Position numbers and translations under genes: made by a program. The notes beneath the pieces are model-generated. The model did no database searches. It was not told the origin of the DNA and saw nothing but the letters and a program-made list of their open reading frames with translations. From Salvelinus alpinus (taxonomy: Eukaryota; Chordata; Actinopteri; Salmoniformes; Salmonidae), in NCBI RefSeq assembly GCF_045679555.1, contig NC_092122.1:7008694-7072693 (forward strand): a stretch of DNA of 64,000 nt, given 5' to 3'. Below, in pieces: positions 1 to 64,000 of this stretch; positions within the stretch are counted from its first letter, which is position 1, and the number at the start of each line of letters is the position of its first letter.

Positions 1-30
1 TTGTACCCTTACGGAAAAACCATATGAATT

Positions 31-88
31 TCATGTGATCTCGTGTGATCTCGTGTGATCTCATGTGATCTCGTGTGATCTCATGTGA
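31..88. repeat. 10-bp tandem repeat TCRTGTGATC
   Basis: About 5.8 copies of a 10-bp unit alternate TCATGTGATC and TCGTGTGATC. Looser ACATGTGA motifs continue to about 134 and resume at 703-880, on the far side of the inserted MITE, so the MITE landed in an older ACATGTGA-rich tract. Confidence 0.9.
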
Positions 89-142
89 AGTTGATATGAT
101 AACATGTGACAACATGTGAAGCAACAGATGATAACATAAAAC

Positions 143-694
143 CAGTGATGGGGGAAAAAGTGCCCAGTTGTTATACTTCAGTAAAAGTAAAGATGGCTTA
201 ATAGAAAATGACTCAAGTAAAAGTGAAAGTCTCCCTGTAAAATACTACCTGAATAAAAGTCTAAAAGTATTTGGTCAAAAGTTAATGTAATTGCTAAAAT
301 ATACTTAAGTATCAAAAATAAAAGTGTAAATCATTTCAAGACTGCACAATTTTCATGTTTTTTAAATTGACAAATAGCTAGGGGCACACTCCAACACTCA
401 GACATAAATTACAAACTAAGCATTTGTGTTTAGTGAGTCTACCAGATCAGAGGCAGTAGAGATGACCAGGAATGTTCTCTTGATAAGTGTGTGCATTGGA
501 TTATACTGTATTCCTGTCCTTCTAAGCATTGAAAATGTGACAAGTACTTTTGGATGTCAGGGAACATGTATTGGGGGAATGGAGTGATGTAAAAGTTAGC
601 AAAAATGTGTATAGTAAAGTACAGAATCTCCCAAAAAGTACTTACATGTAAGTAGTACTCTGAAGTATTTTTACTTAAGTACTTTACACCACTG
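143..694. mobile_element. hAT-type non-autonomous transposon (MITE)
   Basis: The 552-bp element begins CAGTGATGGGG and ends in TTTACACCACTG, whose reverse complement starts CAGTGGTGTAAA. It is flanked by a perfect 8-bp direct repeat CATAAAAC at 135-142 and 695-702. An 8-bp target site duplication and CAGTG-type termini are hallmarks of the hAT superfamily. The element is rich in AAGTA/TACTT motifs near both ends (ACTTAAGTA), which I recognise from a widespread teleost MITE. No transposase is encoded: the longest open frame, antisense across the middle, shows no domain. Confidence 0.85.
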
Positions 695-702
695 CATAAA
701 AC

Positions 703-880
703 AACCCATGACAACATGTGAGTACATGTGAGAGCATGATCTCATTTAAAATGAACGTGAAATAAATGTGTCAACATGGGGATACAACATTTCAGCCAAC
801 GATAACATAAACAACATGTGAGCACGTGAAAACATGATGTCAAATAAATGTGATAAAAACATGTGATACCATGACACTAC
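703..880. repeat. degenerate ACATGTGA-rich tract
   Basis: Repeated ACATGTGA, ACATGTGAG and AACATGTGA motifs are loosely spaced. This is the continuation of the tract left of the MITE. No coding signal. Confidence 0.5.
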
Positions 881-883
881 ACA

Positions 884-1251
884 TGTCACGCCCTGAATTT
901 AGTTATCTATGTTTTCTTTATTATTTTGGTCAGGTCAGGGTGTGACTAGGGTGGGTATGCTAGTTTTGTCTTGTCTAGGGTTTTTGTAGGTCTAGGTCTG
1001 TGTCTATGGTGGCCTGATATGGTTCCCAATCAGAAGCAGCTGTTTATCGTTGTCTCTGATTGGGGACCATATTTAGGTAGCCATTTTCCCTTGGGTATTG
1101 GTGGGTTCTTGTCTATGTGTAGTTGCCTGTTCAGCACTCATTTGTATAGCGTCACGGTTTGTTATGTTTGTTCAGTGTTCATTCTTAGAATAAAGTAGAA
1201 TGTACGCACACCATGCTGCCCCTTGGTCTCCTCCTTTTGACGGCCGTGACA
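884..1251 (+). mobile_element. solo LTR, family A
   Basis: The 368-bp unit starts TGTCACGCCCTG and ends GCCGTGACA, with 5-bp direct repeats ACACA at 879-883 and 1252-1256. TG...CA ends plus a 5-bp TSD mark a long terminal repeat. A polyadenylation-like AATAAA lies about 60 bp from the 3' end. Two more copies occur in the window (23065-23440, minus strand; 59044-59382, plus strand) and share the internal GGTTCCCAATCAGA and TCTCTGATTGGGGA motifs. No internal coding region is attached here, so it looks like the product of LTR-LTR recombination. Confidence 0.85.
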
Positions 1252-1837
1252 ACACATCTGACAACGTTTGAATACGTGAAAACCCAGGAGTCAAATGTTA
1301 TTCCGAATATTTTATTTTAAAAGGCATAATTGACATTAATTACATTTAAACAGTGATGGTCCCCTGCAGGTTTTGTCCAGTTTCCGGTTTGTTCCAGGGA
1401 CGATTTTAGGACGTTGTGTCACATTCCACTGGAGGTTTACAGCTAAATGCAGGTGTTAATGTTAAAGGATAGCATGTTGACTATTTGGAACTCAACATCA
1501 CTTGGTATTTAAACTCACAAACTTTTGGTTCCTAGCTACCTGAAGTCCCTGCTGAAGATCGGCAAGAATACATTTCTGCACTTTGTCTAAAGTTGCAGTA
1601 AAAATAAAGTAAATATATATAGCTTGAAGGTGTTATTTCTATAAAATGACAGTATGCAGCTGTATTCTGATTTCAATTACTATACAATCTTACACTGTGA
1701 ACACAATTGGGACTCAGCCTTAAATGTCATTTGAACTCATAACCTCTTGGGAGCTGACAAACTGAAATGTCCTGCTAGAGTGCAGCTACACAACCAGATC
1801 CATAAGCATGACGCCTAATACCATACCCCCATTCAAA
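1252..1837. other. unassigned non-coding DNA
   Basis: I see no gene. A weak tRNA-like stretch near 1722-1795 (TTTGAACTCATAACCTC) could be the remnant of a tRNA-derived SINE on the minus strand, but it is too diverged to call. Confidence 0.4.
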
Positions 1838-2067
1838 GGCACTTAAACATTTTGTCTTGCCCATTCACCCTTTGAATGACACACATACACAATCTATGTT
1901 TCAAGGCATAAAAATCCTTGTTTAACCCGTCTCCTCCCCTTTATCTAAACTGATTGAAGTGGATTTAACAAGTGACATCAATAAGGGATAGTTGCTTTCA
2001 CCTGGATTAATCTGGTCAATCTATTCATGGAAACTGCAGGTGTCCCTAATGTTTTGTACACTCTGTG
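1838..2067. mobile_element. Tc1-like transposon, terminal fragment
   Basis: The right end GCAGGTGTCCCTAATG...CACTCTGTG followed by TA matches the right end of the element at 44600-44903. The adjacent sequence has the typical non-coding flank of this salmonid Tc1-like family. The other end and the whole transposase are missing. The left boundary is approximate. Confidence 0.6.
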
Positions 2068-2069
2068 TA

Positions 2070-3347
2070 TATCAACACACACAAAAAAAGTATGGTTAGG
2101 ATATTGTTACCTGGAGTACAAAAAGGTCCAAGGTACACTTCACAGGTACACATATGGACTCACATGGTATAGTTCGGTACCTTGTAGGTATAATGGGACA
2201 ATTTTCTACCCACTATTTTAAATATAAGGTAGAATCATCATTGCACTTTGATATGTGGTTTTTCCATCAGGTAACCATGGTCCTCAGACCAAGCTGAAGA
2301 GAAATGACTCACCCAAAACATGAACTTTGATCCTATTGTATGTAATTAATGACTTTAATGACCTTGGCTTGCTCTTTGCTGATGCCTCTAAACAAATATC
2401 AATGGTGTGTTGTTTTTAGTTGCTTAGTGTGTGTGTGTGCGCATGCACTTGCGTCTACGTGTGTATGTGTGTGTGGTAGCCTGTGTGTTTATTAAACTAA
2501 AGAGCTTTAAAGTCGCTCGCTGCAGCACCTGAATTAGCAAGCATGTACCTTGGCCCCAATCATAATAACAGCAAGGAAGGCAGGATAATTGCTATCACTA
2601 ATTAGCCCCCTGTGGAAAGTAAGCCGGGGTTTCCAAGCATAGAACCTGACTAGGTTCTAGAATATTAATCAGCATTGTGTTAGCGACAGCCAACCATTGT
2701 ACTCTTAGAATAATCATATAATAACGCTTCAGATTTGAACCACTCTATTTCTGTAATTAGAAATTGAATCTTGTGCCCTCTTTCATTGTGCTTGAAAACT
2801 TGAGTTTGATCATTTTCATTTTTTAACAGCCGTTACTCTGCATCCCTCTCATGTGTGACTTTCCCCTTGGCCCGATGAAAAACACATCCACATGATGGAA
2901 TGACGCCTCTATTGACAAAATGATCGTGTAATGTTTCTCAGCGGGGTCGCTCGTTGATGAACAGCAATGGTTCAGTGAGCATCGTTCTCTTTTCATTATT
3001 ACAGTTTAGTCACGTGGAAAAGACCCACGAACAAGCACTGTGTAGTGTACAGCTGTGTGTTTTATGTGTATGTTTGCTGCGTATGACTCTTTGACAGTGT
3101 CTAAACTGTGTTAGTTGTGTTTTAACTGTTTCAACTGTGTTTGTTATGTTTCAACTGTGTTTGCTGTGTCTCTCAATGTGGGCGCCATGACATTACCATC
3201 AGATGAGGTGAAAGGGACGCCTGTCCCTACCACGTTCTCTCTTGCTCCCAGAGTCCCAAATTATGTTCCTAACCTTGTGTTAATCTACTCAATTAGATAA
3301 CGAGAGGTTAGGCCTTTAAATCAAAGAGGAATCCTGCAGCGTACGTG
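2070..3347. other. unassigned DNA, with a short TG tract
   Basis: A (TG)-rich stretch lies at about 2427-2475. From about 2540 to 2800 the sequence is non-repetitive and carries several TAATTA/ATTAG homeodomain-type motifs, so a conserved non-coding element is possible but unproven. The direct repeats GTTTCAACTGTGTTTG at 3129-3168 are local. No convincing exon seen. Confidence 0.4.
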
Positions 3348-3349
3348 TA

Positions 3350-3487
3350 CACTATCGTTCAAAATTTGGGGTCACTTAGAAATGTCCTTGTTTTTGAAAG
3401 AAAAGCAAATTTTTTTGTCCATTAAATGAACATCAAATTGATCAGAAATACAGTGTAGACATTGTTAATGTTGTAAATGACTATAGA
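3350..3487 (+). mobile_element. Tc1-like element, 5' terminal fragment (family of 29197)
   Basis: It begins CACTATCGTTCAAAATTTGG directly after a TA dinucleotide and continues with GGGGTCACTTAGAAATGTCC, matching the left end of the element at 29197-30151. The similarity stops at about 3487, so the remainder has been lost. Confidence 0.75.
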
Positions 3488-3689
3488 CAATAATACAGAT
3501 TAAAAAAAATGAATTGGTGTGCAAGTGTGGTTGGAAGCCCAAGGGCTTATATGAAAATGACACCACAAAAAAACAATACATAACTACAATTTTTTTTAAG
3601 TTTGCATAAACTGATAGCAAAACCTACTAATTATTAATGTATAAAAAAATGTGCATGTGAGTCTGTGGTAGTTAGGCTATATGGAAGAG

Positions 3690-4262
3690 ATTAATGAGTA
3701 GTTTGGTTCATCAGGCTTACCCCCAGTTGTCATGGAGGACATTACTGCGTAGTTTGGTACGTCAGGCTGACCCCCAGTCTTCGCTTGAAGTTATTGAGGG
3801 ATGATGATAAGAATTCCAGAGTATGGTACCTCTGTATCTGATAGAGAATTGACTGTGTGAGGTGCGGCAGTGGGGAGGGTGAAGGTTATCGCAGTGTCTT
3901 GCGTTATATAGGTAGATGTCAGAATTAACCTGGAAGAATCCAATGAAGGGTTTAGGTAAACTGTCTGGGAGCATGAGTATTTGTAGATGAAAGTGCATAA
4001 TTGACGTACATTAATATAGACAAGATATTTAGTTTCTTAAACAAAAGGTGGAGATAGAGCCAGGTATTTCGACTAGGCTTTTCTATGATGAGTAATTTGT
4101 GTAGATTGGAGGCATATGTACTGACCCAGACAATATTACAGTAAATTAGATATGGGCAAATTAAGCTATAGTATAGAGTTGGGAAGCAAGCCTGATGAAC
4201 CAAACCACTAATCTTTCTGATTATACCAACAGATTTCATCACTTTGTTACAGACAAATTAAA
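3690..4262 (-). pseudogene. LINE reverse-transcriptase C-terminal fragment
   Basis: Minus-strand open segments at 4242-3952 and 3998-3762 encode a text typical of the region after the RT catalytic core of jockey/L2-like LINEs: an IGIIRKISGLVHQA stretch, YYSLICPYLIYCNIVW, and later RYRGTILWNS. The two segments are in different frames, so the copy is decayed. It probably belongs to the same LINE family as the PHD/endonuclease fragment at 8060-10018. It abuts the Tc1 element that starts at 4291. Confidence 0.6.
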
Positions 4263-4623
4263 TAAGATTTTCAAATGTTTGTTATTCTTACAGTGCCTAT
4301 TCACCCCCCTTGGCGTTTTGCCTATTTTGTTGCATTACAACCTGTAATTTATATGGATTTTGTGGGGGATTTCATGTAATGGACATAAACAAAATAGTCC
4401 AAATTGGTGAAGTGAAATGGAAAAAATTACTTGTTTCAAAAATAATTCAAAACATAAAAACAGAATAGTGGTGCGTGCATATGTATTCACCCCCTTTGCT
4501 ATGAAGCCACTAAATAAGATCTGGTGCAACCAGTTACCTTCAGAAGTCACATAATTAGTTAAGTAAAGTCAACCTGTATTTAATCTAAGTGTCACATGAT
4601 CTGTCACATGGTCTCAGTATATA

Positions 4624-6201
4624 CACTGCTCAAAAAAATAAAGGGAACACTAAAATAACACATCCTAGATCTGAATGAATGAAATATTCTTGTTAAATAC
4701 TTTTTTCTTTACATAGTTGAATGTGCTGACAACAAAATCACACAAAAATGATCAATGGAAATCAAATGTATCAACCCATGGAGGTGTGGATTTGGAGTCA
4801 CACTCAAAATTAAAGTGGAAAACCACACTACAGGCTGATCCAACTTTGATGTAATGTCCTTAAAACAAGTCAAAATGAGGCTCAGTAGTGTGTGTGGCCT
4901 CCACGTGCCTGTATGACCTCCCTACAAAGCCTGGGCATGCTCCTGATGAGGTGGCGGATGGTCTCCTGAGGGATCTCCTCCCAGACCTGGACTAAAGCAT
5001 CCGCCAACTCCTGTACAGTCTGTGGTGCAACGTGGCGTTGGTGGATGGAGCGAGACATGATGTCCCAGATGTGCTCAATTGGATTCAGGTCTGGGGAACG
5101 GGCGGGCCAGTCCATAGCATCAATGCCTTCCTCTTGCAGGAACTGCTGAAACACTCCAGCCACATGAGGTCTAGCATTGTCTTGCATTAGGAGGAACCCA
5201 GGGCCAACTGCACCAGCATATGGTCTCACAAGAGGTCTGAGGAACTCATCTCGGTACCTAATGGCAGTCAGGCTACCTCTGGCGAGCACATGGAGGGCTG
5301 TGCGGCCCCCAAAGGAATGCCACCCCACACCATGACTGACCCACCACCAAACCGGTCATGCTGGAGGATGTTGCAAGCAGCAGAACGTTCTCCACGGCGT
5401 CTCCAGACTCTGTCACGTCTGTCACGTGCTCAGTGTGAACCTGCTTTCATCTGTGAAGAGCACAGGGCGCCAGTGGCGAATTTGCCAATCTTGGTGTTCT
5501 CTGGCAAATGCCAAACGTCCTGCACGGTGTTGGGCTGTAAGCACAACCTCCACCTGTGGACGTTGGGCCCTCATTCCACACTCATGGTGTCTGTTTCTGA
5601 CCGTTTGAGCAGACACATGCACATTTGTGGCCTGCTGGAGGTCATTTTGCAGGGCTCTGGCAGTGCTCCACATGCTCCTCCTTGCACAAAGGCGGAGGTA
5701 GCGGTCCTGCTGCTGGGTTGTTGCCCTCCTACGGCCTCCTCCACGTCTCCTGATGTACTGGCCTGTCTCCTGGTAGCGCCTCCATGCTCTGGACACTACG
5801 CTGACAGACACAGCAAACCTTCTTGCCACAGCTCGCATTGATGTGCCATCCTGGATGAGCTGCACTACCTGAGCCACTTGTGTGGGTTGTAGACTCCGTC
5901 TCATGCTACCACTAGAGTGAAAGCACCGCCAGCATTCAAAAGTGACCAAAACATCAGCCAGGAAGCATAGGAACTGAGAAGTGGTCTGTGGTCACCACCT
6001 GCAGAACCACTCCTTTATTGGGGGTGTCTTGCTAATTGCCTATAATTTCCACCTTTTGTCTATTCCATTTGCACAACAGCATGTGAAATTTATTGTCAAT
6101 CAGTTTTGCTTCCTAAGTGGATAGTTTGATTTCACAGAAGTGTGATTGACTTGGAGTTACTTTGTGTTGTTTAAGTGTTCCCTTTATTTTTTTGAGCAGT
6201 G
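4624..6201 (-). mobile_element. nested, nearly full-length Tc1-like transposon
   Basis: The 1578-bp element has termini CACTGCTCAAAAAAATAAAG and CTTTATTTTTTTGAGCAGTG, which are near-perfect inverted repeats, and TA on each side (4622-4623, 6202-6203). GGGAACACT near the left end is mirrored by AGTGTTCCC near the right end. It encodes one transposase on the minus strand (see 4882-5949). The near-identical TIRs and mostly open frame suggest a recent insertion, younger than the surrounding Tc1 copy. Confidence 0.92.
4882..5949 (-). pseudogene. Tc1/mariner transposase with two compensating frameshifts
   Basis: This would be a DNA-binding cut-and-paste transposase of the Tc1 family, acting in the nucleus on the TIRs at 4624 and 6201. 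The first part (5949-5422) holds an N-terminal helix-turn-helix ([13 protein letters not shown]... to about residue 63), an arginine/glycine-rich linker (RRRGGGRRR), a second HTH region and the first catalytic Asp in LFTDESRF. The last part (about 5312-4882) holds the second Asp in MQDNARPH and the Glu in [11 protein letters not shown], with 34 residues between them (DD34E). In between, translation stops at 5422, but the middle piece including GGGSVMVWGG continues in another frame. Frame breaks near 5424 and 5310 together restore the original frame. The short ATG at 5328 lies out of frame and is not the true start. Inactive as it stands, but only two small indels from open. Confidence 0.88.
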
Positions 6202-6276
6202 TATATACACCTGATCTGAAAGGCCCCAGAGTCTGCAACACCACTAAGCAAGGGGCACCACCAAGCAAGCTGCACC

Positions 6277-7118
6277 ATGAAGACCAAGGAGCATGAAGAC
6301 AAAGTTGTGGATAAGTACAGATCAGGGTTGGGTTATAAAAAAAATCCCAAACTTTGAACATCCCTTGGAGCACATTAAATCCATTATTAAAAAATGTAAA
6401 GAATATGGCACCACAACAAACCTGCCAAGAGAGGGCCGCCCACCAAAACTCACGGACCAGGCAAGGAGGGCATTAATCAGAGAGACAACAAAGAGACCAA
6501 AGATAACCCCGAAGGAGCTGCAAAGCTCCACAGCGGAGATTGGAGTATCTGGCCATAGGACCACTTTAAGCTGTACACTCCACAGAGCTGGGCTTTATGG
6601 AAGATGGGCCGGAAAAAAACCATTGCTTAATGAAAAAAATAAGCAAACATGTTTGGTGTTCGCCAAAAAGCATGTGTGAGACTCCCCAAACATATGGAAG
6701 AAGGTACTCTGTTCAGATGAGACTAAAATTTAGCTTTTTGGCCATCAAGGAAAACGCCTTGTCTGTTGCAAACCCAACACCTCTCATCAACCCGAGAACA
6801 CCATCATTCACTGTGGGGATGGTAGTGGCAGCATCATGCTGTGGGGATGTTTTTCATCGGCAGGGACTGGGAATCTGGTCAGAATTTAAGGAATGATGGC
6901 TGGCATTAAATACAGGGATATTCTTGAGAGGAAACCTGTTTCAGTCTTCGAGAGACTTGAGACTGGGACTGAGGTTCACCTTCCAGCAGGACAATGACCC
7001 TAAGCATACTGCTAAAGCACCACTCGAGTGGTTTAAGGGGAAACATTTAAATGTCTTGGAATGGCCTAGTCAAAGTCCAGACCTCAATCCAATTGAGAAT
7101 CTGCGGTATGACTTAAGA
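6277..7118 (+). pseudogene. Tc1-like transposase, decayed and truncated
   Basis: The coding region of the outer Tc1 element starts at ATG 6277 (MKTKEHEDKVVDKY) and shifts frame after about 80 bases at an A-run (6338-6346). It continues through GRPPKLTDQARRALIRETT (second HTH linker), stops at 6677-6679, and is recognisable again through LWGCFS-like text, [13 protein letters not shown] (second catalytic Asp) and [12 protein letters not shown] (catalytic Glu). At least three stops or frameshifts are visible. It ends abruptly after the catalytic Glu, where the element is truncated. Confidence 0.85.
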
Positions 7119-7129
7119 TGTGATTGATG

Positions 7130-7970
7130 GTATTTCCTAGGGAACATTTTTATAATCAGGCTGATGTGGAGTTTGCTTTCCAGACTTTCTGTAAAAAAAA
7201 AAATATATAAGTTTCTCACAAATCCCTCTCCCCTGATTTCTGCAAATCACAAAAAGTTACTCACCTACTTCGAATATCCCAAAATATATATTTTACTAAC
7301 AAATTCCAAGAATCCTTAATAAAAAGTCAACTTGGAAAATCCTCAATCTGTTGAATAAAAAAAAGGCATCTACAACTATCGTATCTCAATGTATTGTTGT
7401 AAATAAGACCTATGGCGATCCTGATGTCATTTCCTGTGAATTTAAAACACTTTTTGTGAATGTGGGATCCTCCCTGTCAAAGAAAATAGAGGAAACTGAT
7501 GGAAATCCCTTTGATTACATTAAGTGACATTTACATTCCCTGCTTCAGTTTGGTCCTCCTGATGTAAATGGAGGTGATGGAGGTAATTGGTAATTTAAAG
7601 AGATCAGCTAGCGGACATGATGAGATTGATGCCTTTTTTGGTAATATCCGTGTCTTCCTCGATAACTGAGCCTCTAATGTATATCCTCACCAAATTTATG
7701 CATACTGGTATTGTCCCTAAAGATTAGAAAACTGCCAAAGATATCCATCTATATAAATCTGGGGATCCAAGATCTTCTACAAATTATTGCCCAATATCTG
7801 TACTGCCATGTTTTTCTACAATCCTAGAAAAATTGGTGTATAAGAGAATGTTGAAACATTTAAATCAACACTATTCTATACGAGCACCAATATGGTTTTC
7901 GTAAAAACTACTCCACAGATGTCTCTTTTGAAATATATGGATAAAATATTTACAGCAATTTTTTTGTTAA
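7130..7970 (+). pseudogene. LINE reverse-transcriptase fragment
   Basis: Plus-strand frames read through HTGIVPK, KSGDPRSSTNYCPISVLPC and ILEKLVYKRMLKHL. This is the conserved start of the RT domain (RPISLLP-type motif and the following helix) of jockey/L2-like LINEs. Stops and frameshifts are frequent. It runs in the opposite orientation to the endonuclease fragment that begins at about 8060, so the two are not one simple insertion. Confidence 0.6.
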
Positions 7971-8059
7971 ATATTCTACATTTACTGCTACTAATCATTC
8001 CCATCTGTTAATTTCCAGCTGCCAAAGAGAAGTGGAAAATTGGAAAGTGGTCAGAAATG

Positions 8060-10018
8060 TCATTATAAAGTAAACCTGCATTAGCCACATTATTGAAATA
8101 ATTTGTAAAGAATATTATCAATAAGGGTGGCAGATGAACTGGTGGGATTATAGATGAGAGGATTCAGATAGCAGGAGTATAAAGTATTCAACAAGTCAGA
8201 TGTCAGTGAGTGGTTATCACTTCTAAATAGGTTTATGTTGTAATCACTCAATAGAAAACACATTTTATCTTCATTATTAATCAAATCCAAGGTTGATGCA
8301 AGGATATCAATGAAACCAATGTCAGAATCAGGTGGCCAATAGATGCATCCAATTGCCACTTTTTTTTACCACCCCAAGAATTTCCAGAAGGAAATTTCTA
8401 TGTATAAAGATTCAACATCAATGTTGTCAGATATAAGTGTGAGGTCCTCTCTTAAAAATGAATAAAACGTTAATGAAAAAAATGGACATTCCTCCTGCTG
8501 TTGATGTTCAACAGTTGTGAACAGCATTTTAAGGAGACATGTCATAAAGCATGGTTGTCAGTCAACCATGTTTCTGAAAAGGGCTACAATGGACAATTCA
8601 TGATTGAGAGAAGACAGATAATGAACAAGGTATTCATGATTTGTAGGAAGACCGTGGACGTTCAAATGTAAGGTAGAAAATCAAATCAAATGCTCTACGG
8701 GTTGTTAAATTAACATTATAGTAATCACAAGTTGATAGACTCATCTCTGGTCAATTTCAGGAAATTTGAACACAATCATTATATTTATTGTTAGCTTCAT
8801 TAAAACTTCTTAGGGCTAGACCCCTTTTTTCTCAATTTCTGCCTGAATGACGTGCCCAAAGTAAACTGTTGCTCAGGCCGTGAAGCCAGGATATGCATAT
8901 AGTTGGTACCATTGGAAAGGAAACACTTTGAAGTTTGTAAAAATGTTTTAAAAAACGTAAGAGAATATAACACAATAGATATGGTAGAAAAACCAACCAG
9001 ATTAGCTCCCAGGATGCAATTCCTTTGGCTTCCACAGGGTGTCAGCAGTCTATGTTCAAGGTTTCAGGCTTGTAACTTCCAAAAGAAATAAGAAATGTCA
9101 GTTTTAGTACAGGGACACAGTCTTGGAAATTCGTGTTTGCGCACGCCTTGAAGACAGGACACACCTGCTAAAGTCGGTTTCCTATTGAACATACTTCTTT
9201 CCGTAAGACATATTATAGTTTGATTACATTTTAGGGTATCTGAGGAGTAAATAGAAATGTATTTTGACTTGTTGAAACAAAGTTTAGGGGTAGATTTGCG
9301 ATTCCTTCCTCTGCATGTTGAACGAGTGGATTACTCAAATCGATGGCGCCAACTAAACAGGCTTTTTGGGATATAAAGAAGGATTTTATCTAACAAAACG
9401 ACACTACATGTTATAGCTGGGACCCTTTGGATGACAAATCACAGGAAGAGTTTCAAAAAGCAAGTGAATATTTAATCGCTTTTTGTGAATTTATGAAACC
9501 TGTGCCGAAGGAAAAATATTTTGATGTGGGGCGCCGTCCTCAAACAATTGCATGGCATGTTTTCACTGTAATAGCTACTGTAAATCAGAAAGTGTAGTTA
9601 GATTAACAAGAATTTAAGCTTTCAACCGATGTAAGACACTTATATGTACCTAAATGTTTAATATCCATAATTTTTATGATTATTTATTTGAATTGCGCGC
9701 CCTCCAGTTTCACCGGAAGTTGTCCCGCTAGTGGGATGCCTAGGCATATCTAATGGGTTAAAGACCATACTATCAAGGTTGACATCCTGCCCAACTTAAT
9801 TAAAGAGATACACAGTCGGAATCATCCAGAGAGTGGAACGGAAACATAAAAGTGCATGCCTCAGATGTCCAATACAACCATACATTTGTGTTCGTTTCAT
9901 CAATAGGGGTGAACTTCCTGTGGAATGCACATTGACACCGTCCACACAACACCACTGAAGACTTCAGAGGGTTATGACATTCAGAGCAACGTGTGTTTTT
10001 GGTCATGAAGTTAGCTGA
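8060..10018 (-). pseudogene. LINE fragment: PHD-like finger plus AP endonuclease, split by a transposon
   Basis: Reading the minus strand, 10006-9800 encodes a short C4HC3-like finger (CSECHNPL, then VVLCGRCQCAFHRK) with one expected Cys replaced by Phe. ORF1 proteins of CR1/L2-type LINEs carry such PHD-like fingers. After the inserted element (8806-9762), the frame family resumes at about 8640 with text resembling the endonuclease active site region (IVAL... then EMW-like, LTDNHAL), and 8359-8090 gives IGCIYWPPDSD and LLSDYNINLF (the GDFN-type motif, with Gly changed). The order finger then endonuclease fits one LINE in minus orientation. Stops make it non-functional. Confidence 0.6.
8806..9762 (+). 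mobile_element. non-autonomous DNA element, family B, copy 1
   Basis: This ~950-bp non-coding unit shares its left end (GTGCCCAAAGTAAACTG, GGATATGCATATA) and right end (GCGCCCTCCAGTTTCACCGG, then a TGGGATGCC block) with copies at 19485-20417, 20942-21985, 24896-25133 and 43063-43282. The sequence TTAAA occurs at both junctions and may be a TSD. The superfamily is uncertain. The insertion interrupts the LINE at 8060-10018. Confidence 0.7.
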
Positions 10019-10034
10019 AACAAATTAACAAAGT

Positions 10035-10038
<4 letters not shown>

Positions 10039-10122
<84 letters not shown>
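10039..10122. repeat. (TG)42 microsatellite
   Basis: Uninterrupted TG dinucleotides, ending in TGCGCGTGTG. The Cys-Val open frames across it are artefacts of the repeat. Confidence 0.98.
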
Positions 10123-10126
<4 letters not shown>

Positions 10127-10673
10127 TGTGTCAAATCAGTTGACTATAGCCATCACTTGCCATACAGTGGTTGCTCAAATAAAAAGTTTGGAGATTATGC
10201 TGCGGGATTTAGAGGTAATTTGTGGTTTAGTACGGTACCCTGCATCACTGCTTCATTGCTCCAGACCACCACAAGGGGGAGTTAGAGCACCGATTATGCT
10301 TTTGGGTCCCAAGGCACTAATGTGTCTCTACCTGTCAATGAATGGGCTACATAAACCAAATAGAAACTGATAATTGTGCACAACTTCAGAATGTAATTTC
10401 AATGAACTGAATGATGAGGATGAAGAACGTGATTGAATTTAGAACAGTAGTGTAAGAATTGCTATTCCTCTGTCCTGCACGTGCACACCCTGAAGAATAC
10501 ACTTCTTTTTTTGTTTCTACTCATCAGTATTACATACTAAAACTGTAGTTACATTAAGGTTTTTATTCTAAAAGAAAACGAAAATGTTAAATTATATTCC
10601 ATGACATTCTTAAAATATATGTGTTGACTGAATTTAAGCAAGTGATGTCTGCTAAATAATTCAGTTGATGGTG
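10123..10673. other. unassigned non-coding DNA
   Basis: AT-rich sequence between the microsatellite and the minisatellite. No repeat family or coding signal recognised. Confidence 0.5.
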
Positions 10674-11742
10674 CAGTCATATAGCCTCGGCACCTACATA
10701 AAGCTGTGACTCAGTCATATAGCCTCGGCACCTACATAAAGCTGTGACTCAGTCATATAGCCTCGGCACCTACATAAAGCTGTGACTCAGTCATATAGCC
10801 TCGGCACCTACATAAAGCTGAGTGACTCAGTCATATAGCCTCGGCACCTACATAAAGCTGTGACTCAGTCATATAGCCTCGGCACCTACATAAAGCTGTG
10901 ACTCAGTCATATAGCCTCGGCACCTACATAAAGCTGTGACTCAGTCATATAGCCTCGGCACCTACATAAAGCTGTGACTCAGTCATATAGCCTCGGCACC
11001 TACATAAAGCTGTGACTCAGTCATATAGCCTCGGCACCTACATAAAGCTGTGACTCAGTCATATAGCCTCGGCACCTACATAAAGCTGTGACTCAGTCAT
11101 ATAGCCTCGGCACCTACATAAAGCTGTGACTCAGTCATATAGCCTCGGCACCTACATAAAGCTGTGACTCAGTCATATAGCCTCGGCACCTACATAAAGC
11201 TGTGACTCAGTCATATAGCCTCGGCACCTACATAAAGCTGTGACTCAGTCATATAGCCTCGGCACCTACATAAAGCTGTGACTCAGTCATATGGCCTCGG
11301 CACCTACATAAAGCTGTGACTCAGTCATATGGCCTCGGCACCTACATAAAGCTGTGACTCAGTCATATAGCCTCGGCACCTACATAAAGCTGTGACTCAG
11401 TCATATAGCCTCGGCACCTACATAAAGCTGTGACTCAGTCATATAGCCTCGGCACCTACATAAAGCTGTGACTCAGTCATATAGCCTCGGCACCTACATA
11501 AAGCTGTGACTCAGTCATATAGCCTCGGCACCTACATAAAGCTGTGACTCAGTCATATGGCCTCGGCACCTACATAAAGCTGTGACTCAGTCATATAGCC
11601 TCGGCACCTACATAAAGCTGTGACTCAGTCATATAGCCTCGGCACCTACATAAAGCTGTGACTCAGTCATATAGCCTCGGCACCTACATAAAGCTGAGTG
11701 ACTCAGTCATATAGCCTCGGCACCTACATAAAGCTGTGACTC
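10674..11742. repeat. 38-bp minisatellite, about 28 copies
   Basis: The unit is 38 bp (CAGTCATATAGCCTCGGCAC followed by CTACATAAAGCTGTGACT) and is repeated almost without change. Two units, ending near 10820 and 11700, carry an extra AG giving GCTGAGTGACTCAG, and three units near 11290, 11328 and 11558 have CATATGG instead of CATATAG. Each junction contains TGACTCA, an AP-1/TRE consensus. No open frame runs through it consistently, since 38 is not a multiple of 3. Confidence 0.98.
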
Positions 11743-11964
11743 ACTCATTCATGGCTTTGGATCAAAATAAATAAGTACCAACATTCTTTCTGATGGTCTT
11801 TAATAAAGAAATGTGTTGGTTATCCTGACCTGGACACCATGTACAGTACAGTATTATAATAATCCCATTATGGGCTATTAGCAGCACAATAGACTCTTGC
11901 CAAAACCTCTCTATATTTTGATACTTTGTGCAAGGCAATTGATCAGCATTAAAAACTTTGGATG
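11743..11964. other. unassigned DNA sharing a block with 13670-13715
   Basis: The segment ATTATGGGCTATTAG followed by a block ending GACTCTTGCC recurs at about 13677-13718 with few changes. No gene. Confidence 0.5.
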
Positions 11965-12078
11965 GGGCCTAAGACACTGCATCGCAGAGCAAACTGCGTT
12001 GAAACAGATGCTGGTTCAATACCCGTGCAGGCTGCAACCAGGAAACCCATGAGGCGATGGTGGGATTTTGGTTTCTCT
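11965..12078 (+). mobile_element. tRNA-derived SINE fragment
   Basis: GGCCTAAGACACTGCATCGC and the following B-box-like GCTGGTTCAATACCCG resemble the tRNA-related head of the SINE seen complete at 57241-57509 (opposite strand), followed by AAACCCATGAGGCG. Only the 5' third is present. Confidence 0.65.
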
Positions 12079-12109
12079 CCCTCTAAAAACAGAAATAAAT
12101 CATTCTAAA

Positions 12110-12365
12110 TAACAAACTGGCTTTATTTACAAATTAGTAAGAATGTCTCACCCCATGTTCAAGAACGGCCTTTTTTGTCGCTCAATTTAGGTTATTTGAA
12201 AACAAAATCATCTCCATCATCTGCTCCAGCTCCTTTCCATTTGTTTAACAAGCCATGGGAAGTTGGTTGCAATTTAAGTTTATTCCACCAGAAAAGACAG
12301 AACAAATAATACAACAGATATTGTGTTTAAACTCAAATATACTAATTGACAATTAAAACTTTATT
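12110..12365 (+). mobile_element. L1-like LINE fragment
   Basis: The block GTTGGTTGCAATTTAAGTTT and the following AGACAGAACAAATAATACAA align with 25213-25292 in the larger L1-like copy at 23860-26215, in the same orientation. It is part of the linker or RT region of ORF2, too short and mutated to translate. Confidence 0.7.
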
Positions 12366-12662
12366 GGCTGTCCTAGATTTTCCTTTCCTTCTGAAAGCCC
12401 TAATCTGCTCACTTAAATTAATAGAGATCCTGATCATGGTGCTCCAGTATGTTGTTACAGCATAATCAAAGTGAGGACAATCAGCGATCTGCTGTATACT
12501 TATGGCCTATTGTAAGCTGAAAGTCACACCTTTCCAGTACTCCTCACCCCGCCCTAAACTTCACCCGAAAAAATGCATGGATGCCAAGAAAGCAGTTCGT
12601 TTTGCTTGATTCTTAAAATGTGTATGCAGCATTTGTGTGTTGGAGTCCCTTTTAATTCTTAA

Positions 12663-12986
12663 TTGATCTACCGTTTCTACTCGTCATTGGCAGAGAGTCA
12701 GGCGGAGAATGACGCTTTGAAGAGGGCGAGGAACGAGATGGAGTCCCAATCCATGCCAGGCACACCTGTGAGCTCTGGAACTCCACCTCCGACAGGCAGC
12801 GTCAACATATGTGGCGTGTTCGTCAGGTTGTCGGTTCACCCTGACATTTCCATTCCTCTTCTGACAACAGAACTTGACCAACCGCTCACCAGGCACAGCA
12901 AGGGCTGTCCGGACCATTATGCTGTTCTGCTATTCCAGGGATGTGTAACCGAGTGGAGACAGAATAACAACTGGGATGGATCTTGA
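12663..12986 (+). CDS. possible host exon of a coiled-coil protein (unrecognised)
   Basis: I do not recognise the gene. An open segment contains, from about 12695, SQAENDALKRARNEMESQS followed by MPGTPVSSGTPPPTGS: a charged heptad-like stretch, then a Ser/Pro/Thr-rich stretch. Its GC content and composition are unlike the AT-rich surroundings. A splice-acceptor-like CATTGGCAG ends at 12692, directly before the charged part. A weak donor, CT|GTGAGC, lies at about 12768. The upstream codons (MIYRFYSSLA) would then be intronic. The 3' part of the frame, to the stop at 12986, looks random. It could equally be a retro-derived fragment or chance. This is the only candidate host exon I can point to. 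Confidence 0.3.
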   Translation: MIYRFYSSLAESQAENDALKRARNEMESQSMPGTPVSSGTPPPTGSVNICGVFVRLSVHPDISIPLLTTELDQPLTRHSKGCPDHYAVLLFQGCVTEWRQNNNWDGS

Positions 12987-13769
12987 GGCAAATGTGGCTT
13001 ACCAGTGAACTTCCGGGTGTTCATCATTAATACTGTGTCTCAGAAGTTTCTGTCCAAGACTTATGCAACCTGAAAAAGCATTAAAGACAGAGTTAATGAG
13101 TACTTGAGGTCACCGAGAAAATCTGGACATGGCCTGCTCGCCCTTATGTAAGGAATTAGTAATAAACAAATGCAGGCGGCTTCTGTCTTCAAAATGCTTT
13201 AAATGCTTTATTATCCAAATGTTTAAAGTGCATGTGGGCGACCTCATGCAACCGCAACATGTCGGATAAAGCTTATACTGTACAGTACTGTATTTCTACA
13301 TCAGCATCTTTATGCTTTCGCTAATAAAATAGTGATAAAAATACTCCTTCAAAATGCAGGTGTTTATTTTGTTTTGGATCCATAACAAATTACTATGGGA
13401 ATACATATCGCTGAATGACAGAAATATTGGAACAAAGTAGGCTAATGAAGGTTAACACATTGTTGCTTACTGGAAAATACTCTTTCAAAATTAATGGATT
13501 AGACAGCATTCAGAGGTCAAGACAGCGCTGCTCTGAGACAAGAATGGGGACTGGTCTTCACTAAATCTCTGTTTGGTTATTTGTTAGACTACAATTAGGG
13601 TGTGGAAATGTTAGGATGATTTTTGCTCTTAATGTACTACTGTAGCCCACTCCCGACCGGTCACGTTGTACAGTACCATTATGGGCTATTAGTAGGACAA
13701 CAGGCTCTTGCCAAGGAAGGTAGGGGGAGAATTGTATCACTAAATGTATTTCTTAGTTAGGTTGGCTGT
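12987..13769. other. unassigned DNA with a locally duplicated block
   Basis: 13519-13670 (CTGCTCTGAGACAAGAATGG to GGTCACGTTGTACAG) has a diverged second copy at 17953-18110 in the same orientation. No coding signal. Confidence 0.55.
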
Positions 13770-13840
13770 ATCTCAACCGGCCGTGATTGGGAATCCCATA
13801 GGGCTGCGCACAATGTCGTTCGGGTTAGGGAGGGTTTGAA
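13770..13840 (+). mobile_element. SINE fragment (body region)
   Basis: TCAACCGGCCGTGATTGGGA and then GTTCGGGTTAGGGAGGGTTT match the body of the SINE complete at 57241-57509. Short and isolated. Confidence 0.6.
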
Positions 13841-13929
13841 AAAAACATAAATATTTTGGCCTTCATAAATATTATTTTGGCCTTTATTCAGATTACAATC
13901 GCTCACTTTATGTTTTTGAAAATGAAATA

Positions 13930-15327
13930 CAGTGGCTTGCAAAAGTATTCACCCCCTTGGCATTTTTCCTATTTTGTTAGAATCTGGAATTAAAATTGAT
14001 CTTTGGGGGGTTTATATCATTTAATTTACACAACATGCCTACCACTTTGAAGATGCAAAATATATATTTTTTCTTTTTTGAAACAAACAAGAAATAAGAC
14101 AAAAAAACTGAAAACTTGAGCGTGCATAACTATTCACCCCCCAAAGTCAATGCTTATAGAGCCACCTTTTGCAGCAATTACAGCTGCAAGTCTCTTGGGG
14201 TATGTCTCTATAAGCTTGGCACATCTAGCCACAGGGATTTTTGCCCATTTTTCAAGGCAAAACTGCTCCAGCTCCTTCAAGTTGGATGGGTTCCTGCTGG
14301 TGTACAGCAATCTTTAAGTCATACCACAGATTCTCAATTGGATTGACGTCTGGGCTTTGACTAGGTCATTCCAAGACATTTAAATGTTTTCCTTAATAAA
14401 CCACTCGAGTGTTGCTTTAGCAGTACGCCTAGGGTCATTGTCCTGCTGGAAGGTGAACCTCCGTCCCAGTCTCAAATCTCTGGATGACTGAAACAAGTTT
14501 CCTCAAGAATTTCCCTGTATTTAGCTCCATCCATTATTCATTCAATTCTGACTAGTTTCCCAGTCCCTTTCTGGCCACTCTTCCATAAAGTCCAGCTCTG
14601 TGGAGAGTGTGGATTAAAGTGGTCCTATGGACAGATACTCCAATCTCCGCTGTGGAGCTTTGCAGCTCCTTCAGGGTTATCTTTGCTCTCTTTGTTGCCT
14701 CTCTGATTAATGCCATCCATGCCTGGTCCGTGAATTTTGGTGGACGGTCCTCTCTTGGCAGGTTTGTTGTGGTGCCATATTCTTTAATTTTTTTAACAAT
14801 GGATTTAATGTGTTCCGGGGATGTTCAAAGTTTCTGATATTTTTCTATTCCCCAACCCTGATCTGTACTTCTCCACAACTTTGTCCCTGACCTATTTGGA
14901 GAGCTCCTTGGTCTTCATGGTGCCGCTTGCTTGGTGGTGCCGCTTGCTTAGTGGTGTTGAAGACTCTGGGGCCTTTCAGAACAGGTGTATATGTTCTGAG
15001 ATCATGTGACAGATCATGTGACACTTAGATTGCACACAGGTGGACTTTAGTTAACTAATTATGTGACTTCTGATGGTAATTGGTTGCACCAGATCTTATT
15101 TAGGGGCTTCATAGCAAAGGGGGTGAATACATATCCACACCACTTTTCCATTATTTCGTTATTTTTTTATTTTTGAAAAAGTTATTTTTTTAATTTCACT
15201 TCACCAATTTGGACTATTTTGTGTATGTCCATTACATTAAATCCAAATAAAAATCTATTTAAATTACAGGTTGTAATGCAACAAAATAGGAAAAACGCCA
15301 AGGGGATGAATATTTTTGAAGGCACTG
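13930..15327 (-). mobile_element. Tc1-like transposon with an internal deletion
   Basis: The termini CAGTGGCTTGCAAAAGTATT and GAATATTTTTGAAGGCACTG are flanked by TA on both sides (13928-13929, 15328-15329). The minus strand carries transposase pieces: the N-terminal HTH region from about 14920 and the FQQDN..KHT / NPIE catalytic end at about 14440-14330. Comparison with the copy at 6277-7118 shows that the stretch equivalent to 6616-6862, including the first catalytic Asp, is missing. The junction is at about 14567 (CAGTCCC|TTTCTGG). Non-autonomous. Confidence 0.85.
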
Positions 15328-15329
15328 TA

Positions 15330-15533
15330 GTCTCCAAAATATCATTATTTTTTAAACAAAGCGATTATTATTATGAATTAATTTAGAATTATATAAAACT
15401 CCCTTAGATATCCTCAAAGATCAGATTTGTGCAAACAAAAAATACCCCTTAGATATTAATTTAGAATCCTCCAATCTTCTAAAACAAATTATTGGTGTAG
15501 AGTCAAGTCATTGAATTTTTTTTTTTTTAGATA
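15330..15533. other. short LINE-like remnant and a poly-T run
   Basis: AAAATATCATTATTTTTTAA at 15336-15355 resembles 25178-25197 of the L1-like copy. A short open segment follows (KTPLDILKDQICANKK) that I cannot assign. It ends in a T-run just before the Tigger element. Confidence 0.4.
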
Positions 15534-15535
15534 TA

Positions 15536-17788
15536 CAGTAATCCCTCGTTTATCGCGGGGGTTACGTTCCGAAAATGACCCGCGATAAGTGAAATCCGCG
15601 AAATAGAAAACTTTTTTTTTTTTTACAATTAGCAACTATTACATGTATACAAATACAGTGACTCACGTGTAGGCCGTTTCACTGCTCTTCAGACTGGGCC
15701 GCTGCATCCTGACTGCGCTCTGCAGTGTTCTCTTCTTCTGAAGCCCGCGGTGCAGGTGTGTTTGTTCGGGAGAAGAACATAGTGATAGGCAGCTGTTGTC
15801 GCTCTTTTTTCTTCTTTGCAAAAAGATCCTTGTACACCGACATGCCACCATCGATTACGTTGGAGAACTGTAATGAACGGCTCATCAAAGGGTCCCATTC
15901 CTCAGCTACTCGCTTAAGTTCAGTGGCCATTCGCACCATGGTTGCTAAGCGACCAAGCGTTAGTCCTTCCTCCTCATCTCTCGTGTCCTCTTCTCCCTCT
16001 TCTCTTTCATCGTCGCTTTGTGGCTTTGTCATTTCTGCCAGCTCTGCATCGGTCAGCGGCTGTGCGTCTCCATCAATCAGGGCGTTTATGTCATCCGGAC
16101 TCATGTCATTAAAGCCGTCTCCTCCAATCTGTTTAGCCAGATTCACAGCTGTTTCTACGGCAGAGTGGTGGACCTCGTCAAGCGAGCCTCCGGTTGCGTT
16201 TTGCACTGCCTCTGGCCATAGTTTTTTCCAGCAGGCCTTCAGAGTTTCCGTTTTCATTTCCTGAATGGCCCTCTGAATGTTTTGGAGACACGATGCGATG
16301 GTGTATCCACGCCAGTAGTCCTTCAGTGAGAAATCTTGATCCGAGTCCATAGCGTCAACAAGATGTTGCAGGGTGTTGCGCGTATAGAGAGCCTTGAAAG
16401 CACGGATGACTCCTTGGTCCATGGGCTGAATCAGGGATGTAGTGTTTGGCGGCAGAAATTCGATTTGCACACCATCATATGCCAAATCATTACCGTGACC
16501 TCCGGCGTTGTCAAGGAGCAGAAGCACTTTAAAGTTCAGTCCCTTTCCTCTCAAATAACACTTGACCTCCGGGATGAAACAGTTTTTGAACCAATCCAGA
16601 TTGAGCGCTTTTGTCATCCAAGCCTTTGCATTGTACATCCAGTAAACAGGCAAATCATCCTTATTTTTGTTTTTCAGCGCCCTGGGATTTTTAGACCTGT
16701 AAATCAGCCCCGGTTTAATCATGAAACCTGCGGCATTTCCGCACATAGCCAGGGTCAAACGGTCTTTGTGAACTTTAAATCCTGGGGCTTTGGCTTCTTC
16801 CTGCATGATGAAGGTGCGGGAGGGCATTCGTTTCCAAAATAAGGCAGTCTCATCCATGTTAAAAACTTGTTCGGGCTTATATCCCCCCTCCTCAATGATC
16901 GCCTTGAATTTATTGTTCACGAAGGCTTCTGCCTCAGCGGTATCCGCAGACGCCATCTCACCGTGCAGACAAACATTTTTAAGTCCAAAGCGTTTCTTAA
17001 ACTTTTCAAACCAGCCCTTGCTTGCATTAAATGCGCTTGGCACTTTGTCAGCAGCACTTGCTGGGGGCCTGGCATCCTCTCCCACTGTGTCAGCAGCACT
17101 TGCTGAGGGCCCGGCATCCTCTCCCTCTTCCCCGTCACTGACAGCAAAGTTTTCATACAGCATTCTCGCTTTTGTGCAGATAACGTTTGTATCCAGGGTT
17201 ATGTTTTTTTTCCTGCAGTCATTAATCCACAGAGCTAATGCCGTCTCCATCCGTACCATGGTCTTGTTGCGGACAGTTACAACCCTTTTTGCATTCGTAT
17301 TAAAATTGACTGCTGCTGTCGTCCTTATGTTTTTTTCCTCCTTCTTTATGTAACGAACGGAAGATTCATTGATTCCGTAATGGCGAGCAACGGCTGCATA
17401 GCTTTTACCTTCCCTTAGCATGTCCAGAAGTTTAACTTTATCTGAGATAGGTAGCATCTTCCGCCGTTTGGGCCCATCCGCAGGTGCTTTTGTCGGTCCA
17501 GGCCGTTTCGTCGACATTATGGGTTTAGGAGATGTTCGAAATTACAAGATAATTTGGCCAACTTAATGTAAATTTGCCAAGCTGTTTTATGTACGTACAC
17601 ATAACTGCACGAGACGACAAAATGATAGCACAATTCGTAGCATGTTTTGATACAAGAAGCGGGAGTGAGTTTTTAGCGAATCAGAATGCAGAGCACAATG
17701 CACCAAAAAAAAAAAAAAAATGCATTATGAAAATCCGCGAAATAGCGAATCCGCGATAAGTGAACCGCGAAGTGGCGAGGGATCACTG
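15536..17788 (-). mobile_element. Tigger/pogo transposon, apparently intact
   Basis: The 2253-bp element starts CAGTAATCCCTCG and its other end reads CAGTGATCCCTCG on the opposite strand (12 of 13 match). TA lies on each side (15534-15535, 17789-17790). Sub-terminal blocks CGCGATAAGTGAA (15581-15593, 17752-17764) and ATCCGCGAAATAG (15594-15606, 17733-17745) occur at both ends in the same orientation but swapped order; they are likely transposase-binding sites. One uninterrupted transposase fills the interior. Everything needed for an autonomous element is present on paper. Confidence 0.95.
15679..17517 (-). CDS. Tigger/pogo-family transposase, 612 aa, intact frame
   Basis: This is a nuclear cut-and-paste DNA transposase related to the TIGD/CENP-B proteins. 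Residues about 20-65 form a psq/CENP-B N-terminal HTH (SDKVKLLDMLREGKSYAAVA, then YGINESSVRYIKK). About 85-195 form the second CENP-B-type DNA-binding domain, ending KGWFEKFKKRFGL. About 215-400 form the DDE_1 catalytic core with Asp222 (NMDETALFW), Asp336 (LLLLDNAGGH) and Asp367 (QPMDQGVI); 30 residues separate the last two, as in pogo elements. The C-terminus is acidic (REEGEEDTRDEEE) with a late KKKKE basic patch. Residues about 134-157 contain a 14-residue duplication (GEDAGPSASAAD / GEDARPPASAAD) from a 42-bp tandem repeat at 17047-17130. The ATG at 17517 precedes a basic MSTKRPGP stretch and fits the family. There are no stops or frameshifts. Confidence 0.95.
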   Translation of the reverse strand: MSTKRPGPTKAPADGPKRRKMLPISDKVKLLDMLREGKSYAAVARHYGINESSVRYIKKEEKNIRTTAAVNFNTNAKRVVTVRNKTMVRMETALALWINDCRKKNITLDTNVICTKARMLYENFAVSDGEEGEDAGPSASAADTVGEDARPPASAADKVPSAFNASKGWFEKFKKRFGLKNVCLHGEMASADTAEAEAFVNNKFKAIIEEGGYKPEQVFNMDETALFWKRMPSRTFIMQEEAKAPGFKVHKDRLTLAMCGNAAGFMIKPGLIYRSKNPRALKNKNKDDLPVYWMYNAKAWMTKALNLDWFKNCFIPEVKCYLRGKGLNFKVLLLLDNAGGHGNDLAYDGVQIEFLPPNTTSLIQPMDQGVIRAFKALYTRNTLQHLVDAMDSDQDFSLKDYWRGYTIASCLQNIQRAIQEMKTETLKACWKKLWPEAVQNATGGSLDEVHHSAVETAVNLAKQIGGDGFNDMSPDDINALIDGDAQPLTDAELAEMTKPQSDDEREEGEEDTRDEEEGLTLGRLATMVRMATELKRVAEEWDPLMSRSLQFSNVIDGGMSVYKDLFAKKKKERQQLPITMFFSRTNTPAPRASEEENTAERSQDAAAQSEEQ

Positions 17789-17790
17789 TA

Positions 17791-18339
17791 CTGTATTCCT
17801 ATCGTAGGTGACATGAGTCTCAGTAGTGTTGAGTAATGTGCTGTTCAAAGGGGTGTAGGTCTTATCTATTTAAATAACATTTTGAAGTTAAAAGCAATAG
17901 GATTTGAAGCAATAGTCTTCCCTCTGTGGTCAACTATTTCAGCTGCGCTTCGTACTGCTCTGAGACAAACATGGGGACTGGTCTTTGATAAATCAATGAG
18001 AATTTTATTTTCACTCAACCTCCGTTTGGGGATTGGTTAGACTACAATTAGGGTGTGGAAATGTCATGCTCTTAGTACTGTAGCCTACTCCCGACAGTCA
18101 CGTTGTACAGCGACATATTTTCCTAACAGAAACCCTGAGGGTTTTGTTTTTTGTTTGTCTTGGAATAGAAACACTGTAATATGAATCACATTAATTAAGC
18201 TACATTTCTTGAAACAAATCCCATATACAATGTTCTTACAATTTTATTTTAAATTCGCTAGTACAGCCAATTTTGAAGGCTGTTAAATACTTCTCAAAGA
18301 AGCCCTTTGGTGGTCAAACTAGCACTAAGTAGCATTAAT
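17791..18339. other. unassigned DNA with the second copy of the 13.5-kb block
   Basis: 17953-18110 matches 13519-13670 (GAGACAAACATGGGGACTGG; GACTACAATTAGGGTGTGG). No gene or named repeat recognised. Confidence 0.5.
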
Positions 18340-18429
18340 AGTAACAATGGCAGACAATTAAATAACGTGCCATAGAAATCTGTGGCAGCCTGCAAGGTGT
18401 GCTGCAGTATGACGCAACTTTTACAGGAA

Positions 18430-18740
18430 GAACCACTGTAGGCCTACGAGGGGGGTGAATGACCAGCGAATCATACTTCAGGTACGCGATGTTGCGTTTC
18501 TTTAATTCTTCAATTAGTCGTGGCAGCAGTTCCTTTCTTTTGAGGCCTACCATTTCAGAGAAGTCTTCGTTGATGAAGTTTTTGGTTCCCTTCAGGCATT
18601 TGTCTCTGCTGAGAATCTCCTCCTTGTCTTTGAACCTGAGCAGTTTAATCACTATAGATCTGGGCCGTCCATCGGGGAAGAAAGTGCCATTCCTATGCGT
18701 AATATGGGGACATACAATCACGCCCCAAGCTGGCTCAGAG
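18430..18740 (-). pseudogene. L1-type LINE ORF1 protein fragment
   Basis: The minus-strand open segment reads GRPRSIVIKLLRFKDKEEIL, then NFINEDFSEMVGLKRKELL and YLKYDSLVIHPP. This is the RRM/C-terminal part of the L1 ORF1 nucleic-acid chaperone (Transposase_22 family), which coats LINE RNA. The N-terminal coiled coil and zinc knuckle are not visible. The open frame runs 18778-18335, but only about 18720-18435 is recognisable. No ORF2 follows, so it is a remnant. Confidence 0.75.
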
Positions 18741-18778
18741 AGTACCAAACTAGGAGGCCCACAGCAGCTCAAGCACAC

Positions 18779-19278
18779 ACAGGTTCCACCCGCTCCAAAA
18801 AGGAAATACAGAAGCTACCTTTTTCCGTAATACTTACCTGAGAAGCCTGAACTGTCAGAGCCCCATAAAGGGAACCATAACCTGCAGGAACTTGGCTATG
18901 CACACTTACACACTGCCTCTGTAGCGCAAGTGCATAGATGCCACGGTTCCAAGAACAATACTTACCTTGCCAGCCTGAAATTACAGAACTCGTTCAAGGA
19001 ATGGCAAATCCAGAACACCTGTCATGACTTTTTAAAGCACACATGCACTGCATATCATTGACCAGAGTCGAACCAAGGCAGCCTGAGGTTCAAACCCATA
19101 GGAAACCGGCAGCAACCTGGAAAAACATTAATTAATATGAAATTAAAAACCACACTTGAGCCTACGCATTTTCTCAAGACCTTCGATGTTGGGTTTAAAG
19201 CTGAGACACGCATCTATCAAGAAACCCAAATACTTGTAAGTTGCTACTCTTTCTATGTGCTTGTCCGGCATAGTATAT
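18779..19278. other. unassigned non-coding DNA
   Basis: No coding signal or repeat family recognised. It may be the upstream part of the L1 ORF1 remnant. Confidence 0.4.
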
Positions 19279-19392
19279 AATATAAACTCAGCAAAAAAAG
19301 AAACATGCCTTTTTCAGCACCCTGACTTTCAAAGATAATTTGTAAATATCCAAATAACTTCACAGATCTTCATTGTAAAGAGTTTAAAGCTT
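19279..19392 (+). mobile_element. Tc1-like element, 5' terminal fragment
   Basis: ATAAACTCAGCAAAAAAAGA followed by CTTTCAAAGATAATTTGTAA and CAGATCTTCATTGTAAAG is the left end of a further salmonid Tc1-like family that I recognise. It stops where LINE coding sequence begins. Confidence 0.65.
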
Positions 19393-20941
19393 TCTTAGTG
19401 TCCAACAGGCTTTCTCTGCCCTCAACCTTGTTCTGAACACCTCCAAAACAAAGATCATGTGGTTTGGTAAGAAGAATGCCCCTTTAATAGAAAACACTCT
19501 AAAGTTTCCAAAACTGTTAAAATAGTATCTGTGAGTATAACAGAACTGATTTGGCAGGTGAAAACCTGAGAAAAATCAATTCAGGAAGTAGTTTTTTTTT
19601 GTTGGTTTTGTAGTTTTCTATTCAATGCCATTACAGTATCCATTGACTTAGGACTCAAATTGCAGTTCCTATGCCTTCCACTAGATGTCAACAGTCTTTA
19701 GAAATTGTTTCAGGCTTGTATTCTGAAAAATTAGGAAGTAAGAGCAGTCTGAATGAGTGGACCCTAAAGTGTCCCAGAGCTTTTTCATGCGCACGACCGA
19801 GAGAGTGCCTTTCTTGTTTACCTTTCATATTGACGACGTTATTGTCCAGTTGAAATATTATCGATTATTTAGGCTAAAAACAACCTGAGGATTGAATATA
19901 AACATTGTTTGACATGTTTCTATGAACTTTACGGATACAATTTAGATTTTTTGTCTGCTTGTTTTGACTGCGTTTGAGCCTGTGGATTACTGAAGAAAAC
20001 GCGCAAACAAAACGGGGGTTTTTGGATATAAAGAGACTTTATCGAACAAAAGAAACATTTATTGAGTAAATTAATGTCTGCTGAGTGCAACCATATGAAG
20101 ATCATCAAAGGTAAGGGATTAATTGTATCTCTATTTCTGACTTGTGTAACTCTTCTACTTGGCTGGTTACTGTTTGTAATGATTTGTCTGCTGGGCTATG
20201 TTCTCAAATAATCGTAAGGTATGCTTTCGCCGTAAAGCATTTTTTAAATCTGACACCGTGGTTGGATTTACAAGAAGTTAATCTTTAAACCTATGTAAAA
20301 TATGTTTTGTTTTCTGAATTTTTATAATGAGTATTTCTGTATTTGAATTTGGCGCCCTGCAGTTTCACTGGCTGTTGAAGAGGTGGATGCTACCGTCTCA
20401 CGTACCCTAGAGAAGTTAACGGATACGTAATTTATAGATCGAATTTATAGATCGGCAGGTAAGGGTGCTCTTGAGCGGCTAGATATTCTTTACCATTCGG
20501 CCATTAGATTTGCCACCAATGCTCCTTATAGGACACATCATTGCTCTCTATTCTCCTCTGCAAACTGGTCATCTCTGTATATCCATCGCAAGAACCAATG
20601 GTGGATGCTTAATTATAAAACCATCTTAGGCCTCACTCCCCCCAATCAGAGATATGTACTCCAGCCCTCATCCTCCACATACAACACTCGTTCTGCCAGT
20701 CACATTCTCTTAAAGGTCCCCAAAGCACACATATCCCTGGGTCGCTTGTTTTTTCAGTTCGCTGCAGCTAGCGATTGGAACGAGCTGCAACAAACACTCA
20801 ACCTGTACAATTTTATCTCAATCTCTTCATTCAAAACTCAATCATGGACACTCTTACTGACAGTTGTGGCTGCTTCGTCTGATGTAATGCTGTCTCTACT
20901 TTCTTGCCCTTTGTGCTGTTGTCTTTGCCCAATAAATATTT
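19393..20941 (+). pseudogene. LINE RT C-terminal fragment (Rex1-like), split by a transposon
   Basis: 19393-19484 reads [19 protein letters not shown], the segment after the YADD box in Rex1/jockey-like LINEs. After the family-B element, 20450-20860 continues in plus orientation with ILYHSAIRFAT, HHCSLF, NYKTILGLTP and SWDWNEL-like text (AASDWNELQQTL), the usual C-terminus. A TGCTTCGTCTGATG stretch and AATAAATATTTT then mark the 3' end. The upstream RT core is absent. Confidence 0.65.
19485..20417 (+). mobile_element. non-autonomous DNA element, family B, copy 2
   Basis: Shares AGTATAACAGAACTGAT, CACTAGATGTCAACAGTCTT, GGGGTTTTTGGATATAAAGA and the terminal GGCGCCCTGCAGTTTCACTG with copy 3. 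Left-truncated relative to that copy. It lies inside the Rex1-like LINE. Confidence 0.75.
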
Positions 20942-21985
20942 TTAGGGATAGGCATTCCACTAGCGGCCCACCTCGACAACATCCGGTGAAATTGCAGAGC
21001 GCCAAATTCAAAATACAGAAATACTCATATGAAACATTCATAAAAGATACAAGTGTTATACATCGGCTTAAAGATTAACTTCTTGTTAATCCAGCCGCTG
21101 TGTCAGATTTCAAAAAGGCTTCACGGCGAAAGCATACCATGCGATTATCTGAGGACAGCGCCCCGCTTATAAAAGCATACAAACATTTTCAAGCCAAGTA
21201 GAGGAGTCACAAAAATCAGAAATAGCGATAAAATTAATCACTTACCTTTGATGACCTTCATCTGGTTGCAGTCACAAGAGTCGCTGTTACACAATAAATG
21301 TTCATTTTGTTCGATAAATTCCCTGTTTATATCCCAAAAACTCAGTTTGTTGGCGTGTTTTGTTCAGTAATCCACTGGCTCAATGGCAGTCACAACATGC
21401 AGACGAATACATCCTAATAGTACCGGTAAAGTTCGTCGAAATATGTCAAACGATGTTTATAATTAATCCTCAAGTTGTCTATTGTCTAAATAATCGATAA
21501 TATTTCAACCGGACAATAGCATATTCAATAGAACGGAAAAACAACGAAGGGTGCGCAATCGGTCACACGCGCCAACCAACTCTGCTTCATTCTACAGTCC
21601 ACTCACAAAATGGTCTCATTCATCCTCATTTTTCAGATAACAAGCCTGAAACAATGTCTAAAGACTGTTGACATCTAGTGGAAGCCATAGGAACTGCAAT
21701 CTGGGTCATAACCCATTACATACTCTATAGGCATTCAATTGAAAAGTACCCACATCAAAAAAATCCCACTTCCTGGATGGATCTTCCTCAGGTTTTCGCC
21801 TGCCATATCAGTTCTGTTATACTCACAGACATTATTTTAACAGTTTCGTTATCTTTAGCGTGTTTTCTATCAAAATCTAATTATATGCATATCCTAGCTT
21901 CTGGGCCTGAGTAACAGGCAGTTTACTTTGGGCACCTCAGTCATCCAAACTTCCGAATACTGCCCCCTATCGCAAAAAAGATAAT
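20942..21985 (-). mobile_element. non-autonomous DNA element, family B, copy 3 (longest)
   Basis: The inverted copy of the 19485-20417 element is separated from it by about 520 bp of LINE. The longest version begins, on the minus strand, with TTTGCGATAGGGGGCAGTAT and reaches the GGGCCGCTAGTGG block. No transposase frame. The two oppositely oriented copies make a large inverted repeat. Confidence 0.8.
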
Positions 21986-22114
21986 GTTTGTAGCATGTTG
22001 TGTTCCTACCATGCTGTGTTGTCATGTATTGCTGACATGCTATGTTGCTATTTTAGGTCTCTCTTCATGTAGTGTTGTGGTGTCTCTCTTATCGTGATGA
22101 GTTTTGTCCTATAT
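21986..22114. repeat. dispersed repeat fragment (GCTATGTTG-rich)
   Basis: CATGTTGTGTTCCTACCATG, GTGTTGTCATG and TGTAGTGTTGTGGTGTCTC belong to a repeat I recognise from salmonid genomic DNA. No class can be assigned from this piece. Confidence 0.45.
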
Positions 22115-23440
22115 TTTTATTTAAAAAATACATTTTTGATGAGGAGGAAGCTCTGGACTGGGAACTGTCGCCAGAAGCTCTGGACTGGGGATCGTCGCCG
22201 GAAGCCTGGTGCGTGGGGCCGGCACTGGTGGTAACGGGCTGGTGACACTCACCTCAGGGCGAGCGCGAGGAGCAGGCACAGGACGTACTGGACTGGGGAG
22301 GCGCACTGGAGGCCTGATGCGTGGGGCTGGTACAGGTGGCACCAGACTGGTGACACGCACTTCAGGGCGAGTGCGGGGAGAAGGCACAGGACATACCTGA
22401 CTAGGAAGACGCACTTGAGGGAGAGTACGAGGAGCAGGCACAGGACGTACCGGGCTGTGGAGACGTACTGGAGACCTGGTGCGTATAGCCGGCATCAATG
22501 GTACCGGTTCGATAACACACTTCGCACGGCAAGTGCGAGGAGCTGGCACAGGACGTACTAGGCTGTGAAGGCGCACTGGAGACCTGGTACGTATAGCCGG
22601 CATCAATTGTACCGGAACTTTAACACACTTCTCAGGACGAGTACGGGGAGCTGACTCAGGTGGCATCGGACGGCTAACACGCTCCTCAGGGCGAATGCCG
22701 TGCATACTACGCCAAACCAACAGCTCTCTCTCATCACTCTCCTTAACTTTCGCCAACAACTCCTCGCTCAATCTATCCCAATATTCATCCTCGGTCTCTG
22801 ACTCACACCTCAACTTCGCCAACCACCCCGTGTTCCTCCCGCCAAAACATTTTTTGAGGCTGTTTCTTGGGCTTGCGTCGTGGCCGCGAACCCTGTCGTC
22901 GTCGCTGTCCTTCCTTCACCGCTTGCGTCTCCCGCCATGGAAGGCGATCCTGTCCTGCCAGCATTTCTTCCCAAGTCCAGGATGTTCTCTCCCTGATCTC
23001 CTCCAAAGACCAGGATGCCATCTCCTCCCGGGCACGCTGCTTGGTCCTTGTGGATGGGATATTCTGTCACAATGTTCGTAATAATGGTCGGACCAAGGCG
23101 CAGCGAATGTAGAGTTCCACATAATTTATTATAAAGTGAAACTTAGCAAATCAAACAATAAACAATAAACAAACAACAAACCGTGACTACAGAGGTACAA
23201 GGTGCACTACTCAAAACTATTTCCCATAACCCACAGGTGGAAAACATGCTACTTAAATATGATCCCCAATTAGAAACAACGATAGCCAGCTGCCTCTAAT
23301 TGGGAATCATACCAATACACCAACATGGAAAAAACAAACTAGAACCCCACATAGAAAATATAAACTAGACTAAACCCCTAGTCACGCCATGACCTACTCT
23401 ATCATAGAAAATAAAGGCTTTCTATGGTCAGGACGTGACA
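22115..23440 (-). mobile_element. partial LTR retroelement: 5' LTR (family A) plus internal ORF
   Basis: On the minus strand, a 376-bp LTR (23440-23065; TGTCACGTCC... to ...TGTGACA) is followed by an internal region with a proline-rich ORF and no reverse transcriptase. There is no second LTR in the window at the 3' side, so the element is 3'-truncated. The LTR is the same family as the solo LTRs at 884 and 59044. Confidence 0.7.
22121..23037 (-). pseudogene. proline-rich gag-like ORF of the family A element, frameshifted
   Basis: The function is unknown; the position directly after the LTR suggests a gag-like product. The first part (about 23037-22810) is charged and basic, with EEIRERTSWTWEEMLAGQ and RRRQGSRPRRKPKKQ. 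A frameshift at about 22812-22822 leads into the second part, which has an acidic SETEDEYWDRLSEELLAKV stretch and then about ten imperfect repeats built on PVPAPRTRP with VR or VRLPSPV linkers, down to the stop at 22121. The repeat unit is about 39 nt and is visible on DNA level as GCACAGGACGTAC blocks. No protease, RT or integrase motif is present. Confidence 0.6.
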
Positions 23441-23859
23441 AAGATGTTAGAGACAATATAGGAAGATTCACAATAATTGTTTGCTAATATAATAATTGCT
23501 TGCAATAATGTAATTTTGGTAATGGCGAGACTGGTGAGGTAAAATCCTTTGCATAAATTGCCAACATTACTACAAATATTAATAGCTAATTATGGAAAAT
23601 AAGATAAACAGGATTTAAAAAATATATATATATTTTTGTATGGCTATATATAATACAAATCGAGGTGAGGGCGATGGAAATGCATTTGGCGGTTGATCTA
23701 CTTCTGTTCTGTGAGTGGCGCTGTGTGCTCTTTTCGAAGGATGGATCCCAGTGTCTTCAGGGCTATGGGATCCGGAGGGTTGGGGGTAGTCTGCCGGGCA
23801 TTGGGAAGACAACCCAACTTGGGATGAGGAGGAACTTTAGCGGGTGGAACAGTGGGGCA
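23441..23859. other. unassigned DNA, probably LINE 5' region
   Basis: AT-rich to 23640. A GC-richer part after 23660 (GGATGGATCCCAGTGTCTTC) precedes the L1-like ORF2 and may be its upstream region. No domain seen. Confidence 0.4.
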
Positions 23860-23995
23860 CAATTGGAGGTTTACTTAGTAGCAATGCAAATATCATGGTA
23901 CAGCTATATAGACAATCATCATGTTACTTTTTAATGGTACGTTTACCAACATATATTTTGATAAATAGAAAGTTAAATAGAAAGTTGAAAGTTGT

Positions 23996-25950
23996 GTCTG
24001 ATTATGGTAAGTTATAATTGTAATGGTTTAGCAGATAATAGGAAAAGACAATCAGTATTTACCTGGCTACAATAGAAGGAATAAAATATATATTGTTTAC
24101 AGAAAACTACAGAAAACTTATTCAACAATAAGTTTTGTGGAAAAAGGACTGGAGGGGCGAAATATATTTCTCCCATGGGCAAAGAAATTCAAAAGAAATT
24201 CAAAAGGAGCGATGATATTAATTAACAGTAATTTTGATCCAAATGTGCAAATTGTCCAAACAGATCAAGGTAGATGGATTATTTTAAATATGTTATTGGA
24301 CAATAAACAGATATGATTATTAACCTATACGGTCCAAATAATGGTGATCCAAGTTTCTTTGAAAATATATATAAGAATGTATCAACTCTACAAGCAGCAC
24401 TAGACTCTATTATTAGGGTGGGAGATTTTAATACGGTCTTAAATACCTCTATGGACGGTAAAGGAAATCACACTACAAACTATCACCCTCAGGCACTTAT
24501 GGAAATCATGAATGTCATGGATATACTGGAATTAGTGGATATTTGGAGGCTTAAATACCCTGACTTAGTGAGATATACATGGCGGAGGCTTAATCAAGTC
24601 ATTCTTTCTGGCACCAAAAGTTAGTGTCGATAGGGGACAGAATGCGGTCGGATCATCACATAATTGGCATATATATTACTCTTACAGAATTTCCACGTGG
24701 GCGAGGATATTGGAAATTTAATCAAAGCCTACTAGATGATAAATTGTTTATAACTAGGACAGAAGAAGTTTTTACTGACTTTTTCAAACATAACATAAGT
24801 ACAGCAGATCCCCTTATTGTATAGGACACTTTTAAATGTGCCTTTAGAGGTTATGCAATGCAGTACTCATCTATTAATGTAGATCAAAAGAGTCCAAACT
24901 TCTTAGGCCTAGGTGTCCCGCCAGCAGGACACCTGGTGACAACTTCCGGTGAAATTGGAGGGCACGCAATTCAAATAAATAATCATATAAATTATGGATA
25001 TTAAACATCTAGGTACATACAAGTGTCTTATATCGGTTAAAAGCTACAAATCTTGTTAATCTAACTGCATTGTCCGATTTACAATAGGCTTTGCAGCGAA
25101 AGCATGCCATGCGATTGTTTGAGGACGGCGAGATTACACCTGCTCACTTTCGGTTGTTTGAAAAGGAAATAATCTCAAAAATATCGTTATTATTTAAACA
25201 AGCCTTAGAAAGTTGGTTGCAATTTCAGTTTAATCCACCTGAAAGGACAGAACAAATAATACAACAAATATTGTGGTTAAACTCAAATTGATTTAAAACA
25301 AATTGGGGGATGAAATGTTTAAAAAAGGTATAATTTTAGTGAATGATATCATAAATAGGACCGCTGAAGTTATGTCACACATGCAGCTAACACAGACATA
25401 TGGAAATGTCTGCTCTACCCAAAATTACAACCAACTAATTGCAGTATTACCTCACAAATGGAAGAGGCAAGTAGAAGGGGAAAAAGTAAGGAACTTGTCT
25501 ATCGGCCCTGCATTCAAGAACATAAATGGTTAAAGAAAAGTGTGATAAATAAAAACATATACCAATTTCATTTAAGGACCAACAAATTGACAGCTGTGCC
25601 ATATAAATTGCGAAATAGTTGGGAAGAGATTTTCGATATACCCATTCCATGGCACATCGTTTATGAATTGACACGCAGAACAACGCCGGATTCAAAACTT
25701 CACATTTTTCAATTGAAATTACTATACAAAATTCTTGCAACCAATAGAATGTTATATATATGGGGGATACAATCTTCCCAGCTCTGCAGATTTTGCTGTG
25801 AGGAGGCAGTCATGAGATCATATATTTTGGTATTGTCCATATGTAGCTTGTTTTTGGGCACAGGTCCAGGAATGGCTGAAGAATTGCAACATTTGCCTAG
25901 AACTAACGCTACAGATAGCAATACTGGGTGATTTGAAAAGCCATAGTCTG
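23996..25950 (+). pseudogene. LINE ORF2 remnant: AP endonuclease and C-terminal region
   Basis: Endonuclease motifs are visible in order: SYNCNGLA (Asn), a CLQKTT in place of CLQETHS, INLYGPN, VGDFNTVLN (Asp/Asn pair) and RSDHHIIGIYI (Ser-Asp-His). A frameshift occurs at about 24620. 24624-24824 continues with GRGYWKFNQSLLDD. After the insert at 24896-25133 come the linker (SWLQFQFNPPERTEQ) and, at 25540-25910, the C-terminal text IPWHIVYELTRRTTPDSK, KLLYKILATNRMLYIWG and the Cys-rich LCRFCCEEA. Many stops. The product would nick target DNA and reverse-transcribe LINE RNA in the nucleus; this copy cannot. Confidence 0.8.
24896..25133 (-). mobile_element. non-autonomous DNA element, family B, copy 4 (end fragment)
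   Basis: GGTGACAACTTCCGGTGAAA, the ATAATCATATAAATTATGGA block and GCTTTGCAGCGAAAGCATGC match the right-hand third of copies 1 and 3 on the minus strand. It lies inside the L1-like LINE. Confidence 0.7.
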
Positions 25951-26252
25951 TCAATCAATAATATATTAATAATTTTAGCAAAAATGTTTGTAAATTAAAG
26001 ATAATCTGTAGAATGTATATAGGTTCAGAAATGTTGTGAAAAAGCACAGTTGCAAATGGAAATCAAACTGGATGGACATCAGAAATATAGAAAGGACTAA
26101 AAACAAACAAAATATAACTATTGTAAAATAGATTGTGTCTGTAAAATGTGTATAATATGTATAAACTGAAGGTAGAAGCCTAAGTGTGACTTTTTATTAG
26201 TTTACTCCAATTGGGGGAAGGGTGTTAGGGTTTGCGGGGAATAATATAGGTA

Positions 26253-27111
26253 CAGTTGAAGCCGTAAGTTTACATACACCTTAGCCAAATACATTTAAAC
26301 TCAGTTTTTCACAATTCCTGACATTTAATCCGAGTAAAAATCCCCTGTTTTAGGTCAGTTAGGATCACCACTTTATTTTTAGAATGTGAAATGTCTCCCA
26401 CATGCCTTTTGGCGAACACCAAGCGTGTTTGCTTATTTTTTTCATTAAGCAATGGCTTTTTTCCGGCCACTCCAATCTCCTCTGTGAAGCTTTGCAGCTC
26501 CTTCAGGGTTATATTTGGTCTCTTTGTTGCCTCTCTGATTAATACCCTCCTTGCCTGATCCGTGAGTTTTGGTGGACGGCCCTCTCTTGGCAGGTTTGTT
26601 GTGGTGCCATATAATGGATTTAATGGTGCTCCGAGGGATGTTCAAGGTTTCGGATATTTTTTTATAACCCAACCCTGATCTGTACTTCTCCACAACTTTG
26701 TCCCTGACCTGTTTGGAGAGCTCCTTGGTCTTCATGTTGCCGCTTGCTTGGTGGTGCCGCTTGCTTAGTGGTGTTGCAGACTCTGGTGCCTTTCAGAATA
26801 GGTGTATATGTTCTGAGACCATGTGACAGATCATGTGAGACTTAAATAAAGTTCACATGTGTGCAATCTAACTAATTATGTGACCTCTGAAGGTAATTGG
26901 TTGCACCAAATCTTATTTAGTGGCTTCATAGCAAAGGGGGTGAATACATATATACACAACAAGCAGTATTTTTAATTTCACTTCATCAATTTGGACTATT
27001 TTGTGTATGTCCATTACATGAAATCCAAATAAAAATCTATTTAAATTACAGGCTGTAATGCAAGAAAATGGGAAAAACCCCAAGGGGGATAAATACTTTT
27101 GCAAGGGACTG
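26253..27111 (-). mobile_element. chimeric Tc1-like element (two families joined)
   Basis: The left 140 bp (CAGTTGAAGCCGTAAGTTTA, then CATACACCTTAGCC) is the terminal repeat of a Sleeping Beauty/Tdr1-type family. At about 26392-26395 it switches to the body and right end of the family seen at 4291 and 13930 (CCACATGCCTTTTGGCGAAC to TTTTGCAAGGGACTG). TA flanks both ends (26251-26252, 27112-27113). The minus strand keeps an N-terminal transposase segment at 26735-26445 (MKTKELSKQVRDKVVEKYRS, a paired-like HTH), with the catalytic half missing. Confidence 0.75.
26445..26735 (-). pseudogene. Tc1-like transposase N-terminal fragment
   Basis: The open segment from ATG 26735 encodes the first HTH of the bipartite paired-like DNA-binding domain: KVVEKYRSGLGYKKISETLN, then IPRSTIKSIIWHHNK. 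After about residue 45 the frame drifts (RGPSTKTHGSGKEG), because of a small deletion relative to the copy at 13930-15327. No catalytic residues remain. Confidence 0.75.
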
Positions 27112-27288
27112 TACAGAATTAGTGAGCATCGCCTTGCTATTGAGAAAGGTCACCATAGAAAGGTCACCACTTGGCTCTCAAGAGAAGACAGGCTATGTGC
27201 ACACTCCCCACAAAAAATGAGGTGGAACCTGAGCTGCGCTTACTGACCTCCTGCCAAATTAATGACCATATTCGAGACACATATTTCC

Positions 27289-27985
<697 letters not shown>

Positions 27986-28054
27986 TTTCCCACAGATTAC
28001 AGAGACCCACAAAGAATTAGAAAACAAATCAAATTTTGTTGAGAGAGAGAGAGA

Positions 28055-29121
28055 GACATCCCAAGGATTCTGGATAGCAGATACATCCAAAGTATTCTGA
28101 CAGTCTCCACTCAGCACAAATAACCCACAGTGCACTGCACTCTCCTCTCTTTTCACTCTTCCTCCCTGCCAAATTCTCTCACTAGCATGTGTCCCCTTGG
28201 CCCGAGGCACAGTGAGCCGCTCTCAGCCTTGGCATGGCCTCCCGCTGGTCTCTGTGTCAACTCTGCCAAGTGTGATTGGCAGGAGGGGGGTTGGAACAGT
28301 CCAACTCCAGAATCGTGGGGGACAGGGCTGTGTGTTGTGCTCTGGGAGTTTGTGCAAACGTAATGATCAACTCCTTCCTCCATCCAAGTTGTGTGGTGTT
28401 AATAAATTGTCTCTGGACATGTGTTTATTTTCCCTCTAGAACAGCTTGCTGAGTTATTCTAGCTACACTGTGCAAACCCAGTCGAAACTAGCCATTTAAC
28501 TTTGTTTTCAGCTCATTTCTATTTCAGCGAGGAGTGGAGAGAGAAGCAGTCTAAAGTGTATCTATAATTCACCGCAACCATCTGTCCAGGACACATGTTG
28601 TGTAATAACACTCCTTTCCACTACATGCTGCTTCCCCGGGATCCCACCTCTCCTATCAAAATGGAGGGATGTTGTGAAGAGATGCGTTCCCTATGATCCC
28701 TGCGAATGCCTGATCCCTCTGCTCTTGTCGTGATGACAGAGCACAATGGAGGTCATCTCCAGCTCCACCCTGCAGTATGGATAAATCTCCAGTAATGAGG
28801 AGGTGCTGATAGTGAGACGACACCCTGTCTGCTGCCTAATTACCCTGTATGTCAGAATCGTCATCAGGCCCACTGTGTAAGCACACACAGGAGGGCCGTT
28901 CTCAATCAGACTCTCTTGTTGCCAGACACTTGTTCTCTCTGCTGCATAGTGCCTGGGGGGTGTGCTTGTGCAAAAGAACAGCCATGACAGCTGGTATTTC
29001 ACATGAGTGAAGTCACGTGCTAAAGTGATGCTCCAGAACTTTTGTATAATTCCAGCCAGTAGTTTTGAAAGTGGTCGGTCATCCAATTGTGCACCAAGTC
29101 ATCCATTTATATGTTAGTGTC

Positions 29122-29124
<3 letters not shown>
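28055..29124. other. non-repetitive DNA, no gene recognised
   Basis: Mixed-composition, apparently single-copy sequence. The block about 28560-28960 is the most gene-desert-like unique stretch and has CCTAATTACCCTG-type homeodomain motifs, so a regulatory element is possible. No exon with credible splice sites. Confidence 0.4.

Positions 29125-29164
<40 letters not shown>
29125..29164. repeat. (TA)20 microsatellite
   Basis: About 40 bp of alternating TA, followed by TACATACACATACATACAG. A TA-rich target like this favours Tc1 insertion; a Tc1 element begins 33 bp away. Confidence 0.95.
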
Positions 29165-29168
<4 letters not shown>

Positions 29169-29196
29169 CACATACATACAGTATATACAGTATATA

Positions 29197-30151
29197 CACC
29201 ACCGTTCAAAAGTTTGGGGTCACTTAGAAATGTCCTTGTTTTTGAAAAAAATGCTTTTTTTTGTCCATTAAAATAACATAAATTTATCATAAATACAGTG
29301 TAGACATTGTTAATGTTGTAAATGACATTGATATGTGATATTGTCGCTGGAAACGGCAGATGTTTTATGGAATATCTGCATAGGCTTACAGAGGCCCATT
29401 ATCAGCAACCATTACTCCTGTGTTCCAATGGTACGTTGTGTTAGCTAATCCAAGTGTATCATTTTAAAAGGCTAATTGATCATTAGAAAACCCTTTTGCA
29501 ATTATGTTAGCACAGCTGAAAACTGTTGTTCTGATTAAAGAAGCAATAAAACGGGCTTTCTTTAGACTACTTGATTATCTGCAGCAGCATTTGTGGGTTT
29601 GATTACAGGCTCAAAATGGCCAGGAACAAATAACTTTCTTTTGAAACTCATCAGTCTATTCTTGTTCTGAGAAATGAAGGCTAGTCCATGCGAGAAATTG
29701 CCAAGAAACTGAAGATCTCGTAGAACGCTGTGTACTACTCCCTTCACAGAACAGCGCAAACTGTCTCTAACCAGAATAGAAAGAGGAGTGGGAGGCCCCG
29801 GTGCACAACTGAGCAAGAGGACAAGACATTGGAGTGTCTAGTTTGAGAAACAGATGCCTCACAAGTCCTCAACTGGCAGCTTCATTAAATAGTACCCGCA
29901 AAATACCAGTCTCAACGTCAACAGTAAAGAGGCAACTCTGGGATGCTGGCCTTCTAGGCAGAGTTTCTCTGTCCAGTGTCTGTGTTCTTTTGCCCATCTT
30001 AATCATTTATTTTTATTGGCCAGTCTGAGAAATGGCTTTTTCTTTGCAACTCTGCCTAGAAGGCCAGCATCCCGGAGTTGCCTCTTCACTGTTGCTTTTC
30101 TTTCAACAACAAGGACATTTCTAAGTGACCCCAAATGTTTTAACGGTAGTG
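29197..30151 (+). mobile_element. Tc1-like transposon, hairpin deletion derivative
   Basis: The ends CACCACCGTTCAAAAG and GTTTTAACGGTAGTG are inverted repeats extending through GGGGTCACTTAGAAATGTCC, with TA on both sides. Plus-strand sequence at about 29600-29970 holds the transposase N-terminus in broken frames (HTH region). Then 29923-29962 (AGAGGCAACTCTGGGATGCT, GGCCTTCTAGGCAGAGTT) is repeated inverted at 30049-30095, and the right end follows. The catalytic domain is gone. Confidence 0.85.
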
Positions 30152-30206
30152 TATATATACAGGACATAACATATCATATCATACACATCATAAAATTATA
30201 TATACA

Positions 30207-31700
30207 GATATTTTTGTCAGATGTTACTATGGAATACTGAAGTATAATTACAAGCATTTCATAAGTGTCAAAGGATTTTATTGACAATTACATGAAGTTG
30301 ATGCAAAGAGTCAATATTTGCAGTGTTGACCCTTCTTTTTCAAGACCTCTGCAATCAACCCTGGCATGCTGTCAATTAAATTCTGGGCCACATCCTGACT
30401 GATGGCAGCCCATTCTTGCATAATCAATGCTTGGAGTTTGTCAGAATTTGTGCGTTTTTGTTTGTCCACCCGCCTCTTGAGGATTGACCACAAGTTCTCA
30501 ATGGGATTAAGGTCTGGGGAGTTTCCTGGCCATGGACCCAAAATATTTATGTTTTGTTCCCCGAGCCACTTAGTTATCACTTTTTCCTTATTTCAAGGTG
30601 GTCCATTATGCTGGAAAAGGCATTGTTTGTCAGCAAACTGTTCCTGGATGATTGGGAGAGTTGCTCTCGGAGGATGTGTTGGTACCAATCTTTATTCATG
30701 GCTGTGTTCTTAGGCAAAATTGTGAGTGAGCGCACTCCCTTGGCTGAGAAGCAACCCCACACATGAACGGTCTCAGGATGCTTTACTGTTGGCATGATAC
30801 AGGACTGATGGCAGCGCTCACCTTGTCTTCTCCGGACAAGCTTTTTACCGGATGCCCCAAACAATCGGAAAGGGGATTCATCAGAGAAAATGACTTTACC
30901 CCAGTCCTCAGCAGTCCAATCCCTTTACCATTTGCAGAATATCAGTCTGTCCCTGTTTTTCCTGGAGAGAAGTCGCTTCTTTGCTGCCCTTCTTGACACC
31001 AGGCAATCCTCCAAAAGTCTTTGCCTCACTGTGCGTGCAGATGCACTCACACCTGCCTGCTGCCATTCCTGAGCAAGCTCTGTACTGGTGGTGCCCCGAT
31101 CCCGCAGCTGAATCAACTTTAGGAGACGGTCCTGGCGCTTGCTGGACTTTCTTGTGCGCCCTGAAGCATTCTTCACAACAATTTAACCGCTCTCCTTGAA
31201 GTTCTTGATGATCCGATAAATGATTGATTTAGTTGCAATCTTACTGGCAGCAATATCCTTGCCTCTGAAGCCCCCTTTTTTTGCAAATTAATGATGACGG
31301 CACATGTTTCCTTGCAGGTAACCATGCTTGACAGAGGAAGAACAATGATTCCAAGCACCACCCTCCTTTTGAAGCTTTCCAGTCTGTTATTCGAACTCAA
31401 TCAGCATGACAGAGTGATCTACAGCCTTGTCATCGTCAAAACTCACACCTGTGTTACCGAGAGAATCACTGACATGATGTCAGCTGGTCCTTTTGTGGCA
31501 GGGCTGAAATGCAGTGGAAATGTTTTTTGGGGATTCAGTTCATTTGCATGGCAAAAAGGGACTTTGCAATTAATTGCAATTCATCTGATCACTCTTCATA
31601 ACATTCTGGAGTATATGCAAATTGCTACCATACAAATTGAGGCAGCAGACTTTGTGAAAATGTATATTTGTGTCATTCTCAAAACTTTTGGCCACGACTG
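30207..31700 (-). mobile_element. Tc1-like transposon, nearly complete, one TIR lost
   Basis: The right end is a clean TIR (ATTCTCAAAACTTTTGGCCA then CGACTG, followed by TA). The left end stops at about 30207 without the matching TIR. The transposase pieces on the minus strand span the full domain order (see 30311-31400). Confidence 0.8.
30311..31400 (-). pseudogene. Tc1-like transposase with a lost catalytic Asp
   Basis: Four open segments in order give: N-terminal HTH (31400-31173, interrupted by an indel in a T-run at about 31280); second HTH/linker with SARTVRQRLLEDCLVSRRAA (31176-30925); the region after the first catalytic Asp with HVWGCFSAKGVRSL (30864-30577); and the C-terminus with [20 protein letters not shown] (30580-30311), containing the catalytic Glu. 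At about 30613 the in-frame text is FQHNGPP, followed by a stop, where the family has FQQDGAP: the second catalytic Asp codon is now Asn. A frameshift lies near 30657. Inactive. Confidence 0.85.
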
Positions 31701-31702
31701 TA

Positions 31703-33204
31703 TATATTTGCAATTTGTGTGATATGTTTACGAATCCAAGTCATTCGAATTTGTTGCGCTTAAGATCCTGGACTGCATCTTGTGTTTTCAATTTCTGATC
31801 TGTGTTAAGTTCATTTAATGCACTTTCTTTGTGTGATTTGTTTTGACATGTCACTTGCAGTGGGTGCATTACCAAATACCAATGTACAGTATATAGGGTT
31901 GGACGTGTGCTTTTGTCAGGTCTCGTAAAGTCTAAGCCTAAATTGAAGTAGATTTGAGTGTGGATACTGGCTGTGCTGACTGAGTGCCCCTGTCCCTGAG
32001 CCATGTTGACAATGCAGCTGCAGCAGTGCCATTTGGACAGTAGGCTATGTTCTAAAAGCCCCTCTCACATTTACTCTATAGGATAGTGCTGTATTTTTTA
32101 TGTGCATGCGTTCAAGCATCTGTGCATCTGTGAGTGTGCATAGGCCCGTCTCCTTGCCAGCACAGTGGGTAACCTTTGTTAGTGACGAAGCCTGGTTTTC
32201 ATAGCAATGTTGCCAGCGCTGTATTGTTTACCGCCCTGTGTACCTCCAACACTCTCTGTGTGAGTGAGGCCCTGTGTGGGCCTTGTGTGTGTTTGGGACC
32301 TGTGTGGGGCCACCTTTCTCTGTGCCCTAACCCCCTTACCCCCTCTGAGGGCCTCTATAGCTCGGGCCTCAGCGGGTCCCTGGTACTGGGTATTGAGAGG
32401 GAGGGAACAGGGCATCCTACTGGGCCTCAAAGCACTGAAAGGTTAGGGCCACTGTAGGCCAAGGAGAGGCAGCTGGGGACCGTATTCAAACCCTCCATCA
32501 CCATCAGAGAGATATTCTCCTCTTTTGTTCGTTAGCCATGTGAAAGATAATTAGTTAAACAACTCATAGCAGGACTATGATAGGGTTTGAGCGTGCTCTG
32601 TGTGGTGTCGTTATTATTGTGAAGTACCTGTTTAGACAAGTATTCAATCTGAGTTATTAAGTTATTTCAAGAAGAGGTAGAATCCCAACAGGGCTATATA
32701 AATGATGATTTGATTTTTTTGAAAAAATGTATGAGTGAATTTTCACCTGGTGACGAGACCTTTCAGAAATGATTTTGACGGCTTTCTTTTTTTTTTTTTT
32801 ACCTTACCCTACTTCCCCCCTCACTTTCTCTCGCTCTCTCATCCTCTCTCTCATCCTCCGTCCCCCTCTCCCTCTCTCCTTCCTGCATCATGAGGCAATT
32901 AATTCACTTCGATTTCTCTCTTCCGCTCGAGTCCAGATGCTGTAATTTGGAGATAGAGAGGCTGGAAAAGTCTGGCTGACGGATTCATCTCTTCCTACCT
33001 CTACTTTGTGTTTTATCGCTCTCCCTTTAAAATTATGTTTAATGGGTTCTTCCAAATGGAGAATTGCCCTTGTAGATCAACCCCATGCAATTCCCTGTCA
33101 CTCCCCCCAATCGTAGTGCTGTTGGTGGTGTAGAAGACAATTTTATCTAGTCTATTCTTTGGGATTCAGTACTGGACAAACCGCAGGTATCTGGGCTGTC
33201 CAAC
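31703..33204. other. mostly unique DNA, no gene recognised
   Basis: 32176-32457 is GC-rich with long open frames on both strands but low-complexity content (GTGTGGGCCTTGTG), and I do not believe it is coding. 32460-32570 and 32875-33000 are non-repetitive with AATTAATTCAC and ATTAGTTAAACAAC motifs typical of vertebrate conserved non-coding DNA (unverified). A CTCTC-rich stretch covers 32810-32885. Confidence 0.4.
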
Positions 33205-33568
33205 TCAACCAATCAATCAAATGTATTTATAAAGCCCTTTTTACATCAGCCAGTGTCACAAAGTGCCATACAGAAACCCAGCCTAAAATAATAATAATAA
33301 TGACAGTGGTTGTAGAGGGTGCAACAGGTCAGTACCTCATGAGTAAATGTCAGTTGGCATTCAGCATTAGAGATAGCAGGTGCAGGAGAGAGAGAGAGTC
33401 AAAAACAGCAGGTCCGGGACAAGGTAGCACGTCCGGTGAACAGGTCAGGGTTCCATAGCCGCAGGCAGAACAGTTGAATCTGGAGCAGCAGGGGACAGGG
33501 GACAGCAAGGAGTCATCAGGCCAGGTAGTCCTGAGGCATGGTCCTGGGGCTCAGGTCCTCCGGGAGGG

Positions 33569-33603
<35 letters not shown>

Positions 33604-35513
33604 AGAGAGAGAATTAGAGAGGGAGCATACTTAAACAGGACCCCGGATAAGACAGGAGAAATACTCCAGATATAACAGACTGACCCTAGCCCACCAACAC
33701 AAACTAATGCAGCATAGATACTGGAGGCTGAGACAGGAGGGGTCAGGAGACACTGTGGCCCCATCCAACGATACCCCCAGACAGGGCCAACCAGGCAGGC
33801 TATAACCCCACCCACTTTGCCAAAGCACAGCCCCCACACCACTAGAGGGATATCTTCAACCACCAACTTACTACCCTGAGACAAGGCCGAGTATAGCCCA
33901 CGATGATCTCCCCCACGGCACGAACGCATGGAGGGTGCAAAACAAGGACAGGAAGATCACGTCACTGACTCAACCAACTCAAGTGACACACCCCGCCTAG
34001 GGACGGGATGGAAGAGCACCAATAAGCCAGTGACTCATCCCCTGTAATAGGGTTAGAGGCAGAGAATCCCGGTGGAAAAGGGGAACCGGCCAGGCAGAGA
34101 CAGCAAGGTTGGTTCGTCGCTCCAGTGCCTTTCTGTTCACCTTCACACCGCTGGGCCAGACTACACTCAATCATTGGACCTACTGAAGAGATGAGTCATC
34201 AATACAGACTTCAAAGGTTGAGACCGAGTCTGCGTCTCTCACATGGATAGGCAGAACATTCCATAAAAATGGAGCTCTGTAGGAGAAAGCCCTGCCTCCA
34301 GCTGTTTGCTTAGAAATTCTAGGGACAATAAGGAGGCCTGCGTCTTGTGACCATAGCGTACGTGTAGGTATGTACGGCAGGACCTTATCGGAGAGATAGG
34401 TAGGAGAAAGCTCATGTAACGCTTTATAGGTTAGCAGTAAAACCTTGCAATAAGCCCCAGTCTTAACAGGAAGCCAGCGTAGAGAGGCTAGCACTGGAGT
34501 AATATGATCACATTTGTGGGTTCTAGTCAAGATTTTAGCAGCCGTGTTTAGCATTAACTGAAGTTTATTTAGTGCTTTATCCGGGTAGCCGGAATGTAGA
34601 GCATTGCAGTAGTCTAACCTAGAAGTGTCAAACGCATGGATTAACTTTTCTGCATCATTTTTGGACAGAAAGTTTCTGATTGTTGCAATGTTACGTAGAT
34701 GGAAAAAATCTGTCCTTGAAACAGTCTTGATATGTTCATCAAAAGAGAGATCGGGGTCCAGATTAACGCCGAGGTCCTTCACAGTTTTATTTGAGACGAC
34801 TTTACAACCATCAAGATTAATTGTCAGATTCAACAGAAGATCTCTTTATTTCTTGGGACCTAGAACTAGCATCTCTGTTTTGTCCGAGTTTAAAAATACA
34901 ACATTTGCCGCCACCCACTTCCTTATGTCTGAAACACAGGCTTCCAGAGAGGGCAATTTTGGGGCTTCACCATGTTTAATCAAAATGTACAGCTGTGTGT
35001 CGTCCACATAGCAGTGAAAGTTAACATTGTTTCCGAATGACATCACCAAGAGGTAAAATATATAGTGAAAACAATAGTGGTCCTAAAACGGAACCTTGAG
35101 GAACACAGAAACTTACAGTTGATTTGACAGAAGACAAACCATCGACAGAGACAAACTGATATCTTTCCGAGAGATAAGATCTAAACCAGGCCAGAACTTG
35201 TCCGTGTAGACCAATTTGGGTTTCCAATCTCTCCAAAAGAGTGTGGTGATCGATGGTGTCAAAAGCAGCACTAAGGTCTAGGAGCACGAGGACAGATGAA
35301 GAGCCTCGGTCTGACGCCATTAAAAGGTCATTTACCACCTTCACGAGTGCAGTCTCAGTGCTATGATGGGGTTTAAAACCAGACTGAAGCATTTCATATA
35401 CATTGTTTGTCTTCAGGAAGGCCCTTTTTCAAAGTTTTTTAAATATTTTCTGGGTCAAGGTCTGTCTTTTTCAAGAAGGGCTTTATTACTGCCACTTTTA
35501 GTGAGTTTGGAAC
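33205..35513 (-). mobile_element. L2/CR1-like LINE, 5'-truncated, fairly young
   Basis: In minus orientation: the RT C-terminal two-thirds (35392-34180), then a ~970-bp 3' UTR down to about 33205 (AATCAATCAAATGTATTTAT). The 3' end matches the fragment at 59525-59880, and the middle of the UTR matches 49446-49692. About 220 bp present at 59618-59800 are missing here, at about 33286. A (GA) run lies at 33567-33600. Confidence 0.88.
34180..35392 (-). pseudogene. LINE reverse transcriptase with one frameshift and one stop
   Basis: RT motifs in order: [31 protein letters not shown] (motif A, catalytic Asp); [18 protein letters not shown] (motif B); YVDDTQLY (motif C, the two catalytic Asp); [31 protein letters not shown]; and a C-terminal KLQLMLNTAAKILT / WLPV domain ending near 34180. 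The breaks are a 2-nt loss near 35030 (after LGDVIRK) and a TAA at 34846, after which the same frame resumes. All catalytic residues are intact, so the copy inserted recently in evolutionary terms. The N-terminal endonuclease is absent. Confidence 0.9.
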
Positions 35514-35527
35514 ACAACTACAGGCCA

Positions 35528-35737
35528 CAAGGGGCGGCAGATATTCTAGTGATTAGAGCGTTGGGCCAGTAACTGAAAGGTTGCTGGATCGAATCCCTGA
35601 GCTGACAAGGTAAAAATCTGTCATTCTGCCTCTGATAAGGCAGTTAACCCACTGTTCCCTGGTAGGTCGGCATTGTAAATAAGAATTTGTTTTTAACTAG
35701 CTTGCCTAGTTAAAAAAAAAAAGAACTTAAAAAAAAT
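35528..35737 (+). mobile_element. HpaI-type SINE
   Basis: The tRNA-related head GGGGCGGCAGATATTCTAGT, with A-box TAGTGATTAGAGCG and B-box GCTGGATCGAATCCC, is followed by the diagnostic body GCAGTTAACCCACTGTTCC and tail AATAAGAATTTGTTTTTAAC ending in an A-run. Direct repeats TACAGGCCA at 35519-35527 and 35738-35746 are the TSD. HpaI SINEs are restricted to salmonids, so this element identifies the host family. It lies immediately at the 5' end of the L2-like copy. Confidence 0.93.
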
Positions 35738-35746
35738 ACAGGCCAT

Positions 35747-36432
35747 GTGACTGTGACAGCTGTCATTGGTGAGTTATTATGGCATGAACAACATGAGCTT
35801 GATACAAGAGCCAGCTTATGATAGTATGAGTGGGTTGTGGACGGGATGGGAACACCAATCGGGAGTTTGGTAACAAATAAAGATATTGGTGGGGATTGGT
35901 GATTAGGTAAATGGGGGTTACATTAGTAGGTACTATTACAGTATTACTAAGTACTGGCATCACAATTCTGTTATATAAACACCGCTTCAGCAGTAGGAAG
36001 GATCAACCAGCAGCCATGTTATTTCCTATGGTCCCCAACACCATGAAACACAATGGTTCTAACGTTCTGCTCATGTACCGTAGCGCTGCAGTGGAGCGGG
36101 TGTTTCAGGAACTATTTAAAGGCCTTTTTGTCAGCCCTGTCACAGATCATTCAAATGAATTTCTAGAGCGCGGCCTGGAACATGAGATGTGTGTGTGTGT
36201 GTGTGCGCGCGTGAGTAGTTGCGTGCCTGCGTGTTTGCATGCATTTGTGTGTGTACGCATGTATGTGTGTTTGCGCATATGTGTGCGCACGTGTACGTAA
36301 ATGCCTTTATTGGTGTGTGTGGTACAGAATGGCACCGCCTGAGGGGGTTGATGACGAGGGGGGTTGACAACACCTCAATGCATCCCTTGTTCCCCAGCCA
36401 ACATGTTTATTTGCTCTTAGTCTTTCTTCCCT

Positions 36433-36436
<4 letters not shown>
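35747..36436. other. unassigned DNA with a TG/CG-rich stretch
   Basis: 36186-36310 is a run of GTGTGTGT interrupted by GCGCGC and GCATGT (alternating purine-pyrimidine, Z-DNA-prone). No gene. Confidence 0.5.

Positions 36437-36472
<36 letters not shown>
36437..36472. repeat. (CA)18 microsatellite
   Basis: Uninterrupted CA dinucleotides. Confidence 0.97.
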
Positions 36473-36475
<3 letters not shown>

Positions 36476-36897
36476 ATAGCTCTTAGGCATACAGGGGAGA
36501 TTACTGTAGAGTAGATAACGTTTCCTGTTCCGTCATGTAGCGCATTCTAAAACCCCTACAGCGCGGGCAAAGCCACTTATACAGCTGTAAGCATGTGACA
36601 AGGACGTTTTGGCCTGATACTTTTACCTTTCACATTGTTTCCTTAATTCCACCTGGTCCTGGTGTTCTCTGGTTGCTATGGCGTTCATTTAGAGAGACTG
36701 ACTCTACATTTTGGCCTTTTTCTCTGCAGAGGATTTTCAGTATACTGTCACACTAGTTATTGCTGGTTACCTACTGTACCACGTACTTAGCACTTTTTAT
36801 TTAATGTGTGTGTGTGTGAAGATTTGATTTAATAACGTCACAGCAGCCTTTAATGATAATTTACTTATTTTATTAATTGGAAATGTGTTCTTTGCAT

Positions 36898-37086
36898 ATC
36901 CCACTCTCCCTGAGACACAAGGTCACTGCCAGGGTCTGCCATTATCAACAATGAGCTTGGACCACTTAGGGTGAAGTGCCTTGCTCAAGGGCACATCGAC
37001 ATCATTTTCGCCTTGTTGGCACAGGGATTTGAACTAGCAAATCTTTGGTTTCTGGCCCAATGCTCTAACCGCTAGGCTACCTCCCA
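36898..37086 (-). mobile_element. tRNA-derived SINE
   Basis: On the minus strand the head is GGTAGCCTAGCGGTTAGAGC (A box) and GCTAGTTCAAATCCCTG (B box), followed by TGTGCCCTTGAGCAAGGCAC, a core shared by several teleost SINE families. The sequence beyond is diverged. Confidence 0.75.
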
Positions 37087-37151
37087 CCCTTTAACAGCTT
37101 ATTTCCAGTTCATGGTGTGACCTGTGTGTAGTCTAACACCCTGAGTGAGTC

Positions 37152-37276
37152 ATGGGTTTTGTCCCAAATGGCATCATATTCCCTATATAGAGTACTTCTT
37201 TTGACCAGAGACCTATGGGCCATGACCAAAATTAGTGCACTATGTAGGGATAAGGGTGCCATTTGTGACACATCCA
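37152..37276. mobile_element. palindromic MITE, copy 1
   Basis: TTGTCCCAAATGGCATCATA at the left and AGGGTGCCATTTGTGACACA at the right are inverted. The centre has ACTTCTTTTGACCAGAG and AAAATTAGTGCACTATGTAG. I recognise the CCCAAATGGCACCCTATTCC-type element from salmonid DNA. Confidence 0.7.
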
Positions 37277-37637
37277 TGGAGGTCTGTCCAGGCATAATAA
37301 ACACTGATTGGGGGTTATTTTCTGTGAATCAGGCCATTGTTAACTGTACCATTTTGATTGTGAGTGCATTTATTTCCACCTCATCTCAGCTCATGGGGCG
37401 CTCACAGCCAGGCAAAAAAAACTACTGAGAAGAAATGTTTTGAACAAAGTAAACTTCCTCAATTTCTTTGAATCAGGAATCATCAAAGTTTCTCGGAAGC
37501 CCTTTGCTCAGTGTATATGACAGGAGACCTGAGGAGCATCTGACATTGCATTGAAGAGACCACATGAGAGAAGGAACTGTACCTTAGCCTCAACCATACG
37601 TACGCCTGTACAGTAAGCATGAGCAAGCACACTCTCT

Positions 37638-37742
37638 ATGTCCCAAATGACACCCTATCCCCTATAGTGTAGTCCATTTAACCATAGAGGGCCCTGGTCA
37701 AAAGTAGTTCACATAAGAGGGTGCCATTTGAGAGACACACCC
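37638..37742. mobile_element. palindromic MITE, copy 2
   Basis: TGTCCCAAATGACACCCTAT at the left and GGGTGCCATTTGAGAGACAC at the right; the centre has GGTCAAAAGTAGTTCAC. Same family as 37152-37276. Confidence 0.7.
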
Positions 37743-39179
37743 TGAGACATTTTCCACATGAAGTCGTGTACTTGCTCATTCACCCTAGGGTTGTTGGTTC
37801 AAGTCCCACACCAGCTGTTATCCTAAATCGCAAACACCCCTGTCACTTTTATGCCCCCCTTTAGAATAGGTAGCAGGATGAGGCTAAATGAATATCGATA
37901 CAGTAAATCGAATCATAGGTTATTGATTATGCTACTGGTGGTGGTAGTGTATTAGTGTTGTTGTCGTTGTCTGAGTCTTGACGGGACATGTCTTCTCTCA
38001 TGTACAACACCACAACACTGAGCTGGTAAACTCTGTTTTGTAATGGAGTCAATCACCTTCCAAGACCACCGGCATTATATAATCCACATCTGCAGTCCTC
38101 GGGGACGTGGTGACTCACCTTCTGATAGAAAAGTATAAGACTCGAGGCTGAACTGTTCTGACTTCATAATCCACTGACTTCCTAAACCTGTGATTTCACC
38201 AGACATACGCAGGGCCTAATCTAAATGCTATGTAGTCATAAATATTATAACCATGGACTAGCTGGAGAACATTCTTCAGACCTCTGCTTTAAAATACCCA
38301 TTCCAATGTCAGTTTCAATCTGGGAATATCCACTGTATTAAATTGGTGATATTGGTTTTCAAATGACTGGCGATTTGCTCCCCTCAGCTCATGTTTTTGG
38401 ATGTAGATACCTGATCTGGGTAACTATCTGTCTATCTGTCTGTACCCATTTAGCTGGGCTGGGTAATAGGGTACGTTGTTTTGGTGAGGAGCCAGACTGA
38501 TCTCATTTCAAGGACAGGTTGGAGTGACTGTGTGCCATGAAAATTGGGTTTTAGCCAAGGCTGATACTTGTGTTTCTGTACAGGAGCTTATCACAAACTA
38601 ATCAGAAATTATGTTTTCCGCAAGTCACCTCTGGTTGCATTTTTACCTCATGCAGTGTTTGGAAGATATGAGTGTTGACTCGGATAATAATTGTTGGAGT
38701 TTTACTATTTCGTTTTTAGATTGTGAAGTTTTGCTCTTGAAATTGAATCTCGCTGCGTAAATTATCAAAATAGCAGAGAGAGAGGCAGCTGTTGAGACTT
38801 CTGAGGTCAAGCAGACAGACGGGTGGGCAGCCTCTATTCCCCCCATTCCTCTAGCCTTCTCTACTACTCTCTCATTCCTGTCTCTCTCACTATCGTATTC
38901 TCCTCTTCAACTCTCTACCTTCTGCTCTTTCTCACATTCTATCCCCCGGCTCCCTTATTTAGACTGGTTATCACAGATGAACAAAGCCAGAAAACATTTT
39001 GATCCCTCAGTCTGTTTATTTGTTCTTCCTTTGTCTGTCTGTATTATTAATTATTCACTCTCTTATCTTCCACCCTGAGAGATAAGTGGTTTTTCCTTAG
39101 TGGTTTTCTCATAACCTGCTCTTTCTCCCTCCAAGGCCTACAGACAGAGGGATGGGGGGGGGGGCTTTCCTCCTTGCCC
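37743..39179. other. unique-looking DNA, no gene recognised
   Basis: No repeat family or exon recognised. A G-run GGGGGGGGGG occurs at about 39155-39164. CTCTCT-rich pyrimidine sequence covers 38840-38960. Confidence 0.4.
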
Positions 39180-40250
39180 GGATCCTACCCAAATACATTA
39201 TTTAAATATGGAGACCCTGTCTAAACGGACCCGAGGACAACCAGACCTGGCCCATATAGACCCGGTAGGGTCCAAACCCGGTCTGATCCGATCCGAGTGA
39301 GCTACATTATTAACTGAAGCTGTTAATGCATGCACTGAGGGAGAGAGGAACAAATGAGCTAGCAGCAGGTGCCGTGTGGTGTGTGTATGTGACTGAGTGG
39401 CACAAGGAGGAGGGAGAGAGAGACAGCAGCTACCAAGCCAACTTCCACTAGTTACTTCTAGCTGCCATAGCTAGGTTATTTATAACCCAATCTGTTTACA
39501 TAGTACCTGTTTTGACTCCATCAAACCGAGAACAGAAGCTAGCTAGCTGGGTTGGCTAATGTATTATTTAATTAGTGCAGTAAAGGAGCCATCAACAACC
39601 ACCCCGGGAGGTGATCGTTGAGATCACGACGAGCAGAGATGGGTTACAACCTTTATAGACTAAGCACATCCTTCTGAGTACGTGACAAACAACAGATGTG
39701 TGGAGTGGGTCAAAGGTGAGGTTTTGTATGTGAGAAAGAAGTAACCCCCCAGCCAGATAACATCTGCTGTGAAGACTGTTCTAATTATATAGAAATCAGG
39801 GTTTGGCCCCAAAGACAATGTTCCTCCCATCAGCCGTCCACACCAGAGACATCTCCCTGGTACCTCATAGTACACAAACACCAACTCATTCTATGGAATG
39901 CAGGCTGTAGGTTTTATCATCAAGCCATCATAAATCAATTGCCAGCACTAAGCCCCAGAGGCCCAACTCAGTCCCATAGATACAGATGAGCGAGTACTCA
40001 TCAAAGCTATTCGATGCATAAACAGTATTAAAACATAATCTTGTAATTTTCTACCGTACGCGCCACTCTTGTGATAAACCTGAGCAGCAGCATGAATGAG
40101 AGAATTTTCTCCCTCTCTACTATAGTTTGAATTACATATACGCAAGACCCATGATAATCAAATCCAATCCGACCCGGATCCTAGGGTCGAACAACAGAAT
40201 TTTGGACCCGACCGGGTGTTCGGGTTCGGGTGGACCCTTGAAGACCTCTA
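39180..40250. mobile_element. possible non-autonomous element with CCCGGATCCTA ends
   Basis: CCCGGATCCTACCCAAATAC at 39177-39196 and a nearby GACCCGGTAGGGTCCAAACC are echoed at 40170-40250 by CCCGGATCCTAGGGTCGAAC and GGACCCGACCGGGTGTTCGG. Both ends are rich in GGGTC/GACCC. There is no coding content in between. The boundaries and class are uncertain. Confidence 0.35.
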
Positions 40251-40563
40251 GCTCACAGCAGCCAGGGAGTGAGAGTCTTTCGGAGGGGTAATAATGGTAA
40301 TAGGTCAGGTATGTGTGTGTGAAGCCCTGGAGGCCTGGACTGAGAGAGTGGCAGAGGTGATCGTGATCACCGTCTAGGTATAGAGTAGAACTCGGGTGCC
40401 TTTTACACAAAGTGCGCGTGTGTGCATATGTGCGTGTGTGCATATGTGCGTGTTTCCCATGGTTAGTGTGGCACTGTATCGGAGCTGTGTTTTATTTGAG
40501 CTCTCCATTTTGCTGTGCCCACAGAACTAGAGGAGAAAGTGTGTGAGAGAAAGTGTGTGTGGC

Positions 40564-40700
<137 letters not shown>

Positions 40701-40918
40701 ACATGTCTCATCAATGTTATTCATCCCCGTGAAAGATTCAGAGGAGAGCAGAACTGTGTTGAGTTGTTTGGAGGAAGCACTAAAGGGAGTGGTGAATTAG
40801 AGATGAAGAGGCCAAGTAGGATCAAAGCTGCTGGAGCTGAGGTTCTTTTCTGTTATAAGGGTTGTCAGGTGATTATACTCAGTTACAACTGTATGGGGCT
40901 TGTGAGGTAGAACCAGAA

Positions 40919-40949
40919 TAATAATGATAATAATAATAATAATAATAAC
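40919..40949. repeat. (AAT)n microsatellite
   Basis: AATAATGATAATAATAATAA and following AATAATAA, about ten trinucleotides with one GAT. Confidence 0.9.
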
Positions 40950-41731
40950 TTCCTGTCTGTAACATCCAGGACAGAGAATTGTGTTCAGGGCTCCTAAAGT
41001 ATAATGCTGACCTGCACTCACACAGATACAGCCTCATCTGAACCCATTTAACTTCCCTCACTCCTCCAACCTCTCCTCTCTGTCACACTCTGGGGGATTG
41101 TCTTTGCATATTGAAGCATCTTAGCTAAAGAAAGAGCAGTTTGCACAGCCATAAATTGCAGTGCCTGGACAAAACATTTACCCAAGTATCGAACAAAACA
41201 AAATCACTACCATTTGCATCTCCCGGTGAATTAGCCTAAGCCTCACTATGGATTTCCCTATCGACGTCCCTGTAACTTGCCGAGTAAATGTCCAAACCCC
41301 TTGAGTGTGTTTCATATCCTCATCCTTGCTGTTGCCCTGGGCCCAGTGCTGTCACAACCAGCCTGGCTGGATCACTAGGAGCCTGGCTCTGTCACTCCTA
41401 ATATACTAAGTGGAGGAAACTCTGTCCATTAGACTGAATTACTCATGGACCTGATTCTGCAAATGACTCTGAATATTTCACTGGGTAATGAAGACACAGA
41501 TATTAGAGAGAGGATGGCAGATGGATGTAAGCCGTGAGCTCCGTCTGAGAGGGTCGCGTGTTCAATCCCAGTGCTCTCGTCAGATGGTTTTTGGTTTGAA
41601 CCCTTTCCCAAACCGTAACCCTTACTTTAACGTTGAATGCTGAAGTCAAACCATGTCAAACCGTGAGATCTTGTTGGTGGTGTGTGTATGCGTGCGTGTG
41701 CGTTCCTGGAGCGTGTCTGTGGGTATGTGTG

Positions 41732-41734
<3 letters not shown>
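40950..41734. other. unassigned DNA
   Basis: A B-box-like GGTCGCGTGTTCAATCCC at 41551-41568 may be a remnant SINE head. Otherwise nothing recognised. Confidence 0.4.

Positions 41735-41771
<37 letters not shown>
41735..41771. repeat. (GT)18, left part of an interrupted microsatellite
   Basis: Continues as the (GT) tract at 42138 once the solo LTR is removed. Confidence 0.95.
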
Positions 41772-43062
<1,291 letters not shown>

Positions 43063-43282
43063 CTAACATAATCGCAAGGTGTGCTTTCGCTGTAAAGCCT
43101 TTTTGAAATCAGACACTGTGGTTGGATTAACGAGAAGTTTATCTTTAAAATGGTGTATAATACTTGTATGTTTGAGGAATTTTAATTATGAGATTTCTGT
43201 TGTTTTGAATTTGGCGCCCTGCAATTTCACTGGCTGTTGGCGAGGTGGGACACTAGCGTCCCACATATCCCAGAGAGGTTTT
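43063..43282 (+). mobile_element. non-autonomous DNA element, family B, copy 5 (end fragment)
   Basis: ATAATCGCAAGGTGTGCTTT, CACTGTGGTTGGATTAACGA and GGCGCCCTGCAATTTCACTG, then GGTGGGACACTAGCGTCCCA, match the 3' fifth of copy 2. The terminal TGGGACACTAGCGTCCCA is a short perfect-arm hairpin. Confidence 0.75.
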
Positions 43283-44599
43283 AAGGTTGTGTTAATTTCA
43301 ACCAAATGAAATGTGCGCTCAATTTACATTTTCAATACAAAGCGGAGAGGTAACACATCTGAAAGACTTGCCGTTAATCAATCTATTAATACAAACGGGG
43401 GATGTCCTAAGGACATTATGTGAAGTTTCCATTAGGTTCCTTTACGAGACGTTATCCCAATAACATTCTGAGAACGTTCTATGAACATTAAAACATGGCG
43501 TTAACATAGGTACCATAATAGGATGTTCAGTACAGGTCGCAATTTGGTCGCAGTATAACGTTATAATAAGGTATTTTGATGTCAATTAGGGAACATTGCG
43601 AAAAGGTTCCTATTTGGTTCTGATAGGATGTTAAACATATGACTTTCAATGACCATTCACTGAGGACCATGTCAGGACCTTTTTAGGACGTTCCCAGGAC
43701 TTTCATTTAACTAGTCCTTAGGATGTCATGTAAAGGTCCTAAGGGAAAGTTCTCTGGTGGACATTTGTCTAGTTCCCAGTAAGTTACCAGTAAGTTACCA
43801 GTAAGTTACCAGTAAGTTACCAGTAAGTTACCACATTGAGGACCATGTTACGACATTTGTAAGATGTACTCAAGACATTTGTTTTACCAGGCGTCAGGAT
43901 GTCTGATTGTGCCAGGTGTCCCAAACCATTATAAGTAAACTAATGAAATGGTATGGGGGTGTAAAGGTAATTGGTATGCTGTTCAGTTAAAATTGTGTAC
44001 AAATCTTTAATTGACGACAATATGATTACATTTGACATGATCACTTAGTACTGACTTTTCAATATGAACCCACCTGGGATTTGAACCCACAACCTCTGGA
44101 TTTGGGGTAAGCTGATCTTTTTGCTGCGTCACAGTCCATAGCATTCGCAGAAGTCCCCTACACGTTCATTACCTATAATACTGTAGGTATGCAGGCACAC
44201 ACACACATAGGCACACACATATGCACACACACACACACTCTCTTTCGATCAATCTCTCTCACACACATGCACTCACGCATGCACACCCACACAGAGACTC
44301 ACACACACACACACCTCTCCCTATGCTTCATTATCACACATTCATCACCTAGGACTACTGTTGACGGCTGCTGGTTCTGATGTATTGTTCTGACTCAGGC
44401 AGTGACTGTATTCAGTCACGCAGAGTTGTGTAGGCACGACACAGCCGCATGGGTTTCATCTGTTATTTAAATCAGTCTCATGCAGCAGTTGTTGTATTAG
44501 ATTATCACTTGCAAGAATCAAGTGTTTAAATACATTTTTGGTAAGCCTTTATACGTATGTAAATCTGATTTGTACTTATTCTATTAAAATCTCTCAATA
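43283..44599. other. unassigned repeat-like DNA (GTTCC/GGAC motifs, CA patches)
   Basis: Recurrent GGACATT, AGGTTCC and ACGTTC motifs over 43390-43900 suggest a decayed dispersed repeat. A B-box-like sequence on the minus strand at 44073-44095 (GAGGTTGTGGGTTCAAATCC) may be a SINE head. Imperfect CA tracts lie at 44195-44240 and 44270-44315. Confidence 0.4.
43777..43831. repeat. 11-bp tandem repeat CAGTAAGTTAC x5
   Basis: Five perfect copies of CAGTAAGTTAC. Each copy contains CAG|TAAGT, which resembles a splice-donor sequence, but there is no exon context. Confidence 0.97.
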
Positions 44600-44903
44600 C
44601 ACCGATTATACCAAACATTAGGAACACCCTCCTAATATAGAGTTGTACCCCCCCCCCCCCCCTCACCTTTTTGCCCTCAGAACAGCCTCAATTTGTTCGG
44701 GCATGGACTCTAAAATGTGTCGAAAGACTTCCACAGGGATGCTGGCCCATGTTGACCCCAATGCTTCCCACAGTTGTGTCAAGTTGGCTGGAGGACCATT
44801 CTTGATACACACATGAAACTGTTGAGGATGAAAACCCCAGCACCATTGCAGTTCTTGACACAAACCGGTGCGCAGGTGTCCTTAATGTTTTGTATACTCG
44901 GTG
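44600..44903 (-). mobile_element. Tc1-derived MITE with a transposase tail
   Basis: The 304-bp element has ends CACCGATTATACCAAACATT and TTTTGTATACTCGGTG, with TA at both sides (44598-44599, 44904-44905). The minus strand keeps a C-terminal transposase scrap: [18 protein letters not shown], then [15 protein letters not shown] 14-15-bp C-run lies at 44649-44662. The fragment at 1838-2067 is the other end of the same family. Confidence 0.8.
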
Positions 44904-45421
44904 TATATCTCGCTTTCAAGTATATTTACAGTTTTTTTACAATCACTTTGGCACTATTTTCAAAACCATGATGTCATTTTTCAAAACTCTAACACTTTTT
45001 CCAATTGCTTGCATACAATACACATGAAGCTAAGATCATTTGTTCATTGAACTAAAATCACCTGTTGAAAATAACACAACTTAACATCGAAGTATTACCA
45101 TTTCAAAATGCAATTCACACATTACATCTGAGATGACTGTCTATTAATTTAATTACAATGATCTAACTATCAATTAATACAACTGCTCAAAATGATAACT
45201 GTTGCATTACTCTTTATGGAAATTGACGAACAATATTCCATGTTTAGATTATGAAAGTTTCAGGATAACGAGATCCATTGACACTAATTACAGTGGAACA
45301 TGAACCAATTGGATTACATTATCTATGGATGTAATATTTCATCATCATTCTTTAGCAGACACTGTTTCTATGGTCCCATGTACGGTTTTTCCAGACCATG
45401 TTTTCAGATTTGACATTACTG

Positions 45422-45961
45422 TACACTCACCAGCCACTTTATTGGTTACACCTATCTAGTACTGGGCAGGACCACCTTTTGCCTCCACAACAACCTGAAT
45501 TATTCACAGTGTTGTACATTAAGAGATGCCCTTCTGCACACCACTGTGTTAAATGGCTGTTATTTGAGCATTTGTGGCCTTTCTGTTTGCTTGAAGGAGT
45601 CTGGACATTCTACTCTGACCTCTCTCATTAACAAGGTGTTTTTGCCGACAGATCTGCCTCTCACTGAATGTGTTTTGTTTATCGCACCATTCTCTGTACT
45701 CTAGAGACTGTAGTGTGTAAAAATCCCAGAAGGGCAGCTGTTCCTGAGAAGCTGGAACCACAATGTGTGGCACCAACAATCATACCATGGTCGAAGTTGC
45801 TTAGATTACGCATCTTGCCTGTTCTAATGTTTGGTCGAACAACAACTAAAGCTCTCTACTCTATATATTGAGTTGCAGGCAGCCACGTGATTCGCTGTTC
45901 GAAGGAGCAGGCTATTTGCGCTAACACGCAGGTATACCTAGTTAAATGGCCGGCGAGTGTA
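45422..45961. mobile_element. non-autonomous DNA transposon nested in the 44929 element
   Basis: The inverted ends TACACTCACCAGCCACTTTA and TAAATGGCCGGCGAGTGTA border 540 bp without coding content. The first and last TA may be the target duplication. I recognise the ACTCACCGGCCACTTTATTA-type terminus from other teleost genomes, but I cannot assign a superfamily. Confidence 0.8.
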
Positions 45962-46049
45962 CGTATGCAGGCCCTTGTAATTGCTTTTCCAATACTGTCA
46001 ACTCGTTACTAATGATTGATTTCACATTGTGGTACGAGTATATAGTGAA

Positions 46050-47476
46050 ATGAGTGGTATCCACCTACAACAACATAGCGATAACATGGAGCCAGCAGGT
46101 GATCCAGGTCACAATAGAGTTCAAGCAGTGGGAGGAGGAAGACATGGTGGTCAAAGGAATGGCAGGGGACAAGCACCCCTTCTGAGAGGTGGTCGTGGGC
46201 CTGGTTTGAGAGGTGTGGGGGAACGTGGTAGAGGACAAGGCCACGGACCAAGACAGCGGCAGCAGCAGAAAAGAGTGTCCAATGAAATACGAGCAGTAGT
46301 AGTAGACCATGTCTTAAATCATGCCATGACAATGACTGAGGCAGCTACAATGATTCAACCAAACCTCAGAAGATCAACCGTGGCCTCAGTCATCAGAACT
46401 TTCCGCAGTGAGAACCGGTAAGTCTTCAGCATGCACTAAACATTAGGCTACTCTCAATTGTCAAATGACTGTATACTGCATGCCAATGTGTACCACAGAG
46501 TAGGTGATGTGACTAAATGTGTTCTTACTGTAATTTTCCCTGCAGAATTGAGACAAGGCCAAATAGAGGAGGCAGAGGCAAAATTCTGACTGACCAACAA
46601 AAGCGGGCCGTGGTCAATTTGGTTCGGGCCAGAAATAATATTCGACATACAGAAATTCTGCAGCACATCTTGGACAATGAGGACATGTTCAACAATGTGG
46701 AAGCCATAAGTTTGCCGACTATTGCACGCATGGTGAAAAGGCACCAGGTGTCTCTAAAACAGCTATACCGTGTGCCTTTTGAAAGAAATGCAGACAGAGT
46801 GAAGCAACTGAGGACTGAGTATGTTCAGGTATGTTCAGTTTCAAGATGCCTGTTGTGAAAAATTCCCCAAAAATTCTATATCATTGTAAACAGCAATTCT
46901 CTTTCCAAAATGTATTTTCAGAGGGTGATGGAGCCAGATGCTGACGAAAACCATCACAAATTCCTCTTTTTGGATGAGGCAGGCTTCAACCTGGCCAAGA
47001 CAAGGAGGAGAGGTTGGAATTTAATTCCCCAGCGGGCAACCATCCAAGTACCTGGACAACATGAGGCCAACATCACCATGTGTGCGGCTATATTGGATGG
47101 TGTGGTGGGACGCAGACCTCGTATTGGATCATATAATGAAGCTCTCCTTGTAACCTTCCTTGATGAGCTAAATCAGGTCTGTAGAGCTGATGGCGTCACC
47201 TATGTCATTGTGTGGGATAATGTCAGGTTCCACCATGCTCAAATGGTGCAAGTATGGTTTCAGGCCCATCCACAATTTACCACCCTGTACTTACCCCCAT
47301 ACTCTCCTTTCCTTAAACCGATTGAGGAATTTTTCTCCACATGGAGGTGGAAGGTATATGATAGGCGCCCTCAAAAACAAGCCACCCTTCTCCAGGCCAT
47401 GGACGACGCATGCAATGATATCACGGCAGGCCTGGATTCGCCCTGCCCGAAGATTCTTCCTAAGATGTTTGGCTAA
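46050..47476 (+). CDS. DD35E-type transposase, three exons, 401 aa
   Basis: Exons 46050-46417, 46546-46828 and 46922-47476 join in frame. Introns start GTAAGT and GTATGT and end CCCTGCAG and TTTTCAG; the first junction splits a codon and the second lies between codons. Residues 27-75 are Arg/Gly-rich (GGGRHGG, RGGRGPGLRG). About 77-122 form a first HTH (NEIRAVVVDHV, RRSTVASVIR) and 123-217 a second DNA-binding segment (LTDQQKRAVVNLVRARN, SLPTIARMVKRH). The catalytic core has Asp235 (FLFLDEAGFN), Asp316 (VIVWDNVRFHHA) and Glu352 (PFLKPIEEFF), with 35 residues between the last two. This is the DDE_3/IS630-Tc1 fold. The last ~17 residues look frameshifted: another frame from about 47425 reads WIRPARRFFLRCLANENI and then CDVDENLW to a stop at 47558, which I take as the original C-terminus. 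An ATG at 46086 is an alternative start. Confidence 0.88.
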
Positions 47477-48109
47477 TGAAAACATCCATTGTGATGTGGA
47501 TGAGAACCTGTGGCCAAATCCACAAGACAGGGTTGAGGGAAATATAGAAGTACAGTAATCAACCCATTGTTTTGCTTTTTACAGTAAGCCAGGTGAGGAA
47601 CACTGCAGTTGATGTTCTACTGTAGTTTTCTTTCTTTTTTGTAGCTAATTATTTTAGCTTTGATTCAAAGAAACCTACATTATGTTGTGATGTTATTGTA
47701 TTTCATCAATACATTTCAGATTTTGTTCAATGATCCAACTGTTCTGTAGTATTCTCTCTACTAGTCCTTTTACGGTGATATATTTACGTGTGGTACCATA
47801 ATGAAACATGTATCACATATTTTGTACGACAATATTTAATGATTGTACGAACAACTACACAGTGACACTATCGGTATCTTGTGTGATCTAAATGAATGTT
47901 CCATTGGTATATCATGATAAATGAGTTATTTGAACCAATGATTCTGCAACTGGAAAGATTCTTTAAAGATCTGAATGCACAATGCAATGTTTTGAACATG
48001 GGACAGCCTGTGTTACAAGTGATGACCGTTTTGAGTTTTGGGTCTCGAGTTTTGAAAAATGACCACAAGCTTCTGAAATGAGTGCCAAAGTGATTGTAAA
48101 AAAACTGTA

Positions 48110-49009
<900 letters not shown>

Positions 49010-49447
49010 TCAGATTTTGGGTGGTCCGGACCGGCCTTGATTTCAACGTCCAGGGATGTTGATTTCTGGTCCGGACCAAATCTGAACCAATAACAGACGT
49101 CCTTGATTTAGCCCAAACATAGACATCTATAATTGGTTTAGATTTGGTCGGGTCCCGATCAATAATAGATATATTTGTTCAACATGTTTGGACAGCACAG
49201 CACAATACAGTACAGTACAGTACAGTAGAGCACAGCAGAGTACGGTAAATTACAGTACACAGTACAGTAAAGAAAAGTAAGGTGTAGTACAGTACAGTAG
49301 AGCACACTAGAGTACAGTAAAGAAAAGTAAAGCATACTGTACTGTATTGTACCCTACTATACTCTATTCTACTGAACTAAACTGTACTGTACTCTACTGA
49401 ATTAAACTATACTGGGTTGTACTGTATTGTACTGTACTGTACTGAAT
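49010..49447 (+). repeat. TACAG-rich foldback repeat, copy 1
   Basis: The left flank holds GGTCCGGACCGGCCTTGATT, CCGGACCAAATCTGAACC and GTTTGGACAGCACAG. Then come TACAGTACAG arms (49196-49330) followed by the complementary TACTGTACTG arms (49334-49445), able to fold on themselves. The same flank, inverted, follows the larger array at 54622-55545. Confidence 0.8.
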
Positions 49448-49692
49448 TAGAGCAGCAGATTTTTAGGAGGCAGTAATTTGTTGGACGTGGCCACAGTGTC
49501 CTCCGACCCCCCCTTTCTCAGCCTCCAGTATCTATGCTGCAATAGTCTATGTGCCAGGGGGCTAGGGTCAGTCTGTTACATCTGGTGTAATTCTCCTGTC
49601 TTGTCTGGTGTCCTGCGTGAATTTAAGTATGCTCCCTCTAATCCTCTCTCTCTCTCTCTCCTCTCTCGGAGGACCCGAGCCCTAGGACCATG
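49448..49692 (+). mobile_element. L2-like LINE 3' UTR fragment
   Basis: Aligns with the reverse complement of 33533-33762: CTCAGCCTCCAGTATCTATG, GCTAGGGTCAGTCTGTTACA, TTTAAGTATGCTCCCTCTAA and a CTCTCT run. No coding part. Confidence 0.8.
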
Positions 49693-50869
49693 TAAAAATG
49701 TGCTTTAAACAATGTACATTTGTTGATTGCTAGGCATTTTTTGAGAGGAGGCTCTGTATGTTTTGGTTCTACAAAGTTATGTCCTTCATAACGTTCGATA
49801 ATCAATTAATTGCATTCATTCTTGCACGATGAGATCTAAACCAGTGGTGGTCAGTGCCGTTTAAGATTCTTTAAATTTCTATTACAGCATATAGGATGAC
49901 TCTCATTCATATTTTATTCACCCAGTTCAATGTAACGTCAATAGGTTTAGGCTACTACATGATACTCAATTTGTCCCTATACCTTTTGTAGGCTACAACT
50001 TAGCCTACAAATGAAAAATAGAACAGGTCGAGAGACAAATGGGAGTAATCAAGATGACAGACAGTGACACATTCAGTACCGCCTTGCAACTCTTGCCTGC
50101 ATCTAGATGATCAGTTGCAAACGAGAGTTTCTATTGGACAAATTCAGGTAGGTTTATCCCCGTTTCATTCTGTTTAAGAAACGCTTTCAACAGATTTGAC
50201 AGAATTAATATAGCCCTGATCACCCGCACACACAGTTCACTTTCATAGCAGCCACATACAAACAGCATCATCACTTTTTGCATCTACGCACTCTCCTCCT
50301 CCTACCTTTTCCCTTCTCTTGTGGACTACAGTGTACAACACAACAGCTGTCTGTGACCGGGCAAAATAATATTTCCAAGCCAAACCTTCATACCATAACA
50401 GCTAACCACTACACACAGCCTACATCATTGTCAATGTCACCATATTAGCTAACATCATAGTCAATATAGGTCCTATAAACTATTGCATTAGTAAACCCGC
50501 TACAATCACGCAGTAGAGTGTACAGCAAGCAGTTTAGCAGTTACACTGGCGGGCCCCGGTGGCAATAAATTAATAAAACTGTAAGCTTAACTTGACTTGA
50601 AAGAGTTCCAGTGTTGGATAGCCTTAGCCAACTAGCTAACATAAATAGTATTCCTCTCTGTTTGAGACAGGTGTTTGAGTAGGCTTAATTAGCTAAAGCA
50701 AAAAAAAATACAACGAGTATAGCTATCTCTCTATCACACACTCTCTCTCTCTCTCTCTCTCTCTGCTGCTGCTTCCCCTTAATTTTTGAAGAAATTAATT
50801 TGTTCAAAACTTTCTCTTTGAGTCAACTACTCACCACATTTTATGCACTGCAGTGCTAGCTAGCTGTAG
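49693..50869. other. unassigned DNA
   Basis: A (CT)11 run lies at 50743-50764. The rest is AT-rich with no recognised gene; parts resemble flanks of salmonid dispersed repeats but cannot be assigned. Confidence 0.4.
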
Positions 50870-51100
50870 TTTATGCTTTCCAGACTAGATTAATTCTATG
50901 ATCCTTTGATTGCGTGGACAACATGTCAGTTCATTCTGCAAGAGCTCTGATTGGAGGACATCCTCCGGAAGTCTATGGAAGGGGGTACCATGAGCCTCCT
51001 AGGTTTTCTATGGAAGTCAATGTACCCATAGTAGGATAGAACATAGCTGTCCTCTGGCTACACCAGGGTGTTACCCCAGAGAATGCTGTTGAGGCTACTG
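50870..51100. repeat. dispersed salmonid repeat fragment
   Basis: CTGATTGGAGGACATCCTCC, ATGAGCCTCCTAGGTTTTCT, GGAAGTCAATGTACCCATAG and GTTGAGGCTACTGTAGACCT belong to a repeat I recognise from salmonid sequence. Boundaries approximate, class unknown. Confidence 0.5.
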
Positions 51101-51656
51101 TAGACCTTTCTTAATTTTTCACTATTATTTTCTTTCTGAAATTCATTGAGTTGGAATGGTCCCCCTCTTCCTCTGGGGTGTCTCCATTGTTCTAAACATA
51201 TTTATTTTTCTTCTCTACGCTGATCTATTTTCCCTCGCGCACATGATAGACAGTTGCTGGTTGAAGCACGTCTCCGGAGTTGCTGAGACAGAAGAGCACA
51301 TATTAATCCTGCTGTAGAATTCATTGCAACCAGCAGGTCAAACGGACAAAAATAAGTAACTGAGTCACTATGGAAAAAACGCATAATGACTCTCAAGTCA
51401 GTAAAAAGAACGAATCGTTCTTGAACTGCACATCCCTAATTATATAGCAATAATACATTATGTTCCAATCTTCAGTTGGCTCTTCTCTCTTGTTGGAGTG
51501 TGAAAAAGTATTATTGTGATATAATGCTTGTTTAATTGAGAATGTATAGCAGTTGAATTGTGGCTATAATATTTGTATTTTTAACGTTTGTAAAATACAT
51601 CTTTTAATCTTTCCTTCAGCACGTGAAACGCACCTAATTTCAACGTCCTGAAAATA
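51101..51656. other. unassigned DNA
   Basis: No gene, TIR or tandem structure recognised. Confidence 0.4.
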
Positions 51657-52379
51657 CACTATATATACATAAGTATTTGGCTGACAGGTGTATAAAATTG
51701 AGCACACAGCTATGCAAGCTCCATGGACAAACACTGGCAGTAGAAAGGCCTTACCGAAGAGCTCAGTGACTTTCAACGTGGCGCTGTCATAGGATGCCAC
51801 CTTTCCAATAAGTTAGAGCTGCCGTGGTCAGCTGTAAGTGCTGTTATTGTGAAGTGGAAACGTCTAGGAGCAACAACGGCTCAGCCTCGAAGCAATGTCA
51901 GCACAATAACGGTTTGTTGGGAGCGTCATGAAATGGGTTTCCATGACCGAGCAACCGCACACATGCCTAAGATCACCATGAGCAATGCAAAGCATCGGCT
52001 GGAGTGGTGTAAAGCTCGCCCCTATTGGACTCTGGAGTAGTGGAAATGCGTTCTCTAGAGTGATGAATCATACTTCACCATCTGGCAGTCCGACGGACGA
52101 ATCTGGGTTTGCCGGATGCCAGGAGAACGCTACCTGACCCGATGCATAGTGCCAATTGTAAAGTTTGGTGGAGGAGGAATAATGGTCTGGGGCTGTTTTT
52201 CATGGTTCAGGCTAAGCCCCTTAGTTCCGGTAAATGCAAATCTTAAAGCTACAGCATCTAGACGATCTAGACGATTCTGTGCTTCCAACTTTGTGGCAAT
52301 AGTTTAGGGAAGGCCCTTTGCTGTTTCAGAATGACAATGCCCCCGTGCACAAAGCGAGGTCTGCACAGCAATGGTTTGT
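51657..52379 (+). mobile_element. Tc1-like transposon, 3'-truncated
   Basis: The left end CACTATATATACATAAGTAT follows TA at 51655-51656. The plus strand carries broken transposase text: the HTH at about 51740-51900, [40 protein letters not shown] (first catalytic Asp, here in broken frame), [15 protein letters not shown] and QNDNAPVHKAR (second Asp, Q/D/N box). It stops before the third catalytic residue and has no right TIR. Confidence 0.8.
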
Positions 52380-53249
52380 CATCTTCCAAACGTTCATACA
52401 GCAACTGGAATGCACATGATGTCAACATCTGGAAAAAACGACTAAAAGATGTATTTTCAACGTCATTTGACTTACTGGGACACAGTATGTTGAGGAGGAG
52501 CAGCCCTCGACCAGAGAGTGATATGGAGGTTCAGTTAGGACACCATTCTGCACCAGTCGCTCTGCTCTCATTACACATTCAAGCGTTCTGCACCCTGTCT
52601 CTCCCCAGACACACTCAGTTATTTAGCAGTAGATTAATATTAGAGTGTATGATAAACAACCAGTGCACTACTACTCCACCCTCAGAGAACAGGAGCGGTG
52701 ATATGGTGGAGCTTCGGCAATACAGTGCAGTGCATTGGCAGTATTTAGTATAATACATGAACCAAGCAGGTTACATTTAGGTAAAACACAGTACTAGACC
52801 TGGATCAGAATGATGCAGATTTGGCAGAGATATTGGAGTGTGTATTTCTGTTAGAAGCTGAAGCTTTGATTTGGTTTAAAGGCAGAAGGGATAAGATAAT
52901 GAGTCCTACTCGACTCCTGCAAGTGTTTCAGCCAGTTGGTAAACACACACACACAGAGAGAGAGAGAAAGACTTGGTAAGGTATTCCTCCCCAGGATTAA
53001 TTAGTTTGATTCACACTGTGTCCGCCACGCTAGCAACCATCCCCAGGGTAGCCAACAAACAAACAGGATGGGTGTGTGTGTATGTCAATGTGTCTGTGTG
53101 CTCTCTTGATATTGTCAGATCTGGTACCCAGGATGATATTTACCCTCTTGAGTTGTCTAATTAGCATACAGTAAACAGGCTGGCAGCAACAGCCTGGATG
53201 GAAGAGAGACGATTCATACCAGCTACCTCTGCAACCAACCAGAACCACT
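52380..53249. other. unassigned DNA
   Basis: No gene recognised. The (CA)/(GA) patch at 52941-52966 is short. The open frame 52331-52753 is mixed with the Tc1 end and has no domain. Confidence 0.4.
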
Positions 53250-53690
53250 AGGAAGGTACATCTGAGAGGGAGGTGGCGAAGGGAGAGAGGTAGGGATAGT
53301 TAGAGGGAGAGAGATGGATTTTAGGGAGAAAAGGAGAGGGGTATATGGAGACGGACGTTAGAGAGAAAAACAGTAATCCGAAGAGGACAGGTAGAATGAC
53401 AGAGGGAAGTGGAGGAGAGTGATGGAGAGAAACAATTAGAGATATACAGTAAGAGCGGGGGGAGAGAAGGAGAATATGAGAAGGAGAGGAAAGGCAGAGG
53501 AGGAGAGGCAGGGGAGAGAAGGACAGGGAGACGGAGTGGAAGGTGAGAGAAGGAGAGAGGTAGATTGAAAAATGATAGAGGCACACAGTATGTTTGTTGA
53601 TATCGTGGGGAGAGAGGGAGAGGAAGAAGAGAGGGAGAGGAAGAAGAGAGGGGAGAGGAGAGGAGAGAGTGAGAATGAGAACTGTTGAGG
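53250..53690. repeat. polypurine (GA-rich) tract, about 440 bp
   Basis: The plus strand is overwhelmingly A and G (GAGAGGGAGAGGAAGAAGAG repeated near 53610-53660), with few pyrimidine interruptions. Such tracts can form triplex (H-DNA). The Ser/Pro/Leu-rich open frames on the minus strand are compositional artefacts. Confidence 0.85.
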
Positions 53691-54205
53691 TAGAGTGAGA
53701 AGGGTCATTATCATGCTGGAGATGGCTGGCTGTCGCGCTTGGTTGTTGAAGAGAGCCGACACGACTCAGGAGATGTGGACACTATCTTGTCATGTGTCGA
53801 CACATTTCATGTCTGGCGCAGTAACATGTGGACTGTTAATGTCTTATCGGGCTGCCGGCTGAGGGAGGAGAATACTTTGAAAGGACTTAAGGTGAACAGG
53901 CTGGATATATAAACACACTGAAACTGAAGCCACTATAAGCCACTCTAATGAACATATTGGATCGTTTTCCCCAGTGGGACATTGATGTGATGTGGCTAAA
54001 TGTATGGAGTGCACACACACACACATGCATGCACAAATTCGCACACAACACACGTGTACACATACACATGATTTCACGCAAGCACACACAGATGCTTGCA
54101 GGCACCATTGCACATTTGTGTGTGGCCCCAGGCCCGGACCCTTAACGACTGGTGTCTGCCTCTCTGATATCTAGGCTGGAGGTGAGTGTAATCAACCTCA
54201 TAATG
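53691..54205. other. unassigned DNA with a CA/TG-rich patch
   Basis: Imperfect CA-rich sequence at 54010-54095. No gene recognised. Confidence 0.45.
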
Positions 54206-54560
54206 CTACGGGGCAATTCCACGATAACGGAATTACGCATTGACTCAGTTTTTCTACAAGAAAATATATGCCAAACAGAAACCATTGATTTTCAAAGTTT
54301 AACAAACCATACACCTCTATGCACAAGGACTACTCAATTTCCAGTGAACATTTTACAAAAATTTATTTAGTGGAAGAACTACGGTATGCAGATGCAATTA
54401 CAGTCAAATCTCCCTCAGGTTTTGCGACCATGTTTTCCAACTACAAATATCTCTCCGGATTAAGATAGACACCTTGAGTTCTATCTTTGTTGCTGTACTA
54501 CAGTAAGTGAATTTACACACAGTAACGGAATTACGATAACGGAATTAAACCATGGGTCCC
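54206..54560. repeat. dispersed repeat with terminal ACGATAACGGAATTA motifs
   Basis: CACGATAACGGAATTAC near 54220 recurs as TTACGATAACGGAATTAA near 54530, and the interior is AT-rich and non-coding. It probably represents one short dispersed element with related ends. Class unknown. Confidence 0.45.
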
Positions 54561-54621
54561 TGATCTGTACTGCACAGAAATTCAGAATTATGGATATGAA
54601 TGTCATCCACCTTATGTTTCA

Positions 54622-55665
54622 CAAGTTTGGACATCACAGTACAGCACAGCAGAGTGTAGTAGAGTACCGTACAGTACAGAACAGTACAGTACAATACAGT
54701 ACAGCACAGCAGAGTGTAGTAGAGTACCGTACAGTACAGAACAGTACAGTACAATACAGTACAGCACAGCAGAGTGTAGTAGAGTACCGTACAGTACAGA
54801 ACAGTACAGTACAATACAGTACAGCACAGCAGAGTGTAGTAGAGTACCGTACAGTACAGAACAGTACAGTACAATACAGTACAGCACAGCAGAGTGTACT
54901 AGAGTACCGTACAGTACAGAACAGTACAGTACAACACAGTATAGCACAGCAGAGCGTAGTAGAGTACCGTACAGTACAGAACAGTACAGTACAATACAGT
55001 ATAGCACAGCAGAGTGTAGTAGAGTACCGTACAGTACAGAACAGTACAGTACAATACAGTATAGCACAGCAGAGTGTAGTAGAGTTCCGTACAGTACAGA
55101 ACAGTACAGTACAATACAGTATAGCATAGCAGAGTGTAGTAGAGTACCGTACAGTACAGAACAGTACAGTACAATACAGTATAGCACAGCAGAGTGTAGT
55201 AGAGTACCGTACAGTACAGAACAGTACAGTACAATACAGTATAGCACAGCAGAGTGTAGTAGAGTACCGTACAGTACAGAACAGTACAGCACAATACAGT
55301 ATAGCACAGCAGAGTGTAGTAGAGTACCGTACAGTACAGTACAATACAGTACAATACAGTATAGCACAGCAGAGCAGAGCAGAGTAAAGCAGAGTTCAGT
55401 ACAATATACTGACTGTACTCTACTGTACTATACTCTGCTTTTCTTTACTATACTGTATTGTACTGTACTACTATATTGTATTGGACTGTACTTTACTGTG
55501 CTCTACTGACTGTACAGTATTCTTCTGTACTGTACTGTGCTGTCCTAACTTATAAAACGTGTCTATGATAGGTTCAGATTTGGTCCAGTCCGGTCCATCT
55601 GTGGACGTTAACATCAAGGCCAGGGTGGACTGACCAAATTTCAACTACTTCTCAAAGTCCATGGT
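54622..55665 (-). repeat. TACAG-rich foldback repeat, copy 2, with an expanded 60-bp array
   Basis: The array is followed at 55395-55545 by TACTGTAC-rich complementary arms and at 55560-55660 by the inverted version of the flank at 49020-49130 (CAGATTTGGTCCAGTCCGGT; ACATCAAGGCCAGGGTGGAC). The element therefore lies opposite to copy 1. Confidence 0.8.
54639..55375. repeat. 60-bp tandem array, about 12 copies
   Basis: The unit is exactly 60 bp (AGAGTACCGTACAGTACAGA followed by ACAGTACAGTACAATACAGT and ACAGCACAGCAGAGTGTAGT). The first five units carry ACAGCACAGC and later ones TATAGCACAGC; single-unit variants include GTGTACT, GAGCGTAGT and AGTTCCGT. Because 60 is a multiple of 3, three or more frames stay open across it (Tyr/Cys/Val/Leu-rich). 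These are not genes. Confidence 0.97.
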
Positions 55666-56117
55666 TTTCCGGTGTAAGTCGGTGCTCAGTGGGTGAGGAT
55701 GCTGGTTGCAGTAAATGGAATGAGAGGGGACTCATGGGTAGGCGAGAGGTGACATTAACTGGAGAGGCAAAGAGAGATGGAGAGCGAGAGGGAGGGGTTG
55801 TGCAGAGTGTTTTAACACTCCTGGTTTGAACACCAGACAAAAATGTTCTGGTAGATGTTTCCTGAGACCTCTTTTCCATCTGTTTATCCAGAAAGCAAAG
55901 CCTTTACTTATGCCACATTTCTAAGATGGAAAATGGTTGAAAATGTATCTATGCCTTCATTTCCAAAAAATATACCTAAACTCTAAGCTTTCATTTGACA
56001 CCCGATTTGATATGCTGCTATGAACTTCACGAGTCGTTAGAAAACATAAAGGCACTGGAGGAACTGAACTTGTATAAGCCTCATTAAGCTACAAAAGTGT
56101 CCGTGTGCAACCTTAAC
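55666..56117. other. unassigned DNA
   Basis: No gene or repeat family recognised. Confidence 0.4.
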
Positions 56118-56661
56118 ATGTGTTAACAATGCAACAGAACAGATGAACAGGAATGACATTTACTCTCACAGTTGGACAAAAATAACTATCTGAAAGCCAT
56201 ATCCCTACTAAGCCATGCCTCAAGTCTTCTGATCTGGTGGATAATAGCTCAATAACCCAACTAAGTGACCCAACTGGCTGGGTCAAAAATAACCTAACGT
56301 GTGTTCTGTTCACTGTTTACCCAGCGTTGAGTTGTTTTTAGCCCAGCATTTGTTTTTGTAGCAATTGTCGCGTCTATTTTCTATGCAAAATTTCTAAATG
56401 TCGACAATAAATCACTGTAAAAGTTATCTTTATCTATCTACACTTAAAAAAAATGCTTGTTTGTTTATTTGACCTAACTGCTGGGTCGCAGGTGTTTGGT
56501 CACTTAGTTGGGTTGTTTGGTGCTGGGGCATTGAGATATGACACAGTGGGTCAGATCAGAAGTCTAGTTTTAGTAGGGGTGTGTCATTCAGAAAGTAAAT
56601 GTTATCCCATCATGAGAGTAAATGTCATTCCTGTTCATCTGTTTTGCTGCATAGTTATCAC
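56118..56661. mobile_element. foldback (long inverted repeat) element
   Basis: GCAACAGAACAGATGAACAG / GAATGACATTTACTCTCA at 56130-56167 is mirrored at 56612-56650 (TGAGAGTAAATGTCATTCCT / GTTCATCTGTTTTGCTGC). Further inward, CTTCTGATCTG, AACCCAACTAAGTGACC and GACCCAGC are also repeated inverted, so the arms span roughly 200 bp each. No coding content. Likely a MITE-type element. Confidence 0.8.
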
Positions 56662-57006
56662 ATTGCAAGGTTGAACATTGACATTTATGTCAATAATGCT
56701 TCCAGACATTACAGTGCATTCGGAAAGCCCTTGACCTTTTACACATTGTGTTACGTTAAAGTCTTACTCTAAAATGGATTCAATAAATAAAACCTCTCAG
56801 CAACACAAAACACCCCATAATGACAAAGCGAAAACAGGTTTTCAGAAATGCCTTATTTATGTAAGTACTCAGTACTCCTTTGCTATGAGACTCGAAATTG
56901 AGCTCAGGTGCATCCTGTTTCCATTGATTATCCTTGAGATGTTTCTACAACTTGATTGGAGTCCACCTGTGGTAAATTAAATTGATTGGACATTATTTGG
57001 AAAGGA

Positions 57007-57890
57007 ATCGGCCCGGAATCGCGTATTGGACTCGGACCTGAATCACAATTGAATGACTGCTCAGAATCGGACCAAGTGCATTGTGCTGTTTCCGTCTAAC
57101 GGAATTCAGCCGACTTTGCCGGCATCTTACCAGAGTCCTCCCAGAAGCGGCCCGATAAATGTATACAAAATTACCCGATTTAGTCATTTTAAACATTACT
57201 ATTATACATTTTATACATAGAAATTATACCCATCCACAAAAAAACATTTTGTGTCAGAGGAAACACCATACACCTGGTGACCGTGTCAGCGTGCTTGCGC
57301 CTGGCCCGCTACAGGAGTCGTTACAGCACGATGGGACAAGGACATCCCGGCCGGCCAAACCCTCCCCTAACTCAGACGACGCTGGGCCAATTGTGCGGCG
57401 CCTCATGGGTCTCCCGGGCCCGGCCGGCATGGGTCTCGAACCAGCATCTGTTTCAACGCAGTTTGCACTGTGATGCAGTGTCTTAGACCGCTGAGCCACT
57501 CGGGAGGCTCCATCCACAAAGTTTTTTATGCTTATCAATTGCCTTGCACAAAGTATCAAAATACTAAAATACTACACAGGACTCTTAAAGAATTTCATTT
57601 AAATGTTCATTGTATTTTTTTTATCACAAACAATGAGAAAATATGGAAAAATAAATGATGAAATGTTAATTATATAAGGCAGCCCGTGTAATCATCTGCC
57701 AGAGTAGTTCCAATCGGCCCGAGCCACAAGTAGTAGATTTGGGCCAGATAACTCACACTGGAATCGGCCCAAGCTCAATCTTAGCATCTTAGCCATAAGT
57801 AATACTGCCAAAGGCGGCCCAGACTCTGTCCACATGACGTCAGCCAAGTCTGACTCTCAGCCGGAATTGGCCCAGACCCACTGTGCTAGC
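57007..57890. mobile_element. insert with repeated AATCGGCCC motifs, host of a SINE
   Basis: Both flanks of this 884-bp insert carry variants of GGAATCGGCCCGG: GGAATCGGCCCGGAATCG at 57005-57022, CCAATCGGCCCGAGCC near 57710, GGAATCGGCCCAAGCTC near 57760, and GGAATTGGCCCAGACC near 57862. I do not recognise the element. Its interior is AT-rich and holds the SINE at 57241-57509. Confidence 0.6.
57241..57509 (-). mobile_element. tRNA-derived SINE, complete
   Basis: Direct repeats CCATCCACAAA at 57230-57240 and 57510-57520 are the TSD. On the minus strand it starts GAGCCTCCCGAGTGGCTCAG (A box), continues to a degenerate B box (GATGCTGGTTCGAGACCC), the body GCCGGCCGGGATGTCCTTGT and a 3' tail ending in GTTTCCTCTGACACAAAATG and a T/A run. 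Fragments of the same family lie at 11965 and 13770. Confidence 0.88.
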
Positions 57891-59043
57891 TGTCTATATA
57901 AGGTCCCAAAGTTGACAGTGATGTCAGAGCAAAAACCAAGCCATGAGGTCGAAGGAATTGTCAGTAGAGTGCCGAGACAAAATTGTGTCTAGGCAAAGAT
58001 CTGGGAAATGGTACCAAAACGTTTCTGCAGCATTGAAGGTCCCCAAGAACACGGTGGACTCCATCATTCCTTTTATTTTATCTTAAAAATAAAAATAAAC
58101 TAATCCACCCACCATCTTTGGAGGACAAATAGCTTTTTTGCTACATATACATACATTTTACATAAACATTTTCCATACATGGTCCTTTTATATATAGCAA
58201 TCACATAACAATAATACATTACCAAACATAAGCTCTTTAATCCCAAGCCTTAGCCACTCTCAGCCCATCCCACCTATCACCATAGACCACCCTCGTTTGG
58301 TTTCCATGTGCCATATATTTTTCAATTGTGCTGTGATGTTTCACCTAATGTTTTAACCTTTCTAATGGTATATTATCCACAAGTTGTGAGCTAATGATGA
58401 AAACCTTTCCTACGAGTATTATTATATTATTTATTGACTGACTATGGCTTTCCAAATCGCCCAACACTGCAATTTGTAAGGTTAATTTTAAGAGCATGTT
58501 GTGATTTTTTAACCATTCCTGAACCTGTGACCAGAAACAATCTACGTAGGGGCAATAACAGAATAAATGATCTATTGATTATGTCACTTTGCAGCAAAAT
58601 CAACAGGAATGAGATTGTTGTATGCCACACATGCTGTATAGACATATATATATATATATATAGCATTCTGTTGGTGGCAAGAAGTGTATATAATAATTTT
58701 AATTGAAAAACTCAGTGTTGAATCAAGTTTAGCATCTTAGCATCTTAGCCATAAGTAATACTGCCAAAGGCGGCCCAGACTTTTTGTACTAGTTCATAAA
58801 CAATATGCCATGGAGTTGGTATATCGAGAAAAAAACTAAAAAAACATTTATTTTGCAATCTGTATGGCGTAGCTGTCAACATTTTTGTCCTCAGATGAAA
58901 CTGGTATATTTTTCTATTTATGCCAGTTTCTTTCAGCCAATTTATATATTTAATATATGGCAGGCAAACAAGTTCCCTACCTTCTCCCTTTTCCACTTGC
59001 CTCCTCCATTTTTGTGGTAGTGCTGCAATCAGTTGGTTGTAAG

Positions 59044-59382
59044 TGTCACGCCCTGACCATAGAGAGCCTTTTATTCTCTATGTTGGTTAGGTCAGGGTGT
59101 GACTAGGGTGTTTTTATCTAGGTTGTTTTATGTCTATGTTGGCCTGGTATGGTTCCCAATCAGAGGCAGCTGTTTATCGTTGTCTCTGATTGGGGATCAT
59201 ATATAGGCAGCCATTTCCCCACTGGTGTTTTGTGGGATCTTATTTTGAGTTAGTGCATGTTGCATCCCTTATGTTACGGTTCGTTGTTTGTTTCCTTTTT
59301 GTTTTGTAAGTTTCACAAAAAATAAAGATGTGGAACTCAGAGCACGCTGCGCCTTGGTCCGTCTCTCCACATAGCCGTGACA
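59044..59382 (+). mobile_element. solo LTR, family A, in the LINE
   Basis: TGTCACGCCCTGACCATAGA to ...CATAGCCGTGACA, 339 bp, with 5-bp direct repeats GTAAG at 59039-59043 and 59383-59387. AATAAAGATG lies before the 3' end. Same family as 884-1251. Confidence 0.93.
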
Positions 59383-59524
59383 GTAAGTTTGGATTGAGCA
59401 GATATTTCCATATATTTTCGATAACTGCATGTGACATAACTCCTCCATTTCTAATCATAATATCATTAATAAATAAAATACAATTTTTTTACGTAAAGAA
59501 TGTTTTTTTGTCAATCAGTATATT

Positions 59525-59880
59525 TGAGTTTAACCATCCAATCAAATTTATTTATAAAGCCCTTCTTACATCAGCTGATATCTCAAAGTGCTGTACAGAA
59601 ACCCAGCCTAAAACCCCAAACAGCAAGCAATGCAGGTGTAGAAGCACGGTGGCTAGGAAAAACTCCCTAGAAAGGCCAGAACCTAGAAAGAAACCTAGAG
59701 AGGAACCAGGCTATGAGGGGTGGCCAGTCCTCTTCTGGCTGTGCCGGGTGGAGATTATAACAGAACATGGCCAAGATGTTCACAGATGACAGGCAGGGTC
59801 AAATAATAATAATTACAGTGGTTATCGAGGGTGCAACAGGTCAGCACCTCAGGAGGATGAAACTGAAATTGTAATCAGCT
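59525..59880 (-). mobile_element. L2-like LINE 3' end fragment
   Basis: AATCAAATTTATTTATAAAG, GTGCTGTACAGAAACCCAGC, CTAGGAAAAACTCCCTAGAA and GAGGGTGCAACAGGTCAGCA match the 3' UTR end of the L2-like copy at 33205-33350 and include about 220 bp that copy lacks. A typical 5'-truncated insertion. Confidence 0.85.
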
Positions 59881-62800
59881 TTGTATGGCTTGTTTAAGAA
59901 AGGGCGATACTTTAAACAAAATTAGATTTTCAGTTAGTCCGAAAGGAGAAATTATCTGTATAAAGGCAAAAAGGCAATATTTTAACAAAAGATGAGCCTT
60001 TCTTAATAATCTACTGGAGAACCATTTTGGGTTTAAGTACAACTTATGTACAGTATGAGTGAAGCCTTTAGTAAAGGGGTTTTAAAGCTTTAATATATAA
60101 TATTTTTAGCCCCCAAACTCATATTCATTAAATAAATAGGCACATTTAATTTTGTCTGGCTTAGCATTCCAAATAATAATGAAATATTTTTTGCTCATAT
60201 GATTTAAAACACGAGTCATCTGGAGTAGGCAGTGCCATTAGTAAGTAATTAATCTGTGATAGGACCAAAGAGTTAATCAATGCGATTTTTCCAAAAATAT
60301 ATATTTACCTCTCCATGGTTGCAGAATCGTATCTATTTTTGCTAACTTTCTATTGAAATGAATTGTGGTAAGTTCATTTATATTTTTTGAGATGTGAATA
60401 CCAAGTATGTCTACTTCACCATCCACACATTTTATTGATAAACTACAAGGTAGTGTAAACACTGTATTTTGTTACGATCCAATACGTAATACGGTACACT
60501 TGTCATAATTAGGTTTTAATCCAGAGAAGCTAGAAAAGTGATTGGGATACAGATTTAGATTGTACAGGGATCCAGATTGCGGATTTAAGAAAAAATTGGA
60601 GTCATCGGCACTTTTGTTTTGGTCCCCAGGATTTCTAACCCCTTGCTGTTCTTGTTTGATCTCATTTTAATAGCTAACATTTCAATGGCCATTATAAATA
60701 AATATGGAAACAACGAACAGCCTTGTTTTACTCCTCTTAAAAGCTCAATACTTTCTGAGAAATAACCATTGTTTACTATTTTACATCTGGGGTTGCTGTA
60801 CATACAGTATCTATAACCCATTGTATAAGATATTGACCAAAATTAAAGTAATACAGGCACATTCTAATCGTACTTTATCAAATGCCTTTTCACAATCTGC
60901 AATGAAGACCAGGCCTGGTATCTTCGATGTTTCATAATGTTCAATTGTTTCAAGTATTTCTCGTATATTATCTACAATATATCGTCCATGTAACAAATCT
61001 GTCTGATCAGAATGAACAATATCTGGTAAAACCTTTTTTATTCTATGGGCTATGTATTTCAACAGGATTTTCGCATCACAACATTGAAGTGTTAGAGGCC
61101 TCCAGTTTTTAAATGGACTGGATCTTTATACTTATCACCTGGGTCCTGTTTTAGTAGTAATGAAATCAGACCTTGTTGAGCACCTGAAAGTCTACCATTT
61201 GTATAAGAGTAATTAAAACATGCTAATAATGGATCTTTGAGTACATCAAATAAGGTCTGACATACCTCTACTGGTATACCATCAAGCCCTGGTGTTTTTC
61301 CAGACTGAAAAGATTTTATTGCCTCAAAACATTCCTCTTCGGTAAGTTGGCCTTCACACTGTCTTTCTGTAAATGTTTTAATTTTACATTATTATTATTA
61401 TTATTATTAGGAAAGAAATCCTTACAGTTAACATCAAATATCATTTGATGAATCATGGATAATTTGTAACGAGTTTCTGTAAATAATTTTTGGGTATAAT
61501 TTCTATGTAGAAGATTCACGAAAAATGTGAATTTTTCAAAATTTTCCATCCAATTCACTTTCTTTTTGTAATACATTACACTTGATCGTTCTTGAAAAGT
61601 ACCTTGAGCTCTTGTTTTTCCTCTAACCTATTTTGTGCATCCATAGTAGTTTCCAGTACCATCTACCTGCGTTGTTACTTCCTCTATTTCCTTTGTTATT
61701 CTAATCTCTTTTGACCTAATCTGCTTTTGTTTTAATGATGAGTATTGTATTGAATGGCCTCTAAAAGTACATTTAAAAGTGTCCCACACAATAAAGGGAT
61801 CTGCTGTACCTATGTTGTACAAAAAAAAGTCAATTATGAATTATTTTGTCTTAGTTAAGAACAAATTGTCATCCAATAGGCTTTGATTAAATCTTCAATA
61901 TCCCCGTCCACGTGGAAATTCTGTAAGAGTTATATGGAGGCCAATTAGATGGTGGTTCGATCGCATTCTGTCTCCTATTAATACTTTTTAAACGAGACTA
62001 GGAAGTAATCAAGACGACTAGCTTGATTAAGCCTCCTCCATGTATATCTCACTAGGTCAGGGTTTTTCAACCTCCATATATCCACTAGTTCTAATGTATC
62101 CATGATCTTTGTGATCTCCTTAAGTGCTTGAGGGGGATAGTTTGTAGAATGATTTCCTTTACGATCCATTGAGGTACTTAAAACTGTATTATAAATATCC
62201 TACCATAATAATAGATTCTTTCATTGCTTGTGAACTCAATAGGTTATTATATATATTTTCGAAAAAGTGTGGATCATCAATATTTGGCCCATATAGATTA
62301 ATTAGCCAGATCTGTTTTTGGTCCAATAGCATATTTAAAGTAATCCATCCTCCTTGCGGATCTGTCTGCACAATCGGATCAAAATTTGTATTAATTAACA
62401 TAATCACCCCTTTTGAGTTTCTTTGACCATGACAAAAATATATTTCTCTCTCCCAGTCCTTTTTCCACCCAACCTCCTCTATATTTGTAGAATGAGTTTC
62501 CTGTAAACAATAGATATTATATTCTTCCTCTTTTAGCCATGTAAAAATGTATCTTCTTTTTTTATGATCTGCTAAGCCATTACAATTATAACTTGCTATA
62601 CTTATTTCCCACTTACTATAATGATACCCAAGTTTCAATTATACTTACCGCAACCAATGTTTGTAAACTTACCATTAAAAAGCATCATGATGATTAAGTG
62701 TCCGTATAGCTGTACCATAATAATTAAGCATACTGTAGCTGCAACTTTGTAAACCTCCAATTGTTCTAATATTCCATCCACTAAAACCTACCCCCATATC

Positions 62801-64000
62801 TAGGTCTTTTGTCACTTAGAACATCAGATCATCTCCCTGACTCATGACGCAGCTTTGTGTCCTAAGGCAAACCCTTAGCCGCCAATTGGTGTTGGCCAGA
62901 GTGAAATAGGGCAGTCCCATGATAACATAAATATCTATGAGGATGCTTAAGAGAACTAACCAAATAACATGGACAACAGTCAGAAAAAAATAAATACTAA
63001 CAATAATAGATTATAGAAATAGAAATAACAGCACAATCTTATACATGCAGGCTCATATTTGAAAGTCAGCCCAGCCTGCTCAGTTCATTTGATTCAATTG
63101 TTTGAAGAAAAAAAAATCAAGAGAAAATAACCTAAATATAATATATATACAAGACCAGTCCTTTTTTATGTCCATTACATGCAAGACAAATTTCATGTAG
63201 TCCACATTATATACTGTTGTATTCCAACAAAAAAATGGAAGGTAAAAGGAACATAGATTCTAATGACTGCAAGTAAAAATGTATATTAGGCATCACATTA
63301 TATCCATTATTCTTAAATGGAAGAAGTTTGGAACCAACAAGAGTCTTCCTAGAGGTGGCCGCCCGGCCAAACTGAGCGATAGGGGGAGAAAGGCCTTGGT
63401 CAGGGAGATGACCAAGAACCGATGGTCACTCTGATAGAGCTCCAGAGTTCCTCTGTGGATATGGGAGAACCGTCCAGACGGACAACCATCTCTGCAGCAC
63501 TCCACCAATCAGGCCTTAACGGTAGAGTGGCCAGATGGGAGCCACTCCTCAGTAAAAGGCACATGACAGCCCACTAGGAGTTTGATAAAAGGCACCTAAA
63601 GACTCTCAGACCATCAGAAACAAGATTCTCTGGTTTGATGAAACCAAGATTTAACACTTTGTCCTGAATGCCAAGCGTCATGTCTGGAGAAGATCTGGCA
63701 CCATCCCTACGGTGATGCATGGTGGTGTCAGCATCATGCTGTGGGGATGTTTTTCAGCGGCAGGGACTGGGAGACTAGTCAGGATCAAGGGAAAGATGAA
63801 CGGAGCAAAGTACAGAGAGATCCTTGATGAAAACCTGCTCCAGAGCCCTCAGGAACTCAGACTGGGGCGAAGGTTCACCTTCCAACAGGACAACAACCCT
63901 AAGCACACAGCCAAGACAATGAATGAGCGGCCCAGCCAGAGCGCATACTTGAACCCGATTGAACATCTCTGGAGAGATCTGAAAATAGCTGTGCAGCAAA

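Follow-up and report, generated by a model that had tools for sequence, protein, structure and literature searches.

The transposase gene of the Drosophila P element has introns, the retention of which could yield a DNA-binding fragment, and splicing acts there as a switch. In molluscs, the Tc1-like elements named TLEWI, reportedly described by Puzakov et al. in 2020, are said to carry 3-5 spliceosomal introns. Mos1 and Sleeping Beauty are not known to contain introns. Tc1/mariner elements are usually intron-free with a single ORF, according to PMC10379824, and for Traveler, a named DD35E family of fish, PMC7093834 describes elements of 1.1-2.2 kb, each with one ORF of 304-350 aa. The element analysed here lies in a 64,000-nucleotide stretch of the Salvelinus alpinus genome (the window), and is very probably a full-length fossil of a fish IS630/Tc1/mariner transposon that exists in many copies and carries two ancestral spliceosomal introns in its transposase gene. 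A sequence-only reading had pointed to this locus; its observation was confirmed, and its interpretation is partly supported.

The transposon occupies 44929-48107 (3.18 kb) and is flanked on both sides by TA, at 44927-44928 and 48108-48109 (target-site duplication, no strand assigned). The left terminal inverted repeat (TIR; 44929-44989, + strand) and the right TIR (48047-48107, - strand) are 88.5% identical over 61 bp, and the outermost 27 bp, CAGTTTTTTTACAATCACTTTGGCACT, are identical between the arms. The identical 27-bp start proposed from the sequence thus stands, whereas the proposed TIR length of 63 bp counts the TA and is corrected to 61 bp per arm. The exact 27-bp sequence occurs 10 times genome-wide, two of these being the window's own ends, versus 0 occurrences of a reversed control. 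The ends of sampled copies were located with a pattern that tolerates a run of 4-8 T and a single substitution; TA adjoined 13 of the 14 left and 19 of the 24 right ends located in this way, and was present at both ends in 5 copies. Between the left TIR and the gene lies a MITE-like inner segment (45421-45962, no strand assigned) with its own 33-nt inverted ends (45421-45453 and 45930-45962, 76% match); other family copies contain this segment as well.

The transposase gene, encoded on the + strand, consists of three exons with GT...AG at both junctions (46417|46546, phase 2; 46828|46922, phase 0), joining in frame into 401 codons plus a stop, as had been proposed. Exon 1 (46050-46417, with an alternative start at 46086) encodes an Arg/Gly-rich N-terminus and the first helix-turn-helix (HTH1); relatives start at MSGIHLQQHSDN or at MEPAGD. 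If left unspliced, exon 1 meets a stop right at the donor (CGG TAA, 46416-46421) of intron 1 (46418-46545; 128 bp, phase 2, GT-AG), the position of which matches that in subfamilies and public proteins. Exon 2 (46546-46828) encodes a linker, presumably of the GRPR-like type, and the second helix-turn-helix (HTH2). It shares one frame with exon 3 (46922-47476 in the sequence-only reading), which encodes the DDE_3 catalytic domain and ends early owing to a frameshift. Intron 2 (46829-46921; 93 bp, phase 0, GT-AG) is closed by an in-frame stop at 46856-46858. Its length is a multiple of three in the window, and its frame is open in some subfamilies. The two introns are placed at module borders, the first between HTH1 and HTH2 and the second between the DNA-binding and catalytic parts. 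From what is known of the superfamily, host RNA polymerase II would transcribe the element and the introns would be spliced out; the transposase would then bind the TIRs via the two helix-turn-helix modules of exons 1 and 2, and the RNase-H-like domain of exon 3 would excise the element and insert it at TA.

The enzyme is IS630-like with domains of the mariner/Sleeping Beauty type. The window product matched DDE_3 (2.5e-20) and the joined product scored 125.1 bits against the NCBIfam IS630 model (NF033545; curated cut-off 100), with three relatives at 111-150 bits. Exon 3 alone reached 89.4 bits, under the cut-off, and 52.4 bits were obtained for a 157-aa Tc1-like window fragment that served as a partial control. 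The fold search returned Mos1 (E 3e-13) and Sleeping Beauty (E 3e-8), in agreement with the assignment to the IS630/Tc1 superfamily made from the sequence. When the PDB was searched by sequence, the single protein picked up Sleeping Beauty weakly (0.12), amid five chance-like matches, and the search by profile gave 2.2e-06. The catalytic residues D235 (46973-46975), D316 (47216-47218) and E352 (47324-47326), all on the + strand, are located in the product as proposed; each is invariant in alignment A1, the triad being shared by the 25 aligned relatives, and 35 residues separate D316 from E352 (DD35E). The two DNA-binding segments correspond to two three-helix bundles predicted at residues 40-83 and 101-150 of a relative, P0010 (mean pLDDT 75, pTM 0.57); HTH_32 matched the window product at 1.2e-05, yet under its gathering score. 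The element has the RNase-H-like DDE/D triad, the TA next to the TIRs and the two helix-turn-helix modules that mark the superfamily, and in place of the single intronless ORF that is usual, but not defining, it has two shared introns.

The window copy is dead, and no working enzyme can be made from it. It has a C-terminal frameshift and changes in 5 of 39 invariant residues, and the 401-aa product is wrong-framed past about residue 385. The C-terminus of its relatives continues as ...QAWIRHARRFFPRCLANENIHCDVDENLWPNP, which comparison with relatives and sampled copies places in another frame of the window at 47382-47555 (+ strand). Of 34 copies that span the C-terminal columns, 30 exceed the window in length, with a surplus of exactly 11 bp in 14, and the exon-3 core is open in 1 of the 36 sampled copies that span it. 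The description 'near-complete' therefore holds for the DNA of the element and not for its gene. The gene is followed by a 3' untranslated stretch (47577-47624, + strand), the site of a minisatellite of 38-bp period in L028, L035, L049 and L054.

The N-terminus is Arg/Gly-rich as described earlier, with the correction that it is encoded by a minisatellite of up to 22 units per copy. This minisatellite codes for a disordered, fast-changing tail. The window holds one 66-bp unit (46174-46239, + strand), equal to 22 aa of the RGQAPLLRGGRGP.LRGVGERG type. Across 39 copies, the number of seed matches per copy ranged from 0, seen in 8 copies, to 22. They are spaced mostly at about 66 bp, with L035 (48 bp) and L054 (about 80 bp) deviating.

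The existence of a multi-copy family was borne out by a first look at the genome, which gave 918 candidates; all 40 that were scored, the window included, matched at 90-100%. The 39 further copies were chosen by their exon-3 match, and the alignments reach well beyond exon 3. In these copies, all from the same genome, the splice dinucleotides were kept in 33/34, 33/34, 32/36 and 35/36 of the readable copies. The 144-bp stretch around intron 1 spanned 133-164 bp in the 30 copies where it could be measured (9 of 39 were left unmeasured), and the 111-bp stretch around intron 2 spanned 90-132 bp in 31 (8 of 39 left unmeasured). The introns recur among the 39 copies, and the search for other genomic copies with the same introns, which could have overturned the three-exon proposal, left it intact. 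With both introns recurring among 39 further copies, it is confirmed that the three-exon anatomy is not a product of chance.

The junctions are also visible in public proteins (n = 234), a set for which the third query carried the window's own intron edges, biasing the share of read-throughs upward. Within 2 residues of the two donors, 23 and 61 of the 234 alignments ended (median 1 per bin), and 54 started at acceptor 1 (median 0 per bin). None of the 234 started at acceptor 2, the protein-collection queries having included no exon-3-only query. Smaller start peaks were found off the junctions, 23 near residue 85 and 14 near residue 137 of the reference. The donor-1 anchor was present in 126 proteins, of which 18 stop at its R and 1 stops one residue before it. 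At junction 2, 61 of 66 read-throughs begin with V, as expected since GTN in phase 0 demands it. The isoforms X1 and X2 of LOC128534595 (Clarias gariepinus) differ solely by 31 aa at junction 2, which are exactly intron 2. Family members with an ORF continuous across the introns had been named as evidence against the proposal, and two candidates that read through both junctions emerged, P0010 and P0064, both on contigs with the source tag lgn, which we take to mean assemblies of SRA runs. Because the genomic copies nearest P0010 carry introns, this relative more likely derives from a spliced transcript, and both candidates would, from their sequences, be likelier spliced transcripts than intronless copies.

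The introns may have a function comparable to that in the P element, as a switch by which intron-1 or intron-2 retention products could repress transposition, a reading by analogy that we consider unlikely. The sequence-only reading had proposed, from the same analogy, that the introns may allow tissue-limited activity. Retention of intron 1, where read-through terminates immediately in the window family and adds up to 16 residues in the other relatives observed (P0153), would give a short protein with the Arg/Gly-rich region and HTH1, and retention of intron 2 would give a DNA-binding protein lacking the catalytic domain, in keeping with introns at module borders. Annotated isoforms retain intron 2 (P0074) or take an inner donor (P0016). 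However, the frame of intron 2 is open in six relatives (P0037, P0047, P0074, P0106, P0117 and P0226), where retention would not truncate the protein. A further step, that the introns were kept at module borders since alternative splicing makes the element's own inhibitors, and that the minisatellite tunes how long the Arg/Gly tail is, is somewhat less likely again. If true, a retained intron 1 would make an Arg/Gly-rich single-HTH protein, and a retained closed intron 2 a TIR binder without catalysis.

Membership in Traveler is very improbable. The window element resembles this family in the 35 residues from the second D to the E (DD35E), in TA, in a TIR length within 13-68 bp and in its fish hosts, but Traveler elements have, according to PMC7093834, one ORF of about 340 aa in about 1.5 kb and ends that are mostly CAGTC/CAGCC. 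The window element instead has three exons and two introns in 3.18 kb (3.2 kb), and its ends read CAGTTTTTT.

There is barely any probability that the 'introns' arose by insertion or decay within a formerly continuous ORF and that the GT-AG sites are due to chance. This reading could draw on the decayed state of the window copy, on the 93-bp length of its intron 2, a multiple of three, and on the rule of a single intronless ORF in Tc1/mariner (PMC10379824), but it is refuted by subfamilies only about 50-60% identical, which have introns at the same positions and in the same phases, with other lengths. The earlier claim that the introns are common to the family is upheld by these subfamilies together with the genome copies. 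The host genome also matches a Salmo salar relative at 93-96%, which points to a salmonid. At L055-L062, all printable intron edges were GT or AG (donor 1 at 8 loci, acceptor 1 at 5, donor 2 at 6 and acceptor 2 at 6), and likewise at L063-L066, where donor 1, donor 2 and acceptor 2 were printable in 4/4. Intron 1, 128 bp in the window, is 195-205 bp in six of L056-L062, and intron 2, 93 bp in the window, is 94-95 bp in six of L056-L062, 76 bp in L063, L065 and L066 and 117 bp in L064. Intron lengths drift while positions stay, and a coding insert is disfavoured for intron 2 because lengths of 76, 94 and 95 bp break the frame. Dozens of public proteins, moreover, break at the junctions. Precise intron loss was considered for two loci and rejected in both: in L055, intron 1 is still present and intron 2 is gone along with about ten neighbouring exon codons, and L063 has both introns. 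That the locus is a host gene that arose by domestication and not a mobile element, as might be suggested by the spliced models and annotated isoforms of genes in fish genomes, has next to no chance of being right and is refuted for the window copy by the TIRs, the TA, the dispersal of copies over many contigs and a neutral-looking divergence from the majority of 2.6-4.5%, alike in exons, introns and flanks.

The preferred reading, a fossil transposon with ancestral introns, suggests that some of the oddly named or 'uncharacterized' spliced fish genes, such as those called 'SH2 domain protein 1A', 'myogenic factor 5' and 'glutaminase', are transposases. Viral contigs yielded no locus for the window protein, the exact TIR or profile A1, and the 55 stretches matching the profile A1 pattern on these contigs included 0 encoding a relative. 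The window had no Rfam match at gathering scores. An intron-bearing IS630-like fish transposon is not named in titles or abstract starts among the open-licence papers listed, which is weak evidence of absence, nor in the available portions of PMC7599744 and PMC9341512.

The element shares with the IS630 family an NF033545 score above cut-off, DD35E and TA. Some fish proteins already bear the name 'insertion element IS630 uncharacterized 39 kDa protein', among them P0009 of Labeo rohita (84% identity over 28% of the query) and P0008 (77% over 40%). Seven loci were found in a search of prokaryote genome contigs, with 28-35% identity in the best segments; five bacterial frames were read. Introns and an Arg/Gly-rich head set the fish family apart from IS630. 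TcMar-ISRm11 is a repeat class listed inside Tc1/mariner in teleost genomes, compared here by label alone, and the parts of its teleost descriptions at hand make no mention of introns. Its name leads us to guess at an IS630-like class identical with the window family. Mos1 and Sleeping Beauty resemble the window family in how the catalytic domain folds (their catalytic-domain entries gave target TM-scores of 0.62-0.74) and in having two helical DNA-binding modules, and differ from it in sequence (15-18% identity in aligned rows) and in poor full-length superposition (TM about 0.4-0.5). The P element belongs to another transposase family. A widespread fish lineage with two conserved module-border introns offers a tractable test of whether the introns of cut-and-paste transposons are regulators or baggage. 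TLEWI is reportedly also Tc1-like with spliceosomal introns, and differs in its mollusc hosts and its 3-5 introns against two in fish; with Tc1-like introns already reported from molluscs, the two-intron fish lineage is an added case.

The transposon occupies 44929-48107 (3,179 bp) with a TA dinucleotide on either side, and the element and junction coordinates proposed in the sequence-only reading were correct on re-check. Exon 1 (46050-46417, or from 46086 with an alternative start), exon 2 (46546-46828) and exon 3 (46922-47476), all on the plus strand, are open stretches that join in frame across two GT-AG introns of 128 bp (intron 1, phase 2) and 93 bp (intron 2, phase 0) into 401 residues, including D235, D316 and E352. 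The terminal inverted repeat, first put at 63 bp, is present but measures 61 bp without the TA, with 88.5% identity between its arms and no mismatch in the outermost 27 bp. A MITE-like segment with its own 33-nt inverted ends (76%) lies in the 5' part (45421-45962); it is also seen in other aligned copies, and was thus carried along with the element rather than inserted in the window copy alone. A further short element (44597-44906; 32-nt inverted ends, 88%) stops ~20 bp before the transposon.

The same introns recur in other copies in the genome (2.37 Gb, 928 contigs), a check that the sequence-only reading had proposed. A search with exon 3 DNA gave 918 candidates, and all 40 that were scored, the window included, matched at 90-100% identity. 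When the other 39 were retrieved and aligned against the window element, the splice dinucleotides were found retained in 32-35 of the 34-36 copies alignable at those columns (donor 1, 33/34; acceptor 1, 33/34; donor 2, 32/36; acceptor 2, 35/36). The stretch around intron 1 equals the window's length in 21 of 30 measurable copies, and that around intron 2 in 11 of 31. Each copy diverges by 2.6-4.5% from the majority, alike for exons, introns and flanks, the pattern expected for neutral decay after insertion.

Stronger evidence for the introns comes from diverged subfamilies than from counts of public proteins. P0036, a Salmo salar protein that matches 79% of the window product at 53% identity, gave 177 matches in the same genome from 103 scored among 17,058 candidates, and in matches with several exons of one copy listed the breaks fall near residues 87 and 181. 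Five of the eight loci examined for this group (L056, L059-L062) have an uninterrupted or nearly uninterrupted match per exon; in L058 the exon 2 match is broken internally, in L057 the pieces overlap, and in L055 intron 1 is retained whereas intron 2 is gone together with exon sequence. All edges that could be printed from these loci are GT or AG (donor 1, eight loci; acceptor 1, five; donor 2, six; acceptor 2, six). Donor 1, donor 2 and acceptor 2 are likewise present in L063, L065 and L066, which are close to another public relative, P0010, and in L064 of a further subfamily. Intron lengths differ by group: in the window, intron 1 spans 128 bp and intron 2 93 bp; the P0036 group has 195-205 and 94-95 bp, respectively; and for intron 2 the P0010 group has 76 bp and L064 117 bp. 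Identical positions and phases with differing lengths indicate introns older than the split of subfamilies with about half their residues in common, the lengths having drifted. L056 and L062 belong to a second subfamily with terminal repeats of another type (TTACAGTTTTTTCCAATTGCTAACACAC; found in two of three loci tried), which is probably younger, since many of the exon-3 frames listed for it are without a stop; many of those listed for the other subfamilies also lack one.

Three protein queries returned 434 (120 listed), 37 and 77 public relatives, of which the 234 listed were classified; the sets have overlapping ancestry and the window's own intron edges were part of the third query, so the following counts are not independent proofs. 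At the intron-1 donor (n=126 with anchor), 92 proteins run on into exon 2, 19 end there, nine continue otherwise and six stop short; 18 of the 19 end at R and one a residue before, the outcome given by a phase-2 GTAA donor (CGG TAA). At the intron-2 donor (n=181), 108 are joined, three end and four stop short, while 66 continue with other sequence; in 61 of these 66 the first residue is V, as a phase-0 GT donor encodes no other. For the intron-1 acceptor (n=176) the figures are 80 joined, 47 with other sequence, 19 starting at the site and 30 without reach, and for the intron-2 acceptor (n=122) 111 joined, nine with other sequence and two without reach; six of those nine read through intron 2 and exit with FQ or VQ, consistent with the Q that a CAG acceptor must encode. 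On the family reference, alignment ends cluster within two residues of the donors (23 of 234 at the first, 61 at the second; the median bin holds 1), and starts cluster at acceptor 1 (54 of 234; median 0), with none of the 234 starting at acceptor 2 and lesser start peaks off the junctions near residues 85 (23) and 137 (14). Four Sarotherodon galilaeus records matching the transposase (P0005, P0013, P0023, P0067) are named SH2 domain protein 1A, E74-like factor 3, myogenic factor 5 and glutaminase, likely annotation errors.

Relatives continuous through the junctions would speak for an unspliced gene, and there are two candidates, P0010 and P0064. P0010 has 395 residues and is encoded on a contig of 2,157 bp (source lgn), presumably assembled from SRA runs. 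It could be encoded by an intronless copy, but the product of a spliced transcript would explain it best, because L065, 74/82/91% identical over exons 1/2/3, has both introns. Annotated isoforms are further indirect evidence of splicing: two from catfish LOC128534595 are identical over 339 residues, one adding 31 residues exactly at junction 2, and one from loach LOC129445423 is missing the final 27 residues of exon 2.

The IS630/Tc1-superfamily assignment made at first reading is upheld by the NCBIfam IS630 model, which gives the joined product 125 bits (cut-off 100) and exon 3 alone 89; Pfam DDE_3 matches residues 231-372, and prokaryote relatives share 28-35% identity in their best segments. 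An AlphaFold model of P0010 (mean pLDDT 75, pTM 0.57; residues 1-35 below 50) predicts two bundles of three helices (residues 40-83 and 101-150), followed from residue 191 by an RNase-H-like domain. On this model intron 1, at residue 85, separates the two bundles, and intron 2, after residue 179, precedes the catalytic part. In structure the model is most similar to Mos1 (E 3.2e-13), followed by Sleeping Beauty (2.7e-08); their catalytic domains superpose with target TM 0.62-0.74, whereas full-length chains superpose poorly (0.4-0.5), so the domain arrangement is tentative. A Tc1-like transposase remnant (DDE_3, 1.1e-11) lies elsewhere in the window at 4882-5355 on the minus strand.

Transcription, TIR binding, excision and insertion at TA are established for Tc1, mariner and Sleeping Beauty, and by analogy the element probably works like the rest of the superfamily: the transposase gene would be transcribed and the transcript spliced, the two HTH modules would bind the TIRs, and the element would be cut out and inserted at TA. 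Were intron 1 retained, the predicted product in the window family would consist of the Arg/Gly head and first HTH alone; in the other relatives seen it would also carry a tail of up to 16 residues. Retained intron 2 meets a stop after nine codons in the window family, predicting a DNA-binding fragment, but in some relatives the predicted product is a longer protein with an insert, which counts against a conserved switch at intron 2.

The initial description of a near-complete transposon holds for the full element with its TIRs but not for the gene. The window copy is dead: the reading frame is lost from about residue 385 onward, the window is shorter across 47382-47555 than 30 of 34 other copies (14 of them by exactly 11 bp longer), and of 39 positions that do not vary among 25 relatives five are altered. 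The exon-3 core is open and in frame in one of 36 sampled copies spanning it. The Arg/Gly-rich N-terminus also noted at first is common to the family and not peculiar to this copy (at least 40% R+G before the first HTH in 80 of 88 relatives having at least 30 residues there), and in the window family its nature is that of a coding minisatellite in exon 1. The units are mostly of 66 bp, up to 22 per copy, with one in the window (46160-46239), 5-7 in L017, L019, L025 and L048 and 22 in L021; L035 has 20 units of a 48-bp version. Annotated isoforms of Oreochromis niloticus LOC109199799 (P0089, P0093, P0112) differ by one or two whole 16-residue Arg/Gly units. The 3' untranslated part holds a 38-bp-period minisatellite (47577-47624), single in the window and of several units in L028, L035, L049 and L054. 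Tandem repeats also occur at 10674-11748 (38 bp, 28 copies, 98% alike) and 54636-55374 (60 bp, 12 copies, 97% alike, 5-bp sub-period).

The ISRm11 class included in teleost repeat catalogues (PMC4746887, PMC10770143) may be the same group as the element described here. A literature search of titles and abstract openings found no intron-bearing IS630-like element in fish. Traveler, a fish DD35E family, has a single ORF (PMC7093834), unlike the three exons and two introns found here, and Tc1-like elements of molluscs are reported to have 3-5 spliceosomal introns (Puzakov et al. 2020, via PMC10379824 and PMC8533490), compared with two in the fish element. Within that literature, therefore, introns in Tc1-like elements are a known phenomenon, and the intron-bearing IS630-like fish family is new as a variant of it.
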